NCBI RefSeq assembly: GCF_015482585.1
Contig: NZ_CP049742.1
Span: 1,322,501-1,386,500 of the forward strand
Origin: Mangrovibacillus cuniculi
GTDB lineage: Bacteria > Bacillota > Bacilli > Bacillales > R1DC41
DNA: 64,000 nt
Direction of reading: 5' to 3'
Shown here piece after piece: positions 1 to 64,000 of this stretch. The notes under the pieces are model-generated. The model was given only the letters and a program-made list of their open reading frames with translations. It searched no databases and was not told the DNA's origin. Position 1 is the stretch's first letter. Each line of letters opens with the position of its first letter. Made by a program: the position numbers and the translations under genes.

Positions 1-427
1 GGATGGTACTCATCCATATACCTGTATTCTTAGGAGAACTCCACTGTCTTGTCATTCTTCCTCTTCCGGAAGTTTGTTCTTCTGCCATAATGACCGTTCC
101 ATGTTTGGCACCATCTTTTGCTTTTTCATGTGCTATTATTTGCGTAGAAGACACGGATTCATACAATTCGATAACTTGACCAATATGACTGGTGTTTAAT
201 TGATAGAGTAATTCACTTTTACTAAACTGATCACTGTTGCCTATTAAGCGATACCCTTTTCTTCTTATTGCCTCAATTTCAAAACCATCTTGTCTTAATT
301 CATCCATTGCCTTCCAAATAGCTTGTCTCGAGCACCCCAGCTCCTGTGCAATTTGTTGGCCAGATATGTACTCATTACCCATCGAACTAAACATTTTTAT
401 TAGTTGTTGTTTGACCGATGTAACCAC
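1..427 (-). CDS. birA: BirA biotin ligase/repressor, N-terminal part (cut by window edge)
   Basis: Bifunctional biotin--[acetyl-CoA carboxylase] ligase and biotin operon repressor. The visible 142 residues contain the N-terminal winged helix (EYISGQQIAQELGCSRQAIW, then EAIRRKGYRL) and the start of the ligase domain with the biotinyl-AMP loop motif SGRGRM. I chose a GTG start at 427 because it directly follows an in-frame stop and gives the same N-terminal length as B. subtilis BirA as I recall it (24 residues up to the SGQ motif). It overlaps the end of cca by 28 nt, suggesting co-transcription. The catalytic C-terminus lies outside the window. No ATG-only open frame shows it clearly, so it is easy to miss. 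Confidence 0.93.
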   Translation of the reverse strand, partial: MVTSVKQQLIKMFSSMGNEYISGQQIAQELGCSRQAIWKAMDELRQDGFEIEAIRRKGYRLIGNSDQFSKSELLYQLNTSHIGQVIELYESVSSTQIIAHEKAKDGAKHGTVIMAEEQTSGRGRMTRQWSSPKNTGIWMSTI

Positions 428-1605
428 TCATTCATCACCCACTTTTCAATAGCATCTTTTTCGTTAGGTAAATTTCGTGAAAGGATTTCTTTCTCTATTA
501 ATTCTAAACACTCTTTAATCCAGGGACCACCCTTTTTATTTGCCCATGCTTGAAGGTCTTTTCCAGTTACTGCTAAGAGATCACCATTTTTAATGGCAAG
601 AGTATCTATTCTTTCTTCGATGTCTTTTTTAGAAAAGTAGGAGTTTCCGATACTGTTCATTAACTTCTCGATAGAAAGAATGGTAGGAAGCTCAACGTTG
701 TATAAGTCATAATCTGTCCAATCTCTTTGTAACCGTTGATAAAATACTTGTAGTAACAAACGACAATCTTTAATTCTTTTATTAGAAGCTTTCCACTGTT
801 TCAATAGTGTACTTGGATCGTCTATCTTTAAACAATAAAACAATAACGTCCAACGTTCGGTAATAGTTAAATGACTTAAACGGAACGTATGAAATAATTT
901 TAAAAGCTCTCTATTCCTCTTGATTCCTGGTAAATAGTCACTCAGCTTTAAGGAAAGAAAATCAGCCCAGTAGATACTTACATATTCCCCAAGTAATAAT
1001 TTCTCGAATTCTTGTAGCTTTCGTTCAATCGCAATGTGTTCTAGCAACGCAGCGTTATTCTCCAGACCTTCTCTACAAGTTTTATCCATAGTAAAACCTA
1101 ATTGCGATTGAAAACGAATGGCTCTCATCATTCGAAGAGCATCTTCTTGGAATCGTTCATCTGCCGATCCCACAGTTCTTATCACTTTTTGCTCTATATC
1201 TTCTAAACCATTAAAAGGGTCTACAAATTCACCATTAGCATTCATCGCTATTGCATTTATTGTAAAATCTCTTCTCTGTAAATCTTCTTCTAAATTACGC
1301 ACAAAGGATACTTCAGATGGCCTTCTAAAGTCTTCATACCCTTTTTCTGTTCTAAACGTGGTAATCTCGTAACCTTCTCCATTATGTATAACTAGAATAG
1401 TCCCATGCTCAATTCCTACATCTACTGTTTTCGGGAAAATACCTTTTACTTCTTGAGGAAGAGCTGAAGTAGCAATATCTACATCATTTACTTCTCGACC
1501 AATAATTAGGTCTCTTACAGCTCCTCCAACAAAATAAGCTTGAAATCCCGCTTCTTCTATTTTTTTTAGTATTGGAAGTGCTTGTTTAAACTGTTCGCTT
1601 AACAT
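400..1605 (-). CDS. cca: CCA tRNA nucleotidyltransferase
   Basis: Adds or repairs the 3' CCA of tRNAs without a template. The class II nucleotidyltransferase head is clear: the GGAVRD loop near residue 28, then the carboxylate pair in DVDIATS, then [10 protein letters not shown] and the RNA-contacting [14 protein letters not shown] helix. The tail after about residue 200 is the less conserved helical body and tRNA-binding region. An upstream ATG at 1617 would add four residues; the ATG at 1605 is preceded by GGTGAAGAAG and gives the usual N-terminal length. The 5' end overlaps bshA and the 3' end overlaps birA, the order seen in B. subtilis. Confidence 0.95.
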
Positions 1606-2731
1606 CTTCTTCACCATTCACTAACTCAAAGTAGATATCTTCATATTGCCCCACAATCTTTAAGGCATGAAACTCTTCTTTCACTCTTTGAATAGAAGCT
1701 TCAGACATAATAGAAGCTTTCTCGTCATCTGTTAAAATCGACAGAGACGCCTTTGTTATTTCTTCAATGTTTCCTAACGGTCTGATATAACCCGTTTCTC
1801 CATCAACAATTACTTCTGGAATACCGCCGACGTTCGTTCCAACACAAGGAACTCCGCACGCCATAGCTTCTAAAGCTACTAACCCAAAACTTTCTTTTTC
1901 AGATAATAGTAGTTTTAAATCACTCATCGAATAAAGCTCTTCTACATTATCTTGCTTTCCTAAGAACTTCACTTTCTTATCTATCCCCAACGTTCTTACT
2001 TGCTGACAAATAGATGACTTTTCAGGACCATCTCCCACTAACAATAATGTAGCCGGAATTTCATCTTGAATACGGTGGAACACATCGACAACATCTTTTA
2101 CTCTTTTCACTGCCCGGAAATTAGAAACATGAATGACAACTTTCTCATCCTCTTTAATTCCATATGATTTTTTTAATTCCTCTACAGATCTTCTGTAATA
2201 AACACGATCATCAATAAAGTTATAGACAGTTTGAATTGTCTTTCTAGGACTAATTAGTTCTTCTGTTTGTAAGATTAATGCATCGGATACAGCTGTTACT
2301 GCGTCTGATTTTTCAATACCAAATTTAATTGCTTCTTTCAAGGAAGGGTCGTATCCCAAGACAGTTATATCCGTTCCATGTAAAGTGGTAACGATCTTCA
2401 CAGGATGCGATGCCATTTCTTTTGCCAAAAATGCACAAACTGCATGTGGAACAGCATAGTGAACATGAAGTAAGTCAAGTTTCTCTCTATTTATCACTTC
2501 TGCCATTTTATTAGCTAATGCAATATCATAAGGAGCATACTGAAAAACAGAATATTGATTTACCTCTACTTGGTGAAAGTAAATATTTGGATGCACCTTA
2601 TTTAACCGGAAAGGTAGACTACTTGTAATAAAATGTACTTCATGTCCTTTTTCGGCTAGTAATTTTCCTAACTCTGTCGCGACTACACCAGATCCACCAA
2701 CCGTCGGGTAACAGGTAATACCAATTTTCAT
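1586..2731 (-). CDS. bshA: N-acetyl-alpha-D-glucosaminyl L-malate synthase BshA
   Basis: First enzyme of bacillithiol synthesis: joins GlcNAc from UDP-GlcNAc to L-malate. GT4 glycosyltransferase fold: N-terminal Rossmann half starting [14 protein letters not shown], and C-terminal nucleotide-sugar half with the [16 protein letters not shown] motif near residue 280 and the following NVGGIPEV. The ATG at 2731 overlaps the bshB1 stop as ATGA and has GGTGGAG upstream, so it is preferred over the GTG at 2740. About 381 residues, the family's normal size. Coupled to bshB1, which acts on its product. Confidence 0.95.
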
Positions 2732-3438
2732 TTTCTCCACCTTCTTCCTAACTCATTTATTTCCCTACTCATTGGGGTGACACTAAAGAATCCTTCTGCA
2801 TATTCCACTTGCGTTTCACTACCGTATAAGCGGTCCCTTGCTACAATTCTTTCTATGTACCCATCTGTTAATGGGGTAGATACTCCATTTTCATCTAAAA
2901 CAAATTGACTTTCGTACGCTTTAAGACTATTTATTTTCGTTTCTATCTTCTCACTTATATTTATATAAAAGTCTGGTTTATGGTAGCCATTAATCATGTA
3001 TAAGTACAATGCTTCCGGACGAAAGGCGTCATCTATAGAAGTTTGGTATTTACGTATTCCTGCTGTAAAATAAGCTTCTTTTACCAAATCACTAACGTCT
3101 CCATGATCTGGATGACGGTCAAGCGAATATGGAGCGAAGATTATAGTAGGTTTTGCTTCTCGAATTACGTCAATGATGGCATCTAATGCTTCTTTGTTAT
3201 TTTTTAAACCTCTATCAGGAAAACCGAGATTCTTTCTTTCTGCCCCTAAAATTGATGCAGCAGCATATGCTTCCGCTAGTCTTCTCTCCACAGTACCGTT
3301 AGATGACAATTCTGCTTTTGTTAAATCACAAAGTAACACACGCATTCCAGCATCTGTGTAAGATTTAATCACACCACCCATTCCAATCTCTATATCATCT
3401 GAGTGTGCGCCAAATGCTACTATATCAAAAACTGACAT
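2728..3438 (-). CDS. bshB1: Bacillithiol biosynthesis deacetylase BshB1
   Basis: Zinc-dependent LmbE/PIG-L deacetylase that removes the acetyl group from GlcNAc-malate, the second step of bacillithiol synthesis. Metal and catalytic motifs are visible: AHSDDIE at residues 11-17 (family AHPDD, here with Ser for Pro) and RHPDHGDVS near residue 108. 236 residues, typical length. ATG start. It ends in an ATGA overlap with bshA and begins 6 nt after mgsA ends, so mgsA, bshB1 and bshA look like one transcript. Confidence 0.94.
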
Positions 3439-3444
3439 TTCTAA

Positions 3445-3840
3445 TTACCTTCTTTCTTTTAACCAATCTAAATCTCCGTCTTCTATCGAACGTATTAGTA
3501 CCTCTGCTGTTCCCATGTTCGTCGCAGTAGGAATCTGATATACATCACATAATCGAATTAATGCTGTAACATCAGGCTCATGTGGTTGAGCAGTAAGTGG
3601 ATCACGGAAAAATAGAACTACATCCATCTCTTTATTTGCAATCTTCGCACCAATTTCTTGATCTCCACCAAGAGGCCCTGATTGAAATCGATGTACTATT
3701 AACCCAACTTCATCCATTAATCTCGTCCCAGTTGTTCCAGTAGCAAATAATTCATGATTCGAAAGGATTGGTTTATAAGCCGTTGCAAATTGCACTAAAT
3801 CGTCTTTCTTTTTATCATGAGCAATTAACGCTATTTTCAT
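3445..3840 (-). CDS. mgsA: Methylglyoxal synthase
   Basis: Converts dihydroxyacetone phosphate to methylglyoxal and phosphate, a bypass of lower glycolysis. 131 residues, the normal single-domain size. Recognisable features are the N-terminal [14 protein letters not shown], the phosphate-binding TGTTGTRL near residue 55, the catalytic loop [13 protein letters not shown], and [12 protein letters not shown] near 100. It lies 12 nt after dapB and 6 nt before bshB1, as in B. subtilis. Bacillithiol helps detoxify methylglyoxal in Bacillus, which may explain the shared transcript (inference). Confidence 0.95.
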
Positions 3841-3852
3841 TTAAATGTCCCC

Positions 3853-4650
3853 TTAATCAATCAGATTCTCTAATCCATATACCAATGTGTCTAGATTCAT
3901 GACTGTTTGCACACAAAAACGAACGCCTGACATAAACGAAGCTCTGTTGTATGAGTCATGACGAATGGTTAATGTTTCTCCCTCCGCCCCAAACATTACT
4001 TGTTGGTGAGCAATTAAACCAGGTAGTCTAGTCGAATGAATTCTTAGGCCGTCAAAGTTCCCACCTCTTGCACCGGGGATTGTTTCTTTTTCATTAGGGT
4101 GACCCTGCTCTTTTGTCTCTCTTACTTCTGTAATCATCTCTGCTGTTTTGATGGCTGTTCCTGAAGGTGCGTCTAACTTTTGATCGTGATGCATCTCCAT
4201 GATTTCAACATCTTGAAAATATTTTGCTGCCATTTGAGAAAATTTCATCATTAGTACAGCACCTACAGCAAAGTTAGGCGCAATAATACAACCGATTCCT
4301 TTTTCTTCTGCAAGCTCTTTTAACTCATCTAATTGTTCCGTCGTAAACCCAGTAGTTCCAACGACCGGCCTTACTCCGTTTTCTAGAGCTAATTTGGTAT
4401 GTACGTATCCTTTTTCAGGTGTGGTTAAATCAATTAAGACATCTATGTCATGTGAATGAATTAACGTTTCTAGTGATGTATATATCGGTGTCTGCAGAGA
4501 AGATTCAAATCCTTCTACATCCCCTAATTGCATTCCATCAAATTGTCGATCTAAAACAGCTTCTAAAGAGAAGGTTGGCTCATTGGTAACTAGTTTTACT
4601 GCCTCTCTTCCCATCTTCCCTCTTGGTCCAGCAATGCCAATTTTAATCAT
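3853..4650 (-). CDS. dapB: 4-hydroxy-tetrahydrodipicolinate reductase
   Basis: NAD(P)H-dependent reductase of the diaminopimelate/lysine pathway, which feeds peptidoglycan and spore dipicolinate. N-terminal Rossmann motif [12 protein letters not shown], the VVGTTGF segment near 100, substrate loop [14 protein letters not shown] near residue 155, and IPGARGG near 190. The ATG at 4650 is chosen because GAGG lies 6 nt upstream; a longer frame begins at 4662 but has no well-placed ribosome site. It overlaps the ypjD stop by 8 nt. Confidence 0.95.
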
Positions 4651-4984
4651 TCTTTTCCTCATCCTTTCTGGTCCATCTATCTCTATCTCTAGTATTGAAT
4701 TTGTTCATTACCAAATTATGAGCTTCTTCCATATTTATATGTAAGGAGTTTGCTAAACAAATTAACACGAATAATACGTCTCCTAATTCTTCTTCTATCG
4801 CTTTTTCTTCTTCACTAGATTTTTTAGGTTTCTCCCCGTATGTATGGTTAACTTCTCTTGCTAATTCGCCAACTTCTTCTGTAATTCTTGCTAGCATAGC
4901 TAAAGGACTAAAGTACCCTTCTTTAAATTGACCAATATAGGCATCCACCTCTTGTTGCATCTCTTTCATTGTTTTAGTAGACAA
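4643..4984 (-). CDS. ypjD: MazG-like nucleotide pyrophosphohydrolase (YpjD)
   Basis: Predicted all-alpha NTP pyrophosphohydrolase that would hydrolyse (d)NTPs to NMP and PPi, possibly for pool cleaning; substrate not established here. 113 residues. The metal-binding pattern of the MazG/dUTPase helices is present: [11 protein letters not shown] near residue 34 and [11 protein letters not shown] near 65. The start is TTG at 4984 with AGGAGG 8 nt upstream. First gene of the run ypjD-dapB-mgsA-bshB1-bshA-cca-birA. Confidence 0.88.
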
Positions 4985-5130
4985 CGACTTTTCCTCCTAT
5001 TCATACCAATTAATCGAATAACAATGTTGTCGATTATCCCAAAATTGACTATAATGAGCAAGGGCTTGGGAAAACTATTATTTATATATTGTACACTTAC
5101 TAGCCACGACTGTGAAAGGGACGTGCTCAA

Positions 5131-5997
5131 ATGGGAATCAAAATTAAAAATGTGCTATTTATTATGCTTGGTGCAGCAATATTTTCTTTCGGTATTATTC
5201 ACTTCAATTTACAAAATAATTTGGCTGAAGGTGGCTTTGCAGGTATTACCTTAATTCTTTATAATTTATTTGGTATTCCACTGTCCATCTCAAATTTAGT
5301 GTTAAATATTCCTTTGTTCTTCATTGGTTGGAAAATCCTTGGAACTCGATCATTTATTTATACCATTATTGGTACTGTAAGTGTTTCCATCTTCTTTGCA
5401 TTCTTTGAACACTATCAATTCCCTATTCCTTTAAAAGAAGACTTATTCTTAGCCGCATTATTTGCAGGGTTATTTATTGGTGTAGGTCTTGGAATCTGCT
5501 TTAGGTATGGTGGTACGACAGGCGGAGTAGATATTATCGCTCGATTAGCCCATCATTACTTAGGTTGGAGTATGGGAAAGACAATGTTTATGTTTGATGC
5601 ATTAGTTATTGTTGCCTCCATATTAACGTACATAGACTATAAACAAGCTATGTATACGTTAGTAGCAGTATTTGTAGGAGCTAGGGTAATTGATTTCATG
5701 CAAGAAGGTGCGTATGCTGCTAGAGGAGCAATGATTATATCAAATGATCACGAAGCCATTGCTGACAAAATCATGGCACATATGGACCGTGGAGTCACTG
5801 TGTTAACGGGATATGGAAGCTATACAAAAGAAGACAGGAAAGTGCTTTATTGTGTAGTTGGAAAAAATGAGATTGTTAAATTAAAAAATATTATCACATC
5901 TGTTGACCCGCACGCTTTCGTATCCGTTAGTCATGTACATGATGTACTTGGTGAAGGCTTTACGCTGGATGAGCAGAAAAAACCTTATGATCAATAG
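5131..5997 (+). CDS. ypjC: YitT-family membrane protein (YpjC-like)
   Basis: Multi-pass membrane protein of unknown function. Residues 1-190 contain five to six hydrophobic segments with the family signature GGTTGGVDIIAR near residue 127 (DUF161); residues about 200-285 are a soluble DUF2179 domain containing DRGVTVLTGYGSYT. 288 residues, as expected for the family. Divergent from ypjD and convergent with the downstream protease, with which it shares a terminator. The ribosome site GAAAGGGA is about 10 nt upstream. Orthology to ypjC rests on position and family; other YitT paralogues are possible. Confidence 0.85.
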   Translation: MGIKIKNVLFIMLGAAIFSFGIIHFNLQNNLAEGGFAGITLILYNLFGIPLSISNLVLNIPLFFIGWKILGTRSFIYTIIGTVSVSIFFAFFEHYQFPIPLKEDLFLAALFAGLFIGVGLGICFRYGGTTGGVDIIARLAHHYLGWSMGKTMFMFDALVIVASILTYIDYKQAMYTLVAVFVGARVIDFMQEGAYAARGAMIISNDHEAIADKIMAHMDRGVTVLTGYGSYTKEDRKVLYCVVGKNEIVKLKNIITSVDPHAFVSVSHVHDVLGEGFTLDEQKKPYDQ

Positions 5998-6014
5998 AAA
6001 AAGCAAATATTCAT

Positions 6015-6048
6015 AAGGATACTCGGTTAAGTGGTTAAAACAAAAAAA
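6015..6048 (+). repeat. Family A palindromic element, short or decayed copy
   Basis: Starts with AAGGATACTCGGTTAAG, the same head as the copies at 24128 and 49140, then runs into AAAACAAAAAAA with the hairpin centre missing. It lies directly against the terminator between the convergent genes. Confidence 0.6.
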
Positions 6049-6073
6049 GTCTGGCTTTCGCCAGACTTTTTTT
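6042..6073. terminator. Bidirectional intrinsic terminator
   Basis: GTCTGGC at 6049-6055 pairs with GCCAGAC at 6060-6066 around a TTTC loop, with A7 before and T7 after. It serves both convergent genes. Confidence 0.92.
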
Positions 6074-6758
6074 AATCTTCGTTTTGCATACCAACATAAA
6101 TTAGTACTAAACGTAAAAGCTCCAATACTGCTACTGCCGCTGCTGCAACATACGTTAGCGCTGCTGCATCAAGAACTTTCTTTGCTTTATGTTCTTCTTC
6201 ATTACGAAGGATACCGCTTGAAATAACTAATTCTCTAGCACGAGAAGATGCATTAAATTCTACCGGAAGTGTAATTAATTGGAATAACACTCCTGCTGCC
6301 ATTAGGATTATACCAAGCAGTAACATTCCAGAAGCTTGAGAAAGGATACCAATTAGAATGAATATCCATGAAGCATTAGAACCGATGTTTGCAACTGGTA
6401 CTAACGCATGACGAAAACGTAAGAAAGCATACGATTCCGCATCTTGAATTGCGTGACCTACTTCATGTGCTGCTACCGCTGCTCCAGCAACTGAGTGCCC
6501 ATGATAGTTGTGAGAAGAAAGTGCCACAGTCTTCGTCATCGGATTGTAGTGATCGGATAAAAACCCTCTTGATTCAACTACTTGGACATCGTAAAGTCCG
6601 TTGTCATCAAGAATTCTTCTTGCAGTTTCAGCACCGGTGATACCTGATGAGATTGCTTGTTGAGAATACTTTTTATACGTTCTTTTCACTTTCATTTGTG
6701 CCCAAATTGGAACAATAAGAATGATCGCAAAGTAAAACAAAGTTGCACCTAGACTCAT
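6072..6758 (-). CDS. YugP-type membrane zinc metallopeptidase
   Basis: Integral membrane peptidase of the YugP family (M48-like HEXXH). The zinc motif AHEVGHAIQD lies near residue 97, followed by two hydrophobic stretches (about 118-160) and a C-terminal hydrophobic alanine-rich segment around 200-225. The N-terminus (about residues 4-20) is a membrane anchor. 228 residues, close to the family norm. ATG start with TTGGAGGT upstream. In B. subtilis this locus has no yugP homologue that I recall, so this may be a relocated or additional paralogue. Substrate unknown. Confidence 0.88.
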   Translation of the reverse strand: MSLGATLFYFAIILIVPIWAQMKVKRTYKKYSQQAISSGITGAETARRILDDNGLYDVQVVESRGFLSDHYNPMTKTVALSSHNYHGHSVAGAAVAAHEVGHAIQDAESYAFLRFRHALVPVANIGSNASWIFILIGILSQASGMLLLGIILMAAGVLFQLITLPVEFNASSRARELVISSGILRNEEEHKAKKVLDAAALTYVAAAAVAVLELLRLVLIYVGMQNED

Positions 6759-6810
6759 TTCATACCTCCAAAACTATTTTCCTATATTGTACTTGTATTC
6801 AATCACTAGG

Positions 6811-7599
6811 TCAATCATGAAGCCTTTTCGGTTCTTTCTTCGTATGTTCAGCACGATATTTTCGGAAACCTACATAGGATAATGTTGAAACAATAATTCC
6901 CCCCGTAGTAAACATCACCCACCAAAATGAAGGATCTGTCTCATCTCCAGTCATTTCATCAAAAAGTTTGTGTAAGTCATGCTCTAGTTTGTCTACTTCT
7001 AACAAATTGCTCTCATCAGATAAAATATCTTGACGATAACGATCTACGAATTGAACTCTTGCATGCACTTCTTGGGCTCTTTCAGATGCTAAATCGACTT
7101 GAATGCTAGGTTGGACAATGGAATACTGAACTAGAAACTCATTTAGGTATTCATGATACAAATTAACATTTCCTTCCGTTATGGCAGCTTTCATTTCCTT
7201 AAATGCTGACATAACAGGCACCTCCATTTTCACCCATAATGGCTGATAGGAGGAATGAGTAGCATCATAGGCTAAACGGAATCGTTTCACATGCGCTATT
7301 CTTTCTTTATCGTCCATGTCTACAGCAGTTACAGCTTGCTCTGCTTGATCAAAAGTAACCGTTAAAATTCTTAGTTGATCCATGGTCATAAAATTGTTCA
7401 AAATCGAAGTAGATTCAAATGTATCTTTAAATTGTTGAAGTGTCAGCTTTGCTTTATCTAATTCACCAAATTGTGTATAGGTTAATGCTTTATCAGCTAA
7501 ATGATCTAATTCATTTGGTGAAGATTTCGCTTGTAAATATGCAGGAGATAGAAAGAAAAATAAAATGGTTAAACATATAGGATAAATGGCTCGTCGCAT
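6811..7599 (-). CDS. ypjB: Sporulation protein YpjB
   Basis: Exported protein expressed in the mother cell in B. subtilis; molecular role unknown. 262 residues: signal peptide at 1-24 ending near LQAKS, a long alpha-helical extracytoplasmic region, one transmembrane helix at about 228-247 (SFWWVMFTTGGIIVSTLSYV) and a short basic tail. ATG start with GAGGAGGGA upstream. Followed on the same strand by the YugP-type gene after 52 nt and preceded by ypjA at 71 nt. Confidence 0.85.
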   Translation of the reverse strand: MRRAIYPICLTILFFFLSPAYLQAKSSPNELDHLADKALTYTQFGELDKAKLTLQQFKDTFESTSILNNFMTMDQLRILTVTFDQAEQAVTAVDMDDKERIAHVKRFRLAYDATHSSYQPLWVKMEVPVMSAFKEMKAAITEGNVNLYHEYLNEFLVQYSIVQPSIQVDLASERAQEVHARVQFVDRYRQDILSDESNLLEVDKLEHDLHKLFDEMTGDETDPSFWWVMFTTGGIIVSTLSYVGFRKYRAEHTKKEPKRLHD

Positions 7600-7670
7600 A
7601 CTTGTCCCTCCTCGTACTATTAGTTCAATGTATGAACCCGTACTTGGAAATAGACCAAACGTATCCGTAA

Positions 7671-8252
7671 TTACCTATTGAATTTTCTAGGTTTGATAAC
7701 AAGCATATACCCTATGAATAAACAAAACATGGATAACCAAAATGTAAAGTAACCTACTTCTTTAAAATAAATCGGAATGACACGATAATATGGAAACTGT
7801 TGAAACACATAATCGATAACATCATTATGTAGTGTCCAAACTCCAGCTATCAATAAGTGAACAGAACGAAAAACGTAGCGTTTACGATAAATTACCGCTT
7901 GAATTGCCATTGCCCCGTGAGATGCCATTAACATATATCCTTGCCAAGAAAGATCTCCTTCCACTATCAACGATAATCCGTTCATTGCAACAGCCCAGAC
8001 ACCATACTTAATTAAGGTGACAAAAGCTAATGCTTCTAACAAGCCAGATTGTCGTTTTAGAAGAATCCCTAGAAGTGCTAATGAAAAGAATAATGAAGCT
8101 GTTGGACTATCTGGTACAAACACTAAATATATGGGCTCTGTAATCACTAGCTGTGGAATATACCAGTAGTACCCATATACAGTTCCTAGTAAGTTAATGA
8201 AGAATAAGAGCCATAAAAATGACCGGTTATTTAGGAGAAAAGATAATGACAT
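7671..8252 (-). CDS. ypjA: DUF1405 membrane protein YpjA
   Basis: Predicted integral membrane protein with about six hydrophobic helices over 193 residues (for example about 13-33, 48-65, 76-93, 103-120, 131-148, 165-187). No catalytic motif recognised. The DUF1405 assignment comes from the overall pattern (WYIPQL near 30, GDLSWQGYMLMASHGAMA near 100) and from its position before ypjB, as in B. subtilis. ATG start, AGCGAGG upstream. Role unknown. Confidence 0.82.
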   Translation of the reverse strand: MSLSFLLNNRSFLWLLFFINLLGTVYGYYWYIPQLVITEPIYLVFVPDSPTASLFFSLALLGILLKRQSGLLEALAFVTLIKYGVWAVAMNGLSLIVEGDLSWQGYMLMASHGAMAIQAVIYRKRYVFRSVHLLIAGVWTLHNDVIDYVFQQFPYYRVIPIYFKEVGYFTFWLSMFCLFIGYMLVIKPRKFNR

Positions 8253-8295
8253 ATTTGTTTCCTCGCTTGGAATTTTTCTCTAGTATAACATAGGA

Positions 8296-8330
8296 GGTTT
8301 CTCAAAACAGAATTTCCGTTTTGAGAAACC
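8296..8330. terminator. Perfect inverted repeat after the chemoreceptor gene
   Basis: GGTTTCTCAAAAC at 8296-8308 and GTTTTGAGAAACC at 8318-8330 form a 13-bp stem with a 9-nt loop, 7 nt past the chemoreceptor stop. There is no clear T-run on the minus strand, so it may stabilise the 3' end rather than terminate efficiently. Confidence 0.6.
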
Positions 8331-8336
8331 CGTTTA

Positions 8337-9869
8337 TTATAGATTTGTAGTTGAATTTAGTTGTTTAATAACGGATTGTAACTGTTCCACAATTTCTTCA
8401 AGATTTAGTGTTAAGTTCATCAATACATTTTGAACCGAAAGTTGATTTTCAATTGCATCAACAACTTTTGTAAGGCTATGTTGAATTTCATTTGTAGCCA
8501 CTTGTGTTGTCTGAAAACGTTTACTAACTATATTGTTCATGTTCGTCAGGTTAAGCCTAACATGTTGGATATCCGTTGCAGATGTTTCTACATCATGAAC
8601 AGTATTATATAAGTTTTCAAACTTCTCAGTAACAATCTTAGAAAGGTCCATACTGTTTGTAATTTCTTGAAGTGTTTTTTTTGTAGAAAGTTCCATTTTG
8701 TCTAAACTTTTAGTGAAACTCGCTACTTTATTACCTATTTCTTTCGCATCTTCTTTTGAACGAATTGCTAATTTCCCAATTTCTGTAGCTACTACAGAAA
8801 AACCATTTCCTGTATTTCCTGCTTTAGCAGCTTCAATGGAAGCATTTAAAGAAAGGAGATTTGTTTGATTTGCAATAGCCTCTAACCTATTTACAACAAT
8901 TAGTATGCTTTTCGATTCTTCTCCAAATTCTTGGACAGTATTCTTTAAAACATTTGCTTGTAATGCTACTTCTACTAACAATTTTTCTAAGTTTACGATT
9001 TGGTTTCTGCCCTCTACAGATTCGTTGGCTAACTGATTTGTTATTTTTTTTATTTTCATCATCCATTGTTGAATACTTTCGACCACACTATCCATTTTTA
9101 TATTTTCTCGTAAACCTTGTTCCATTTGAATTTGCTGATTAGAAGAACTTTCTAAAAGACTATCCATAGCTTGAGATATATCTGAACCGGACTGAACCAA
9201 TCCTCCTGTGGTAAGTTCTAGATTGTTGGTGATTTCATTAACTTTCACTGATAATTTTTGAACTTGATTTATGGCTTCTAATAATAAATTGTTCTTCTTT
9301 TCCACCAAATCATTCTTTTTAACAGTTTTATTTTGCAAGTGAATTTGTACACACAATACACTGCTAATAAATAGTAAATAGACAACATGAATAAATAACA
9401 AGTTTAAAGGATAATTTGACATTCCACATATTAATTCTGGAAACAATAAGTATCCTGCAATGTGATGAACAGCAAATATTAATGTACTCCATATAATTAG
9501 ATTAATCTTCCTAAAAAAAGCTATAATTGCCAATACAACAAAGATAGAAAAATGATATTCAACTAATCCACCGCCCCCAGCAATGGTAGAAATACTAGAA
9601 AAGGTTAACGTGAGCATTGTAAAGGTTTCAAGGCTACGTCCTTCTCTATTTTTTATATATTGATGTAAGCTAACTAGAAAAGTAATAATTGGAAGTAAAA
9701 AAAATACTAGAAGTAATAGTTTATCCGATAAATATAGCGCTCCGTATTCGCCAATGAGGATTTCTTGTTCAAAGGAAGAAAAACGATGAAGTGAATGAAC
9801 AATAATAGACATCAGTAGAACTAGACTAGATACCCATAACATGAATTGATTTAATACAAAAGTGTGCAT
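8337..9869 (-). CDS. Methyl-accepting chemotaxis protein with six-TM histidine-bearing sensor
   Basis: Chemoreceptor feeding the CheA/CheW pathway. Residues 1-180 carry about six hydrophobic helices instead of the usual two-TM periplasmic sensor. They include [17 protein letters not shown] (His106) and FAVHHIAGY (His135-His136), resembling the HFHFF...VHH module I recall from other chemoreceptors with an unassigned ligand. No HAMP domain is apparent. Residues about 190-505 are the coiled-coil signalling domain with the hairpin tip [18 protein letters not shown] and [12 protein letters not shown]. There is no CheR-tethering pentapeptide at the end (…NSTTNL). It lies between qcrC and ypjA, where B. 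subtilis has no such gene, so it is an insertion in this lineage. AGGAGG ribosome site. Confidence 0.88.
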
Positions 9870-9993
9870 CTACATACCTCCTTAAATTCGTCTTAATAGC
9901 TTATGCAGAATTTTTTAGAGGTATTGTAAAATTTGTAAAAATGTGCTATTTAAACGGAAGTTTAAAAAAAGAGACAAATACTAAATTGAATTT

Positions 9994-10022
9994 AAAAAAA
10001 GCATAGGAGTCTCCTCCTATGC
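9994..10022 (-). terminator. qcr operon terminator
   Basis: GCATAGGAG at 10001-10009 and CTCCTATGC at 10014-10022, followed on the minus strand by seven T. It begins 4 nt past the qcrC stop. Confidence 0.92.
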
Positions 10023-10025
10023 TTT

Positions 10026-10793
10026 TTATTTACTCTCCAGTTCAGAAATAAAAGTAGATAGTTTCTCTAACTCTTCATCTGTTCCTTTGAATAATCCAGC
10101 AGGCATTCCACCTTGCCCATTTACTGCAATGTTTGCAATTTCTTCAGGTGTTAATCCTGTATCTACTAAACTAGGTGCAGCTGCACCTCCTGCTAAATTG
10201 TCACCATGGCAGTTTATACAACCGTTTTCTTGATAGATAAGATATCCTTCAGACTCTGTATCTACTTCAGCTTCTGCAACAATTTGACCTTGAGCTTTTG
10301 CCGCTTCCCAGTCATGTGTTACAACAGATTCCCAAGTTAAGAAAATGATAGCTGCTAGTGCAAGTAGCATAAATCCAGTAGCAAACGGTCTCTTTTGTGG
10401 ACGACGTTCTGGACCACGATCAATAAATGGAGCTAATAATAAAGCACCAAATGCTAGACCTGGCATAATAAACGCACCAATTACGTTATATGGACCAGAA
10501 GCATACGTGTACTTTAATAATTGGTATAAGAACAAGAAATACCAGTCTGGAAGTGGAATATATCCTGTATCAGTTGGATCAGCCACACGCTCTAACGGAG
10601 ACGGGTGAGCTGCTGTTAAGATTAAGAATCCAATTAAGAATACAGAACCCACAATCCATTCTTTTAATAGAAAGTTTGGCCAAAATGCCTCCGTTTTCCC
10701 TGGAAACTCTGAATAGTCTTTTGGAATATTAGGTTTTCTTTCAGCTGGAACACGGGAGTCACCGACAAACTTCATCCCTTTACCGCGATGCAT
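10026..10793 (-). CDS. qcrC: Menaquinol:cytochrome c reductase, cytochrome b/c subunit QcrC
   Basis: Fusion of the C-terminal part of cytochrome b (subunit IV-like, about three TM helices) with a c-type cytochrome domain, a hallmark of the Bacillus bc complex. The heme c site CINCH is at residues 182-186, with GMPAGLFKGTDEE near 240 supplying the distal Met region. The PDWYFLFLYQLL motif near 82 belongs to the cytochrome b part. The ATG at 10793 (MHRGKGMKF) is used because AAAGGAGGGG precedes it; an upstream ATG would add eight residues. About 255 residues, as in B. subtilis. The 126-nt gap to qcrB is long for an operon and holds a probable family A repeat. Confidence 0.96.
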   Translation of the reverse strand: MHRGKGMKFVGDSRVPAERKPNIPKDYSEFPGKTEAFWPNFLLKEWIVGSVFLIGFLILTAAHPSPLERVADPTDTGYIPLPDWYFLFLYQLLKYTYASGPYNVIGAFIMPGLAFGALLLAPFIDRGPERRPQKRPFATGFMLLALAAIIFLTWESVVTHDWEAAKAQGQIVAEAEVDTESEGYLIYQENGCINCHGDNLAGGAAAPSLVDTGLTPEEIANIAVNGQGGMPAGLFKGTDEELEKLSTFISELESK

Positions 10794-10829
10794 AATGTCC
10801 CCTCCTTTGTTTAACATCTATTCTTTTAC

Positions 10830-10904
10830 AAAAGGATACGAAAACTCATATCCAGTAAATGCAGCTGACTACGCTTTTAGTTGTTACTGTTCACATAGTG
10901 AACA
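10830..10904 (+). repeat. Probable diverged family A element between qcrB and qcrC
   Basis: Starts AAAAGGATAC like the A head and ends with TTGTTACTGTTCAC, close to the A tail TTGTTACCGGTCAC. The end forms a perfect hairpin TGTTCAC/GTGAACA (10888-10904). The middle is not clearly alignable, so the assignment is tentative. Confidence 0.5.
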
Positions 10905-10919
10905 TGATGAAAACAGGTT

Positions 10920-11594
10920 TTATAGCGGACCAGAAATACCTTGTTTTCTAATCATGATAAAGTGAGCAGCCATTAAGCCCAGTAATGCAGCAGGTAAGAA
11001 GAATACATGGATAGCAAAGAAACGAGTTAACGTTTGTGCACCTGTAATATCTGCATGACCCGCTAAAAGAATTTTAATCTGTTGCCCAATGAATGGAGTA
11101 GATTCCGCAATTTGAATACCTACTTTTGTAGCAAATAGCGCTTTCATATCCCATGGTAACAAGTAACCTGTAAAACCTAAACCAAGCATAACGAAGAAGA
11201 TAAGTACTCCTACAACCCAGTTCAATTCACGAGGTTTTTTGTAAGCACCTTGGAAGAATACACGCAAAGTATGTAAGAACATCATTACGATTACTAAACT
11301 TGCTCCCCAGTGATGCATTCCACGTACGATAACACCAAATGCAACTTCATTTTGTAAATAGTAAACAGATTTCCATGCATTTACTACGTCTGGCACGTAA
11401 TACATAGTTAAAAACATACCAGATAAAATTTGGATCACTGTAACAAAGAATGTTAAGCCTCCAAAACAATAAACGAATGCTGAGAAATGATGAGCCGGGT
11501 TAACGTGTTCCGGTACTTCATGGTCAGCAATGTCTCTCCACATTGGGGTGATGTCTAAACGCTCATCCACCCAATCATAGATTTTGTTTAACAT
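10920..11594 (-). CDS. qcrB: Menaquinol:cytochrome c reductase, cytochrome b6 subunit QcrB
   Basis: Four-TM cytochrome b6-type subunit that holds the two b hemes and part of the quinol site. Heme-ligand histidines are in GMHHWGASLVIVMMFLH and in FAIHVFF...MAAHF. The conserved PREL and LLPWDMKALFAT segments near 120-150 are present. The start is set at 11594 (MLNKIYDWVDERLD), with AAGGGGG about 10 nt upstream; the frame's earlier ATG at 11603 sits too close to the ribosome site. 224 residues. It lies 14 nt after qcrA. Confidence 0.97.
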   Translation of the reverse strand: MLNKIYDWVDERLDITPMWRDIADHEVPEHVNPAHHFSAFVYCFGGLTFFVTVIQILSGMFLTMYYVPDVVNAWKSVYYLQNEVAFGVIVRGMHHWGASLVIVMMFLHTLRVFFQGAYKKPRELNWVVGVLIFFVMLGLGFTGYLLPWDMKALFATKVGIQIAESTPFIGQQIKILLAGHADITGAQTLTRFFAIHVFFLPAALLGLMAAHFIMIRKQGISGPL

Positions 11595-11608
11595 GATGGG
11601 CATCCCCC

Positions 11609-12118
11609 TTATTTAATGTGAGTGTTTGGTTCTGGTTTACCTAAGTAAAGAATTCCGTCACGAACTTCAACCGGATAGCTATCAAGTGGTCCAAGTGGCG
11701 GTGTTCCTTTTACGTTCTTACCGTTCTTTTCATACAATCCAGCATGACATGGACAGAAGAACTTACTTTGGTTGTTCTTGTCACCGTTCCAGTTAACAAC
11801 ACAACCTAAGTGTTTACAAACTGGCGATAGAGCTACAAGCTCTCCAGCTTCGTCTTTGTACACCCATGCTGTTTGTGTTACATCAGAAGTATACCAGCCG
11901 TCTACTTGTTCGTATGTAAAGTCTACACGAACTGGTTCTGATGTAAGTTCATCTACTTTTTGCTTTGTTGCGATGAAGTCTCCCCCTGCTTCTGCCTTTA
12001 AGACAGGATCAACCGCGAAACGTACCATCGGCATCAACATGCTAGCAGCCATAAATCCACCGACACCCGTAAGTGTGTAGTTAAGGAATTGACGTCTAGA
12101 AACTCGATGCTTACTCAT
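11609..12118 (-). CDS. qcrA: Rieske iron-sulfur subunit QcrA
   Basis: [2Fe-2S] Rieske subunit of the bc complex. The N-terminal basic SRRQFL followed by a hydrophobic stretch (about 14-32) is a Tat-like signal anchor. Cluster ligands are visible as CKHLGC (C101, H103, C106) and CPCHAG (C122, C124, H125), giving two Cys and two His ligands plus the bridging disulfide cysteines. 169 residues. First gene of qcrABC, with a candidate promoter and a 17-bp palindrome directly upstream. Confidence 0.97.
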   Translation of the reverse strand: MSKHRVSRRQFLNYTLTGVGGFMAASMLMPMVRFAVDPVLKAEAGGDFIATKQKVDELTSEPVRVDFTYEQVDGWYTSDVTQTAWVYKDEAGELVALSPVCKHLGCVVNWNGDKNNQSKFFCPCHAGLYEKNGKNVKGTPPLGPLDSYPVEVRDGILYLGKPEPNTHIK

Positions 12119-12146
12119 CCTTATCCCCCCTCTATCAATAAGGTCC

Positions 12147-12188
12147 GTTCATTGGACATGAACATAGCACATTTTATAACTAGGACAA
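12147..12188 (-). promoter_or_regulatory. Candidate qcrABC promoter with palindrome
   Basis: On the minus strand TTGTCC (12188-12183) and TATGTT (12166-12161) are 16 nt apart. The palindrome GTTCATTGGACATGAAC (12147-12163) covers the end of the -10 and the likely start site. The pattern match is moderate; the regulator is unknown. Confidence 0.4.
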
Positions 12189-12246
12189 CATAATGATATA
12201 TCAATCTGGCAACTTGGTCAATATTAGGAAAAAAAGCGATTTCATT

Positions 12247-12711
12247 TCAAGTGATTTTTTTCCATACTTCTATTAATTCAGGAAGTAATTCTTTCACTTG
12301 ATTTTCCATATATTCATATTTCATTCCTTCCGACATGTGTTCTAATGTAAGGGAAGGGATATGTAGAAGTGTTTCATTTTCTACTAAATCTATGTCTTTC
12401 CACTCTTTATCACTAGTTATCCAAAGAATGTGACGAAATGAGCTACCTTCAATTGCTTTCTTTACTTGTTCAATAACGTGATACTTTTCTTCATTTTTAG
12501 TAGAAAAAGCATAGTATTGAGTTGGAAGCACAAATATTCTTCCTCTAAATTGTTTTTCCATATGTGTGGTTAGACGTTGTACAAATTCACCTTGTTCAGC
12601 CGTTCTTTTCATGTTAGCTCCGAAACTTATCGGTGCTAATGGCACCACAAGTGTATCAATATATTCTTTTTGTTCATTAAAAACGGTTACATCTTTTTCT
12701 ATCCAAAGCAA
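12247..12711 (-). CDS. ypiF: DUF2487 protein YpiF
   Basis: Soluble protein of about 154 residues with no recognised catalytic motif. Identification rests on the N-terminus (LWIEKDVTVFNEQKEYIDTL, similar to B. subtilis YpiF as I recall it), the size, and the place between qcrA and ypiB. The start is TTG at 12711 with AGGAG about 8 nt upstream; the nearby ATG is in another frame. Function unknown. Confidence 0.75.
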   Translation of the reverse strand: MLWIEKDVTVFNEQKEYIDTLVVPLAPISFGANMKRTAEQGEFVQRLTTHMEKQFRGRIFVLPTQYYAFSTKNEEKYHVIEQVKKAIEGSSFRHILWITSDKEWKDIDLVENETLLHIPSLTLEHMSEGMKYEYMENQVKELLPELIEVWKKIT

Positions 12712-12941
12712 AGGTCATTCTCCTCTCTATCTTCTGTCTAGATTATTATAGCATTTATGTATGAAGAAAATTGTCCGTTTCTAATTAAACTAGTAGAATT
12801 CCATTATTACTGAACCCATTCTTCCTTTGCAGATTATCCATCAAGTAGCTAGAGCTAAACCTGTTTCTTATTATATTAATTAACTAGCGCCTACTCATCT
12901 AAATACCCATTACAAAACAAACAAGAGTCTAAGACAAAACT

Positions 12942-12977
12942 AAAAAAGATACATTCAAGGAACAATGTATCTTTTTT
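12942..12977 (-). terminator. Terminator at the end of family B copy X
   Basis: AAAAAAGATACATT at 12942-12955 pairs with AATGTATCTTTTTT at 12964-12977; T-runs occur on both strands. It is the likely 3' end for ypiB transcripts. Confidence 0.8.
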
Positions 12978-13115
12978 GACATAGTATTAAACTTTACTAT
13001 ACTGCAGAATTAGTGCTTTTAAGGAAACATCTTTGGGATTGGAGCGAAAGGGGGCGACTCCTACGGGAAAGGCGGGTTACCGAGACCCCGCAGGAGTTTC
13101 AACGTGAAGATGCCG

Positions 13116-13238
13116 TGTCTAGCTGAAGGTGCGCTAACCGCTCGGGAAACTCCAAAAGCCCTGTGGTGGCTGAGGGGCTGCCTCCTCGGTCTTCCGAAGT
13201 TTCCTGCCACGGCTAAACGCGCGCCTTCAGCTTTTCTT
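13116..13238 (-). repeat. Family C unit nested in family B
   Basis: The reverse complement matches the 124-bp unit of the array at 48.6 kb along its whole length (AAGAAAAGCTGAAGGCGCGC at one end, GCGCACCTTCAGCTAGACA at the other). The terminal stem differs by paired changes: AGCTGAAGG/CCTTCAGCT here, AGCTCCAGG/CCTGGAGCT in the array. Confidence 0.85.
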
Positions 13239-13320
13239 TACCGCCCCGTGGAAAGCGTCCCCCTGCAGCGGAAATCCCAGTGCAGTCACTTTTGACTTTT
13301 TTCCAAATCTCTTCTCCTCA

Positions 13321-13863
13321 TTAAGAGGTCATTTTCTTAAGTCTTTCCGTTAGAAAAGTAAACTTTTCTCTATCTCCTTGATCTAATGCTTCATCAATTT
13401 GATCTAGAATAGTTTGTTTTTGGTAATCCTCTAATGATTTTCTTAAGAATTGTTCCACAATAATTCGATCTTTCTCTGTAATACGATGGTTCTTAGGTAC
13501 AAATGGATTATCTTCTAGAACCGCAGCAAATTGATAACATGCACTAGCAGAGCGGAAATTTAACTGGATATAAATATCGTCTTCTTTGTACAAGCGAATA
13601 TCGTGAAAAGACTTTTCTGCATCCGTTGTCATGACATTTTCTTTATAAAAACGGAAAGGTATTTCATCTACGCAGTGAGTAGACATAATAATACTTCTAG
13701 GACAATATTGTGCTTCTTCAACGAAGTGAACACGTTTCATTAAGTCATCATGACTCATTAAGTAATTTAAAATCCAAACACTTTCTCTTCTTTTTAGCTG
13801 ATAGTGATTTAAAAACCAACGAATAAATTCTTTCTTCTCGTTGACAGAAACAGGGGTGGCCAT
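13321..13863 (-). CDS. ypiB: UPF0302 protein YpiB
   Basis: Soluble 180-residue protein. Family recognition comes from [20 protein letters not shown] near residue 13, the [18 protein letters not shown] segment near 45, and the helical C-terminus ([15 protein letters not shown]). In B. subtilis it belongs to the ypiB-ypiA group whose products affect stability of bc-complex/RpoS-like targets only by conjecture, so I assign no function. ATG start with GAGGGAGA upstream. It is 30 nt downstream of ypiA. Confidence 0.85.
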
Positions 13864-13893
13864 TTATAATCTCCCTCCTCTGCAAAGCGGCTC

Positions 13894-15150
13894 TTATTGC
13901 AAACGCTCTAAGAGTTCACGTGCATCTTCATGTTCTGGTTCTGACTCGATCACTTTCTTCAATAATTCAACAGAGCGATCTTTTTGTCCTTCTTCTAAAA
14001 GAAAGCCCGCAAATTCTACAAGAAACTCTTGGTCGTGTTGTAGTTCATTATATGCACCCTCATATGCGTTTAATGCTTGTGAAAATTCTTCATTCATATT
14101 ATATGCTTTTGCTAACGTCCACTGTAGTTGTGGGTCTGTATCACCATAACTATCAACATCTGACAGTAACTGAATAACCTCCTCAGGACTCTCTTGAAGA
14201 AGGAATAGATTGGTTAACACGATTAACGCTTCTACATATTCGGGATCAAGAGCAATCGCCTCTCTTAGCCAATTTTCTGCAAGTACTTCATCCTTGGATT
14301 TTAAAGCTAATTTCCCTCCTGAAAGAAACAGTTCTTTTTGGAACGGATTTTCCTCTACACCTCTTTTGATAGCCTCTAATGCTTTCGTTATTTGTTCTTC
14401 ATGCTCATAGCTATTCGCTAAATACAGATATGCTGAGTGAAAATCTTTATCTTGTTCTAAAAGTGTCTCAAGTAATTGTGCTGATTTTTCATAAAACTTA
14501 GCATGATAACAAGTAATTGCATACTGGAATAATAATGTGGGGTGTTCATGGTGCTTTATTGCTTTTTCATAGTGCGGTAATGCTGCTTCAAAGGAACCAC
14601 CTGCACTTAATGCTTCTGCTAATTTTTCATGAATGGATTGTCCAGCAAACTCTGATACATGTTGATTTATCAATTGTTCAAAGGAGCGAATCGCTTCTAA
14701 AAATTTGCCTTGAGCGAGATATATTTCTCCGAGAGCAAAATCTATGACAGGTTCATCACGAACTAACCCTTTTGCTTCTATTAATTTTTGTTCACTAACT
14801 TCTAAAAGTCCGTCTGCTTGGTATAAATCTGCCATCATTAGCAAACTCTCAATATAGAACGTAGAATTCTTGTCTACTTTATTCAGTAAGGAAAGCGCCT
14901 CTTCATCATGAGAGTTCTCCATTAATGTTTCTGCTAATTCCACTAAGAGTTCCCCTTCTTTTGGGTATAGTTCCAAAAGGTTACGGTATAACTCCATCGC
15001 TTCATCTAAGAATCCTAATTGTTTCAATTCTGTAGCTAATGCGTATTTTTCATCATCTGTACCGGATGTTCTAACTACTTCATACGCTTCTTTAGCTTCT
15101 TTCATCTGACCTCTTTCAAGGTGGTCTATCATTCGTTGCACGTAAATCAT
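13894..15150 (-). CDS. ypiA: TPR-repeat protein YpiA
   Basis: 418 residues built almost wholly of tetratricopeptide repeats (about ten), for example ALATELKQLGFLDEAMELYR, AEALSAGGSFEAALPHYEKA and LANSYEHEEQITKALEAIKR, each ending in the usual aromatic/proline. No signal peptide or catalytic domain, so it is probably a cytoplasmic scaffold. ATG start with GAAAGGGATG upstream. In B. subtilis it sits between ypiB and aroE (here called aroA), and it keeps that position apart from one inserted gene. Confidence 0.88.
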   Translation of the reverse strand: MIYVQRMIDHLERGQMKEAKEAYEVVRTSGTDDEKYALATELKQLGFLDEAMELYRNLLELYPKEGELLVELAETLMENSHDEEALSLLNKVDKNSTFYIESLLMMADLYQADGLLEVSEQKLIEAKGLVRDEPVIDFALGEIYLAQGKFLEAIRSFEQLINQHVSEFAGQSIHEKLAEALSAGGSFEAALPHYEKAIKHHEHPTLLFQYAITCYHAKFYEKSAQLLETLLEQDKDFHSAYLYLANSYEHEEQITKALEAIKRGVEENPFQKELFLSGGKLALKSKDEVLAENWLREAIALDPEYVEALIVLTNLFLLQESPEEVIQLLSDVDSYGDTDPQLQWTLAKAYNMNEEFSQALNAYEGAYNELQHDQEFLVEFAGFLLEEGQKDRSVELLKKVIESEPEHEDARELLERLQ

Positions 15151-15163
15151 TTATTCATCCCTT

Positions 15164-16054
15164 TCAAACAAACGTATTTGGAAACAATTGATCAAGCTCC
15201 TCACCAAATCCTGGTGAATAGTTAATCTTTCCATTTATATATATAGCTTGTCCTCTTTGTATGGTTAAAGCGAGAGTACTATCATCATAAAGCAATGCAG
15301 AGGACGCATCAACTAAAGAACTTTTATAAAAAAGGTTATATGATAGTTCTCCACCAACTAATAGTTTCCCTCTTTTTGGGTACAGTCCAATTTTCTTCAA
15401 ATTTTGCAAAGAGATCTGCGAACCATTTTCCAACGGTTCTACTGAGTGAGGTAAAAAGTAAACATGCATTTTATTTTCCCACCATTGCTCCCACTTCTTT
15501 CTAACCTTGTCATCTAAAATATCAAATTGAGGTAGAAACATTATTGGAGAAAATCGAACAACTTCCTTAAACCATCTCCACTTATTCATGTCCATTGTTG
15601 ATATTGCCTGTCCTGATATTCTCACGATTATAGCTGGTATACCAGTCTTTTGACATGTTCTAATCCAATCAATCGTTAACTTTTCTATTGGACATGTTAG
15701 CAACAAAGCATAGTCTAAGACCGAATTATAAAGTTCCTTTCTTCTTTTCCTTAAAGTTTTCTCAAAAGAATGAAGAAAAGGGGGTTCAAAAGAAGTGATA
15801 ACTGTCGTAATACCCTTAGCGATATACCCTTTTTGAATTTGTCGAAAGTCCTTCAAACAAGAATTAACGCCTATTTTAGAATCGTACACTACCTTTGTTG
15901 GTGTCATAATAAAAGGTGTTGTGTCCATTCTAGTATGTCTATAATAAGGAAATCCGTTTCTTATTGATGCAAACTTATTATTTTCAATCAGCAAAGAGGT
16001 CACTTGTATTTTTGAATCATTTACTAGATGTACATTATCCATAATAAAAGACAT
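15164..16054 (-). CDS. Amidohydrolase-like protein without the metal motif, unknown function
   Basis: 296 residues. The layout resembles the dihydroorotase/hydantoinase superfamily: an N-terminal small beta domain (MDNVHLVND..LLIENNKFASIRNG), a central part with alternating hydrophobic strands (GITTVITSF, ALLLTCP, GIPAIIVRIS), and a C-terminal ending ALTIQRGQAIYINGKINYSP...GEELDQLFP as in those enzymes. Where the catalytic HxH should follow the first beta domain the sequence reads TPTKVVYDSK, so the metal site seems lost. GGGGGAG ribosome site, ATG start, 14 nt before ypiA. I do not know a B. subtilis counterpart at this place. The fold assignment is my inference from sequence alone. Confidence 0.6.
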   Translation of the reverse strand: MSFIMDNVHLVNDSKIQVTSLLIENNKFASIRNGFPYYRHTRMDTTPFIMTPTKVVYDSKIGVNSCLKDFRQIQKGYIAKGITTVITSFEPPFLHSFEKTLRKRRKELYNSVLDYALLLTCPIEKLTIDWIRTCQKTGIPAIIVRISGQAISTMDMNKWRWFKEVVRFSPIMFLPQFDILDDKVRKKWEQWWENKMHVYFLPHSVEPLENGSQISLQNLKKIGLYPKRGKLLVGGELSYNLFYKSSLVDASSALLYDDSTLALTIQRGQAIYINGKINYSPGFGEELDQLFPNTFV

Positions 16055-16125
16055 GTTTGTCCCACTCCCCCGTATGTACGTTTATACATACGTATGAGAT
16101 GCATTGGGCAAACATGTCCTATTTA

Positions 16126-17412
16126 TCATGTAAGAAGCGACTCTAAATCTCTAAAGAAATTAGGGTAAGAAACACTAATTGCATCTGGATTCTTCAGATG
16201 AATTGGCGTTTCAGAAATGAAGGAAGCAATAGATAACATCATACCAATTCGATGATCATGGAACGATTCTACTTCTGCACCATGTAAATTCGTTGGGCCA
16301 ATAATTTTCATCCCATCATCTGTTGCTTCAATATTTGCTCCGAGCTTCTTTAACTGAGAAACAACAGAATCTATTCTATTTGTCTCTTTGACTTTTAATT
16401 CTTCTGCATCTTTTATAATGGTTTCTCCACTAGCCTGTGTAGCTAATAAAGCAATAATAGGAATCTCATCAATGAGTGTTGGAATAATTTCTCCTCCAAC
16501 GGTAATACCTTTTAACGTAGAAGTGGAAATAGTAATGCTACCAATAGGTTCCGCTCCTTCAGAAACGTTTTCTTCTACAATCTCCATTTTTGCACCCATT
16601 TTTTCAAGGACTCTAATAATACCATTTCTAGTTGGGTTAAGTCCAACATGATGGAGCGTTATGGAACTGCTAGGTGTTATTGCTCCGGCTACTAAGAAAA
16701 AAGCTGCGGATGAGATATCTCCTGGTACCGATATGTGTGTAGCTGTTAAATTTTGTGGTCCTCTCACTGCAACTTTTTGATTATGGACCTCCACTGCTCC
16801 ACCAAATTGACGTATCATTCTTTCTGTGTGATCGCGAGATGTTTCTGGTTCAATGACTGTTGTTATCCCTTTTGTTTGGATACCAGCAAGTAGGATAGCA
16901 GATTTAACCTGTGCACTTGCTACAGGTGATGTATAAGTAATGTTTTGTAAATTTCCACCTCGGATAGAAAGAGGAGTGTATTGGCCGCCTTCTCTACCAT
17001 CGATACTTGCATTCATTTCCCTTAAAGGATCAGTCACCCTTTTCATTGGACGCTTAGCGATTGATTCATCACCGATAATTACCGCATGAATCGGCCTACC
17101 TGCTAAAATTCCTAGCATTAACCTGGTAGTTGTTCCTGAATTCCCGACGTCTAAAATATCAATTGGTTCTTTTAGACCGTCCCATCCTTTTCCTATTACA
17201 GTTACCTGTTCGTCTTCTATACTTATTTGAACGCCCATCTTGCGAAAGCAATCAACGGTACTTAAGCAGTCATCTCCAAGTAAAAAACCGTCGATCGTAG
17301 TTACTCCATTAGCTACCGCCCCAAACATAATAGCTCGATGCGAAATCGACTTATCTCCTGGAACCTTTAATTCACCATGGAGAGATGTATTCTTGTAATG
17401 CATTTCACGCAT
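16126..17412 (-). CDS. aroA: 3-phosphoshikimate 1-carboxyvinyltransferase (EPSP synthase)
   Basis: Sixth step of the shikimate pathway: adds enolpyruvate from PEP to shikimate-3-phosphate. Named aroE in B. subtilis. Conserved elements: [11 protein letters not shown] near residue 18, [12 protein letters not shown] near 87, the SQ-type segment [14 protein letters not shown] near 170, and RDHTERM near 195. The ATG at 17412 has AAGGAGG about 9 nt upstream; the frame extends nine residues further without a good site. It lies 14 nt after tyrA. Confidence 0.96.
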
Positions 17413-17426
17413 GACATTTCCCCTCC

Positions 17427-18545
17427 TTACGTTGAGCAAATCAATTCATAATTTGTTTTTTGTTTCAGACATTGATATGCTCTTTCTCGTTCTTTGTAGC
17501 TACTGAATGTGATAACTAGGATACCAAATATATCTTCCCTAGTTTCCATAATACGAATGTTTGTTAAAGAAATGGATTGTTCCGCTAAGTATTTAGTAAC
17601 TTCTGAGATAACACCTGGATAGTCTGGAACATCCACAAATAAATCGAAGAAAGGTGTTTCACTGGTTTCTTGGTAAATCGGCATATTATCCCTAAACTCT
17701 TTGGCTTCTGAAAAATACTCTTCTATGGAAGTTGGATTCTCTTGTAATAAGAGGTCTTTCCATTCGTGCATTTCCTTCATCCATGTATCCAATTGTTCTG
17801 CTAAGATAACTCTATTTTCAAAGGTAATATCTCTCCACATAATCGGGTTAGACGAAGCAATCCTCGTAATATCTCGGAAGCCTCCAGCAGCAAGTTTTGT
17901 TACATCAGGTAAGGTTTCTGAATGTTTTTTTACTTGGTGGACTAAAGAACTTGCAATCATATGTGGAAAATGACTTATCAACGCGGTAACTTGATCATGT
18001 TTTCTTTCTGTCGTTTGAATAAACTTTGCTTTGGTCGGCTCCAACCATCTTACTAATTCCGCAACTCTTTCTGGATAATACGTATCAAAAGGAGTTGTTA
18101 AAAGATAATAAGCATTTTCAAATAAATGCTCTTTACTAGCTAGAATACCAGACTTATGAGATCCAGCCATTGGATGTCCACCAATATAACAAACACCACT
18201 TTGAATAAGAGGCATGGCAGATTGCAGCACTACTTGTTTTACCGAACCAGTATCTGTCACAATCACATTTTCTTTCAGTGGTAGATCTTTTAGCTCTTGT
18301 AGAATTTTGCAAGTGACTGAAACAGGAGTACATAGGAAAAGTATATCTATTTCACTAGTTGGGAAATCTTCCTCTAAAATGGAAGCATGAACTTCTTCTA
18401 CTATCTTTAATGTTTTACTTAATCTTCTAGTCTCTTCATTATCATCAACACCAATAATTGTTGCATTTGGATAACCTTTTTTTATCGCCCTAGCTAAGGA
18501 GCCTCCAATTAATCCAAGTCCAACAATGGCGATATTCCCTTTCAA
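17427..18545 (-). CDS. tyrA: Prephenate dehydrogenase
   Basis: Converts prephenate to 4-hydroxyphenylpyruvate for tyrosine, NAD-dependent. Nucleotide-binding motif [10 protein letters not shown] at the N-terminus, catalytic region [12 protein letters not shown] near 120, and a C-terminal ACT domain (about 295-365) with [17 protein letters not shown], consistent with feedback control by tyrosine. The start is TTG at 18545 with AGGAG 6 nt upstream. 372 residues. Confidence 0.95.
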
Positions 18546-18569
18546 CCAGAACTCCTCCTCTATGGACCC

Positions 18570-19661
18570 TTAACCTAGCCCTAAAATCTCTGTTAAGGCT
18601 TGCATTACTTCTATGTTCTGTTCTTCCGTGCCAACAGTAATTCGTAGTGTTCCAGGGAATCCTAGTGCGTTACCAGAACGAACAATGATTCCTTTTTGAA
18701 GTAATTTTTCAAATACGACGTCTGAGTCTTGCTTTACATCTATTAGTACAAAGTTTCCTTGAGAGTCAAACATACCAAGTTCATTTTTCTGACAGAATTC
18801 AGCGTAAGCTTTAATACCCTTTGAATTTTCCACTCGACAAGATTCAATAAACTTTTGGTCATCGACTGCAATAGCTGCTGCAATTTGCCCTAAACTATTA
18901 TTATTAAATGGTTCTCTAACTGGCTCAAGTTGTTGAATAATTGATACTGAGCCCATAACATATCCTACACGGAAAGATGCTAATCCATATGCTTTAGAAA
19001 ACGTACGTGTTATACATGCATTAGGATACTTGTTAAACCATTCCCCGTTATAGGAGGTCTCTTCTTCCGTGATGTATTCGTAGTATGCTTGATCAATTAC
19101 TACTAAGATATCTTGAGGTACTTTTTCGAGAAATGCCTCCATATCTTTTTGAGGAATATATGTACCTGTAGGATTATTTGGCGAACATAACCAAATAATT
19201 GAAGTGCTTTCATTGATAGCTTCGAGCATCCCATTCAAATCATGGTGACCGTCTTCTAAAAGAGGTATCTCGATAGACTCTGCACCTTCTAAAGTAGCGT
19301 TATGTTTGTACTGAGGGAATGTTGGAGTTGCCATAATTGTGTTCTTCCCAGGCTCTAATAATGCTCTACTAATGATTAAAATAATCTCATCAGAGCCATT
19401 CCCAAATAGAAGTTGAGTAGGTGATACATTGTGCAAATCCGCAACTTTACGTCGCAGTTCAGTTGCAGCTCCGTCAGGATATAAAGCGAAGGTATTTAAA
19501 GAATTAGCCAATTCTTGTTGTACACTTGCAGATGAGCCAAATGGATTTTCATTTGATGCAAGTTTAATTATTTTATTTAACCCATATTTTTCTTTTACTT
19601 GAGCAGAAGTCATTCCTGGTTTATAAGCTGATAGTGTCGATACTTGTTTTTTCCATTTCAT
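18570..19661 (-). CDS. hisC: Histidinol-phosphate/aromatic aminotransferase
   Basis: Class I/II PLP aminotransferase acting in histidine synthesis and, in Bacillus, also in phenylalanine and tyrosine synthesis. Motifs: ASNENPFG near 37, GNGSDEII near 90, SPNNPTG near 160, and the PLP lysine in RTFSKAYGLASFRVGY near 222. ATG at 19661 chosen because AAGGA is 10 nt upstream; a GTG at 19670 lies against the ribosome site. It lies 17 nt downstream of aroH with no trp genes between, unlike the B. subtilis supraoperon. Confidence 0.95.
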   Translation of the reverse strand: MKWKKQVSTLSAYKPGMTSAQVKEKYGLNKIIKLASNENPFGSSASVQQELANSLNTFALYPDGAATELRRKVADLHNVSPTQLLFGNGSDEIILIISRALLEPGKNTIMATPTFPQYKHNATLEGAESIEIPLLEDGHHDLNGMLEAINESTSIIWLCSPNNPTGTYIPQKDMEAFLEKVPQDILVVIDQAYYEYITEEETSYNGEWFNKYPNACITRTFSKAYGLASFRVGYVMGSVSIIQQLEPVREPFNNNSLGQIAAAIAVDDQKFIESCRVENSKGIKAYAEFCQKNELGMFDSQGNFVLIDVKQDSDVVFEKLLQKGIIVRSGNALGFPGTLRITVGTEEQNIEVMQALTEILGLG

Positions 19662-19678
19662 ACTATACACATCCTTCT

Positions 19679-20041
19679 TTACTTCTTTAAGTCGGGCCTT
19701 AGCGATACTGCTCTTTCTTGATACACATGAATAATGGCTTCTGGTTTCTGACTTGTATTAACGTGCATCATTACTCGAATACATTTCTTAATAGCGCCTT
19801 GAATATCTAATTCTTGCATACAAACTACTGGTACATATGTCCACCCTTCCATCTTACGCAACGCTTTGGCTGGAAAAACTTCCTTCAAGTCTGGAGTAGC
19901 GGAAATAAAAATGGAAGCTATATCATCTAAATGAATAGAATTTTCTTTCACCATTTCCCCTAATAACTCTTTTGTTTTTAAGAGAATTTCTTCTTCCTTA
20001 TCATTCTCAACGGTTGTTGCTCCACGTATTCCCCTAATCAT
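19679..20041 (-). CDS. aroH: Chorismate mutase AroH
   Basis: Monofunctional AroH-type chorismate mutase (chorismate to prephenate), trimeric in B. subtilis. 120 residues from MIRGIRGATTVENDKEEEIL; Arg7-equivalent in RGIRGATTV and the catalytic Arg in KKCIRVMMHV near 90 are visible. The start ATG at 20041 overlaps the aroB stop as ATGA, indicating translational coupling. Confidence 0.95.
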   Translation of the reverse strand: MIRGIRGATTVENDKEEEILLKTKELLGEMVKENSIHLDDIASIFISATPDLKEVFPAKALRKMEGWTYVPVVCMQELDIQGAIKKCIRVMMHVNTSQKPEAIIHVYQERAVSLRPDLKK

Positions 20042-21138
20042 TGCATCATCATTCCTTTCCCTGTCCAAAGAGTGCATAAGTAATGAAATGCTGCTTTTGC
20101 TTTTTCATAAGAAACTTCTTGCATCTTTGGTTGGCCTATTGAAGAAAGTAAAACAAAATTAGGCTTTTGAGATTGATTCTTTTTATCTCGTTTCATCGCG
20201 TTCCATAATGAATCGAATGGTAGCGTGAGTAAGATATCACCTACATACCCTAATTCTTTTAGGTATGATATATAAGAATGTATCGTAAATGGATTTTTAG
20301 AATCATTCAACTCACTGAGAAGTAAAGCATACGTCATTCCTATTGTAATGGCTTCTCCATGAGAAATAGATCCATACTTTGCAACATTCTCAATCGCATG
20401 TCCCAGTGTGTGTCCAAAGTTTAAATAAGCTCTAGTCCCACTTTCAAATTCATCTTTCTCTACAATAGCCTTCTTCACTACCATACCTTCTAGCAACAAT
20501 TCACTCATATCGGATTCCATCAATGCCTCTAAAGAAGGTATTTGTTTTTTTATTTTGTTTAAAAACTCTGGAGAAGATATCCACCCATGTTTCATCACTT
20601 CGCCAAATCCAGACAAGCGCTCTCTCTTTGGAAGTGATTGCAAAAAGATAGTATCGTAGTATACTCCATCTGGAGGATAAAATGAACCAATACTATTTTT
20701 GGCTAATGGATGATTAACTGCTACCTTGCCTCCAATCGCACTGTCATGAGCAAGTATGGTTGTAGGTACTTGTATGAAAGAAATCCCTCTCATGTATGTA
20801 GATGCAAAGAATCCAGTTACATCTCCAACCGCTCCACCACCAAACGCAATTGCTACGGATTTACGATCTAATCCAAAAGTGATTGCTTGATCCATAAGGT
20901 TAGAATATATATCTAATCTTTTTCCTTCTTCACCCGGAGGTATGAATACAATATGTGCAGATTCAGGCAGATATTTTTTTACCTTCTCTCCATGTAACTT
21001 CCAAATAATTTCGTCTGTTATAACAAATATGGCTGTTGGATTGGATTTATCTAACCAACCTCCTAATGACGGTAAAGCTTTATTACCGATGACAACAGGG
21101 TACGTTCGGTCTTTCGCATTTACTTGTAACGTTGTCAT
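20038..21138 (-). CDS. aroB: 3-dehydroquinate synthase
   Basis: Second shikimate step; NAD- and metal-dependent cyclisation of DAHP. Motifs: PPGEEGKRL near 66, FGGGAVGDVTGFFASTYMRG near 98, and metal ligands in the NFGHTLGHAIE segment near residue 240 and further SHGEAITIGM. 366 residues. ATG start overlaps the aroC stop by one base (TAATG). Confidence 0.96.
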   Translation of the reverse strand: MTTLQVNAKDRTYPVVIGNKALPSLGGWLDKSNPTAIFVITDEIIWKLHGEKVKKYLPESAHIVFIPPGEEGKRLDIYSNLMDQAITFGLDRKSVAIAFGGGAVGDVTGFFASTYMRGISFIQVPTTILAHDSAIGGKVAVNHPLAKNSIGSFYPPDGVYYDTIFLQSLPKRERLSGFGEVMKHGWISSPEFLNKIKKQIPSLEALMESDMSELLLEGMVVKKAIVEKDEFESGTRAYLNFGHTLGHAIENVAKYGSISHGEAITIGMTYALLLSELNDSKNPFTIHSYISYLKELGYVGDILLTLPFDSLWNAMKRDKKNQSQKPNFVLLSSIGQPKMQEVSYEKAKAAFHYLCTLWTGKGMMMQ

Positions 21139-22316
21139 TAGAATTCACGCGCCTGTTGTCTAAATTCCTGAATTTGTTTCTTTAGGACTTCATATTGATC
21201 AGAGTGGAATTGTTCTACGATTGCATTTGCTAGTTCAAAAGCTACTACATGTTCCGCTACAACACTAGCAGCAGGTACTGCACAAGAATCAGAACGCTCA
21301 ATACTTGCTGCAAAAGGTTCTTTTGAATCAATATCCACACTTTGTAATGGCTTGTAAAGGGTTGGAATTGGCTTCATTACCCCTTTTACCACGATAGGCA
21401 TACCAGTGGTCATTCCACCTTCAAACCCACCTAATCTATTCGTTCTTCTTGTATATCCTTTCTCCTTGTCCCAAAGAATTTCGTCATGTACTTCACTTCC
21501 TGGTTTTCTTGCCATCTCAAATCCTAAACCGAATTCTACACCTTTAAATGCATTGATACTCATAATTGCCATCGCAATCTTTGCATCTAACTTTCTGTCA
21601 TAATGAACGTAACTTCCGATTCCAGCTGGCATGCCTTCAACCACTACTTCTACGACACCACCAATAGAATCTCCGTTCTCCTTCGCATCATCAATTGCTT
21701 TCATCATTTCTACTTCTTTTTCTTTATCCATACAACGCACTGGTGAATCTTCTGTGATTTTTGCTACTTCCTTTACAGATTCAACAGGGATATCTTTTGC
21801 TACAATACCACCAATTTCTCTTACATAACCAACTATGTTAATCCCTAGCCCAGCTAAAAAGGACTTTGCTACAGCTCCTACTGCTACCCGAACAGTTGTC
21901 TCCCTAGCGCTAGAGCGTTCTAATACATTTCTAAGGTCTCGATGTCCATATTTAATTCCACCATTAAGATCGGCATGCCCAGGTCGAGGACGAGAAATCA
22001 CTCTCTTCACTTCTTTTGCTACTTCTTCCTCTAAAGGCTCTGCTCCCATAATCTTTGTCCAGTGCGTCCAGTCTTTATTTTCTACCACTAGGGCAACTGG
22101 TGATCCCAATGTCTTCCCATGTCTAACACCTGAAAGGACTTGAGCTTGATCTTTCTCAATTTGCATTCTTCTACCACGACCATGTCCTTTTTGTCTACGG
22201 GATAACTCCTGATTAATTTCTTCCGCTAGCAAAGGCATTCCTGCTGGAAGTCCCTCAATAATCGTAGTTAATTGTGGTCCATGTGACTCTCCGGCTGTTA
22301 AATATCTAAGTGACAT
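21138..22316 (-). CDS. aroC: Chorismate synthase
   Basis: Last common aromatic step, making chorismate from EPSP using reduced FMN. Named aroF in B. subtilis. Signatures: [18 protein letters not shown] at the start, [15 protein letters not shown] near 33, and [20 protein letters not shown] near 105, with [16 protein letters not shown] at 22316 has AAGGGGG 9 nt upstream; the frame is open 13 residues further. First gene of aroC-aroB-aroH-hisC-tyrA-aroA. Confidence 0.96.
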
Positions 22317-22353
22317 AACACTTTCCCCCTTCAACTCGTTAAAGTTATTTATC

Positions 22354-22362
22354 ACTATAACA
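22354..22362 (-). promoter_or_regulatory. Candidate extended -10 of the aro operon
   Basis: TGTTATAGT on the minus strand, about 30 nt before the aroC ribosome site. No clear -35 is present, as is common for extended -10 promoters. Weak evidence. Confidence 0.35.
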
Positions 22363-22487
22363 TAGGTGTTCTTTTATTTCATCTAAAAAATAGTATGTGC
22401 GTCTAATAAAGCTTTTTTCATATCCTAGATATATTTATTAGTATAAGTAATTTTTTAGTAAATCCCAAAGGATATGGCTACTAAACT

Positions 22488-22520
22488 AACAAAAGAAGCC
22501 TAACATATTAGTTAAGCTTC
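22488..22520 (-). terminator. cheR terminator
   Basis: GAAGCCTAAC (22495-22504) and GTTAAGCTTC (22511-22520) pair with one mismatch; TTTTGTTAG follows on the minus strand. The sequence just beyond, AAAGGATATGGCTACTAAAC (from about 22467), may be another decayed family A head. Confidence 0.65.
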
Positions 22521-22552
22521 TTCTTTCAAAATTGCACATAAACATAGTTTTG

Positions 22553-23356
<804 letters not shown>

Positions 23357-23436
23357 TCAGAAAATCTATACTTACTTTATCGGCATAACCTATACTGTTA
23401 TAAAGAGAAATGACAGCTTTTGTTTTCTTTTCAAGT

Positions 23437-23473
23437 AAAAAGCCTTTAAGAGTTAGGCTCTTAAAGGCTTTTT
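23437..23473 (-). terminator. ndk terminator
   Basis: A long stem, AAGCCTTTAAGAG (to 23452) with CTCTTAAAGGCTT (from 23458), with A/T tracts on both sides. Confidence 0.93.
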
Positions 23474-23477
23474 TTCA

Positions 23478-23927
23478 TTACACGATCCAAGCAGCTAATG
23501 TGCGCTCATATGAAACTAGTTCATTCGGTTGAAAGAATAAACCGATTTCACGTACTGCACTTTCAGGTGAATCAGATCCGTGAATAATGTTTTTACCAGT
23601 AAATACTGCAAAATCTCCACGGATTGTGCCTGGAGCTGCTTCCACTGGATTTGTTTTCCCCATCATCTGACGAGCAGTTGTAATGACTTGATCCCCTTCC
23701 CAAACCATTGCAAATACAGGTCCAGAAGTAATGAAGTCCACTAATTCTCCAAAGAATGGACGCTCAGAATGCTCAGCATAATGCTGTCTTGCTACTACTT
23801 CCGAAACGTTCATTAATTTTGCCCCTACTAATGAAAACCCCTTTTTTTCAAAACGTGAGACAATTTCCCCAATTAAATTTCTTTGTACCCCATCCGGTTT
23901 AATCATTAAGAATGTTCGTTCCAACAC
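23478..23927 (-). CDS. ndk: Nucleoside diphosphate kinase
   Basis: Transfers the gamma phosphate from ATP to NDPs through a phosphohistidine. The active-site motif is NIIHGSDS near residue 113; N-terminal [19 protein letters not shown] and the Kpn loop ERPFFGELV are standard. Start GTG at 23927 aligns with the B. subtilis N-terminus (MMEKTF) and has AAGGGG 7 nt upstream; another in-frame GTG at 23933 abuts the ribosome site. 149 residues. Confidence 0.95.
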
Positions 23928-24127
23928 TCCCACTCCCCTTTGTATGTATAGGTTTCTACTAGATAACCACTTTAAATGGTATCAGAAGTTTCACGTTTTG
24001 ACAACGTTTTCATTGAATATTTTTACAGAATATATTTGGGATTATTCTTATTTAAAGTGTTAGTAACCATCTATCTAAGGGACTACATTGGGGTTCCTAC
24101 TACAGGGGAGTCTGGTGTTATTATGGT

Positions 24128-24200
24128 AAGGATACTCAGTTAAGAATGGACGACATGACGTCGTCAACACAGCGTTGTTATTGTTCACGTAACAAAAAAA
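24128..24200 (+). repeat. Family A palindromic element
   Basis: Head AAGGATACTCAGTTAAG, hairpin GACGACATGACGTCGTC (24149-24165), tail TTGTTATTGTTCACGTAACA and an A-run that doubles as the T-tract of the hepT terminator. Compared with the copy at 49140, the hairpin arms change GACCAC/GTGGTC to GACGAC/GTCGTC, a compensated pair. The rest of the 317-bp gap between ndk and hepT shows nothing else I recognise. Confidence 0.8.
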
Positions 24201-24225
24201 CAGATGAACGTCTTACATTCATCTG
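24194..24225 (-). terminator. hepT terminator
   Basis: CAGATGAA (24201-24208) pairs with TTCATCTG (24218-24225); seven T follow on the minus strand. Confidence 0.9.
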
Positions 24226-24249
24226 CCTAATATATAGTGTATTTTCTAC

Positions 24250-25212
24250 CTATGATTTTCTCTTACCTATGTATAACGCAATGTCTTTGAGCGTCTTTTT
24301 TATTTTTTGATCCGGCAATCGGTCCACTACTTTTAGAGCTTTTTGTAAGTATGCCTGACTTACTTTGTAAGATTTTTCTATTGCGTCTGAGTTTTTGATT
24401 TTTTCAAGCACAACTTCTAATTGCTCTTTCGGCATATCTTCATAAATCGATTCTAAAAGCTCCGCAATTTCCTTATCTTCTCTAGCAAAGAGTACTGGTA
24501 ATGTGATATTTCCCTGTAGGAGGTCACCACCTGCTGGCTTACCGAGTTCCTTTTCCGTCGCGGTAAAATCCAGAATGTCATCAATAATTTGATAGGACAT
24601 CCCTACATAATATCCGTACAACCATAAATTACGATGTACATTTTTTGAAGCACCTGCTGCTATACCACCTAATTGACAACTTACGGCGATTAATAAAGCT
24701 GTCTTTCGCTTAATCCGCCTAAAATATGTTTTTACATGCTGGTCCATAACATATTTGTCTTTAATTTGTTCTACTTCACCTAAACAAACTTCTACAATTG
24801 TTTCTGCAAGTATTTTATGGGCTTCTTCGGACTCAATGGCAGACATATATTCCAAAGAACGCGCAAAAATATAATCGCCTGTATACATAGCAATTCTGTT
24901 ACCATGAATTGCTTTAATTGTTTTTTTTCCACGACGAGTCTCTGCATCATCAATTACATCATCATGTACCAAGGAAGCCATATGGATTAATTCTAGTGCA
25001 ACAGCAACATGTTTCACTTTTTCAATATCGTAATCCCCAAACTTAGCACTTAATAATACAAATACGGGTCGGATGCGTTTTCCGCCCGCTTGTATAAATT
25101 GTAAAGAAGCATCATTTAAAAGAGAGGAATTAGAACGTATAGCCATTTCTAGTTCTCGTTCTATAACGTCGATGTCAGACTTTAAGAACGAGTACATAAA
25201 TGATAGTTTCAT
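24250..25212 (-). CDS. hepT: Heptaprenyl diphosphate synthase component II
   Basis: Catalytic subunit that, with HepS, makes the C35 side chain of menaquinone-7. Trans-prenyltransferase fold with first aspartate-rich motif DDVIDDAETRRG near residue 85 and second DDILDFTATEKELGKPAGGD near 213. 320 residues. ATG start with AAGGAGGA. It follows menG by 12 nt; menG, hepS and hepT form the menaquinone side-chain and methylation cluster. Confidence 0.95.
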   Translation of the reverse strand: MKLSFMYSFLKSDIDVIERELEMAIRSNSSLLNDASLQFIQAGGKRIRPVFVLLSAKFGDYDIEKVKHVAVALELIHMASLVHDDVIDDAETRRGKKTIKAIHGNRIAMYTGDYIFARSLEYMSAIESEEAHKILAETIVEVCLGEVEQIKDKYVMDQHVKTYFRRIKRKTALLIAVSCQLGGIAAGASKNVHRNLWLYGYYVGMSYQIIDDILDFTATEKELGKPAGGDLLQGNITLPVLFAREDKEIAELLESIYEDMPKEQLEVVLEKIKNSDAIEKSYKVSQAYLQKALKVVDRLPDQKIKKTLKDIALYIGKRKS

Positions 25213-25224
25213 TCTCTGTCCTCC

Positions 25225-25932
25225 TTAAACTGTTCCCCCGGTTTTTCGACCAAAATGAGTTGCGGCTACTCCACCTGTATGCGCTTTGTAGGAGACCTCA
25301 TTGAAACCTGCTTGACCAAAAAGAGAAGCTAACTCTTTCATTCCCGGGAAGTCCGAAGCAGATTCCTGCAACCAAGAATATTCGTCATAGCTTTTTGCAA
25401 ATACTTTTCCTAAAACAGGCATCACAAATTTAAAATAAGCGTAATATCCTTGTCTAAAAACAGGCATCGTTGGTTGAGAAGTTTCTAAACAAACAGCTAA
25501 CCCACCAGGTTTAAGGACACGATTCATTTCTTTTAACACCTGCAGGTAGTCAGGGACATTTCTCAAACCAAAACCTATTGTTACGAAATCAAAAGACTCA
25601 TCTTCAAAAGGCAGTTGCATTGCATTTCCGTGAATTAATTGGATATTCTCATACGACTCAACTTTCTTTTCCCCGATAGAAAGCATATTTTTACTAAAAT
25701 CCAGTCCAATAACTTGCCCATTGGTTCCTACCGCTTCCGCAAGCGCAATAGTCCAATCAGCCGTCCCACAACAAACATCAAGTGCTTTTGCACCTTTTGG
25801 AACGTTCATCATTTTCATCGTTTTCTTTCTCCAACGAACATGTTGTTGAAAACTTATTACAGAATTCATTTTATCGTACTGTCCAGAGATTTTTTCAAAC
25901 ACTCCATGGACACGTTGTTCTTTTGACTGCAT
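25225..25932 (-). CDS. menG: Demethylmenaquinone methyltransferase
   Basis: SAM-dependent C-methylation, the last step of menaquinone synthesis (called menH/ubiE in older annotation). Motifs: [20 protein letters not shown] at the N-terminus, SAM motif [17 protein letters not shown] near 50, GFGLRNVPD near 123, and MNRVLKPGG near 140. 235 residues; ATG start with GAAGGGTGAGGG upstream. It begins 4 nt after hepS ends. Confidence 0.95.
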
Positions 25933-25936
25933 TCCC

Positions 25937-26701
25937 TCACCCTTCTTCTGCTAAATACTGTTCTTTTCTCTGTTGGCGAAAATATTCAACTATCTCTTGT
26001 GATGCAGACCAGTATTTTTTTACAATTGTCTGAAACTGTATCTGTCGGTCATCCAATTCATTTTCTAACAAAGACAACACCGATTCAGTTTTATCTTTTT
26101 TCGCTATTGCTTGTAAATTAAGTAAAAATGGTGTAATGATTCTTTTTTTCCAATTCTCCAGTTCTACTTCTAACCTTTTAATAATAAGACCTTCTGAGAC
26201 TATCTTTATCTCATCATTTAAATGAAAATGCTGAAGTACATGTACTAACATGGAATCGTCTATGATTGACTGAATAGTAAGTAACTCTTTCATGGAGTTT
26301 GCTTCTGATAATTTAAGTTTAATTTTTGATTCATTCACATTTCTAATTGCCTTTGATAAACGCAATAAAAAGGGAGTATCTCCTAGCAAAGCAACAGATT
26401 TATAGTAAAGACCACTTAAATAGTCACCAGCGAGAACAGTAAGTTGTCGCTCTTTTAGAGATGGACCATTCGTTATTACTTGTTCGTGTGTATTCAACGC
26501 TAACTCCATCAATAGAGCAGACTCCAAGTACTTTTTATAGTTTGTATGTTGGCCTTTAAGTAGGTAGATAAATAGTTGTACTCTCTCTTCGTCAAAAGTG
26601 GGTTGGGAAATGACTGAAAATAAATAAGGGTGCTGATACTTAGCTTTTAAACCAGTGATGAGCTCCCGTGTTTGTTGTTGGATGGTAGTATTGTTTTTCA
26701 T
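25937..26701 (-). CDS. hepS: Heptaprenyl diphosphate synthase component I
   Basis: Non-catalytic partner that sets chain length of the heterodimeric heptaprenyl diphosphate synthase. Divergent all-helical protein of 254 residues; the most recognisable part is [20 protein letters not shown] near residue 88. The identification leans on its place between mtrB and menG and on length. ATG start at 26701. Confidence 0.88.
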
Positions 26702-26821
26702 GTCGATTCCCCATTTCTACTTTCAAACGTTAATAAAGTTATGTAATCGCTTGTAAAAAATATTGTCACTTTATACCTTAGTATACCACAATAGAAAAAT
26801 TGGAATTCCATTTCCCTAACG

Positions 26822-27049
26822 TTAGGATTTAGGTTCCGATTCCACTTCTCCGTGGTGAGAATAAATCTTAGCATGCCCTCTAACTTTAATTGCAGATGTA
26901 TGTTCCGTAAACTGCGCAATCATGACTTCTCCACGATCTAATTTTTCAGCGTGATGAAAACGTGTATCTGTTCCACGAGTCAAACCTATAACTTGTACCC
27001 CATCCTGTTGGGCTTTTATAACGACGAAATCACTTCCAGATTGACTCAT
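26822..27049 (-). CDS. mtrB: Tryptophan RNA-binding attenuator protein TRAP
   Basis: Forms an 11-mer ring that binds tryptophan and wraps (G/U)AG-repeat RNA to attenuate trp expression. 75 residues starting [13 protein letters not shown]. The RNA-contact residues of B. subtilis TRAP (Lys37, Lys56, Arg58) correspond here to Lys36, Lys55 and Arg57, and the Trp-pocket segment [12 protein letters not shown] is intact, so it should be active. Start ATG 27049 with GGAG about 9 nt upstream; the in-frame TTG at 27055 is less likely. Unusual context: folE (mtrA) is not upstream, and no trp genes lie in the nearby aro cluster. Confidence 0.95.
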
Positions 27050-27304
27050 TGCCAAACACTCCTATCAAAATAAACTGTTTATAATCTAAGTACATGATAC
27101 CGATTTTTTCTGTGTTAATGCAAGTATTAACGTATTTATTATAGTTTAACAGGTTATTTTTCTTTTCACTTACTATTTTTATTTATATAGGGCAAAATCC
27201 TACCATTATTTGTACTATTTAATTTATAGATTATTGGTGAATGACAATAGCCTGGTTGCATCCTTCATTGTTAGTAATTATGTTGTAAATAGAAAGAAAT
27301 AAAT

Positions 27305-27344
27305 GCAAAAAAATGACTGATGAGTGTAATACTCATCAGTCATT
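27305..27344 (-). terminator. hbs terminator
   Basis: AATGACTGATGAGT (27312-27325) and ACTCATCAGTCATT (27331-27344) form a 14-bp perfect stem with a T-run on the minus strand. The rest of the 315-bp gap to mtrB is AT-rich with no gene seen. Confidence 0.95.
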
Positions 27345-27364
27345 TAATTTACATTTTTATGTAA

Positions 27365-27637
27365 TTATTTCACAGCATCCTTAAGGGCTTTACCTGGTTT
27401 GAAAGCAGGTACCTTACTTGCTGCGATTTCGATCTCTTCACCTGTTTGTGGGTTACGACCTTTACGAGCCGCACGCTCACGAACTTCGAAGTTTCCGAAA
27501 CCGATTAATTGTACTTTATCACCTTTAGCTAGAGTTTCTTGGATTGATTCAAATACAGCGTCAACCGCTTTAGTTGCATCCTTCTTAGAAAGCTCAGCTG
27601 CTTCAGCAACAGCATTAATTAGATCTGTCTTGTTCAT
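27365..27637 (-). CDS. hbs: DNA-binding protein HU
   Basis: Abundant nucleoid protein. 90 residues from [20 protein letters not shown] with the beta-arm consensus [20 protein letters not shown] and C-terminal [15 protein letters not shown]. Start ATG 27637 is preceded by GGGAGGAGGTGA; a GTG three codons earlier overlaps that site. Next to mtrB as in B. subtilis but without folE. Confidence 0.97.
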
Positions 27638-27800
27638 GCTAGTCACCTCCTCCCAAGCGTTTCAAGGTTAGTTAAACAGTTGCTCAACTAATTTGTAGTT
27701 GTTAATCAGTCGTATCCTAATTAGCGTAAAATATACTTGTATTTATTAAATTCAAGAAAACCGCGGTAGAATCGACTTTTATCAACAATTCTGTTAGTAG

Positions 27801-27827
27801 ATTATCACATAAAAATATCTCATGCAA
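27801..27827 (-). promoter_or_regulatory. Candidate hbs promoter
   Basis: Minus strand TTGCAT (27827-27822), a 15-nt spacer, and an extended -10 TGTGATAAT ending at 27801. The spacer is short, but the extended -10 is good. It lies about 165 nt before the hbs start. The stretch from here to 28048 shows no gene. Confidence 0.45.
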
Positions 27828-28048
27828 GAAATAATAAAGATTTATTGGAAAACTTTGTTTAATTTTCTGTTTTATTTCATTTTTCATTGATTTCTAGGGT
27901 GTTATAAGGCAAAATAATATATTTCTTTTAGGGTTTCATACTATTTTCATAGCAGTGGTCAGTGTTTTTAAGATTTCCTTTAAGAGTAAAACTACTGAGA
28001 ATGATTAATATGCGGAGCAATTTGCGGAGATAGCGTTGAATCGTAATA

Positions 28049-28140
28049 GTTAGTACAGGTTACATAATTAAGACATTCATCTAAGAGCTGACCACATCAA
28101 GTGGCTAACGATGAGTTGTTACTGGTCACGTAATAAAAAA
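28049..28140 (+). repeat. Family A element (long form)
   Basis: Aligns with the 31.0-kb unit: GTTAGTACAGG, CTAAGAG, hairpin GACCACATCAAGTGGCT, and tail GAGTTGTTACTGGTCACGTA, then an A-run that merges into the spoIVA terminator. The flanking stem reads ATTCATC/GATGAGT where the 49-kb copy has ACTCGGT/ACCGAGT, a multi-base compensated change. Confidence 0.75.
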
Positions 28141-28172
28141 GAACTGCTTAAGGATTTCTCCAAAAGCAGTTC
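28135..28172 (-). terminator. spoIVA terminator
   Basis: GAACTGCTT (28141-28149) pairs with AAGCAGTTC (28164-28172); six T follow on the minus strand, supplied by the A-run of the repeat. Confidence 0.88.
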
Positions 28173-28180
28173 ACTTTATT

Positions 28181-29659
28181 TTAAAGGATGATAGCGATTA
28201 ATCCACCAGATCCCTCGTTGATAATTCTTTCTAATGTCTCTTTTAGTTTGTAACGCGCATTTTCAGGCATTAACGACAGCTTCGCTTGAATACCTTCTCG
28301 AACAATGGAGCTTAAGCTTCTACCGAAGATATCAGAGTTCCAGATGGAAAGTGGATCGTCCTCAAAGTCTTGCATTAGATAACGAACAAGCTCTTCACTT
28401 TGCTTTTCCGTCCCAATAATAGGAGCAAACTCTGACTCTACATCCACTTTAATCATATGGATGGAAGGTGCTACAGCTTTTAGCCTTACACCAAAACGTG
28501 GACCTTGACGAATGATTTCTGGCTCCTCTAAACTCATGTCTGCAAGGGATGGAGAGGCAATTCCATAACCTGTTTGTTTCACCATCTTTAATGCGTCACT
28601 AATTTGATCATATTCTTGCTTAGCATGAGCAAAGTCCTGCATTAACTCTAGTAAATGATCTTTTCCTCTAATTTCTACACCAACGATTTCTTTGAGCACT
28701 TCATCATATAGCTCATCAGGTGCAAATAGATCGATTTCTGCAACACCCTGCCCCATTTCCATTCCAGCAAGCCCAGCTCTTTCAATAAAGTCAAACTCGC
28801 TAAATTGTCCTACTACAAAGTCTACATCGCGCAGACGCTTAATATCTTTCACTGTTTCCCGAACAGCTTCTTGATAGTTTTCACGTAACCAATGATTTTC
28901 TCTTAAAACCATAACCCAAGAAGGTAAGTTAACGTTTACTTCTAGTACTGGGAACTCATATAATGCTTCTCTTAACACATTATAAATGTCGTTCTCTCTC
29001 ATGCTTTCAACAGACATCGCTAAAACTGGTATGTCATATTTATCAGAAAGCTGTACACGTAGTGTTTCCGTTTCTGGGTGATGAGGGCGACTAGTATTAA
29101 TAATCATGATGAACGGCTTACCTACTTCTTTTAACTCTTCTACAACTCTCTCTTCTGCTTCTAGGTAGTCGTAACGTGGAATTTCACCAATACTACCATC
29201 TGTCGTAATACAGATTCCAATCGTCGAATGCTCTTGAATTACTTTTCTAGTACCAATTTCGGCAGCTTCATGGAATGGAATTGGCTCTTCATACCATGGT
29301 GTATGAATCATTCTTGGACCATTTTCATCTTCATATCCTTTTGCACCTGGTACTGTGTAACCTACACAATCCACTAGTCTAACATTTACTTCTAGACCTT
29401 CTGCTACATCTACTTGAGCAGCAGTATTTGGAACAAATTTAGGTTCCGTTGTCATAATTGTTTTTCCTGATGCACTTTGAGGTAATTCATCTAAAGCTCT
29501 AGCACGATCTGATTCATTTTCCATATTAGGGATTACCACTAACTCCATAAACTTCTTGATAAAAGTGGATTTACCTGTTCTTACTGCTCCTACAACTCCT
29601 AGGTAAACATCCCCACCAGTTCTTTCTGCAATATCTCTAAAAATATCTACTCTCTCCAA
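28181..29659 (-). CDS. spoIVA: Stage IV sporulation protein A (spore coat ATPase)
   Basis: Mother-cell ATPase that polymerises on the forespore surface to form the coat basement layer. 492 residues, full length. The Walker A motif is GAVRTGKS at residues 24-31 with Lys30, the position known to be needed in B. subtilis. Further signatures: RLVDCVGYTVPGAKGY near 95 and the C-terminal GSGGLIAIIL, which anchors via SpoVM. Start is TTG (29659) with AGGAGGGA upstream. A candidate sigma-E promoter precedes it. Confidence 0.97.
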   Translation of the reverse strand: MERVDIFRDIAERTGGDVYLGVVGAVRTGKSTFIKKFMELVVIPNMENESDRARALDELPQSASGKTIMTTEPKFVPNTAAQVDVAEGLEVNVRLVDCVGYTVPGAKGYEDENGPRMIHTPWYEEPIPFHEAAEIGTRKVIQEHSTIGICITTDGSIGEIPRYDYLEAEERVVEELKEVGKPFIMIINTSRPHHPETETLRVQLSDKYDIPVLAMSVESMRENDIYNVLREALYEFPVLEVNVNLPSWVMVLRENHWLRENYQEAVRETVKDIKRLRDVDFVVGQFSEFDFIERAGLAGMEMGQGVAEIDLFAPDELYDEVLKEIVGVEIRGKDHLLELMQDFAHAKQEYDQISDALKMVKQTGYGIASPSLADMSLEEPEIIRQGPRFGVRLKAVAPSIHMIKVDVESEFAPIIGTEKQSEELVRYLMQDFEDDPLSIWNSDIFGRSLSSIVREGIQAKLSLMPENARYKLKETLERIINEGSGGLIAIIL

Positions 29660-29719
29660 AGGGTTTCCCTCCTATCATTCGCTTCAACGGTCTTTACTTC
29701 CGTTTTAGTTGGACAGTAT

Positions 29720-29750
29720 ATATCTATGATGTTGTCCTATTAATCTATGC
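29720..29750 (-). promoter_or_regulatory. Candidate sigma-E promoter of spoIVA
   Basis: Minus strand GCATAGATT (29750-29742), 13 nt, then CATAGATAT (29728-29720), resembling the sigma-E pattern of an ATA-type -35 and CATACANT-type -10. Known sigma-E control of spoIVA in B. subtilis supports this; the match itself is partial. Confidence 0.45.
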
Positions 29751-29810
29751 TTGTTTTTGAAGGTTTTTTTTATTTTGTAGTAGAAATGTATGAAAAAATT
29801 TATATGAAAC

Positions 29811-29852
29811 AAAAAACCCTTCTATATCAACGTATGGTTGAACAGAAGGGTT
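29811..29852 (-). terminator. yphF terminator
   Basis: AACCCTTCT (29815-29823) and AGAAGGGTT (29844-29852), with T-run on the minus strand. Confidence 0.9.
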
Positions 29853-29866
29853 ATGACTGTTTTTAC

Positions 29867-30568
29867 TTATTTTTTTATTAATTGCGGTTCTCCATCACTA
29901 TTAATCTCCATAGGGAGTGCATAGGCTGGTGCTACCGGATGGGCTTGCGCCAAGGCATGAAGTGGATTCTCGCTTGTCTTTATTTTTTGATCTTCTTGCA
30001 TCATTTTCATTAAATCCGAGCGGTAATCTACTAAAATCTCTCCTTGTCCTGTTATGAAAAAGTCTAATGGTTGACCGGAATAAGGACTAATTACATAGGG
30101 AGGTTCCTCATAACCAATTTTATCGTACCGTAAACGATAGACGTTATGCGCAATTTCCTCTCCAAATGGAGGAAAACCTTGTGCTTGAATTCTAATCTTT
30201 ATAGTTCTAATGGTTTCTGCAATCCTTAAATCCACTACTTTAACAGTCGGATTATCTTCTACGTCAATTAAAACGTATTGATAGATTCCACCGTTTTCAA
30301 ATGCATTACCTGGAGCCTCTGCCATATATTTTGGTGCTAACAACATAAAATCTATCGGATATTTTATGTACGTCGGTGTCTCCATCTCTCGAGTTTTAAT
30401 AGGTAAAAGTCCACCGTTTTCTGCTTGATATTTGCTCACTGCCATTTGTACCGAAGCTAATTGGTCTTCGTACGGTATTTGGTTCTGAGCCAACTCACTA
30501 GTTGGATACATACACCCGGTTAATAAAGTTAAAAGCAGGAGAATAACAAGAACGTTCATTTTTTTCAT
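29867..30568 (-). CDS. yphF: Lipoprotein YphF
   Basis: Predicted membrane-anchored lipoprotein of 233 residues. Signal peptide with lipobox LLTGC, Cys at residue 19. The mature part is soluble, with a conserved-looking YQAENGGLLPIKT and IKYPIDFMLLAPKYMAEAPG. No enzymatic motif. Size and its place between spoIVA and yphE match B. subtilis yphF. Start ATG 30568 with AAAGGAGAAAA. Function unknown; sporulation linkage is only by neighbourhood. Confidence 0.8.
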   Translation of the reverse strand: MKKMNVLVILLLLTLLTGCMYPTSELAQNQIPYEDQLASVQMAVSKYQAENGGLLPIKTREMETPTYIKYPIDFMLLAPKYMAEAPGNAFENGGIYQYVLIDVEDNPTVKVVDLRIAETIRTIKIRIQAQGFPPFGEEIAHNVYRLRYDKIGYEEPPYVISPYSGQPLDFFITGQGEILVDYRSDLMKMMQEDQKIKTSENPLHALAQAHPVAPAYALPMEINSDGEPQLIKK

Positions 30569-30583
30569 TTGTTTTCTCCTTTC

Positions 30584-30787
30584 TTAACTCATTGTAGGTC
30601 CACTCATAACGATATAAAAAATTATTAGTCCGCTTGTTATAACGGATAAATACGCTAGAGCAGCTGTAATGCCTCTTAAGAATTTATTTTTAAATTTATA
30701 CCTACTTAAAAAGATTAAACCTATCGCTACAAACATAAGAACCATTGCACCGAAAGATATGTACATACGGAGCATTGCTGTTGACAT
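30584..30787 (-). CDS. yphE: DUF2768 small membrane protein YphE
   Basis: 67 residues with two transmembrane helices (about 8-27 and 39-61) separated by a basic RYKFKNKFLRG loop. Short length, topology and location before yphF match DUF2768. It begins with ATG; the gap to yphF is only 15 nt, so the two are co-transcribed. Function unknown. Confidence 0.78.
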   Translation of the reverse strand: MSTAMLRMYISFGAMVLMFVAIGLIFLSRYKFKNKFLRGITAALAYLSVITSGLIIFYIVMSGPTMS

Positions 30788-30904
30788 GCTGTTTTCTCCC
30801 CTTTGTGTCTCTTTTATATACTTGTCCAGTTCGTATTATAGCACAATTTTTACCTGTATGCGCCTTCATCTTAGGGATGAATCTGTTTGTTGTTTTATAG
30901 GGGA

Positions 30905-31160
30905 GATTGGGTTAAGAGCAGGTGACGTAACCGATACCACGCTAAAACCAAGCCACGTCACGTGGCTAACGCCTGGTAGTCGCGTCACGCGACCAACACC
31001 TGGTACTTGCGTCACAGATATTCCTTGGCCTTCGGATGGACACTCGGTTAAGTACAGGCCACATCACCGATACCACGCTAAGACCAAGCCACGTCACGTG
31101 GCTAACGCCTGGTAGTCGCGTCACGCGACCAACGCCTGGTGCTTGCATCACGCAAGCAAA
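30905..31160 (+). repeat. Family A element, expanded into two units of 27-nt-period hairpins
   Basis: Two copies of a roughly 110-nt unit, offset 136 bp. Each has hairpins at exact 27-nt spacing: AGCCACGTCACGTGGCT at 30951 and 31087, AGTCGCGTCACGCGACC at 30978 and 31114, then ACTTGCGTCACAG at 31005 or GCTTGCATCACGCAAGC at 31141. They are joined by AACGCCTGGT or AACACCTGGT. The TCA loop centre stays constant while stems vary by paired changes. No open frame here looks coding. The final hairpin abuts the terminator at 31158. Confidence 0.85.
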
Positions 31161-31202
31161 AAGGCTAAAGCAGGTGGGGCGTCACCCTCGCTTTAGCCTT
31201 TT
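31158..31202 (-). terminator. gpsA terminator
   Basis: AAAAGGCTAAAGC (31159-31171) pairs with GCTTTAGCCTTTT (31190-31202), T-run on both strands. It is about 100 nt beyond the gpsA stop; the stretch between (31203-31303) holds nothing I recognise. Confidence 0.85.
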
Positions 31203-31303
31203 GGACCCTACACCCTAACCCGCGATGGAAGTAGTGTATTCTTTATATCGTATTCCTTCGTAAGCGGTTTGCACCTGTTAAATGCCTACTTTAGAAAAAT
31301 CTT

Positions 31304-32341
31304 TTATTCTTTTGAGCTCCAAAGGTTGACAAGGTCCTCTAATTCACTCGTTTTAGTTCTTCCCATTAGAGCGTCAACAGCTTCTTTTGCAGATACCCCT
31401 TCAAATAATACAGAGTGCAAAGCATTGGTAATCGGCATGTTCACATCGTATTCTTTTGCCAGTTGGTGAGCAGCTTTTGTTGTACGAACTCCTTCTACTA
31501 CCATACCCATTTGGGATAAAACCTCTTCTAATGGCATTCCTTTTCCTAACATATTCCCCGCTCGCCAGTTTCGTGAATGAACAGAAGTACACGTAACGAT
31601 CAAGTCACCTATGCCAGTTAATCCTGAAAAAGTTAACGGATTTGCACCCATACGAGTTCCTAGTCTAGCTATCTCAGCTAATCCTCTAGTGATTAACGCT
31701 GCTTTTGCGTTATCTCCGTAACCTAATCCATCGGTAATACCCGCTGCTAGAGCAATAATATTTTTTAGCGCTCCACCAATTTCAACCCCAATTAAGTCCG
31801 GGTTAGTATACACACGGAAAGACTGATTCATAAATAGGTCTTGTACTTTTTCTGCAGCCTTCATTTCTTTCGAAGATACTGTCACTGTTGTGGGATGACG
31901 TAATACTACTTCTTCGGCATGACTTGGTCCTGATAAAACTACCACGTGTGCTGGGTGACTACTTGTATACTCTTCTTCAATCATTTCGGTAATACGTTTT
32001 AGACTATCAGGCTCAATTCCTTTTGAAACGTGAACTAAAATGACAGAACTATTAACATAAGCAGAAACCTCCTGCACTACCTGCCTAATCGCTTTGGTAG
32101 GAACAGCTAGTACAATGATCTCAACATCTTGCACAGCTGCTCTCATGTTATCAAATCCAATAATATTAGAAGAAAGAGTGACTCCTGGCAAATAACGTTC
32201 ATTTGAATGGTAATCGTTAATCTCTGTTACTTGGTCCATTCTATGAGACCAAAGTAGAACAGTATGATCATTGTCTGCAAGAACTAGCGCAAGAGCTGTT
32301 CCCCAACTTCCAGCTCCCAAAAGCGCAACTGTTTGTTTCAT
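31304..32341 (-). CDS. gpsA: NAD(P)H-dependent glycerol-3-phosphate dehydrogenase
   Basis: Makes sn-glycerol-3-phosphate from DHAP for phospholipid synthesis. N-terminal [19 protein letters not shown] near 110, [21 protein letters not shown] near 190 with the catalytic Lys, and GLGDLIVTC-like [11 protein letters not shown] near 240. 345 residues. ATG start with AGGAGGGG upstream; 20 nt after der, as in B. subtilis. Confidence 0.96.
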
Positions 32342-32361
32342 GATACCCCTCCTTCCGCTAT

Positions 32362-33672
32362 TTACGTACGTTTACGAGAAATTAAACGGATTGGTGTCCC
32401 TTCAAAGCCAAATGCTTGTCTAATTTGATTTTCTAAGAAACGTTCATACGAGAAGTGCATAATCTCAGGCTCATTTACAAATACAACAAACGTAGGTGGT
32501 TTTACAGCCACTTGAGTTGCATAATAAATACGTAAACGTCTACCCTTGTCTTGAGGTGTTGGATTCATCGCAATTGCATCCATAATTACTTCATTTAAGA
32601 TACTAGATTGTACACGCATAGAGTGATTTTCACTTACTGTGTCAATTATTGGTAACAACGTGTTCACACGTTGTTTGGTAACAGCTGATAAATAGACAAT
32701 CGGTGCATAATCCAAGTATTTAAAGTGTTCACGAATATTCTCTTCGAACTCTTTCATTGTCTTATCATTTTTCTCAATGGCATCCCATTTATTGACTACA
32801 ATAATGACACCTTTTCCAGCTTCATGTGCATATCCTGCAATTTTTTTATCTTGTTCACGGATACCCTCTTCCGCGTTTAACACGACTAAGACAACGTCGG
32901 AACGTTCAATAGCTCGTAAAGCACGTAGTACACTATACTTTTCGGTAGACTCATACACTTTTCCTTTTTTACGCATGCCGGCAGTGTCAATAATTACATA
33001 ATCTTTTTCTCCGACAGTTAACTTTGAGTCTACTGCATCACGAGTTGTTCCTTCAATGTCACTAACTATGACACGATCTTCTCCTAGTAAGGCATTAACA
33101 AGAGAAGATTTTCCTACATTAGGACGTCCAATCAAACTGAACTTGATTGTATCCTCTCCATAGTCTTCTTCTTCTATTTCAGGGAAATGGTTTACCACTG
33201 TATCTAACAAATCACCTAATCCTAATCCATGAGAACCGGAAATCGGATGCGGATCACCAAATCCTAATGAATAGAAATCATAGATTTGCTCTCTCATTTC
33301 TGGATTATCTACTTTATTAACTGCTAAAACAACTGGCTTCTTTGTTCGATAAAGTATTTTAGCTACGTTTTCATCTGCATCTGTCACCCCTTCACGACCA
33401 TTGGTCATAAAGATGATTACATCCGCTTCTTGAATTGCAATTTCCGCTTGCTGTCTAATTTGTTCCATAAATGGCGCATCACTGATTTCTATACCACCCG
33501 TATCAATGATGTTAAAATCTGTCGTTAACCATTCTCCTGAACTATAAAGTCTATCTCTTGTTACTCCTGGTGTATCTTCTACAATAGACACACGCTCTCC
33601 AACTATGCGATTAAATATTGTGGATTTACCTACGTTTGGTCTACCAACAATCGCTACTACTGGTTTTGTCAT
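32362..33672 (-). CDS. der: Ribosome-associated GTPase Der (EngA)
   Basis: Essential GTPase in 50S subunit assembly with two tandem G domains. First: GRPNVGKST at residues 8-16 and NKVD near 119; second: GRPNVGKSS near 182 and NKWD near 292. The C-terminal KH-like domain (about 355-436) ends [17 protein letters not shown]. 436 residues, ATG start. Transcribed towards gpsA. Confidence 0.97.
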
Positions 33673-33820
33673 GTTTGGTCATTCCTTTATCAACTTATTT
33701 TGCATGTAATTTATTTTATTTTAAAGCCTCTGTAAATACTTCATTTAATAGAGCAATTTAAACGGTGTCAAGACTAACTATATAAAGTAAAATCACTCAT
33801 TACTTTACAAAGCTTAATAA

Positions 33821-33847
33821 ATAAAACCCCCTCATAATAGAAGGGGT
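33821..33847 (-). terminator. Terminator of the yphA-YIEGIA operon
   Basis: ACCCCCT (33826-33832) with AGAAGGGGT (33839-33847), followed on the minus strand by TTTTATTTATT. It lies about 50 nt past the stop of the 61-residue gene. Confidence 0.8.
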
Positions 33848-33894
33848 CAGCTTTACTATAGTACCAATAGAGAAGTATTTTGGCAATGTATTCA

Positions 33895-34080
33895 TTAGTG
33901 CTTCACAATAATAAATACATCGGGTGTCACTTCATGTGCAATCCCATCTAGAATATACTCTAAGTTGGATGATACTAATTTCAGTTCCTCTTCGTCGTCA
34001 CAATGAAAGACAGCTATACCACTCGGAACTTTTCTCGGACTGGTAGTTATGGCAGCTAAGATTCCTTTTTCAAAGATCAT
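33895..34080 (-). CDS. Small partner protein of the YIEGIA protein
   Basis: 61 residues, soluble, MIFEKGILAAITTSPRKVPS then a DDEEELKLV acidic stretch. I recall this type being named capping complex subunit for YIEGIA in spore formers. Its ATG overlaps the stop of the YIEGIA gene as ATGA, giving strong translational coupling and supporting a joint function. No motif gives a biochemical role. Confidence 0.75.
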   Translation of the reverse strand: MIFEKGILAAITTSPRKVPSGIAVFHCDDEEELKLVSSNLEYILDGIAHEVTPDVFIIVKH

Positions 34081-34973
34081 TTCAGCTTCCGTCCTTTCTT
34101 ATTTGCCTTAGACTCTGTAGGCATTCTAACTGCATGTTCTAACGTTGGTACACTTCGTAAAATTTCCAAGGCTTTTTCTTCATCCTTCACTTGAGGTAAG
34201 ACGAAAACACCTACTCGTCCATCATCTAAATCTCTTTTTGCTAAAGGAGCTAAAGCAGGATTTCCGGAGTCTTTAAAAATGCCAAGAGCAGTGGACATGT
34301 CATGTAAAATTGCTTGTCTTTGTCCTAAGTTTGAAATAGTTGTTTGGGCGTCAAACGACTTTGGAGTAAGGATGAATCCCATACCGTATTCCATTATTTG
34401 TTCTTGCCTACTACGTAATCCAATATTCATGATATATATGTTATCAATGTATAAACCGGCACCATCAAAACGAATTGGAAACGGTTCCACTTCTACTATA
34501 TCCCCCAAGTGACTCCCATCCATTAAAATCCTTGAAGCATAGAAACAAACGATAGCTACAATTATTGCCACATAAAAGTTAAATACTAAATAGCTAAAAG
34601 TAACTAATAAAGAAGTAAATATAACTAAGTAGTTTCTTGATTCAAATGCCATGGCAATACCCTCGATATAAGTAGCACCTCTTGGAACTAATTCAAGCCC
34701 ATCTAATCTTGATAATGTTTCGCGTTCCATATTTCGCACTTCTCGGAATTGAGAAGCTGCTAAAGTCAGAAATGTAATAGCCGTAAATTCTTCTTCCATT
34801 ATTGCTGGTATAGCAATTGTTCCTAACCCAGCTGCGATAAATCCTAGAGCGATGTGAATAATCTTCCCATGTAAATGAGTAGGATACTGCCTGTAATCAG
34901 TACGTAACATATACATCCTAGTTAAAGTTCCTGAAATAACGCCAAGAAGAATGGGATAAACATATTCATTCAT
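34077..34973 (-). CDS. YIEGIA-family membrane protein
   Basis: 298 residues; matches the B. subtilis yphB/seaA position. The defining YIEGIAMAFE is near residue 102. N-terminal helices at about 4-18 and 42-66, a further hydrophobic pair at about 115-147, and a soluble C-terminal half. Start ATG 34973 (MNEYVYPIL) is preferred to a GTG at 34985, though neither has a strong ribosome site; the gene overlaps the end of yphA by 8 nt, so coupling may suffice. Linked to spores in B. subtilis by recollection; mechanism unknown. Confidence 0.75.
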   Translation of the reverse strand: MNEYVYPILLGVISGTLTRMYMLRTDYRQYPTHLHGKIIHIALGFIAAGLGTIAIPAIMEEEFTAITFLTLAASQFREVRNMERETLSRLDGLELVPRGATYIEGIAMAFESRNYLVIFTSLLVTFSYLVFNFYVAIIVAIVCFYASRILMDGSHLGDIVEVEPFPIRFDGAGLYIDNIYIMNIGLRSRQEQIMEYGMGFILTPKSFDAQTTISNLGQRQAILHDMSTALGIFKDSGNPALAPLAKRDLDDGRVGVFVLPQVKDEEKALEILRSVPTLEHAVRMPTESKANKKGRKLK

Positions 34974-35589
34974 ATAAGGTATCACTCTTTCTCTTAGTTT
35001 GATAAGTTGATTTGTTCAGGGTTGTTGAAATTCCAAAGAGATATGCAAGTGTAAGGATAAAGAATAATAACAAATAGGTGTAGGCTAACATCTGACCATT
35101 ACCATTTCCGAAAAAAGGTCTATATAAGTGGAGCGGATATAACACACTACATAAAAGAAACTCCATAAAAAGATGCATGAAAAAAATTCTACTCATTTTG
35201 TCATAGATAGACATACTGGAAAAAGAATATAACAAAACAAGACAGATAATCGGGCTAATAAAAGGATAGAAGTACATTAAGACTATGGGATCATATAAGT
35301 TCCACAATTCCACGCCAGCAAGCATCGTACCCCCACACCATATAGTTAAAACGAGAGAGCGAATTTTCACTTTGCTAGATGGATGAATGACATAAATCAC
35401 ACAGATTAGCAGGAGAAATAAATAACTGCTGGAAATGGAAATTAGACCAAAAAGAGTCATTTCATACGGAATGAAAATCAAAAATAGTAAACAACAAACA
35501 CTTATGTATAACCTAGAACGATTCTTATTTTGAAAGAAAGTCGACCAGAACCATACACCCCACACAACACCTATAAGCAAGATAGACAT
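34966..35589 (-). CDS. yphA: YphA-like membrane protein
   Basis: 207 residues, hydrophobic throughout with about six or seven helices (for example about 1-16, 27-44, 50-68, 78-95, 104-120, 170-190). No motif. Named by position (next to the YIEGIA gene, upstream of der) and size; sequence recognition is weak. ATG with AGTAGGAGGTG upstream. First gene of a three-gene overlapping operon, divergent from ypzI. Confidence 0.6.
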   Translation of the reverse strand: MSILLIGVVWGVWFWSTFFQNKNRSRLYISVCCLLFLIFIPYEMTLFGLISISSSYLFLLLICVIYVIHPSSKVKIRSLVLTIWCGGTMLAGVELWNLYDPIVLMYFYPFISPIICLVLLYSFSSMSIYDKMSRIFFMHLFMEFLLCSVLYPLHLYRPFFGNGNGQMLAYTYLLLFFILTLAYLFGISTTLNKSTYQTKRKSDTLYE

Positions 35590-35712
35590 CTCAACACCTC
35601 CTACTATGCCCAGTATGTTTCTAAATTACTTAGAATAATCATCATTTGTTTGAAAAGAATAGAAGAAACGGAATTGTTGGTTTTATTAATGGGTGAAAGG
35701 AGGAATTTCATT

Positions 35713-35847
35713 ATGGGTAAAGATCGTCAAGAGAAGAAATTAAAAGCAAGTGGAAGAGTAGAATCAGACCGTGACCAAGCTCTCCATTACGATGGAGCTA
35801 CTAAGCTTGAGAGTGCGGAGGAAGCTAGGAAGAATCAAAAGGGTTAA
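35713..35847 (+). CDS. ypzI: YpzI-family small protein
   Basis: 44 residues, highly charged: MGKDRQEKKLKASGRVESDR, DQALHYDGATKLES, ending RKNQKG. This matches the YpzI family as I recall it. ATG with AAAGGAGGA 7-8 nt upstream; a longer open frame starts at 35530 but has no support. Probably intrinsically disordered; function unknown. A family B element follows 15 nt after the stop and supplies its terminator. Confidence 0.85.
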   Translation: MGKDRQEKKLKASGRVESDRDQALHYDGATKLESAEEARKNQKG

Positions 35848-35862
35848 GTAAAAGGGCTGTGT

Positions 35863-36112
35863 AAAAAAGTAACTGCACAGGGATTTCCACTGCAGGGGGA
35901 CGCTTTCCACGGGGCGGGTTGCTGAGCCTCCTCGTCGCGGTAGTTCGCGCTCCTGTGGGGTCTCAGTAACCCACCTTTCCCGTAGGAGTCGCCCCCTTCC
36001 GCTCCAATCCAAAAAAAATATTGCGTAAAGCACTAATCCTGCAGTATTTTAAACTCTAATTCAACACCAAAAAGGTACATTCGTTTTCGAATGCACCTTT
36101 TTAGTTTTATCC
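35863..36112 (+). repeat. Family B element (copy Y)
   Basis: Intact version: GTAACTGCACAGGGATTTCC, GC-rich arms (CTGCAGGGGGACGCTTTCC ... GGAGTCGCCCCCTTCCGC), the CACTAATCCTGCAGTAT spacer, then a hairpin with T-run. It is sense to ypzI. Confidence 0.88.
36069..36110 (+). terminator. Terminator at the end of family B copy Y
   Basis: GGTACATTCG (36074-36083) pairs with CGAATGCACC (36088-36097), one mismatch, then TTTTTAGTTTTA. Likely ypzI terminator, and on the other strand usable by fni. Confidence 0.85.
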
Positions 36113-36138
36113 TGAACTCTTTTGTATTATATAGCTTC

Positions 36139-37191
36139 TTAACGCCTATAGCTCATTTCCACACTATCCATACCTCTTTGCCTTAACCAACGATCTATAT
36201 TTTCACCGTATATAAGAGGAGCAGCAGATAAATCATCAATCTCATGCGCACCTACCGCACACATCATAAAACGCAAGTCTTCATGCCATTCATGTAAAAA
36301 AGAAACAGTATCTTCTATCCCGTTATCTTTCACATGTTTCAACACAACACCTGCAATACCAACGAACTTAGCTCCTAGTGATAAGCACTTTAACACGTCT
36401 AAAGCATTCTGGATACCACCAGAAGCTATGATCGTCTTGGAAGGGTTCACAGCTGCAGCTTCCAGTAAAGACACAGCAGTAGGAACACCCCATTCATGAA
36501 AGAAATCTAGTGCCCTAGGTCTTCTTAAGTTCTCAATCTTAGCAAAGTTGGTACCACCAAATCCACCAATATCAATGGCGGAGATGGATGTTTCATTTAA
36601 CTTCTGAATTGTATCTTGTGACATACCAAATCCGGTTTCCTTTACAATCACAGGAACTGAAAGCTCATCGGATATGCGTTGAATTCTCTCAAGAGCCCCT
36701 TTAAAATCACGGTCTCCTTCAGGCATTGCTAATTCTTGAATGACATTTAAGTGAATCTGAAGTGCATTCGCTTCTAGCATTTCCACTGCTTCTTTCGCTT
36801 GATCTACCGTCGCTTCACTCCCTAGATTTCCCATGATAAATCCAGTTGGATTTTCTTTCCTAACAATGGCATAGGACTCTCTTTCTTCACGAGAACGTAA
36901 AGCAGCCATTTGAGAGCCTACGGCCAGCGCAAGACCGCATTCTCGAGCAATGACAGATAACTTTTGGTTCCATTCTAGCGTTTCTTTTCCTCCACCACCG
37001 GTCATGGCGTTGATAAAAATGGGCGAACTTAACGAAAGTTCGCCCATTTTACTATGAAGAGAAACGTGTTCGACGCTAGAATTTGGTAAACTTTGATGAA
37101 CGAAATTCACTTCGTCTAACAATGTAGATCTACTTTGACCTGTTTGCAAAGCATTGGTGATATGATCTAGTTTACGTTGTTGTCTGGACAC
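36139..37191 (-). CDS. fni: Type 2 isopentenyl-diphosphate isomerase
   Basis: FMN-dependent interconversion of IPP and DMAPP, supplying hepS/hepT and undecaprenyl synthesis. TIM-barrel features: INAMTGGGGKETLEWN near 58, MGNLGSEAT near 118, HLNVIQELAMPEGDRDF near 146 (metal Glu region), IDIGGFGGTNFAKIE near 208, and ASGGIQNALDVLKCLSLGA. 350 residues. Start is GTG at 37191 with AGGAGGAA upstream. 14 nt after ypfD. Confidence 0.95.
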   Translation of the reverse strand: MSRQQRKLDHITNALQTGQSRSTLLDEVNFVHQSLPNSSVEHVSLHSKMGELSLSSPIFINAMTGGGGKETLEWNQKLSVIARECGLALAVGSQMAALRSREERESYAIVRKENPTGFIMGNLGSEATVDQAKEAVEMLEANALQIHLNVIQELAMPEGDRDFKGALERIQRISDELSVPVIVKETGFGMSQDTIQKLNETSISAIDIGGFGGTNFAKIENLRRPRALDFFHEWGVPTAVSLLEAAAVNPSKTIIASGGIQNALDVLKCLSLGAKFVGIAGVVLKHVKDNGIEDTVSFLHEWHEDLRFMMCAVGAHEIDDLSAAPLIYGENIDRWLRQRGMDSVEMSYRR

Positions 37192-37205
37192 GTTTGTTCC
37201 TCCTA

Positions 37206-38345
37206 TTATTTCAACCCTTTCAGTTTGTCTCCTATCATATCCCCTAATTGGAATCCACGAGACTCTTCAGGTAGTTCATAATCTGTTATCTCTTCTGCAT
37301 GTTCTTTTTCTAACAACTCTTTAATAGATAAAGATAAACGTTGTTCAGAAACATTTAAATCTAAGACCTTCACTTGTACTTCTTGGCCTTCTTTTAACGC
37401 TTCATGCGGTGTTGCTACATGTTTATGTGAAATTTGGGATACATGTACAAGTCCTTCTACCCCAGGTAATACTTCAACAAATGCACCAAACGTAACTAAG
37501 CGTTTTACTTCGCCTGTTAATACAGAGCCCTTTTGGATCTTATCTGCTGCCTCTTCCCAAGGACCTGGTTGAGTATCTTTTATGGAAAGAGATATACGCT
37601 CATTATCACGATCAATTCCAAGAACTTTCACACGAACAGACTGACCTTCCGTCACAACATCAGAAGGCTTCTCTACGTGTTGATGTGATAGTTGAGAGAT
37701 ATGAACTAGTCCATCTACTCCTCCAATATCAACAAATGCACCGAAGTCTGTTAAACGTTGTACAGTTCCTTCTACTTCTTGTCCTACTTCAATACCATGT
37801 AAGGCTTGTTGTTTCTTTTCCACTTTTTGTGCTTCTACAACTGCACGATGAGAAAGAATTAAACGATTCTTTTCACGATCTAGCTCCACAATTTTAAATG
37901 TTAATGTACGACCTTTATAGTCTGTAAAGTCTTCCACAAAGTGATCTTCCACTAGAGATGCTGGTACAAATCCACGTACACCTAAATCAACTACTAGTCC
38001 ACCTTTAACGACATCTTTTACTTCAGCTTCAAAAACTGTACCATTTTCAAAGCGGGAAACCATTTCTTCCCAAGCTAGTTCTGCATCTACTTTTCTCTTA
38101 GACACGATAAGTTGTTCTTCTTCTACTTTTGTCACGATTAACTCTAACTCGTCTCCAACTGAAACGACATCGGAAGCTTTTTCTACATGTAAGCTAGATA
38201 ATTCGCTAATAGGAACAATACCGTCAACTTTGCTATTTGCAAGGTCCACTAATACCTGTTTTTCTTCTACTTTTGTAACAGTTCCTTTCACTTTGTCACC
38301 GACAGCGAAAGTATTTACTTCCACTTGATTCATATCTTCTACCAT
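37206..38345 (-). CDS. ypfD: S1-domain RNA-binding protein (RpsA-like YpfD)
   Basis: 379 residues made of four S1 motifs (about 14-85, 100-170, 185-255, 270-345), the Bacillus short relative of ribosomal protein S1. Typical S1 strands: [66 protein letters not shown]. Bacillus versions are not essential, unlike E. coli S1. ATG with AAGGAGGA upstream. Between cmk/plsC and fni as in B. subtilis. Confidence 0.93.
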
Positions 38346-38469
38346 ATGTACTCCTCCTTCGTCTAAAGCGGCTCGAGAATCTTCTGAAAAGTGACCAGAA
38401 GTTCAATATCCTATCTCTAACTTCTTATAAATAGCACTATTTGTCAAGCAAAGACACTCGCAAAAAACA

Positions 38470-39054
38470 TCACTTATGCTGATCTATTAACTTCTGAATT
38501 TCTCCCATAATTACAGCAGTAACTTCTTCAGCTCCTGCTCGATTTTCCCTATACTCAGCTAAGTCTATTGGCTTACCATAAACTACTTTTACAGTAGCGA
38601 ATTTCTTGTATGGTCCAATAATTGCACATGGTACGACATATGCGTTTGTTCTTAATGCAAAAAAGCCAGCTCCAGCTAAACCTTTTCCTAATTGACCGTT
38701 TTTACTTCTTGTTCCTTCAGGAAAAAGTCCTAGAACTCCACCTTCTTTTAGCAACTTTAAACCTTTTCTAAGAGCTTCTCGGTCACTTAAACCTCTTTTA
38801 ACTGGGAATGCTTGTAATTGTCTAATTATCCCACCTAGTACAGGAACTTTAAACAGCTCTTCTTTTGCCATAAAAGAAACTTTTCTTGGACATGTGATTC
38901 CGACTACTGGTGGATCTAAGTTATCAATATGGTTAGAGCAAAGGAGAATACCACCTTCTGAAGGAACATTTTCTTTACCGATTACTTCAAATCGGTAAAG
39001 AGGTGATAAAACACCTCGCACTACATTTCTAGCTAATGAATAAAAAGCTGTCAT
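38470..39054 (-). CDS. plsC: 1-acyl-sn-glycerol-3-phosphate acyltransferase
   Basis: Acylates lysophosphatidate to phosphatidate. HX4D motif in CSNHIDNLDPP near residue 40, and FPEGTRSKNGQLGKGLAG near 107 (block III). 194 residues, the short bacterial PlsC form with no obvious full TM span beyond the N-terminal hydrophobic region. It starts 2 nt after cmk ends. B. subtilis plsC is elsewhere, but this cmk-plsC-ypfD order is common in related genera to my knowledge. Confidence 0.92.
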   Translation of the reverse strand: MTAFYSLARNVVRGVLSPLYRFEVIGKENVPSEGGILLCSNHIDNLDPPVVGITCPRKVSFMAKEELFKVPVLGGIIRQLQAFPVKRGLSDREALRKGLKLLKEGGVLGLFPEGTRSKNGQLGKGLAGAGFFALRTNAYVVPCAIIGPYKKFATVKVVYGKPIDLAEYRENRAGAEEVTAVIMGEIQKLIDQHK

Positions 39055-39056
39055 GA

Positions 39057-39725
39057 TTAAATATCCCCTATCATAGCCATAATTCTATCCACTACTTCAT
39101 TAATTGAAAGTGACGTAGTATCTAATTCAATAGCGTCGTCCGCTTTCTTTAGCGGTGCAACTTCTCTCTCTGAGTCAATTTTATCGCGCGCAGCTATCTC
39201 TCTTTTTAATTCTTCAAGAGTAGAAGAAATTCCTCTAGCTTTATTATCTTCAAGTCTTCTAACAGCTCTTTCTTCTACACTGGCAAGTAAAAACACTTTT
39301 ACTTCTGCATCTGGAATGACATGAGTACCAATATCTCTACCATCCATAACAACTCCGCCCATACTTGCTAACTGTTGTTGTCTTTCAACCATTTCTTCTC
39401 TAATTAATTTATGTTTAGCAACATAACTAACAGAGTTAGTTACTTCATTTTCCCTAACTGCATCTGTTACATCGTGATTATTAACAAATACACGCTGTCC
39501 TTGATCAGATGTTTTTAAATCAATGGAGGTATTTTTTAATAGTTTTATTAATTCTTTTTCATCATTTAAATTAATATCTTGTCTTAGTGCAGATAAAGTA
39601 ATAGCACGGTACATGGCACCCGTGTCAATATAAACGTATCCTAATTTGGCTGCGACAATCTTTGCCACAGTACTTTTTCCAGCTGCAGCTGGACCATCAA
39701 TTGCTATTCTTAATTGTTTTGTCAT
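39057..39725 (-). CDS. cmk: Cytidylate kinase
   Basis: Phosphorylates CMP and dCMP. P-loop [16 protein letters not shown] at residues 9-24, [10 protein letters not shown] near 36, and the NMP-binding/lid region with [16 protein letters not shown] near 124. 222 residues. ATG with GAATGAGG upstream. Confidence 0.96.
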
Positions 39726-39903
39726 TTTTAGTACCTCATTCTCTACGTAAAATATCTGTCCTATTGTACCATAGGACTTTATATGATGAAAAACGCAATA
39801 TTAACTTTTCCCTAAGTAAATTATCCATGGAAGAGTTAATAGAAATCTATATTAGTATGGAGCATTCTTGATGTGTTTATGACCTCAAATTGTTTTGCCT
39901 TCA

Positions 39904-39952
39904 AATAATAAAGGCTGCCCAGCCGTTCTATGATAGAACTTCAGCCGGCAGC
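39904..39952 (-). terminator. Terminator after ypfA-ypfB
   Basis: Branched stem: GGCTGCC (39906 region) pairs with GGCAGCC (near 39946), enclosing GTTCTATGATAGAAC. TTTATTATTTG follows on the minus strand. Nothing else recognised between here and cmk. Confidence 0.75.
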
Positions 39953-39962
39953 CCACATATTT

Positions 39963-40157
39963 TCAAAAGCCATTTTGACTTTTGGATTTCCATACTTCTA
40001 TCCAATGGTCATAACCTTGCTTTACGACGCCTTCATAAATGGTAAGTTTTTGAACAGAAGTCGAAGAAAAGTTTGGTAAAAGTATGCCTTGAATAATTAC
40101 AAGGAAGATTAAATGAATGACAGCTAGTTTAATAAGTATTCGTTCTACTTTTTTCAT
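39963..40157 (-). CDS. ypfB: Small membrane protein YpfB (DUF5359)
   Basis: 64 residues from MKKVERILIKLAVIHLIFLV; a single N-terminal TM helix (about 8-28) followed by a soluble tail with YEGVVKQGYDHW. Position between ypfA and cmk and length fit ypfB. The open frame continues to a TTG at 40166 and a GTG at 40163, so the exact start is uncertain. Function unknown. Confidence 0.75.
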   Translation of the reverse strand: MKKVERILIKLAVIHLIFLVIIQGILLPNFSSTSVQKLTIYEGVVKQGYDHWIEVWKSKSQNGF

Positions 40158-40206
40158 CGTCACCAACCGATTTTTTAGTAGTCATTATGCCCGGTCTAGA
40201 CTGTCA

Positions 40207-40866
40207 CTATGCTCCTGGTAAACCTTTTTTCTTCATAGCTACTTGTCGTTCAAAACAAAAACGAATGATGTTTTGTTGATCTTGCTCGGAAAGTTTGTCA
40301 AATTGAATGGAACAGATGGTTCGCTTATCTTTTTCCCATTGCCTTATAATAGTTACATTCGTTTTGACATAGTATGTCTTGCCCCCACTCATGGGTAAAA
40401 CCACAATAATATACCCTTTTTCTTGAGAGGGAAGTATTTCATCAGGTGGCAATATTACAGCACAACCACCAGCACTAAGGTCTTCCGTTAGTACATGTAA
40501 CGTTTTATTGATAGCTGGTATTGTTAAAGATGCATCTAAAGAACTATCCACTCGAACAAACTGCCTTCTTTGTATTCTCACAATTTCATCCAAGTTAGGT
40601 AAAACCAACATAATCATTGGAATTTTGTTCATCTTTCTACCAAGCACTTCTGTTGGAAACGAAAAAACAGCTTGATCTTCATCTTCTACAAAACTAACTT
40701 GTAGTTCAGTACCATCAACTAAAAACACTGTTCTTTGTGTAGAAAGAGATACTGGATAATCAATAAAAAAACGATCTTCCTCTAATTCTACAACACGGCA
40801 CCTATACTTTTCTTTCTTTTCACCCAAATCCGCTTCTAGCGTCAAAATAGTCCCTATTTTTAACAT
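40207..40866 (-). CDS. ypfA: PilZ-domain c-di-GMP receptor YpfA
   Basis: 219 residues: N-terminal YcgR-like domain (about 1-95) and C-terminal PilZ domain starting with the c-di-GMP motif RRQFVR (RxxxR) near residue 98 and DLSAGGCAV (D/NxSxxG) near 130. In B. subtilis this protein (MotI/DgrA) slows the flagellar motor when c-di-GMP is high. Both binding motifs are intact. ATG start with AGGAAGGT upstream; 49 nt before ypfB. Confidence 0.93.
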   Translation of the reverse strand: MLKIGTILTLEADLGEKKEKYRCRVVELEEDRFFIDYPVSLSTQRTVFLVDGTELQVSFVEDEDQAVFSFPTEVLGRKMNKIPMIMLVLPNLDEIVRIQRRQFVRVDSSLDASLTIPAINKTLHVLTEDLSAGGCAVILPPDEILPSQEKGYIIVVLPMSGGKTYYVKTNVTIIRQWEKDKRTICSIQFDKLSEQDQQNIIRFCFERQVAMKKKGLPGA

Positions 40867-41064
40867 AGTAATACCTTCCTAGACATTTATTATCTATATT
40901 ATTGCATGGAAATAGTTGCAATTCTAGGTGTAATTTGTGAAAAAATGCTATTTTACATACTTTTTTCCTATGTACTTAGAAAGTTCATTGAACAATTCAG
41001 AAGCTTTATCTAAATGTGTTTATCATCAGTTCCTTATTTTTATGTTGTAACCTTTCAAAAGCAA

Positions 41065-41094
41065 AAACCACGTATCAAAAATGACACGTGGTTT
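41065..41094 (-). terminator. ypeB terminator
   Basis: AAACCACGT (41065-41073) pairs with ACGTGGTTT (41086-41094) a few bases after the ypeB stop; the minus-strand tail is TTTTTGC. The stretch 40867-41060 shows no gene. Confidence 0.8.
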
Positions 41095-41098
41095 ATGT

Positions 41099-42451
41099 TT
41101 ATACCAAATCATCATAAATAGGTTCTGCATTTTGCAGTTTTTCTACACTTTCTTCCTGGCCAGTTTCTGCATTGATGTAAATTCGATACGTATCATCATT
41201 CATTTGCCCCATAAATTCATAACATAGGACATCTTCTCCCAGTTCATTTTGAATGATCGCTAATCTCTCATCCATAATCTTTACGTTAGAATGAATATAG
41301 CTTCTAGCTTCTTCTAACGTTAAAGCTGGCTCTGGAATCTCTCTTTCTTTATGGTTTTGTAAGTATTCGTCGGCTGTAAAACCTACAATATCTCCATTAT
41401 CTAAGGCTACTTTTACTTTCACCATGTCAGGGTACACTCTTACTCCATCTCTTACAGAAACGTAATTGAATAGAGCCATGTTATCATATTGGGTACTTTC
41501 AAACATCTCAAGCTCTTTAAAACCGTGTTCCTTCATAAATTCTTTCGCTTTTTCAGAAGCTTGATTTAAACTTAACTTCGTATCGCTTATTTCTCTTGTA
41601 TCAAGTAAATAAATCGGGTACCCACCTTTTTTCGTAATATCCATATTCGCTTCTGCGTTTCTTCCATGAACAATGGATACACTGTAAAAACCGACTTCTG
41701 AACCTTCCCCATTTTGAGTAACTTTGACTTCCTTTACTTTGTCCTTACTTATATAAGACTTAGCAATCTTCACAGCTTCTTCTTTCGTGATTGCTTCACC
41801 ACTTAAATTTTGATAGCCATTATTTTGGTCATTTGAGAGTGCTATTGCAGACGGATCACCTTTTGCTGCCTCATCATACCCTTCAGCTGTTTTTTCTACC
41901 GTTTTAAATCCATCAATAATGGTATTATCTGCGGTCTCATCGTTCGCCGCAAGTGCCATTTCTACATCCATCCACCTAAGGTTATTTTCTAATACTAAAT
42001 GTTGCACTTTACGTAGTTCATTTTGAATTTCGGCACTTTGTTTATATAAGTTTTCTAATTGAGCGTATTCTTCGTTATTTAACGGCTCATCGGAAAGATC
42101 TCTAACTGCAACTTTATAGGTAAAATCTCCAATTCCATTTAAGAATTCTTCTGTTTTATTAAATGGTAACAATGTGATTGGAAGTTGTCCTACATCACTT
42201 TGTGCTTCAGAAGTCAATCTCCATACATCCGCAAGCGCAGGTGATAAAGATTTGTTAGAATTCATTGCTAGAGTACCACCAATTTTGTCATGTATCATAT
42301 CAACCTGATACGTTAACTCATGAAATGCTCGTTGGTAATTGTTCTCCGCGTTCAATAAAACAGCATTCTTTTCTCGGTGTTCTTGGTACCCCCATAAACC
42401 AGTTCCTGCTGCTCCTAATGCTAAGACGACTATTAAAATTGTTCTAATCAT
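41099..42451 (-). CDS. ypeB: Germination protein YpeB
   Basis: Needed for stable deposition of the cortex lytic enzyme SleB in the spore. 450 residues: N-terminal signal anchor (about 4-20, ILIVVLALGAAGTGLWGY), a helical N-domain, and C-terminal PepSY-like modules, seen as EAVKIAKSYISKDKVKEVKV near 226 and LNQASEKAKEFMKEHGF near 300. ATG with GAGGGGTGA. 12 nt downstream of sleB, the usual bicistronic pair. Confidence 0.94.
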   Translation of the reverse strand: MIRTILIVVLALGAAGTGLWGYQEHREKNAVLLNAENNYQRAFHELTYQVDMIHDKIGGTLAMNSNKSLSPALADVWRLTSEAQSDVGQLPITLLPFNKTEEFLNGIGDFTYKVAVRDLSDEPLNNEEYAQLENLYKQSAEIQNELRKVQHLVLENNLRWMDVEMALAANDETADNTIIDGFKTVEKTAEGYDEAAKGDPSAIALSNDQNNGYQNLSGEAITKEEAVKIAKSYISKDKVKEVKVTQNGEGSEVGFYSVSIVHGRNAEANMDITKKGGYPIYLLDTREISDTKLSLNQASEKAKEFMKEHGFKELEMFESTQYDNMALFNYVSVRDGVRVYPDMVKVKVALDNGDIVGFTADEYLQNHKEREIPEPALTLEEARSYIHSNVKIMDERLAIIQNELGEDVLCYEFMGQMNDDTYRIYINAETGQEESVEKLQNAEPIYDDLV

Positions 42452-42463
42452 ACTTTCACCCCT

Positions 42464-43372
42464 CTACTTACAGAAAATGTGTTTACCGATTCGTTTAATT
42501 TGTGGTCTAGACCATATCCAACTACTTGTCGCTGTATCAGGATTGAAATAATATTGAGCATTCCCAGTTGGGTCCCACCCATTAATTGCATCAATAACTG
42601 CTTCTTTTGCTCTTTCATTTGGGGTTAACCAAATTTGGCCGTCCGCAACAGCTGTGAAAGCTAGCGGTTCAAAGATAACTCCTGAAACGGTGTTTGGAAA
42701 TGTAGGTGAATTTACTCGATTTAATATTACTGCTGCGACAGCTACTTGACCCTCATAAGGCTCACCACGAGCTTCACCGTAAACGGCATTCGCCATTAAC
42801 TGAATGTCATTTTGAGAATAACCACCGGGAGTATTTACCGCTGTTGGTTGTTCTGGTGTTTCTTGAGCTTGTTGATTTGATCCACCTTGTTGACCTGTGT
42901 TTTCAGCGGTTTGTCCAGTCCCAGCATTGTTTGCCTTACCTCCTTGATTAGTAGAAGGGGTTTTTGATCCTTTAGCTGGTTGCTTTTGTTTATTCAAATC
43001 TGTTCCACCGTAGTGCGTAAATTTTTTGCCTTTTTCAATATTTCCTTTTACGAACTTTTCATTGTAATTTGAAGCTTTTACTAATTTATCTTTTGTTGTG
43101 TGGCCAACTAATCCGTCAATAGGTAGTCCAAATTCATACTGAAAATTCCTTACAGCCCAATATGTTCCCCAACCAAAGACACCATCAATTTTCCCATTGT
43201 AATAACCGATGTATTGCAGTCTAGATTGAAGTTCAATTACGTCATCTCCAGTAGCACCGTGTTGTATAATTTGATCCGAAAAGGCTGAAACCTTTCCATT
43301 AGATGATGTAATCAATGTGATTACTAATAGTAAACTTCCTAAGGAAAATAAAAGTTTTTTATAGTGCTTCAT
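42464..43372 (-). CDS. sleB: Spore cortex-lytic enzyme SleB
   Basis: Lytic transglycosylase that degrades spore cortex on germination. Start ATG 43372 gives a signal peptide (KKLLFSLGSLLLVITLITS), a peptidoglycan-binding domain (about 35-95, ATGDDVIELQSRLQYIGYYN), a low-complexity Gln/Asn/Pro linker (about 120-175), and the SleB catalytic domain with ANAVYGEARGEPYEGQVAVA (catalytic Glu in YGEARGE). GAGGAGG lies 11 nt upstream. The frame is open 26 residues further but those residues do not look like a signal sequence. About 302 residues. Confidence 0.94.
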   Translation of the reverse strand: MKHYKKLLFSLGSLLLVITLITSSNGKVSAFSDQIIQHGATGDDVIELQSRLQYIGYYNGKIDGVFGWGTYWAVRNFQYEFGLPIDGLVGHTTKDKLVKASNYNEKFVKGNIEKGKKFTHYGGTDLNKQKQPAKGSKTPSTNQGGKANNAGTGQTAENTGQQGGSNQQAQETPEQPTAVNTPGGYSQNDIQLMANAVYGEARGEPYEGQVAVAAVILNRVNSPTFPNTVSGVIFEPLAFTAVADGQIWLTPNERAKEAVIDAINGWDPTGNAQYYFNPDTATSSWIWSRPQIKRIGKHIFCK

Positions 43373-43464
43373 TCCTCTGTTAACCTCCTCATGATGATAT
43401 GGCATTGACTGTAGTTTTCTACAGAAAATGAAATTTATTCTATAGAACATTCATGTCTCGGAAT

Positions 43465-43495
43465 AAAAAAAGAAAACACCTCTACAAAAGAGGTG
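43465..43495 (-). terminator. prsW terminator
   Basis: CACCTCT (43477-43483) and AGAGGTG (43489-43495), then TTTTCTTTTTTT on the minus strand. Confidence 0.9.
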
Positions 43496-43539
43496 CTTTC
43501 CCTTTAATCTCCCATTCTAATTTACGCAATAGACGAACA

Positions 43540-44241
43540 TTATAGATCTAAATGAGTATTAGATTTACTAATGGGATGTTGGTTTTTATAATGTTGTATA
43601 GTTAATTGATGTGCTAATTTTACTTTCCTTAATCCAAACCACCATAAGAAAAACATAAACGGGATAACATAGTATGCAATCATACCTTTTTGAAGTAATA
43701 GGAAATCATACAACCCGTGAAGCAGTAAAGGTGCAGTGAAAGAAAGTAGTAACCAATACATTTTTCTAGAAAAAGGGGAGAATTTTGCTTTACCAAGATA
43801 ATACCCCATTACTACCCCAAAAAGAGCATGACTTGAAACTGGTAAAATTGCTCTAACAAAAGCGATTTCTACACCATGGGCTACTAAGTAAAGGATGTTT
43901 TCAGTTGTTGCAAAGCCAAGAGATACTGCAGCACCGTAAACAATACCATCATACGGTTCATCAAACTCTGCATGTTTTACCATTGCAAAGTACAATATAA
44001 ACCATTTTACAAATTCTTCAATAAATCCAATAGACAGAAATGCCTGAAGAAAAGAAGTAGTAAATATATTCTCTTCTGTTAACACAAACTGTATAAACAT
44101 TACAGGAAAGGTAATAATTGCTCCAAAGATGAACGTTTTTGCTACTTGAATTAAAGGTTCTGACTCAAATTCGTCTCTTAAATAGAAGTAACTAAGTAAT
44201 GCTAAACCAGGAGCAATACCCGCTGACAAAATGACAAACAT
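43540..44241 (-). CDS. prsW: Site-1 intramembrane protease PrsW
   Basis: In B. subtilis cleaves the anti-sigma factor RsiW to activate SigW under envelope stress. 233 residues from [20 protein letters not shown], multi-TM. The catalytic EE pair of this glutamic-type family is in [13 protein letters not shown] near residue 74; [21 protein letters not shown] and [17 protein letters not shown] follow. Start at 44241 has AGAGGA upstream and aligns with B. subtilis PrsW; an ATG at 44259 gives a longer form. Confidence 0.94.
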
Positions 44242-44309
44242 CGATTGTCCTCTTTTCAATTAGTTTCTATCATCGTATCATGGAAATGACAAGAAGGGAG
44301 ATATAAATT

Positions 44310-45293
44310 ATGAAAAAACAAATTTTACTGATTCATACTGGTGGAACAATTTCCATGCAACAAAATGAAGAAGGTAGCGTTGTACCTCAATCAACGAATC
44401 CCTTACATAGCGAAAATGCTGCAATACAAGATCTTGCAGCTTATACAATAGAAGAGCCATTTCATTTACCGTCTCCCCACATTACACCGAAAGATATGTT
44501 GCTATTAAAACAAGTAATCTTAGAACAAGTGGAAAAAACAAGAATTGATGGAATTGTCATTACACACGGCACTGATACATTAGAAGAAACAGCGTACTTC
44601 TTAGATTTAAGCCTATCCTTAGATATACCAATCGTGTTGACAGGGGCCATGAGATCTAGTAATGAAATAGGTTCAGATGGTTTGTATAATCTTCGTTCTA
44701 GTATAAAGGTTGCTTCAAGTAATGGAGCCAGAGGGAAAGGCGTCTTGGTTGTCATGAATGATGAGATTCATACAGCAAAAAATGTAACCAAAACGCATAC
44801 ATCAAACGTTTCCACTTTTCAGTCTCCACAATACGGTCCAATTGGTATTGTAGCAAAAAAAGGGAGTATTTTCCACCACAGTCCACTAGAAAGAGAATAT
44901 TTCCCAGTGAGTTCCATAACAAAGAAGGTCGCATTGTTAAAATCGTATGCTGGTATGGAGAGTAACATGTTGGAAATTCTCCCTACTGTTGGATTTGATG
45001 GAGTAGTAATTGAAGCATTAGGACAAGGAAATATGCCTTTAGACGCTTTTGAAGGAGTTAAATTATTACTACGAGCAAACTTTCCAGTTGTAGTAGTTAG
45101 TAGATGCTTTAACGGAAGTGCGGAAGACATTTATGGATATGCAGGTGGTGGAAAGCAGTTAAAAGATGAAGGAGCAATTTTCGCTACCGGTCTAAATGGG
45201 CAGAAAGCACGAATAAAATTATTAGCTGCCTTAGAATCGACTACGGACCTACATGTGTTACGTAATTGGTTTGAGAAGGATAGCGATCATTAA
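44310..45293 (+). CDS. ansA: L-asparaginase, cytoplasmic type I
   Basis: Hydrolyses asparagine to aspartate and ammonia. 327 residues with both catalytic Thr motifs: IHTGGTISMQ at residues 8-17 and THGTDTLEETAYF near 86. No signal peptide, so a cytoplasmic enzyme. AAGAAGGGAGA upstream. The divergent start with prsW leaves only about 68 bp for both promoters. No transcriptional regulator is adjacent. Confidence 0.93.
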   Translation: MKKQILLIHTGGTISMQQNEEGSVVPQSTNPLHSENAAIQDLAAYTIEEPFHLPSPHITPKDMLLLKQVILEQVEKTRIDGIVITHGTDTLEETAYFLDLSLSLDIPIVLTGAMRSSNEIGSDGLYNLRSSIKVASSNGARGKGVLVVMNDEIHTAKNVTKTHTSNVSTFQSPQYGPIGIVAKKGSIFHHSPLEREYFPVSSITKKVALLKSYAGMESNMLEILPTVGFDGVVIEALGQGNMPLDAFEGVKLLLRANFPVVVVSRCFNGSAEDIYGYAGGGKQLKDEGAIFATGLNGQKARIKLLAALESTTDLHVLRNWFEKDSDH

Positions 45294-45314
45294 TTTCATT
45301 ACGAATAACAAATA

Positions 45315-45349
45315 GAAACAGGTGTATCTGGTTTGGATACACCTGTTTC
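45315..45349. terminator. Bidirectional terminator between ansA and ypdA
   Basis: GAAACAGGTGTATC (45315-45328) and GATACACCTGTTTC (45336-45349), a 14-bp perfect stem; moderate T/A flanks. Confidence 0.88.
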
Positions 45350-45364
45350 TTATAATTAGTTACT

Positions 45365-46345
45365 CTAGTTTACGCTTTGCACATATTTTCCTATAGCATC
45401 TTTTGCTATTAACTCTCCATGAAATCTCCCATTTTCGATAAAGATTTCATTGGCGTTATTACCTGCAGCAATAACTCCAGCAATATAAATACCGTTTACA
45501 TTCGTTTCCATAGTTTGAGGATTAAACGTTGGTCTTCCCGTTTCATCATCCATCCTAACTCCCATTTTACGTAAGAACTGGTGGTCTGGATGGTACCCTG
45601 TCATGGCAAACACATGTTGTGCTTTTATTTTCTTGTTCTCTTGACCAGTAGAAACATACACATATTCCTTATCTATGGCTTCTATATTGGTATTAAACAT
45701 CATATTAATTTCATTGTTTCTTACTAGAGCATCAAAGTTTGGGAGAATCCAAGGTTTAATACTGTTAGAGTACTCAGACCCTCTATAGATTACCGTAACT
45801 CTCGCTCTAGCTTTGTGTAACTCTAACGCTGCGTCAACTGCAGAGTTCTTCCCACCTATGACAACTATGTCTTGATCAAAGAATGGATGTGCTTCTTTGA
45901 AATAGTGATACACATGAGAAAGATCTTCCCCTGGTACCTGTAACATATTTGGGTGATCGTAATACCCAGTTGCAATAATAACCGTTTTAGTTTTATAAAC
46001 TTCTTTCGTAGTGGTGACTACAAAAGAATCATCCTCTTGCTTTTTTACACTTTCAACTTTTTCAAATGAATGAATAGAAATCCCTTTTCGTTTAACTACA
46101 TCTCTATAATAAACTAAGGCTTGATTACGTTTTGGTTTAAATTCTTCTGTTAAGAATGGAACATTTCCAATCTCCAACTTTTCACTTGAACTAAAGAATG
46201 TTTGGTGTGTAGGATACTGATAAATGGCATTCACAATATTTCCTTTTTCTATTACAAGTGGAGTAATACCCTTCTCTTGAAATGCAATAGCTGCTGCAAG
46301 TCCACAGGGACCTCCTCCAACAATAATTACTTCTTCACTTCTCAA
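45365..46345 (-). CDS. ypdA: Bacillithiol disulfide reductase YpdA (Bdr)
   Basis: FAD- and NADPH-dependent oxidoreductase assigned in firmicutes to bacillithiol disulfide reduction. FAD-binding GGGPCGLAAAIAF at residues 10-22, ATGYYD near 125, NADPH-binding VIGGKNSAVDAALEL near 161, and GVIAAGNNANEIF near 294. The single Cys at the N-terminal GPCG is the proposed redox Cys. TTG start at 46345 with AGGAGG 8 nt upstream. Complements bshA and bshB1 in this window. Confidence 0.92.
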   Translation of the reverse strand: MRSEEVIIVGGGPCGLAAAIAFQEKGITPLVIEKGNIVNAIYQYPTHQTFFSSSEKLEIGNVPFLTEEFKPKRNQALVYYRDVVKRKGISIHSFEKVESVKKQEDDSFVVTTTKEVYKTKTVIIATGYYDHPNMLQVPGEDLSHVYHYFKEAHPFFDQDIVVIGGKNSAVDAALELHKARARVTVIYRGSEYSNSIKPWILPNFDALVRNNEINMMFNTNIEAIDKEYVYVSTGQENKKIKAQHVFAMTGYHPDHQFLRKMGVRMDDETGRPTFNPQTMETNVNGIYIAGVIAAGNNANEIFIENGRFHGELIAKDAIGKYVQSVN

Positions 46346-46386
46346 CTTTGTTACCTCCTCTACTCACCTTCACAGAGAGCAATAGA

Positions 46387-46416
46387 AAATCCTCTACCCT
46401 TAAGGATAGAGGATTT
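46387..46416 (-). terminator. gudB terminator
   Basis: AAATCCTCTA (46387-46396) and TAGAGGATTT (46407-46416) form a perfect 10-bp stem about 30 nt past the gudB stop. Confidence 0.85.
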
Positions 46417-46446
46417 CTTTTAAATTGACAAATGAAAGGGAATCTT

Positions 46447-47724
46447 TTAGATCCAACCACGATACCTAGATGCTTCCGCCATTTTGCGAACACCCACCAT
46501 ATATGCGGATAACCTCATGTCAACTCGACGATTTTGAGCTGTATCATATACGTTTTCAAATGCTTTTACAATTACTTTCTCTAGGCGCTCTTCTACTTCT
46601 TCTTCTGTCCAGTAGTAGCCCTGATTATTTTGTACCCATTCAAAGTACGAAACTGTTACTCCTCCTGCAGAAGCTAGTACGTCAGGTACAAGTAAAATCC
46701 CACGGTCTGTTAGTATCTTCGTTGCTTCTAACGTTGTTGGACCGTTTGCAGCCTCTACAATAATGGAGGCACGGATATTGTGTGCATTTTCTTCTGTAAT
46801 TTGGTTTTCAATTGCAGCTGGTACTAAGATATCACAATCTAGCTCCAGAAGTTCTTTATTTGAGATAGTATCGTTAAATAATTTCGTCACTGTACCAAAA
46901 CTATCACGACGGTCTAATAAATAATCTATATCTAATCCATCAGGGTCATGTAGTCCACCATATGCGTCTGAAATACCAATAACTTTTGCTCCTGCATCAT
47001 GCATAAATTTAGCTAGGAAGCTACCTGCATTACCAAAACCTTGTACAACTACTCTTGCACCCTTCAGCTCAATTCCACGTCTCATAGCAGCTTCACGAAT
47101 ACAAATAGTTACTCCTTTAGCGGTTGCAGATTCACGACCATGAGAACCGCCTAATACAATCGGTTTACCTGTAATAAAGCCTGGAGAATTAAATTCATCT
47201 ATACGACTATATTCATCCATCATCCATGCCATAATCTGAGAGTTTGTAAACACATCTGGCGCTGGAATATCTTTTGTTGGTCCAACTATTTGGCTAATCG
47301 CACGAACATAACCTCGACTTAAACGTTCAAGTTCACGGAAAGACATATCCCGAGGATCACATATGATTCCACCCTTACCTCCACCATATGGAAGGTCTAC
47401 TATTCCACACTTTAAACTCATCCAAATCGAAAGTGCTTTCACTTCGGTTTCCGTCACATTTGGATGAAAACGAATTCCACCTTTTGTTGGTCCTACTGCA
47501 TCATTATGTTGAGCTCGATAACCTGTAAATACCTTTACTGTTCCATCATCCATACGAACAGGAATCTTCACAGTCATCATGCGCATCGGTTCTTTTAACA
47601 ATTCATAGACTTCTTCCGGATAACCTAGTTTCTCCAGGGCGTTATGTATTACTGTCTGTGTGGACGTTAATACATTATGTTTCTCCTCTTTACCTGTCTT
47701 ATCTGCACCATTATCGGCTACCAT
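46447..47724 (-). CDS. gudB: NAD-specific glutamate dehydrogenase
   Basis: Oxidative deamination of glutamate to 2-oxoglutarate. 425 residues. Substrate-binding PYGGGKGGIICDP with the catalytic lysine near residue 110, nucleotide-binding GFGNAGSFLAKF near 230, and AANGPTT near 325. The region EVKALSIWMSLKCG has a single VKA, so it lacks the 9-bp duplication that inactivates GudB in B. subtilis 168. ATG start with GGGGG 8 nt upstream, and a good promoter at 47774. Confidence 0.96.
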   Translation of the reverse strand: MVADNGADKTGKEEKHNVLTSTQTVIHNALEKLGYPEEVYELLKEPMRMMTVKIPVRMDDGTVKVFTGYRAQHNDAVGPTKGGIRFHPNVTETEVKALSIWMSLKCGIVDLPYGGGKGGIICDPRDMSFRELERLSRGYVRAISQIVGPTKDIPAPDVFTNSQIMAWMMDEYSRIDEFNSPGFITGKPIVLGGSHGRESATAKGVTICIREAAMRRGIELKGARVVVQGFGNAGSFLAKFMHDAGAKVIGISDAYGGLHDPDGLDIDYLLDRRDSFGTVTKLFNDTISNKELLELDCDILVPAAIENQITEENAHNIRASIIVEAANGPTTLEATKILTDRGILLVPDVLASAGGVTVSYFEWVQNNQGYYWTEEEVEERLEKVIVKAFENVYDTAQNRRVDMRLSAYMVGVRKMAEASRYRGWI

Positions 47725-47773
47725 TACGTAAACCCCCTAAAATTGCTAAGTAGCTAAGCTTCTTTCAGAACAT

Positions 47774-47801
47774 AGTATACACCTTTCCAAGGCTTGTGCA
47801 A
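47774..47801 (-). promoter_or_regulatory. Probable sigma-A promoter of gudB
   Basis: TTGCAC (47801-47796), 16-nt spacer, TATACT (47779-47774) on the minus strand, about 50 nt before the start codon. Confidence 0.65.
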
Positions 47802-47940
47802 AGTAAAATCAAAAAGAAATAGTCATTTTTGTAAGCGTAACCATTGTTGACATAACTATATTTTAAAACTACTTTATTTATCTTCTAATATGGATAAAAC
47901 TTACACGAATCACGGTATGTATGTTGCGTTCATTTTGCAT

Positions 47941-47980
47941 ATACACCCCGCAAAAATAACTTAATTTACGCAGGGTGTAT
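47941..47980. terminator. Inverted repeat after mecB
   Basis: ATACACCC (47941-47948) and GGGTGTAT (47973-47980) with inner GCA/TGC pairing. T-rich sequence follows only on the plus strand, so its role for mecB is uncertain. The remaining 290-bp gap holds the gudB promoter and nothing else seen. Confidence 0.5.
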
Positions 47981-48014
47981 ATGTTTTTAATATTTTTTTC
48001 TTTCGTGTAATCAT

Positions 48015-48581
48015 CTACTGAAAATACTTTGAAATTTGAAGTGTTGCTGACTCTGAAATAATCTGTTTTCCATACTCTCTAATGAGATGCGTTGTAAAGA
48101 GAGATTCCCTTCCATATTCCAATACAATGGATAGAGTACCTAAATGATCATGATCTCCATTCATCAATAGATAATGCTCGCCACCATATATATACCATTC
48201 ACTATCAATGTCTAAATTATGATTAACTAATCTTTTGCACAAAGAAACTAAATCTTCAAAATCATTGAATATCAGGAGTAAGTCTTGATGGCTTTGTGTG
48301 TTTATTAGTGGTGGTTCATCAATGAAATGCTTATCTTCTTCCATCTCTAGAGTTAAAATTAACTCGATTGCTTGTATAGTTAAGGAATATACCTCAATAG
48401 AAATGGTTTGGGAAGCAACTATTCCAAAAGAATCTTCCGCTTCATCTAACATCTCGTCAAACAAATCGTACCAAATATGACTATTCTTCCAAATCTCATC
48501 TTCTCCAAATCCTCTTTCCTGCAACTCGTCAAAAGAAATTGAAAATTTAACTCGATAATCGTCAACGCGCTCGACTCTCAT
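48015..48581 (-). CDS. mecB: MecA-family adaptor (YpbH/MecB)
   Basis: Adaptor that delivers substrates to ClpCP; the paralogue of MecA. 188 residues: N-terminal substrate-binding region with MRVERVDDYRVKFSISFDEL, acidic linker (about 85-100), and C-terminal ClpC-binding domain with LLIFNDFEDLVSLCKRL and WYIYGGEHYLL near 145. ATG start. In B. subtilis ypbH also lies near gudB and ypbG. Confidence 0.92.
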   Translation of the reverse strand: MRVERVDDYRVKFSISFDELQERGFGEDEIWKNSHIWYDLFDEMLDEAEDSFGIVASQTISIEVYSLTIQAIELILTLEMEEDKHFIDEPPLINTQSHQDLLLIFNDFEDLVSLCKRLVNHNLDIDSEWYIYGGEHYLLMNGDHDHLGTLSIVLEYGRESLFTTHLIREYGKQIISESATLQISKYFQ

Positions 48582-48632
48582 AAATCTCGCCCTCCACTCC
48601 TAACCCATATTATGTGAAAGTGGGCTGTGGGT

Positions 48633-49246
48633 GACAAGAAAAGCTCCAGGCGCGCGATCAGCCGCGGCAGAAAAGTTTGGAAGACCGAGGAGGCAGCTCT
48701 TCAGCCACCGGAGGGCTTTCGGACTTTTCCGAGCGGTTGCGCACCTGGAGCTAGACACCAAGAAAAGCGAAAGGCGCGCGATCAGCCGCGGCAGAAAAGT
48801 TTGGAAGACCGAGTAGGCAGCTCTTCAGCCAACGGAGGGCTTTCGGACTTTTCCGAGCGGTTGCGCACCTGGAGCTAGACACCAAGAAAAGCGTAAGGCG
48901 CGCGATCAGCCGCTGCAGAAAAGTTCGGAAGACCGAGTAGGCAGCTCTTCAGCCAACGGAGGGCTTTCGGACTTTTCCGAGCGGTTGCGCACCTGGAGCT
49001 AGACACCAAGAAAAGCGAAAGGCGCGCGATCAGCCGCTGCAGAAAAGTTTGGAAGACCGAGGAGGCAGCTCTTCAGCCAACGGAGGGCTTTCAGACTTTT
49101 CAGAGCGGTTGCGCACCTGGAGCTAGACACTGCAGAAAAGGATACTCGGTTAAATACGGACCACATCACGTGGTCAACACCGAGTTGTTACCGGTCACGT
49201 AACAAAAGCTCCAGGCGCGCGATCAGCCGCTGCAGAAAAGTTTGGA
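48633..49246 (+). repeat. Family C tandem array, 124-bp unit, four full copies and a broken fifth
   Basis: AAGAAAAGC recurs at 48636, 48760, 48884 and 49008, exactly 124 bp apart. Each unit has GGCGCGCGATCAGCCGC, TTTGGAAGACCGAG, GGCAGCTCTTCAGCCA, CGGAGGGCTTTCGGACTTTT and GGTTGCGCACCTGGAGCTAG. Only unit 1 keeps the matching AGCTCCAGG arm; units 2-4 read AGCGAAAGG or AGCGTAAGG. The fifth copy is split by a family A element and then truncated. GC is far above the flanks. Short open frames through it repeat with the unit and are not credible genes. Confidence 0.92.
49140..49203 (+). repeat. Family A element inserted in the family C array (64 bp)
   Basis: GATACTCGGTTAAATACG head, hairpin GACCACATCACGTGGTC, ACACCGAGT (pairs with the head ACTCGGT), tail TGTTACCGGTCACGTAAC. 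Both sides carry AAAA, and the uninterrupted array unit at 48639 has one AAAA followed by GCTCC, which fixes the borders. Confidence 0.88.
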
Positions 49247-49264
49247 GATCAAGAAAGTAAAAAC

Positions 49265-49294
49265 AAAAAAGATGCACAGAGTTGCATGCATCTT
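49265..49294 (-). terminator. Terminator at the end of family B copy Z
   Basis: AAGATGCA (49269-49276) pairs with TGCATCTT (49287-49294); TTTTTTGTTTTT follows on the minus strand. Confidence 0.85.
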
Positions 49295-49512
49295 CAGTCG
49301 TTTCTCATAGTTTCTTTTTTAAATTATATCATTGCAGAAATTTTACTTTACATTAATACGTACTGAGGGATTGAAGCGGAAGGGGGCGACTCCGGCGGGA
49401 TTGAAGCGGTAAGTCGAGACCCCACAGGAGCGCGTACTACAGCGACGAGGATGCTCGGCACCGCCCCGCGGAACGCGTCCCCCCTGGAGCGGAAATCCCA
49501 TTGCAGTCACTA
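49265..49512 (-). repeat. Family B element (copy Z)
   Basis: Read on the minus strand it starts 5 nt after the MerR-type gene stop: GTGACTGCAATGGGATTTCC, GC-rich arms with GGGGGGACGCGTTCC and CGCCCCCTTCCGCTTC, then a divergent spacer and a terminator hairpin. It has an internal repeat of GGGATTGAAGCGG. Confidence 0.8.
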
Positions 49513-49517
49513 AAGAT

Positions 49518-50426
49518 TCATGAAGATTTCGCCAGGAGCCACTCTTCCCAATGGTTCTTATTTGCACCAATAATCATATCATCGTATTTTTCTCTATTCT
49601 TAGCAGGCATCGTATCAATCGCAAAACCACCTAAACCAACCTCTAATTCTTCTCGTTCACTCTTCAAACGATCAACCAACTCAAACAAGTTTGGTAAATT
49701 CTCTCTCATTGTGCAAGACATAAACAAGAACTTTGGTTTTACAGTATCCAGCACAACATCAATATCTTCTTCTTTAATACTGGATCCTAAATAAATAACC
49801 TCAAACCCTTTTCGTCTAACAAACAAGGTAAATATTAACAATCCTAATTCATGCCACTCACCTGGCCCACATACAGCCACTACCTTAGGTAAAATACCGT
49901 TATGGGGAAAAGAGTGCATAATGATTCCGATTCTGGAACGAAGTATGGAAGTAGCAAAATGCTCATGTGCGGTCGTAATTTGTCCACTCTCCCATAGGTC
50001 ACCAATTCTAACTAAAATGGAACCTAATACATCAATAACCACTTTGTCTATCGTGTAAATGGCAAATGCATGATTAATTAATTCATGTGCTTTTACTTCA
50101 TTAAATTGAAGTAGTGCTTGCATTAATTCTTCTGATAGAGTATCCGTTTGGTCAACTTCTTTACTTTTATCTACTATATCATTTTCAAAGTCACTCTTTT
50201 CAAGCAAAGCTACTGCCTGACTTATTGTGAAACCTTGATTCACTTTATTAGCAAGCCATTTCAATATATGAACATGTTTCTCAGTATATAAACGATGACC
50301 TGAATCATTCCTTACAGGTGCTATCATATTATAACGTCGCTCCCAAGCCCTTAGCGTGCCAGGTTGAACGCCTATCATTTTTGAAACTGCTTTGATGTTG
50401 TATTTTCCTTCATCTTGGCTTGTCAT
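49518..50426 (-). CDS. CarH/LitR-like MerR regulator with B12-binding domain
   Basis: Transcription factor predicted to bind adenosylcobalamin and respond to light. 302 residues from MTSQDEGKYNIKAVSKMIGV: MerR winged helix (about 8-75, with TLRAWERRYN and GHRLYTEKH), B12-binding helical cap (about 95-175) and cobalamin Rossmann domain (about 180-295). Key residues correspond to Thermus CarH: Trp145, Glu155-His156 in the cap and His192 in GEWHELGL as the lower axial ligand (CarH Trp131, Glu141-His142, His177). Start ATG 50426 has GGAGGATG upstream; a TTG at 50441 is less likely. No carotenoid or photolyase gene is next to it. Not at this place in B. subtilis as far as I know. Confidence 0.9.
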   Translation of the reverse strand: MTSQDEGKYNIKAVSKMIGVQPGTLRAWERRYNMIAPVRNDSGHRLYTEKHVHILKWLANKVNQGFTISQAVALLEKSDFENDIVDKSKEVDQTDTLSEELMQALLQFNEVKAHELINHAFAIYTIDKVVIDVLGSILVRIGDLWESGQITTAHEHFATSILRSRIGIIMHSFPHNGILPKVVAVCGPGEWHELGLLIFTLFVRRKGFEVIYLGSSIKEEDIDVVLDTVKPKFLFMSCTMRENLPNLFELVDRLKSEREELEVGLGGFAIDTMPAKNREKYDDMIIGANKNHWEEWLLAKSS

Positions 50427-50508
50427 TCTAACATCCTCCAATTACCAGTACCTTATCATCACCGATTATACTGAGAAAATCCCTTCGTGTAAACTTTGTG
50501 TAGGTTTT

Positions 50509-51291
50509 TTATATAGTTTGTGCAGGTTTTTTTCGTATTGTAAGTACATGCGCTTCAGCTTTTGTCCCTAGACGTAAGGGTATAATAGAAGTCCCATAGC
50601 CATTAGATACAAAATGAACATATGGAAATGTTTGGTGCACCCCACCGAGCGTGTAAGGGCCAAAACCGAAAATTCTAATTTGACCACCGTGTGTGTGCCC
50701 ACTCAAAAGCAAATCTACATATCCTTGTAAGCTAACTCCTGCTTTTCGTCTAATTCTTGGGTCATGACTGACAAAAATACAACATTCATTCTTATTTATA
50801 GAAGAAATAGTTTTATGTACATTATCTTTTTTCATACTCATATCTTCTATTGCTGCAAGTTGGATGAAAGACCCGTTATAAGAAATCAAAACTACTTCGT
50901 TTCCAACCACGATGACTTTCCATTTTTCCAACAGTTTTTTAAACGTTTCTACATCTCCCTCGTAATCATTATTCCCCCAAATAAAATAAATAGGTCCAAA
51001 TCTAGACAATCTTTTCAAGTTTTCTTCTATTTTCCAATTTGGAGTTCTATTGTCTCTAAAGTCCCCTCCTATAATAACAAGTTCTACGTCATGTACTTGA
51101 TTTAACAATTTTTCACTAATGACTCTATTATGTACATCAGATATATAAAACACCTTTAATTCGCTGCTATTATGTGGAAACCTATTTAATTCAACTTCTA
51201 TCGTTGATAAATTATTGGAAAATGCATTATATATCATAAAAACAACTAATAGAATTCCAATAGTTAAAGCTGATACAGACAATATTAGCAT
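50509..51291 (-). CDS. ypbG: Membrane-anchored metallophosphoesterase YpbG
   Basis: Calcineurin-like phosphoesterase, substrate unknown. N-terminal TM helix (about 1-22), then metal-ligand motifs in order: SDVHNR near 52, GGDFRDN near 78, WGNNDYEGD near 107, SHDPRIR near 180, and SGHTHGGQIR near 203. All five blocks are intact. 260 residues from ATG 51291, with AGGGAG upstream; the frame extends upstream without a good site. Same position as ypbG in B. subtilis. Confidence 0.88.
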   Translation of the reverse strand: MLILSVSALTIGILLVVFMIYNAFSNNLSTIEVELNRFPHNSSELKVFYISDVHNRVISEKLLNQVHDVELVIIGGDFRDNRTPNWKIEENLKRLSRFGPIYFIWGNNDYEGDVETFKKLLEKWKVIVVGNEVVLISYNGSFIQLAAIEDMSMKKDNVHKTISSINKNECCIFVSHDPRIRRKAGVSLQGYVDLLLSGHTHGGQIRIFGFGPYTLGGVHQTFPYVHFVSNGYGTSIIPLRLGTKAEAHVLTIRKKPAQTI

Positions 51292-51337
51292 TACGCACTC
51301 CCTAAAATTGTTTTTTACTATCTTATCAAACAGAACG

Positions 51338-51369
51338 AAAAAAGGCACCTTCCTAATTGGAAGATACCT
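51338..51369 (-). terminator. Terminator after the CBS gene
   Basis: AGGCACCTTCC (51343-51353) and GGAAGATACCT (51359-51369), fully paired with G-U pairs; T-run on the minus strand. Confidence 0.85.
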
Positions 51370-51375
51370 AGGAAA

Positions 51376-52008
51376 TCAGTCTTCTACGATGTCTAAAACA
51401 CGGAATCCTGACTTTTCTAATTTAGTAATAAATTTATCAATATTATCTTTTTTCTCAATTTTTAAAACTATTCTCCTAACCAATTTATCCGTTTCATCAA
51501 ATGTAACTAGTGATATGACAGATTCGTGATACTGTTGGATAATCTCTGCTAACCTTGCAATACGGCCTTCTGTTTCTACAGATGTAAAGGCAATTCGAAT
51601 TCCTTTTCGATGCACTCCAAACGCGCTTTGAAATTGTTCCATTACATCAAATCGAGTGACTACACCTAAAAAGTTTAATTTTTCATCTACTACTGCAAGT
51701 AAAGGAAAATCTTTTAGTTCCACTAACGTTTGTTCGAACACTTCATTTCCCTCTAAGTATTTATCTTGGTGGCTCAACACTTCCGTCAAATCAGTTTTCT
51801 TTAAGAATGTTTCTTTTTCCTCACCAGAATCAAATAAACCTTTATAAATATTATAGCGAGTAACTACGCCAACATATTTCTGCTTATCGAGAACAGGTAG
51901 CGCATCTACTTCTTTTGATTCTAACATGTTCATCGCTTCTTCTAGACTTTGTCCTAGCTGTAAAGAAAATACTTTATGCTTCGGAATTAACAAATTTTTT
52001 ACAAACAT
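51376..52008 (-). CDS. CBS-domain pair protein
   Basis: 210 residues: two CBS domains (about 1-60 and 70-130; DALPVLDKQKYVGVVTRYNI and PLLAVVDEKLNFLGVVTRFD) and a C-terminal ACT-like region (about 138-210). CBS pairs usually bind adenine nucleotides. The layout resembles AcuB-like proteins. It is predicted soluble and has no fused effector domain, so the target is unknown. ATG 52008 has GAGGTG about 7 nt upstream; a GTG at 52017 is possible. Confidence 0.8.
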   Translation of the reverse strand: MFVKNLLIPKHKVFSLQLGQSLEEAMNMLESKEVDALPVLDKQKYVGVVTRYNIYKGLFDSGEEKETFLKKTDLTEVLSHQDKYLEGNEVFEQTLVELKDFPLLAVVDEKLNFLGVVTRFDVMEQFQSAFGVHRKGIRIAFTSVETEGRIARLAEIIQQYHESVISLVTFDETDKLVRRIVLKIEKKDNIDKFITKLEKSGFRVLDIVED

Positions 52009-52151
52009 ACCAATCACCTCAAATTATAAATTCTACCTACATATATTTTTTCATCACCAAATAAATGTCAGATATATCGAAAAAAGACATGTTTGATTAA
52101 GTATAGCAAAAATACAGAGGATGTCACTATAATTTTCAGAAAATTATAACT

Positions 52152-52604
52152 TCATTTTGTAGCATGATACAAATTAATTCCTTTTTCTTTCATTACTTCA
52201 AACACATGGTGCCTATTGGTCCATAGGCTATCTTTCCACAAATCCTTACTCCTGTCCACAATCTCTTTCCTTAAATCTTGATACTCTTTTTCATATTTTT
52301 GTTTTTTTCTATAGATTAATATCCCGAAAAAGCATCCTGTACCAAATAGAATAGAAAACAATGGGAGCAGTGGATTTGACATAAATGCAAAAAATAACTG
52401 ATCGCTAGAATGCGAGTAAACTTTTACTATCTTCTCAAAGGAATAAGAGAAAAAAGAAAAAAATAAAAGACCAAGAGTAATATAACAATATAAATAATAC
52501 TTCTTCCAAGTATCAAACTTTTTCTTCCTAAAATATACTTGATTCAACATATAAATTGTGGTTGAATCTGCATAAGGGTACAAATCTTTTATATCCTTGT
52601 CCAA
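52152..52604 (-). CDS. ypbF: DUF2663 membrane protein YpbF
   Basis: 150 residues with two TM helices (about 35-55 and 75-97), the second followed by a charged RKKQKYEKEYQDLRKEI segment. Start is TTG at 52604 with GGGGG 7 nt upstream; the ATG at 52658 lies inside the upstream gene's end and lacks a site. Length and position between ypbG and ypbE match YpbF. The 134-bp gap to the CBS gene shows only a small AT-rich inverted repeat. Confidence 0.7.
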   Translation of the reverse strand: MDKDIKDLYPYADSTTIYMLNQVYFRKKKFDTWKKYYLYCYITLGLLFFSFFSYSFEKIVKVYSHSSDQLFFAFMSNPLLPLFSILFGTGCFFGILIYRKKQKYEKEYQDLRKEIVDRSKDLWKDSLWTNRHHVFEVMKEKGINLYHATK

Positions 52605-52654
52605 TTTAAAACCCCCTTCCTTAACCATTAATATGATGTGGAAGAGGGTTGTAT

Positions 52655-52891
52655 TCACGGCATTTTAAAGTATAGAAAACATACTGGTATGAGAAGAAAA
52701 ATAAATAAAAGAATCCTCGGCAACCATACAGTGGATAATGAAGTAGATTTATAGGTATTGACTTTTTGATGTCGTTCTTTACGAGATGGAAGTGGTATTG
52801 TTTCCTGGTCTTCAGGAGGAGCATCTTGTAGGTGAATTTCTTTTCGATGTTCCAACATCAGCTTTATGTATTTATCTTCGTGCTCTTTCAC
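52655..52891 (-). CDS. Short YpbE-like protein lacking the LysM part
   Basis: 78 residues: a charged cytoplasmic N-terminus (KEHEDKYIKLMLEHRKEIHL, PSRKERHQKVN) and one C-terminal TM helix (about 60-76, ILLFIFLLIPVCFLYFKMP) with almost nothing after it. B. subtilis YpbE has the same topology but continues into an external LysM domain as I recall; here the frame stops. Start GTG at 52891, GGAG 7 nt upstream; the ATG at 52897 is too near. Not obviously frameshifted, since the next 100 bases do not encode LysM in another frame. Confidence 0.6.
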   Translation of the reverse strand: MKEHEDKYIKLMLEHRKEIHLQDAPPEDQETIPLPSRKERHQKVNTYKSTSLSTVWLPRILLFIFLLIPVCFLYFKMP

Positions 52892-52968
52892 AACCATACT
52901 CCTTTCTAACCGGTCTTTCTTTCTCTCTATCTATTGTAACAGGTGATTGTTATGCTCTCATGATTCTT

Positions 52969-54405
52969 TTACCCCAAAATAATATCGTGTAACATCCATT
53001 TCCAGTCTTTTTGCACCTCATTAATTTGTAACAACTCTTCTCCAAAAAAATTACTTACGTCCATCCCACAATTATCGCAACATGTAACCGGTTTGTTTTC
53101 GATTTGCTCATCAAACAAGGAAACTAGTTCTTTTCTTCTACAATTACTGGTCAGTACCCAATCATGCATTTCTTTAACTTTTACTAACTTCTGACTAATT
53201 CTATTGTTTTTCTGTTCTACCATATACTTTCTTTTTTCTACCAATGGTAAATGAGCAAACTTACTCTCTAAATACTGCAGATATCTTACACCCGAAGTTT
53301 CTTGCAGTTCTTCTTCTAATACATTACCTTCTAGGAAACGATCGATTGTATCTTCAGAAGGTAATTCATATTCGACCATGGAGTAAGTTAATGTTTCATC
53401 TCCTTCTTGATAAAGTTGAATGGCAATACTTTTTTCTCCATCCCTTCCAGCACGACCTATTTCTTGGATATAGGATTCCATTTGACTCGGCATGTGAAAA
53501 TGGATAACAAAACGAATGTCTTCTTTATTAATCCCCATTCCAAATGCACTGGTTGCACAAATGACACGTAGTTGACTGTCAATAAACTGCTGCTGAATAA
53601 GCATACGATCTTCTGTACTTAGCCCCGCATGATAATAGGCAGTGTTTCCTATCCCTGCATTTACAAAAAGTTGATGACATTCTTCTGCTAATCTTTTGCT
53701 TGAAAAATAAATAATTCCTGAACCTTTTAGTTCTTTGCACAGGAATAACAATCTCTCTTTTTTTTCTTCAACAGAAGATACTTTCTCAACGTTCATTGCA
53801 ATATTTCTACGGTCTACGGAATAGATGTGCTCTTCCCACGAATCCAAGTGTAAATAAGTAAAAATATCTTTTCTTACTTTTTTTGTAGCTGTAGCTGTTA
53901 ATGCTAAAGTTAAGGGCTCTCCAATTAGTTTTCTAAACTCCCCGATCCTCAGATAATCTGGTCTAAAATCAAGTCCCCACTGAGAAATACAATGTGCTTC
54001 ATCCACTACCAAAAGTCCAATAGATAAACTGGAAATCGACCTTTGAAAATATGGGTTTTGCATCATTTCAGGTGAAACAAAAATAAATTTGTACCGACTA
54101 ATATTCTTCAACACATCACTGCGTTCTTCCTGGCTTAAAAAAGAGTTTACCGCTACAACAGATTTCTCTCCAACCATCTTCATCCTGTTTACTTGATCTT
54201 GCATGAGAGAAAGTAATGGAGAGATAATGATTATGTGACCTTCTATAGTATAAGCAGGAAGTTGATAACACAGGGATTTTCCTGTTCCTGTTGGTAACAT
54301 AGCAAGCGTGTTTTTCCCTTTTAAAAGAGAAGTAATGACTTCTTTTTGTCCTGGACGAAAGGAAGAATACCCAAACCGTTCTTGCAGAATTTTATGTAAG
54401 TTCAT
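52969..54405 (-). CDS. recS: RecQ-family ATP-dependent DNA helicase (RecS)
   Basis: Superfamily 2 3'-5' helicase in recombination and fork repair. Motif 0/I: FGYSSFRPGQ, LPTGTGKSLCYQLPAY near 38; motif II DEAHCISQWG near 135; motif VI QEIGRAGRDGE near 315. The zinc cysteines remain in SNCRRKE and CCDNCGMD near 420-445, but no HRDC domain follows. 478 residues, shorter than full RecQ, like B. subtilis RecS at this locus. It overlaps ypbB by 14 nt. Confidence 0.92.
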   Translation of the reverse strand: MNLHKILQERFGYSSFRPGQKEVITSLLKGKNTLAMLPTGTGKSLCYQLPAYTIEGHIIIISPLLSLMQDQVNRMKMVGEKSVVAVNSFLSQEERSDVLKNISRYKFIFVSPEMMQNPYFQRSISSLSIGLLVVDEAHCISQWGLDFRPDYLRIGEFRKLIGEPLTLALTATATKKVRKDIFTYLHLDSWEEHIYSVDRRNIAMNVEKVSSVEEKKERLLFLCKELKGSGIIYFSSKRLAEECHQLFVNAGIGNTAYYHAGLSTEDRMLIQQQFIDSQLRVICATSAFGMGINKEDIRFVIHFHMPSQMESYIQEIGRAGRDGEKSIAIQLYQEGDETLTYSMVEYELPSEDTIDRFLEGNVLEEELQETSGVRYLQYLESKFAHLPLVEKRKYMVEQKNNRISQKLVKVKEMHDWVLTSNCRRKELVSLFDEQIENKPVTCCDNCGMDVSNFFGEELLQINEVQKDWKWMLHDIILG

Positions 54406-55435
54406 TTTTTCCTCTCCTTGCTATACAAAGCCTAATCTGGAAATACGAAATCGCGTCACCTACGGACTCTTTTATAGGTTTTAAACGTTGAACCTGTAAA
54501 GTTTCTATTGCCTCATTTATTAATCTTTCTTCTTCTTGCGTTAATAAGATGGAACTATCAAAATGAGGATCCATCAAAGCCAGTTCTATGACGTGATCTT
54601 CTATTGTACTTTTCTTTAAACCTCTAATTGAAGCAACATCTTCTAGGGAATTTCCCATATCCAGTAATCTCTTCGTATGTTGCGTGGAACTAGTGTATAA
54701 AGAAACGTTATTTGTTGTTTGTAGTAGCATACTTAATAATGGTGGTTGAAGCCTTTCGTATATAGCCATCCATTCATGCCAAGCATGTAACCACATTAGT
54801 TGCATCTCTATTTCCGAAACATTCCATTCATCTGCCAATTGGTACATGGTTTGCCCTGAAGTTTTTACACCAGAAAGTTTTTTTATCAGTAAAGTAGGTG
54901 CTGTTTCCATTTCTTCAAACACAACACTACATTCTTCCAATAACGTATGTGCAAATTCTTTTAACGTTTGACTTGTTAGATGGGAGGCTAGAAAAAATTT
55001 CAACTCTTTTTGAACTTTTTCATCTTGAACGATGGGAATATAGTTTTTATTTTGACTTAATGCATTAGATACCACTTGAATTAATAAATTCATTTTCTCC
55101 CAACGCTCTTTCGTAACTTTATGAAACGACCATCCGTTTAAAAATGGGAACAAAATTGGTGCGTTATGCATTTTATTCAACCCGCTGCTTGTTACTTTAA
55201 TTAACTCTGTATCCAATGATATATACTGATCGTCTCTTAGAGAATTTAAGCGTTCCATGAATTGTTCTTTTGAGAGTTTTGGTAAAATGGAGAAATAAGC
55301 TGTTAGTGAAAATAAATGAATATCTTGAATGGTTTGGGAAGATTTTTTCCCTTTTAATATATGGAAAATAGAGGAATAAGAACGCTGCTCATGCAATGTT
55401 GTCGCAATGGTTAAAATAAGTTTGTCCAATAACAC
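54392..55435 (-). CDS. ypbB: Helix-turn-helix protein YpbB
   Basis: 347 residues, with a C-terminal RQC/HTH-type region (about 260-330) containing NSLEDVASIRGLKKSTIEDH, the kind fused to RecQ helicases elsewhere. It is likely a partner of RecS, since the two overlap. Start GTG at 55435 with AGGTG 6 nt upstream; a GTG at 55444 overlaps that site. Function unproven. Confidence 0.78.
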   Translation of the reverse strand: MLLDKLILTIATTLHEQRSYSSIFHILKGKKSSQTIQDIHLFSLTAYFSILPKLSKEQFMERLNSLRDDQYISLDTELIKVTSSGLNKMHNAPILFPFLNGWSFHKVTKERWEKMNLLIQVVSNALSQNKNYIPIVQDEKVQKELKFFLASHLTSQTLKEFAHTLLEECSVVFEEMETAPTLLIKKLSGVKTSGQTMYQLADEWNVSEIEMQLMWLHAWHEWMAIYERLQPPLLSMLLQTTNNVSLYTSSTQHTKRLLDMGNSLEDVASIRGLKKSTIEDHVIELALMDPHFDSSILLTQEEERLINEAIETLQVQRLKPIKESVGDAISYFQIRLCIARRGKNELT

Positions 55436-55517
55436 CTTTTTCACCTGCCTAAACGTTTTACTACATTGTCATTGTATCATTACAATTAATATTTTTCTCT
55501 TTTAAGTGATTTTTTAA

Positions 55518-55535
55518 AATGTAAGCACTTACATT
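55518..55535. promoter_or_regulatory. Palindrome in the ypbB-fer divergent region
   Basis: AATGTAAGCACTTACATT is an 18-bp inverted repeat with only the two central bases unpaired, of operator size. It lies 116 nt before fer and 83 nt before ypbB. Confidence 0.4.
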
Positions 55536-55623
55536 AATGATATGTACTCTTTACAGTTGAAAAGATGAGACATCGGCCTTAAAATAAAAGATGAGACCAA
55601 TTTTCCATACAACTTTTTGTTGA

Positions 55624-55899
<276 letters not shown>

Positions 55900-55908
55900 T
55901 AATAAATA

Positions 55909-55944
55909 AAAAACAAGGACAATAAAAATGTCCTTGTTTTTTAT
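55909..55944. terminator. Bidirectional terminator between fer and ribU
   Basis: ACAAGGACA (55914-55922) and TGTCCTTGT (55930-55938), with A5 before and T6 after. Confidence 0.93.
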
Positions 55945-56547
55945 TTATGCTTTTACGCTTTTCTCCACTGAACTTGGCACACTAGCACGATTACGTTCAA
56001 TTACTGTATGAAGTCTTGTTACTAAGATATAGGAAACTCCTGCTACAACTGCACCTTTAATTAAATTAAATGGTACTACAGCTGATAAAATAAACTGTAG
56101 TAAAGCAGCTGACTCCCAAGCAGGTGCATTTAAAAACCACGTATACGCTGGAACGAATAAGAAATAATTCAATACACTCATCCCAACTGTCATTGCAACA
56201 ATACCTGCAGAAAAACCGACTAACATACCTTTCTTACTATTCAACTTTGTGTAAATGTAATAAGCCGGTAATAAGAAAAGAATTCCTGCGGTAAAATTAG
56301 ATGCTTGATCAATTGGTACTCCAGTCATCGAATTGTCTAAAATGTAGTGAATTGTGTTCTTTAATAATTCAACCAACACTCCTGCTACCGGCCCCATCAT
56401 AATTGCCGCTAAAAACGAGACAGAATCACTAATGTCTAATTTTAAAAACGGAGCAGCTGGTAAGATTGGGACACTTATCTTCATCAACAGAAACGACAAA
56501 CTGCCCATAAAACTAATTAACACAAGATTTCTAACAGATTTCCCCAT
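55945..56547 (-). CDS. ribU: Riboflavin ECF transporter S component RibU
   Basis: Membrane substrate-binding subunit for riboflavin uptake, working with a shared ECF energising module not in this window. 200 residues, six TM helices; the riboflavin-side segment FLKLDISDSVSFLAAI near residue 35 is typical. ATG with AAGGAGAGAG. An FMN riboswitch and terminator precede it, confirming the assignment. Confidence 0.95.
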   Translation of the reverse strand: MGKSVRNLVLISFMGSLSFLLMKISVPILPAAPFLKLDISDSVSFLAAIMMGPVAGVLVELLKNTIHYILDNSMTGVPIDQASNFTAGILFLLPAYYIYTKLNSKKGMLVGFSAGIVAMTVGMSVLNYFLFVPAYTWFLNAPAWESAALLQFILSAVVPFNLIKGAVVAGVSYILVTRLHTVIERNRASVPSSVEKSVKA

Positions 56548-56601
56548 ACTTCTCTCTCCTTTTGGGATTCACCAAAGAAGAAAGATAACCTACTACTTCT
56601 T

Positions 56602-56635
56602 AAAAACAAATAAGCCCAAACTTTTGTTAGGGGCT
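56602..56635 (-). terminator. Terminator in the ribU leader
   Basis: Minus strand AGCCCC...GGGCT (56635-56613), then TTATTTGTTTTTA. It lies between the riboswitch and the start codon, so it is the likely switch output. Confidence 0.75.
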
Positions 56636-56781
56636 AATCATCTCTAAGAAGCCAAGCAAAAAGACGAATTACAACTGAATTATTTAAGCGGCAACTCTGA
56701 AAGAAATAATGTAATAATTACTTCTAAAAAATCTGCATACTTAAATAAACCACATGTAAAGCGTTTTGCTTTGCGGCTACC

Positions 56782-56914
56782 TTCACCTTCTCCCATCCAG
56801 ACTATACTGTCGGCTTTGGAATCACACCAAATCCTGCTTCGAAAAGCTCGCGGGCTTAAGAGTACGTATACTCCTTACCGCCGGTCGGGAATTTCACCCA
56901 GCCCCGAAGGTGAA
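56782..56914 (-). ncRNA. FMN riboswitch (RFN element)
   Basis: Minus strand: P1 CACCTTC (56912-56906) pairs with GAAGGTG (56790-56784). The conserved GGGGCTGGGTGAAATTCCCG, ACCGGCGGTA, AGCCCGCGAGC and GGTGTGATTCC, then GACAGTATAGTCTGGATGG, are all present. FMN binding should stop ribU transcription. Confidence 0.97.
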
Positions 56915-56942
56915 TCGCTATTCATTTTTATCTTACACCCTT

Positions 56943-56970
56943 ATTATACATAGAAAAAAGGGAAAATCAA
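56943..56970 (-). promoter_or_regulatory. Probable ribU promoter
   Basis: TTGATT (56970-56965), 16-nt spacer, TATAAT (56948-56943) with TG just before the -10. It starts about 25 nt before the riboswitch. Confidence 0.7.
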
Positions 56971-56997
56971 TGAATTTTGCTCATGATTTTCCCTTTT
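56954..56997 (-). terminator. Terminator after the rsiX side, overlapping the ribU promoter
   Basis: AAAAAAGGGAAAATCA (56954-56969) with TGATTTTCCCTTTT (56984-56997) form a 14-bp stem; T-run follows on the minus strand. Confidence 0.88.
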
Positions 56998-57024
56998 ACT
57001 ATATGTTTCTTCCGTCTAAAAGTT

Positions 57025-57117
57025 CTACATGATGACTACTTTACCACTTAAAAGTAGAATAGACAAACTTGCAGTTAGTAATACAACAATACCAAACCGT
57101 CTTAAATAATCGAGCAT
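57025..57117 (-). CDS. Candidate 30-residue membrane peptide
   Basis: ATG with a perfect GGGGAGG 9 nt upstream opens a 30-codon frame: MLDYLRRFGIVVLLTASLSI, then LLLSGKVVIM. One TM helix after a short basic N-terminus, typical of small membrane proteins. It lies 57 nt after rsiX and just before a strong terminator, so it would be the last gene of the sigX transcript. Not recognised as a named family. Confidence 0.55.
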   Translation of the reverse strand: MLDYLRRFGIVVLLTASLSILLLSGKVVIM

Positions 57118-57174
57118 GTATTTAATCCTCCCCTAAAAAACTACCCTTCCAACGGTATGCCTAAACTCTCTATT

Positions 57175-58419
57175 TTATTCCTCTTTCCATTGATCATAAC
57201 GGTACACATTTACATGACCTTTTGCTTCAATTGGTTTACTCAAGTCCAAAGAGATATTCTCTGTAGGAAAGTTATTAAATTTAACACTAGTGAAACCAAA
57301 AGTATTGGCAGTGTGTAAAATGGATTCAATTGTTACTATTGGCGGTATAACCGAATCCCACTCGTTTGTTAATGTAACGCTTGCTTGTTCACCATTTTCT
57401 TCTACTAATACCTCTACATTTTCAGGAACTGTTGCTTGATCGAAACTACTTGGTGAAATTTTTAACTCTTCTATCGCTTCTTGCAGGTTATCTTTATCAG
57501 TGGGTATACCATTAAATGCATAAGGTAGTTCCGCGACAGCCACAGGATAGGAATAATACAATGTTGGTTGGTTTTCACTATTTAATTCAAAAGGTTTAAT
57601 TTCTCCTAAATGACTAAATGATGCTCTTTTCCCATCATTGGTTTGAATATCTACCGTAACAGGCCCTAAGAACTCATACGATGTGTTAATTAGATCAATA
57701 AAGGCTGATTCCAAACCAGTCGTATTATATGGATGATTTTCATCTAAAACTACTGTCAGCCTCTTAACCTCATCATTAAAGGAAAGTGTCGCTTTTAGAG
57801 GTAAGAAATCTGCTAAGTTTAATGTTTCGTCTTTAATACCATCTTCAAGTACAATTTCTTGTACTACTTCATTCATTGGCGCCTCCGTCTGCCACTCCAC
57901 CGTTAGTGGTAAGAAAGTTGCGTCTTTCGTCTCAACAATAATAGGTATATAAACAGCATTCTCCACTGTTTCATACACACCATTAAGAGAGGTATAATTG
58001 GCTGTTTCGATGGTATATTCTTTCTGAGTCGCTTCACCTTCAGTTGTGTCTTCAAATTTATTTGCACTATCCTCATCTGCTGTTTCTTTTGTTTCTTCAC
58101 TAGCATTAAACATGCTTACTTGATCAGAATTATCCAAACCACTTTCTACTTGTTCCTTCTCTTCACTACCACTCCGTTCTTGAAGTGCTAACTGTTCACT
58201 TGAATCCCGTTGCATAAGAAAAGATGCAGATAAAATGGAGAGAACCATAACCGCTGCTAAAGCAACAAAAGGCGCTAAAATTTTCTTTGTGTGATCTCGC
58301 TCTATATCAGGAGATTGGCTGTCTCTCATCACCTCTTGAAAAGATCGTTTATCCTTAAAAGATGGCATTTGCTTAAATAATGATTCTAACTGCTCGTCAT
58401 CCCAATTACGCTTGCTCAT
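57175..58419 (-). CDS. rsiX: Anti-sigma-X factor RsiX
   Basis: Membrane anti-sigma factor of 414 residues. Cytoplasmic N-terminus binding SigX (about 1-50), one TM helix (about 51-69, APFVALAAVMVLSILSASF), a low-complexity acidic linker (about 75-130), and an extracytoplasmic domain with GerMN-like repeats (VEWQTEAPMNEVVQEIVLED). Start ATG 58419 has AAAGGAGGAA; it overlaps sigX by 14 nt. Sequence recognition of rsiX is by position and architecture. Confidence 0.85.
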   Translation of the reverse strand: MSKRNWDDEQLESLFKQMPSFKDKRSFQEVMRDSQSPDIERDHTKKILAPFVALAAVMVLSILSASFLMQRDSSEQLALQERSGSEEKEQVESGLDNSDQVSMFNASEETKETADEDSANKFEDTTEGEATQKEYTIETANYTSLNGVYETVENAVYIPIIVETKDATFLPLTVEWQTEAPMNEVVQEIVLEDGIKDETLNLADFLPLKATLSFNDEVKRLTVVLDENHPYNTTGLESAFIDLINTSYEFLGPVTVDIQTNDGKRASFSHLGEIKPFELNSENQPTLYYSYPVAVAELPYAFNGIPTDKDNLQEAIEELKISPSSFDQATVPENVEVLVEENGEQASVTLTNEWDSVIPPIVTIESILHTANTFGFTSVKFNNFPTENISLDLSKPIEAKGHVNVYRYDQWKEE

Positions 58420-58945
58420 GGATCGTTTCCTCCTTTCCACTTTTTTCAATCATCAGTTCTTTTAACTTTTTCAACGCTCGGTGCTGAGTGGTTTTCACTT
58501 TACTTTCCGTCCAATCTAACGTTTGGGCAGCTTCTGTTATAGAAAAGTCTTGGAGATATCGTAAGATGATGACCGCTCTTTGGTCAGGCGAACAATGGTC
58601 TAAGCAACGATACATCAACTGTATTTCTTCACTTTGAAGCGCTACTTCTTCGGGGAGCGGTTCGTCACTTTTCACCGTGTTTGTAGCAAAAGTAAAAGCT
58701 TCTATCACTTTATCTTTCCAACCTTTTTGCTTTCTAAAATGATCAATCGCCACATTTCTTGCTATAGAAAAAAGCCACGTTTTTTCTGAACTGCGGTTCT
58801 CAAAACCTGCATAGGATTTCATCACTCTGATGTAGACTTCTTGTGATAAATCTTCTGCGACTTCTCGTTGTTTTACCATATACATTAGAAAGTTAAAAAC
58901 GTCTTGATGATGACGTTCATAAAGTTCTTGAAAAACGGAGTTCAT
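58406..58945 (-). CDS. sigX: ECF sigma factor SigX
   Basis: Extracytoplasmic-function sigma factor for envelope surface genes. Region 2 contains EDLSQEVYIRVMKSYAGFEN and WLFSIARNVAIDHFRKQ; region 4 contains RAVIILRYLQDFSITEAAQT and SKVKTTQHRALKKLK. About 179 residues. Two ATGs in tandem: the second (58945) has GGAGG at better spacing (7 nt) than the first (58948). Position upstream of rsiX and next to resE matches B. subtilis. Confidence 0.93.
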   Translation of the reverse strand: MNSVFQELYERHHQDVFNFLMYMVKQREVAEDLSQEVYIRVMKSYAGFENRSSEKTWLFSIARNVAIDHFRKQKGWKDKVIEAFTFATNTVKSDEPLPEEVALQSEEIQLMYRCLDHCSPDQRAVIILRYLQDFSITEAAQTLDWTESKVKTTQHRALKKLKELMIEKSGKEETIHEQA

Positions 58946-58972
58946 CATTGCTCCTCCCCATTCACTAAATTA

Positions 58973-58998
58973 GTCGTGTGATTAGCTAAAAAGTTACA
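58973..58998 (-). promoter_or_regulatory. ECF-type autoregulatory promoter of sigX
   Basis: Minus strand TGTAAC (58998-58993), 16-nt spacer, CGAC (58976-58973), matching the known SigX consensus of TGTAAC and CGAC. It is 30 nt before the start codon. Confidence 0.8.
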
Positions 58999-59044
58999 CA
59001 ATATATATCTATTTAACTGTAATCACTAAAATTGTATCGATTAA

Positions 59045-59083
59045 TGAAATAAAAAGGAAGAATTATTTACATAACTCTCCCTT
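59045..59083 (-). terminator. res operon terminator
   Basis: AAGGAAGAATTAT (59054-59066) and ATAACTCTCCCTT (59071-59083) pair fully, including G-U pairs; T-run on the minus strand. Confidence 0.85.
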
Positions 59084-59110
59084 TTCGTTATCGTTCCTCA
59101 TGAAACAAGA

Positions 59111-60892
59111 TTATCTTCTTTCATTCTGCATTTTTATTGGTAATTCGATAATAAATGTCGTACCTTGTCCAAGCTTACTTCTCACCTCTATGGACCCACC
59201 ATGCGCATTAATGATATTTTTAACAATTGCAAGCCCTAGGCCTGTTCCACTTTTACCTCTTGTTCTAGCTTTATCCGCTTTATAAAATCGTTCAAATACA
59301 AAGGGTAAATCATCTTCATGGATTCCTTGGCCAGAATCTTGTACCTCGAATATAGCATTAGACCCTTTTCTACTACTCTTTATCTTTACGTTGCCACCCT
59401 CTGGAGTATGTCGCAGTGCATTGTCAATTAGGTTCGTAAACACTTGCTCTAAGCGATCTGGATCCGCCCATATACTTCCCAGCAATTCATTTTCCGTAGA
59501 AAGTTGAACAGAAGATTCTCTTGCAACACCTTGAAACTTTAAACTTATTCTTTTAATAAATGAACTTATTGGTACATCATCTTTCGAAATAGATTGATAA
59601 CCCGCTTCCATTCTAGCTAAATCTAGTAAATCATTCACAAGCCTTCCCATTCGAAGAGACTCATCGTAAATGATTTTTGCGAACTCTTTCTTTTCTTCAT
59701 CTGTTCCAGCAATGTCATCCATTATTGCTTCACTATATCCTTGTAACATCGATATGGGGGTACGTAATTCATGAGAGACATTTGCGATGAAATCCTTTCT
59801 AAGAACATCATGCTTTCTTTCTTCTGTCATATCACGTAAAACGGCTACCGCACCCCTTACTGATTGTTCATTATACAGTGGCGTGATAACAATCATATAC
59901 GTACGACCTTGAACCGTCATCTCCGTAAATTGTTCTTTTTCTGTTTCCATGACTTTTGAAAATAGCAGGACGACATCCTTTGGAACAGCTTGGAATGCTT
60001 CTCCCTCTTTCTCATAATGAGCTTGCTCTAAGAATCTGTCGGCGGGAGGATTCGTTATTAATACAGTTCCATCTCTATTTATGGTAATTACGCCATCTGC
60101 CATTGAACTTAAAATACTAAAGAGTTGTTCTTTTTCCTGGTTGAGCGCATGGATATGATACGTAATTTGTCGCCCCATTTGATTAAAGGCTGTTGCGAGT
60201 TCTCCAATTTCGTCATTCGTTAATATCGGAACCTTTGATGAAAAATTTCCTTTAGAAACTTCAAAAGCAGCTTCTCTCATTTTTCTTAGAGGTGCCGTTA
60301 TTCGTGTAGACAAAAAGAAAGCAAATATGGTGGTTAAAATAATGGCTATCCCTGCTGCAAGTAAGATAACTTGTGTTGTTTGTTGGGTCGTTTGTTTTAA
60401 CACCTGAAGAGATTGAAATACAAACACACCATACGTTTTTCCATCCGTGTGTTTATAAGGTGTTCCAGAAACGATTACGTTTTCATAGCGATCTCTTGAA
60501 CCACTAAGTGTGCCAACTCTAATTTCTTGTGTAACAGTTTCTCCAGTAAAGACCTTTAAAAGCATAGGAGAAGACGCAATATCTTTATTAGAAACTACCA
60601 GTTCTTCTGACTTTGTTGCGTGTAATCTATTTCCTTCTGCATCTGTAATAATTACTTGAGAGGGAGAATCAATTATTTCATCAACAATTTCTAAACCATA
60701 CATTAACTCAGAATGTTCTGCTAGTATGGTTGATACCTTTTCAGCAGATCGGAGTAACTCCTTCTCGACTTCATCAACATGATAGTTTTGAAAAAATTCT
60801 AATAGCAGAATAGTCAAAACAAATAAAACAAAAGAAACGAGAAGCAGGATGGTAATCCAAAGCTTCCCAACAACACTTTTCCAAATTTTCAT
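59111..60892 (-). CDS. resE: Redox sensor histidine kinase ResE
   Basis: Membrane kinase controlling ResD and so aerobic/anaerobic respiration genes. 593 residues: TM1 at 13-33, extracytoplasmic region 34-173, TM2 at 174-195, HAMP about 196-248, PAS about 255-355, phospho-acceptor His374 in NVSHELRTP, N box DNALRHTPEGG and G boxes DSGQGI and GTGLGLAI in the ATPase domain. ATG overlaps the resD stop by one base (TAATG). Confidence 0.96.
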   Translation of the reverse strand: MKIWKSVVGKLWITILLLVSFVLFVLTILLLEFFQNYHVDEVEKELLRSAEKVSTILAEHSELMYGLEIVDEIIDSPSQVIITDAEGNRLHATKSEELVVSNKDIASSPMLLKVFTGETVTQEIRVGTLSGSRDRYENVIVSGTPYKHTDGKTYGVFVFQSLQVLKQTTQQTTQVILLAAGIAIILTTIFAFFLSTRITAPLRKMREAAFEVSKGNFSSKVPILTNDEIGELATAFNQMGRQITYHIHALNQEKEQLFSILSSMADGVITINRDGTVLITNPPADRFLEQAHYEKEGEAFQAVPKDVVLLFSKVMETEKEQFTEMTVQGRTYMIVITPLYNEQSVRGAVAVLRDMTEERKHDVLRKDFIANVSHELRTPISMLQGYSEAIMDDIAGTDEEKKEFAKIIYDESLRMGRLVNDLLDLARMEAGYQSISKDDVPISSFIKRISLKFQGVARESSVQLSTENELLGSIWADPDRLEQVFTNLIDNALRHTPEGGNVKIKSSRKGSNAIFEVQDSGQGIHEDDLPFVFERFYKADKARTRGKSGTGLGLAIVKNIINAHGGSIEVRSKLGQGTTFIIELPIKMQNERR

Positions 60893-61605
60893 TATTGCAC
60901 TACCTCAAACTTATACCCTACTCCCCAAACAGTAACAATCATTTTAGCAGCAGGTTCTGACACTTTGTTTAATTTTTCTCTCAACCTTTTTACATGTGTG
61001 TCTACCGTTCGAAGGTCTCCAAAAAACTCATATTGCCAGACTTCTTTTAGTAGGTTTTCACGATCAAACACCTTATCCGGCGTCTTAGCTAAAAAATGCA
61101 ACAGTTCGTACTCTTTAGGTGTTAAGCTCACCTCTACTCCGTCAGCTGTTACACGGTGTGCATCATTATCAATCGTCAGATGTGGAAACACCAATACATC
61201 TTTTGCACGAGGTTCTGGATTAACTAATGTAGCGGAGTTAGTTCTACGTAACAATGCCTTTACCCGTAAGATGACTTCACGAGGAGAAAACGGTTTAACA
61301 ATATAATCATCTGTGCCAAGCTCAAAGCCTTGCACTCTATTTGCTTCTTCCCCTTTAGCTGTTAGCATGATAATGGGTGTATTTTTCTTTTCTCTTATCC
61401 CTTCACACACCTCCATACCATCCATTCCTGGCATCATAACGTCCAATAATATACAATCAAAATGGAAATCAACACCCAGCTGCAAGGCTGTTATACCGTC
61501 TTCCGCTTCTGTCACTTCATATCCTTCCCGTTCTAAATACATTTTTAAAAGTCGACGGATTCTTTCTTCATCATCTACTACTAATATTTTCATTTTATCT
61601 TCCAT
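60892..61605 (-). CDS. resD: Response regulator ResD
   Basis: OmpR-type activator of res, cyd/qcr-like and anaerobic genes. 237 residues: receiver domain with phospho-acceptor Asp55 in LLDVMMPG and Lys in IVKPFSPRE near 104, winged-helix DNA-binding domain with VSLTPKEYELLHFLA and DLRTVDTHVKRLREKL. ATG 61605 has GGAGG 8 nt upstream; the frame is open 23 residues more. ResD control of qcrABC would link the two ends of this window (established in B. subtilis for res/qcr genes only in part). Confidence 0.97.
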   Translation of the reverse strand: MEDKMKILVVDDEERIRRLLKMYLEREGYEVTEAEDGITALQLGVDFHFDCILLDVMMPGMDGMEVCEGIREKKNTPIIMLTAKGEEANRVQGFELGTDDYIVKPFSPREVILRVKALLRRTNSATLVNPEPRAKDVLVFPHLTIDNDAHRVTADGVEVSLTPKEYELLHFLAKTPDKVFDRENLLKEVWQYEFFGDLRTVDTHVKRLREKLNKVSEPAAKMIVTVWGVGYKFEVVQ

Positions 61606-61682
61606 GGCTAATGCCTCCAGTCCATTATCTATTACCTCTATTATGTACAAATAACAAGTAAAATGTCGATTCATAAGTGAAA

Positions 61683-61723
61683 AGCTCAGCGCAATAAAGG
61701 CATCCCCTTTATTTTGCTGAGCT
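61683..61723 (-). terminator. Hairpin between resC and resD
   Basis: AGCTCAGC (61683-61690) pairs with GCTGAGCT (61716-61723), with further inner pairing CCTTTATT/AATAAAGG. The tail has only TTTTC on the minus strand. It probably reduces read-through from resABC into resDE. Confidence 0.7.
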
Positions 61724-61734
61724 CTCTTGTTGCA

Positions 61735-62910
61735 TTAAGCATATGAATGTAGGCCTGCAATTACAAGGTTCACAACAATTAAGTTGAACATGATAATAAC
61801 GAAACCAATAACAGCTAACCAAGCAGAGCGTTCTCCGCTCCAGCCAGCTCCTAAGCGTAAATGAAGATAGGCTGCATAAAATAACCAAGTCACTAGAGCC
61901 CATACCTCTTTTGGATCCCATCCCCAGAATCTTGTCCATGCAATCTGTGCCCAAATCATTGCGAAAATCAATGCTCCTAACGTAAATACAGGAAAACCTA
62001 TTATTACGGAACGATAATTTATTTCATCCAGTACTTCGTTGTTTGCATTTTTCACCAAAGGTTGTATTAGTGCACCGATACGTTTTCTGGAAATTAGTCT
62101 AATAATCCAATATAGGATCACTCCACCTATTAAAGAAAGAACAAACGTGTTCAGTTTCTTTGCATTTATAATAGCAGGTACCTCTATTAGTGGTTTAAAA
62201 GTAGAGCCGTTCACAATGGAATATTCATTTGGACCAAAAACAGGAGGAAGAGTAAAATCCATGTCCTGCGTTTCACCCGCTTTGTCTACCCACGTCATCT
62301 CTGAAGAGAAGCCACTTAAAGAAGAGACAGTAGTGATAAGAATAAATGCAACAGTAGCAACTAAGCCATATAGTACAAGCTCTAATGCAGTTGTTTTACC
62401 TGACTTCTTTGATTGGTTAACATTTTTTAGTAGATACAATAATCCTGCTGCACAAGAAATAGCTAAAATAGCTTCTCCTAGTGCCGCTGTAATTACATGG
62501 ATTGCTAACCAATTACTTTGTAGCGCTGGAATTAGTGGCGAAACTTCTCTTGGGAACATACTTGCATAGGCAATTACTAACACAGCAATTGGTAAGGCAG
62601 CCAAACCAAGAATAGTTGTTCGATAAATAGAGAATAACAATAAGAAAGCTCCGACTAACATCATGCCAAAAAAGGTTGTAAATTCAAATAGATTACTTAC
62701 AGGAGCATGCCCAGCAGCTATCCATCTAACAACGAAATATCCTAATTGCAAAATAAATCCAATGGTAGTTAATCCTATTCCCCATTTTCCAAAACGATTT
62801 ACTTTACTGTCTTTCGTTCCTTTTACACTTCCAGCAATTAAGGCAATGGAAATTAAATAAAGAACAAAAGCTCCATACAACAATGTTGAACTAATTGTAT
62901 ACAATCCCAT
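61735..62910 (-). CDS. resC: Cytochrome c synthase subunit ResC (CcsA)
   Basis: System II heme handling and attachment for c-type cytochromes, such as QcrC in this window. 391 residues, about eight TM helices. The tryptophan-rich heme motif [18 protein letters not shown] is near residue 332, and conserved histidines flank it (for example in [10 protein letters not shown]-like [11 protein letters not shown] near 140 and AAYLHLR). ATG overlaps the resB stop (TAATG). Confidence 0.95.
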
Positions 62911-64000
62911 TACGCTGTCCCCTCCTTACGCTCGTTAAATTGTTCTCGTTGGTCATGTAGCAGAGGGAAACCTGTTCCTTCCATCACACCATCTAGCTCA
63001 CGTTTCAAGCCAAGCCAGTTTTTATTTGTTAAACCAGAAATATATGTTATTTCACCTGAACGCTTTATCCAGAGTCTTCGATGATTCCAGTATGAACCTT
63101 GCATTACCCCAATCATGAATATTAGACCTCCGAGTGCTAATACCCATAAAGTTAAATCTTTTCTGATGGTTAAACCAGATATATTTCTTGTATCTAGTCC
63201 AGCGAAAGATAATTTAAACTGATTTTCTCCTAAAGGCTCTACATTTTGTTGTATGCCAAGGAAAGCTGTTTCCCCATTTGGTGTTTCTGGAGTTATCATA
63301 GAAAAAAGAAACGCTGGATTATTCGGTACTGGAGATTTCGATTCTGGTTCTCCATTTGCATTGATACCGGCATAATCAGGATAATACCCCTTCAATTCAA
63401 CCTTTGCTCCATCATTTAATTCATAGGTTCTAGCTGGATTAAATAGATCGACAGTAAAACTTCCATAAGACTTAGAAGGATCTGCTTTGCTATCTAAAGA
63501 AAATGACATTTTCTGAAATTGATTTAAACGAAAATCAACTTGGTACACGGCAAATCCATCAAATTTCAGAGGCTCATTTACACGGATTTGGTCTTTTTTA
63601 ACTTCTGTCTGTTCACCATTTTCTCCGTTTTTATACAGCACGACATTTGATTGGAAGTTCTTAGCTATGATCCCGTTCCTCTCTAATGCTGCATCAAACA
63701 CTTCTGGGGCTTCACCTTGTTGGTATTGTTCAAAGATAAATTGTTCATTTTTAAGCGAATACTCTTTATCCGTTCCTGGTATTTCGTAGGTTTCTCCTTC
63801 TTCGATCCAGAGTAATTCATCTACATAAAACCCTGGAACAAATCGTAAAACTCCTCCGATTAAAAATATGATTAATCCAACGTGGTTTACATAAGCTCCC
63901 CACCTAGAGAATCTATTTTTTTCAGCCAGTATGTTACCATTCTCTTCTCGTATTTTGTATCGCTTTTTCTTCAACTTTTCTTTTACCAGCTCATAATCTT
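62910..64000 (-). CDS. resB: Cytochrome c synthase subunit ResB (CcsB), 5' part missing
   Basis: Partner of ResC in the System II synthase. About 363 C-terminal residues are visible and the frame is open to the window end (upstream codons [16 protein letters not shown]). Periplasmic region with [20 protein letters not shown] (a TM helix preceded by a heme-related His) at the start of the visible part, and a last TM helix near [19 protein letters not shown]. subtilis ResB is about 540 residues, so roughly 180 N-terminal residues are cut off. Confidence 0.93.

Follow-up and report, generated by a model that had tools for sequence, protein, structure and literature searches.

The question raised by this locus is what a tight series of hairpins is doing between two genes of Mangrovibacillus cuniculi, and how it came to be so regularly spaced. 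The hairpins lie at positions 30905-31160 of the 64,000-nucleotide stretch of DNA analysed here (the window), between gpsA (31304-32341, minus strand) and a yphF-like gene (29867-30568, minus strand). An earlier note had described two 110-nt units with six TCA-loop hairpins. Direct reading of 30301-31800 confirmed the exact 27-nt step within each block and found five intact hairpins; in the sixth, at 31005, ACTTGCGTCAC runs into AGATAT and the 3' arm is missing. AGCCACG-TCA-CGTGGCT occurs at 30951 and 31087, and AGTCGCG-TCA-CGCGACC, whose outermost pair is an A.C mismatch, at 30978 and 31114. The fifth intact hairpin, GCTTGCA-TCA-CGCAAGC at 31141, has A.C as its loop-closing pair. The two units are present as blocks of 114 nt (30902-31015 and 31038-31151), which form a direct repeat with 89% identity and a spacing of 136 nt. 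Since the array is one block duplication, its six hairpins are not independent cases. Neither a tRNA nor a riboswitch was matched in the array, and the open reading frame that runs into it (30669-31115, plus strand) has no support as a gene. The features of the array and of related copies in the window are as follows.

31158..31202, minus strand: intrinsic terminator of gpsA, a AAAAGGCTAAAGC...GCTTTAGCCTTTTT hairpin followed by a T-tract, assigned by pairing (hairpin before the T-run, z -4.4); the array comes directly next.
31141..31157, minus strand: hairpin A of block 2, minus-strand sequence GCTTGCGTGATGCAAGC, assigned by sequence and folds.
31114..31130, minus strand: extra hairpin of the 27-nt module in block 2, minus-strand sequence GGTCGCGTGACGCGACT, assigned by sequence.
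31062..31129, plus strand (Rfam strand): match of block 2 to Bacillaceae-1 (RF01690), 41.7 bits against a gathering score of 35.
31087..31103, minus strand: hairpin B of block 2, minus-strand sequence AGCCACGTGACGTGGCT, inside the P1 arms 31071-31078 and 31107-31114, assigned by sequence and model alignment.
31038..31067, minus strand: 3' half of another copy, starting exactly at the hairpin B loop, minus-strand sequence GTGATGTGGCCTGTACTTAACCGAGTGTCC (C1:1353567).
30926..30993, plus strand (Rfam strand): match of block 1 to RF01690, 41.4 bits, with hairpins at 30951-30967 and 30978-30994, in the block repeat.
28069..28133 (outer limits approximate), minus strand: single copy behind the spoIVA terminator, placed at 28049 by the earlier note (C1:1350605).
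24128..24193 (outer limits approximate), minus strand: single copy behind the terminator of a prenyl-synthase-like gene (24250-25212).
49134..49203, plus strand: match to RF01690, 38.1 bits, adjoining another dispersed repeat.

The hairpins belong to an already catalogued repeat family, Bacillaceae-1, that has been multiplied locally. Both blocks reach the Rfam threshold over the full model, as does the match at 49134, so the statement of the earlier note that no known element fits was wrong. The further copies that it had placed at 24128, 28049 and 49140 are real, and its modular, dispersed and compensated fold was borne out, with the qualification that the regular steps go back to a single family member duplicated in place. 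Bacillaceae-1 was listed as 'certainly RNA' in the paper that discovered it (PMC2864571), its strand has been called uncertain and CsrA binding has been proposed for the reverse strand (PMC4333381), and Rfam describes it as a candidate sRNA of unknown strand and function. The family found here is thus an already known one in variant form. The terminal-loop consensus RUCCU of the Rfam strand (AGGAY in reverse) is replaced by RTCAC (GTGAY in reverse). The copies also differ from the published motif in being flush with terminators, in forming tandem arrays and in pairing statistics that are unlike those of RNA; adjacency to rRNA genes is found again in relatives.

We read the anatomy of the element from 111 distinct copies in M. 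cuniculi and related genomes. The same architecture, hairpin A followed by a P1 stem around hairpin B, recurs throughout about 30 genomes. The strand opposite to that of Rfam starts with hairpin A (loop NNGAY) and continues with one P1 arm, GTT and hairpin B, whose loop is of like kind; a few bases, TTA, the second P1 arm and TCCTT complete it. The loops vary by lineage, AGGAY being found in most genomes, ACGAY in some and GTGAY in M. cuniculi. In these terms the 27-nt step of the array consists of a P1 arm, GTT and a hairpin, and it recurs ahead of a single closing P1 arm.

The compensated stems noticed earlier were confirmed family-wide, far above chance. Among copies picked by loop and linker sequence, distinct P1 arm pairs were 90% Watson-Crick, compared to 49% (maximum 60%) when the 3' arms were shuffled. 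The corresponding values were 92% against 66% for hairpin B and 87% against 48% for hairpin A, the last figure leaning upward because only copies with 3 or more of 5 pairs were taken. Pairing of an RNA under selection should leave more G.U pairs than A.C mismatches on the transcribed strand. The cells of hairpin A, hairpin B and P1 together contained 1,648 Watson-Crick pairs, 13 G.T and 12 A.C, whereas a control set of 30 SAM riboswitches of the relatives had 829, 33 and 8, respectively. The ratio of G.T to A.C differed between the two sets with P = 0.026 and the G.T fraction with P = 3e-7, in counts where deviating cells are few, the copies are related and not independent, and the control consists of the riboswitches with the highest scores. 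Because G.T and A.C are about equal in these stems, unlike in the SAM control, the palindrome is apparently kept at the DNA level. The earlier claim that selection or copying acts on the fold thus leaves other readings open, and the lack of a G.U excess on either strand weakens a reading as RNA. These pairing statistics favour a palindromic DNA that is either maintained or merely copied, and compensated stems alone are no proof of RNA.

The element is abundant in M. cuniculi and patchy among its relatives. The array gave 43 DNA matches in its own genome, and the covariance model of RF01690 gave 31 at E <= 0.001, of which 24 exceeded the cut-off. In the 3.15-Mb genome, a regular-expression search of genome stretches turned up no fewer than 68 full copies, along with 6 3'-half remnants; these counts are lower bounds, as the search covered selected stretches. 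The 3' halves that start at the hairpin B loop always lie near a full copy and in the same orientation. Among 60 relatives of the same order, Rfam matches ranged from 0 to 68 per genome, with none in 31 genomes. Even within a genus the numbers differed widely (57 vs. 4 and 40 vs. 6).

Where do the copies land? We defined 61 copies in M. cuniculi strictly, 9 of which sit inside a longer hairpin repeat and 52 of which are plain. A T-run of at least 4 (T4-T8) was present upstream in 50 of the 52 plain copies, nearly always directly as TTTTG-TTACGTGA, and 42 had a hairpin directly before the T-run at z < -2, with a mean z of -4.2. Of the eight exceptions to this placement, five come after the end of a different hairpin repeat. 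Six copies have a structure like a T-box attenuator upstream, five of which were confirmed by Rfam as T-box leaders, so that the element stands between the attenuator and the gene under its control. Such placements are predicted by a rule based on terminator structure and not by one based on gene ends. This placement at terminators is specific to M. cuniculi; TTTT before hairpin A is rare elsewhere (2 of 90 copies). The window (49001-49250) and the loci L018, L020, L024-L029 and L031 also contain a dispersed repeat, GTCTAGCTCCAGGTGCGCAGATGCTCGGCAAACT...AGTTTGCTGCCGCATCTAAACGCGCGCC, that resembles a long imperfect hairpin; the nine embedded copies of Bacillaceae-1 lie in its loop region and other copies follow its TTTT end.

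Several copies in other genomes abut tRNA-Val (L053, L059), 5S rRNA (L052, L054) or the 16S leader (L043, L056). Each of these has its hairpin A side turned towards the structure, just as that side is turned towards the terminators in M. cuniculi. One relative (G042; L211-L218) has the element in place of a 16S-leader hairpin in 3 of 8 rRNA operons. In this genome both types of 16S leader, the one with the element and the one with the other hairpin, are flanked by short complementary arms beside the 16S start. These operons were tried as paralogous empty sites and set aside, as the element replaces another leader hairpin and is not a clean insertion.

Evidence that the element moves is indirect, and includes the patchy copy number. 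Of 18 named relatives, only one, Terrihalobacillus insolitus (L078, 2809-3030), carries a copy behind gpsA. That copy is independent of the array, reads the other way round and lies within a larger element that has TTCAAAAAGTC/GACTTTTTGAAC at its flanks; TTCAAAAAGTC flanks copies in a further genome (G007) as well. A base-level empty site was not obtained between two genomes of one genus; synteny is present, but DNA identity of about 70% prevents base alignment of the intergenic parts. One locus (G014, L157; C41:96889-98156) is built of tandem and nested half-units, first seven 5' ones of 43 nt and then five 3' ones of 20 nt. Their arms match in nested order, the four innermost pairs exactly and the fifth with one mismatch. 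Of the 111 copies, 2 have matching outer arms of a different type, compared to a mean of 0.24 and a maximum of 2 after shuffling, and one further nested case was read by eye in L002. The evidence for nested self-insertion is only suggestive.

We found no transposase for the element among the candidates examined, and no target-site duplications or terminal inverted repeats were recognised at the copy ends. The count of Y1 transposases did not track copy number (Spearman 0.15, P 0.25). Mobilisation by a RAYT found no support. The sole Y1 gene of M. cuniculi is RAYT-like (195 residues; L039 1234-1821, G000:C1:2436168-2436755) and adjoins another repeat family, not Bacillaceae-1. Copies of that different repeat, GGCAAGTCGCCGAAGCCGCGGAGAAGAGAG, lie just upstream of the gene, possibly as a REP-transposase pair; GGCAAGTCGCCGAAGCCGCGGAGAAGAGAG also occurs beside a Bacillaceae-1 pair in L003.

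Taken with placement and pairing, the array is best explained as a locally multiplied copy of a Bacillaceae-1 element that, in its own genome, is a dispersed and probably non-autonomous mobile palindromic DNA repeat, a reading to which we give somewhat better than even odds. We infer both the mobility and a copying enzyme. Copies would spread by a process at the DNA level that recognises, or is arrested at, stem-loops, the targets being terminators, tRNA, the ends of 5S and 16S, other repeats and the element's own hairpin B. The 27-nt and 136-nt steps may then be products of duplication or of self-insertion, with hairpin loops as the breakpoints. Of the three guesses in the earlier note, folded single-stranded DNA as the substrate of a mobile element comes close to the reading that the evidence favours. 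A bolder form of it, which we offer tentatively and hold to be rather improbable as a whole, is that all of Bacillaceae-1 are mobile single-stranded-DNA palindromes and not an RNA gene, that they target stable stem-loops at the foot (a terminator, a tRNA, an rRNA end or their own hairpin), that an enzyme copies them, and that loop recognition (AGGAY, ACGAY, GTGAY) shifts by lineage with this enzyme. Against this explanation stand the negative searches for a transposase, target-site duplications and a clean empty site, the lack of correlation with Y1 counts, the few nested arms and the restriction of terminator placement to M. cuniculi. In addition, the loop and the GTT and TTA boxes are kept across about 30 genomes, which implies recognition and may reflect a host factor.

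The view taken by Rfam is that the element is a structured small RNA or cis-acting RNA, made from Rfam's strand or its complement and present in many copies. The strongly compensated stems, the fixed loops and the listing in the discovery paper speak for it, as do the position of the element inside the transcription unit of rRNA operons in several genomes and the fold of the array, which as RNA is better than that of shuffled sequences (z -3.9). We still regard an RNA as unlikely. Its stems should not deviate equally to G.T and A.C when those of SAM riboswitches do not, and in M. cuniculi the element starts behind the T-tract of a terminator, where transcription should end. A functional RNA is also hard to match with a copy number that reaches 68 in some genomes and is zero in 31 of 61, or with absence from 5 of the 8 rRNA operons of G042. 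A special case of this view, that the strand opposite to Rfam's yields an RNA sponge for CsrA (PMC4333381), appears very improbable. Loops of the form CAGGAYG, close to the CsrA site, are found in most other genomes and CsrA is encoded in 57 of 61, but the GTGAY loops of M. cuniculi have no GGA despite its two CsrA genes, other genomes carry ACGAY loops, and G051, G052 and G033 have 10, 6 and 2 elements, respectively, with no CsrA match.

Nearly wobble-free palindromes with a fixed core and regular 27-nt spacing would also suit duplex DNA sites bound by a host protein that organises the chromosome or blocks transcription behind terminators, and GC skew indicates that 47 of the 52 plain copies are oriented along replication. 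This orientation is, however, accounted for by the terminator and, through it, by gene direction, and the 9 embedded copies show no bias (3 of 9). The free change of the stems would confine a fixed duplex site to the loop, and presence among relatives is patchy. We therefore consider such sites a doubtful explanation, less probable than an RNA although well ahead of the CsrA sponge.

A mobile palindromic repeat would have several known counterparts. The BOX elements of Streptococcus pneumoniae are likewise short, dispersed, intergenic and modular, with variable tandem inner modules, and are thought to be non-autonomous mobile DNA (PMC3049150); the likeness is one of description, and BOX has IS-like terminal inverted repeats, of which none were recognised in Bacillaceae-1. 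REP palindromes of the GTAG and CGTC types are also high-copy hairpin repeats with variable stems and uneven presence among species, and the CGTC type has no known transposase (PMC3733652). Bacillaceae-1 differs in its larger size, with two hairpins and an enclosing stem, in showing no GTAG or CGTC foot, and in not being the repeat beside the RAYT-like gene. The Bhal-1 repeat of Bacillus halodurans (74 bp, 36 copies; PMC2267715) is intergenic and folds, and may belong to the same family, again by description only. Group IIC introns insert after intrinsic terminators (PMC4424553). The same placement is found here, and the likeness is limited to this landing site, since the element is about 70 nt long and contains neither an intron ribozyme nor a reverse transcriptase; no group II intron was matched in the 64-kb window. 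If our reading is right, group IIC introns are joined by another element that uses terminators as landing sites, and Bacillaceae-1, so far classed as certain RNA and the subject of an open hypothesis of CsrA binding, looks instead like a DNA palindrome spreading at terminators and at rRNA and tRNA ends.

Two other RNA matches were obtained. An FMN riboswitch lies on the minus strand of the window at 56781-56915 (122.8 bits), and a RAGATH-18 RNA was matched in the genome of a relative (L099, 11367-11444, 63.5 bits).
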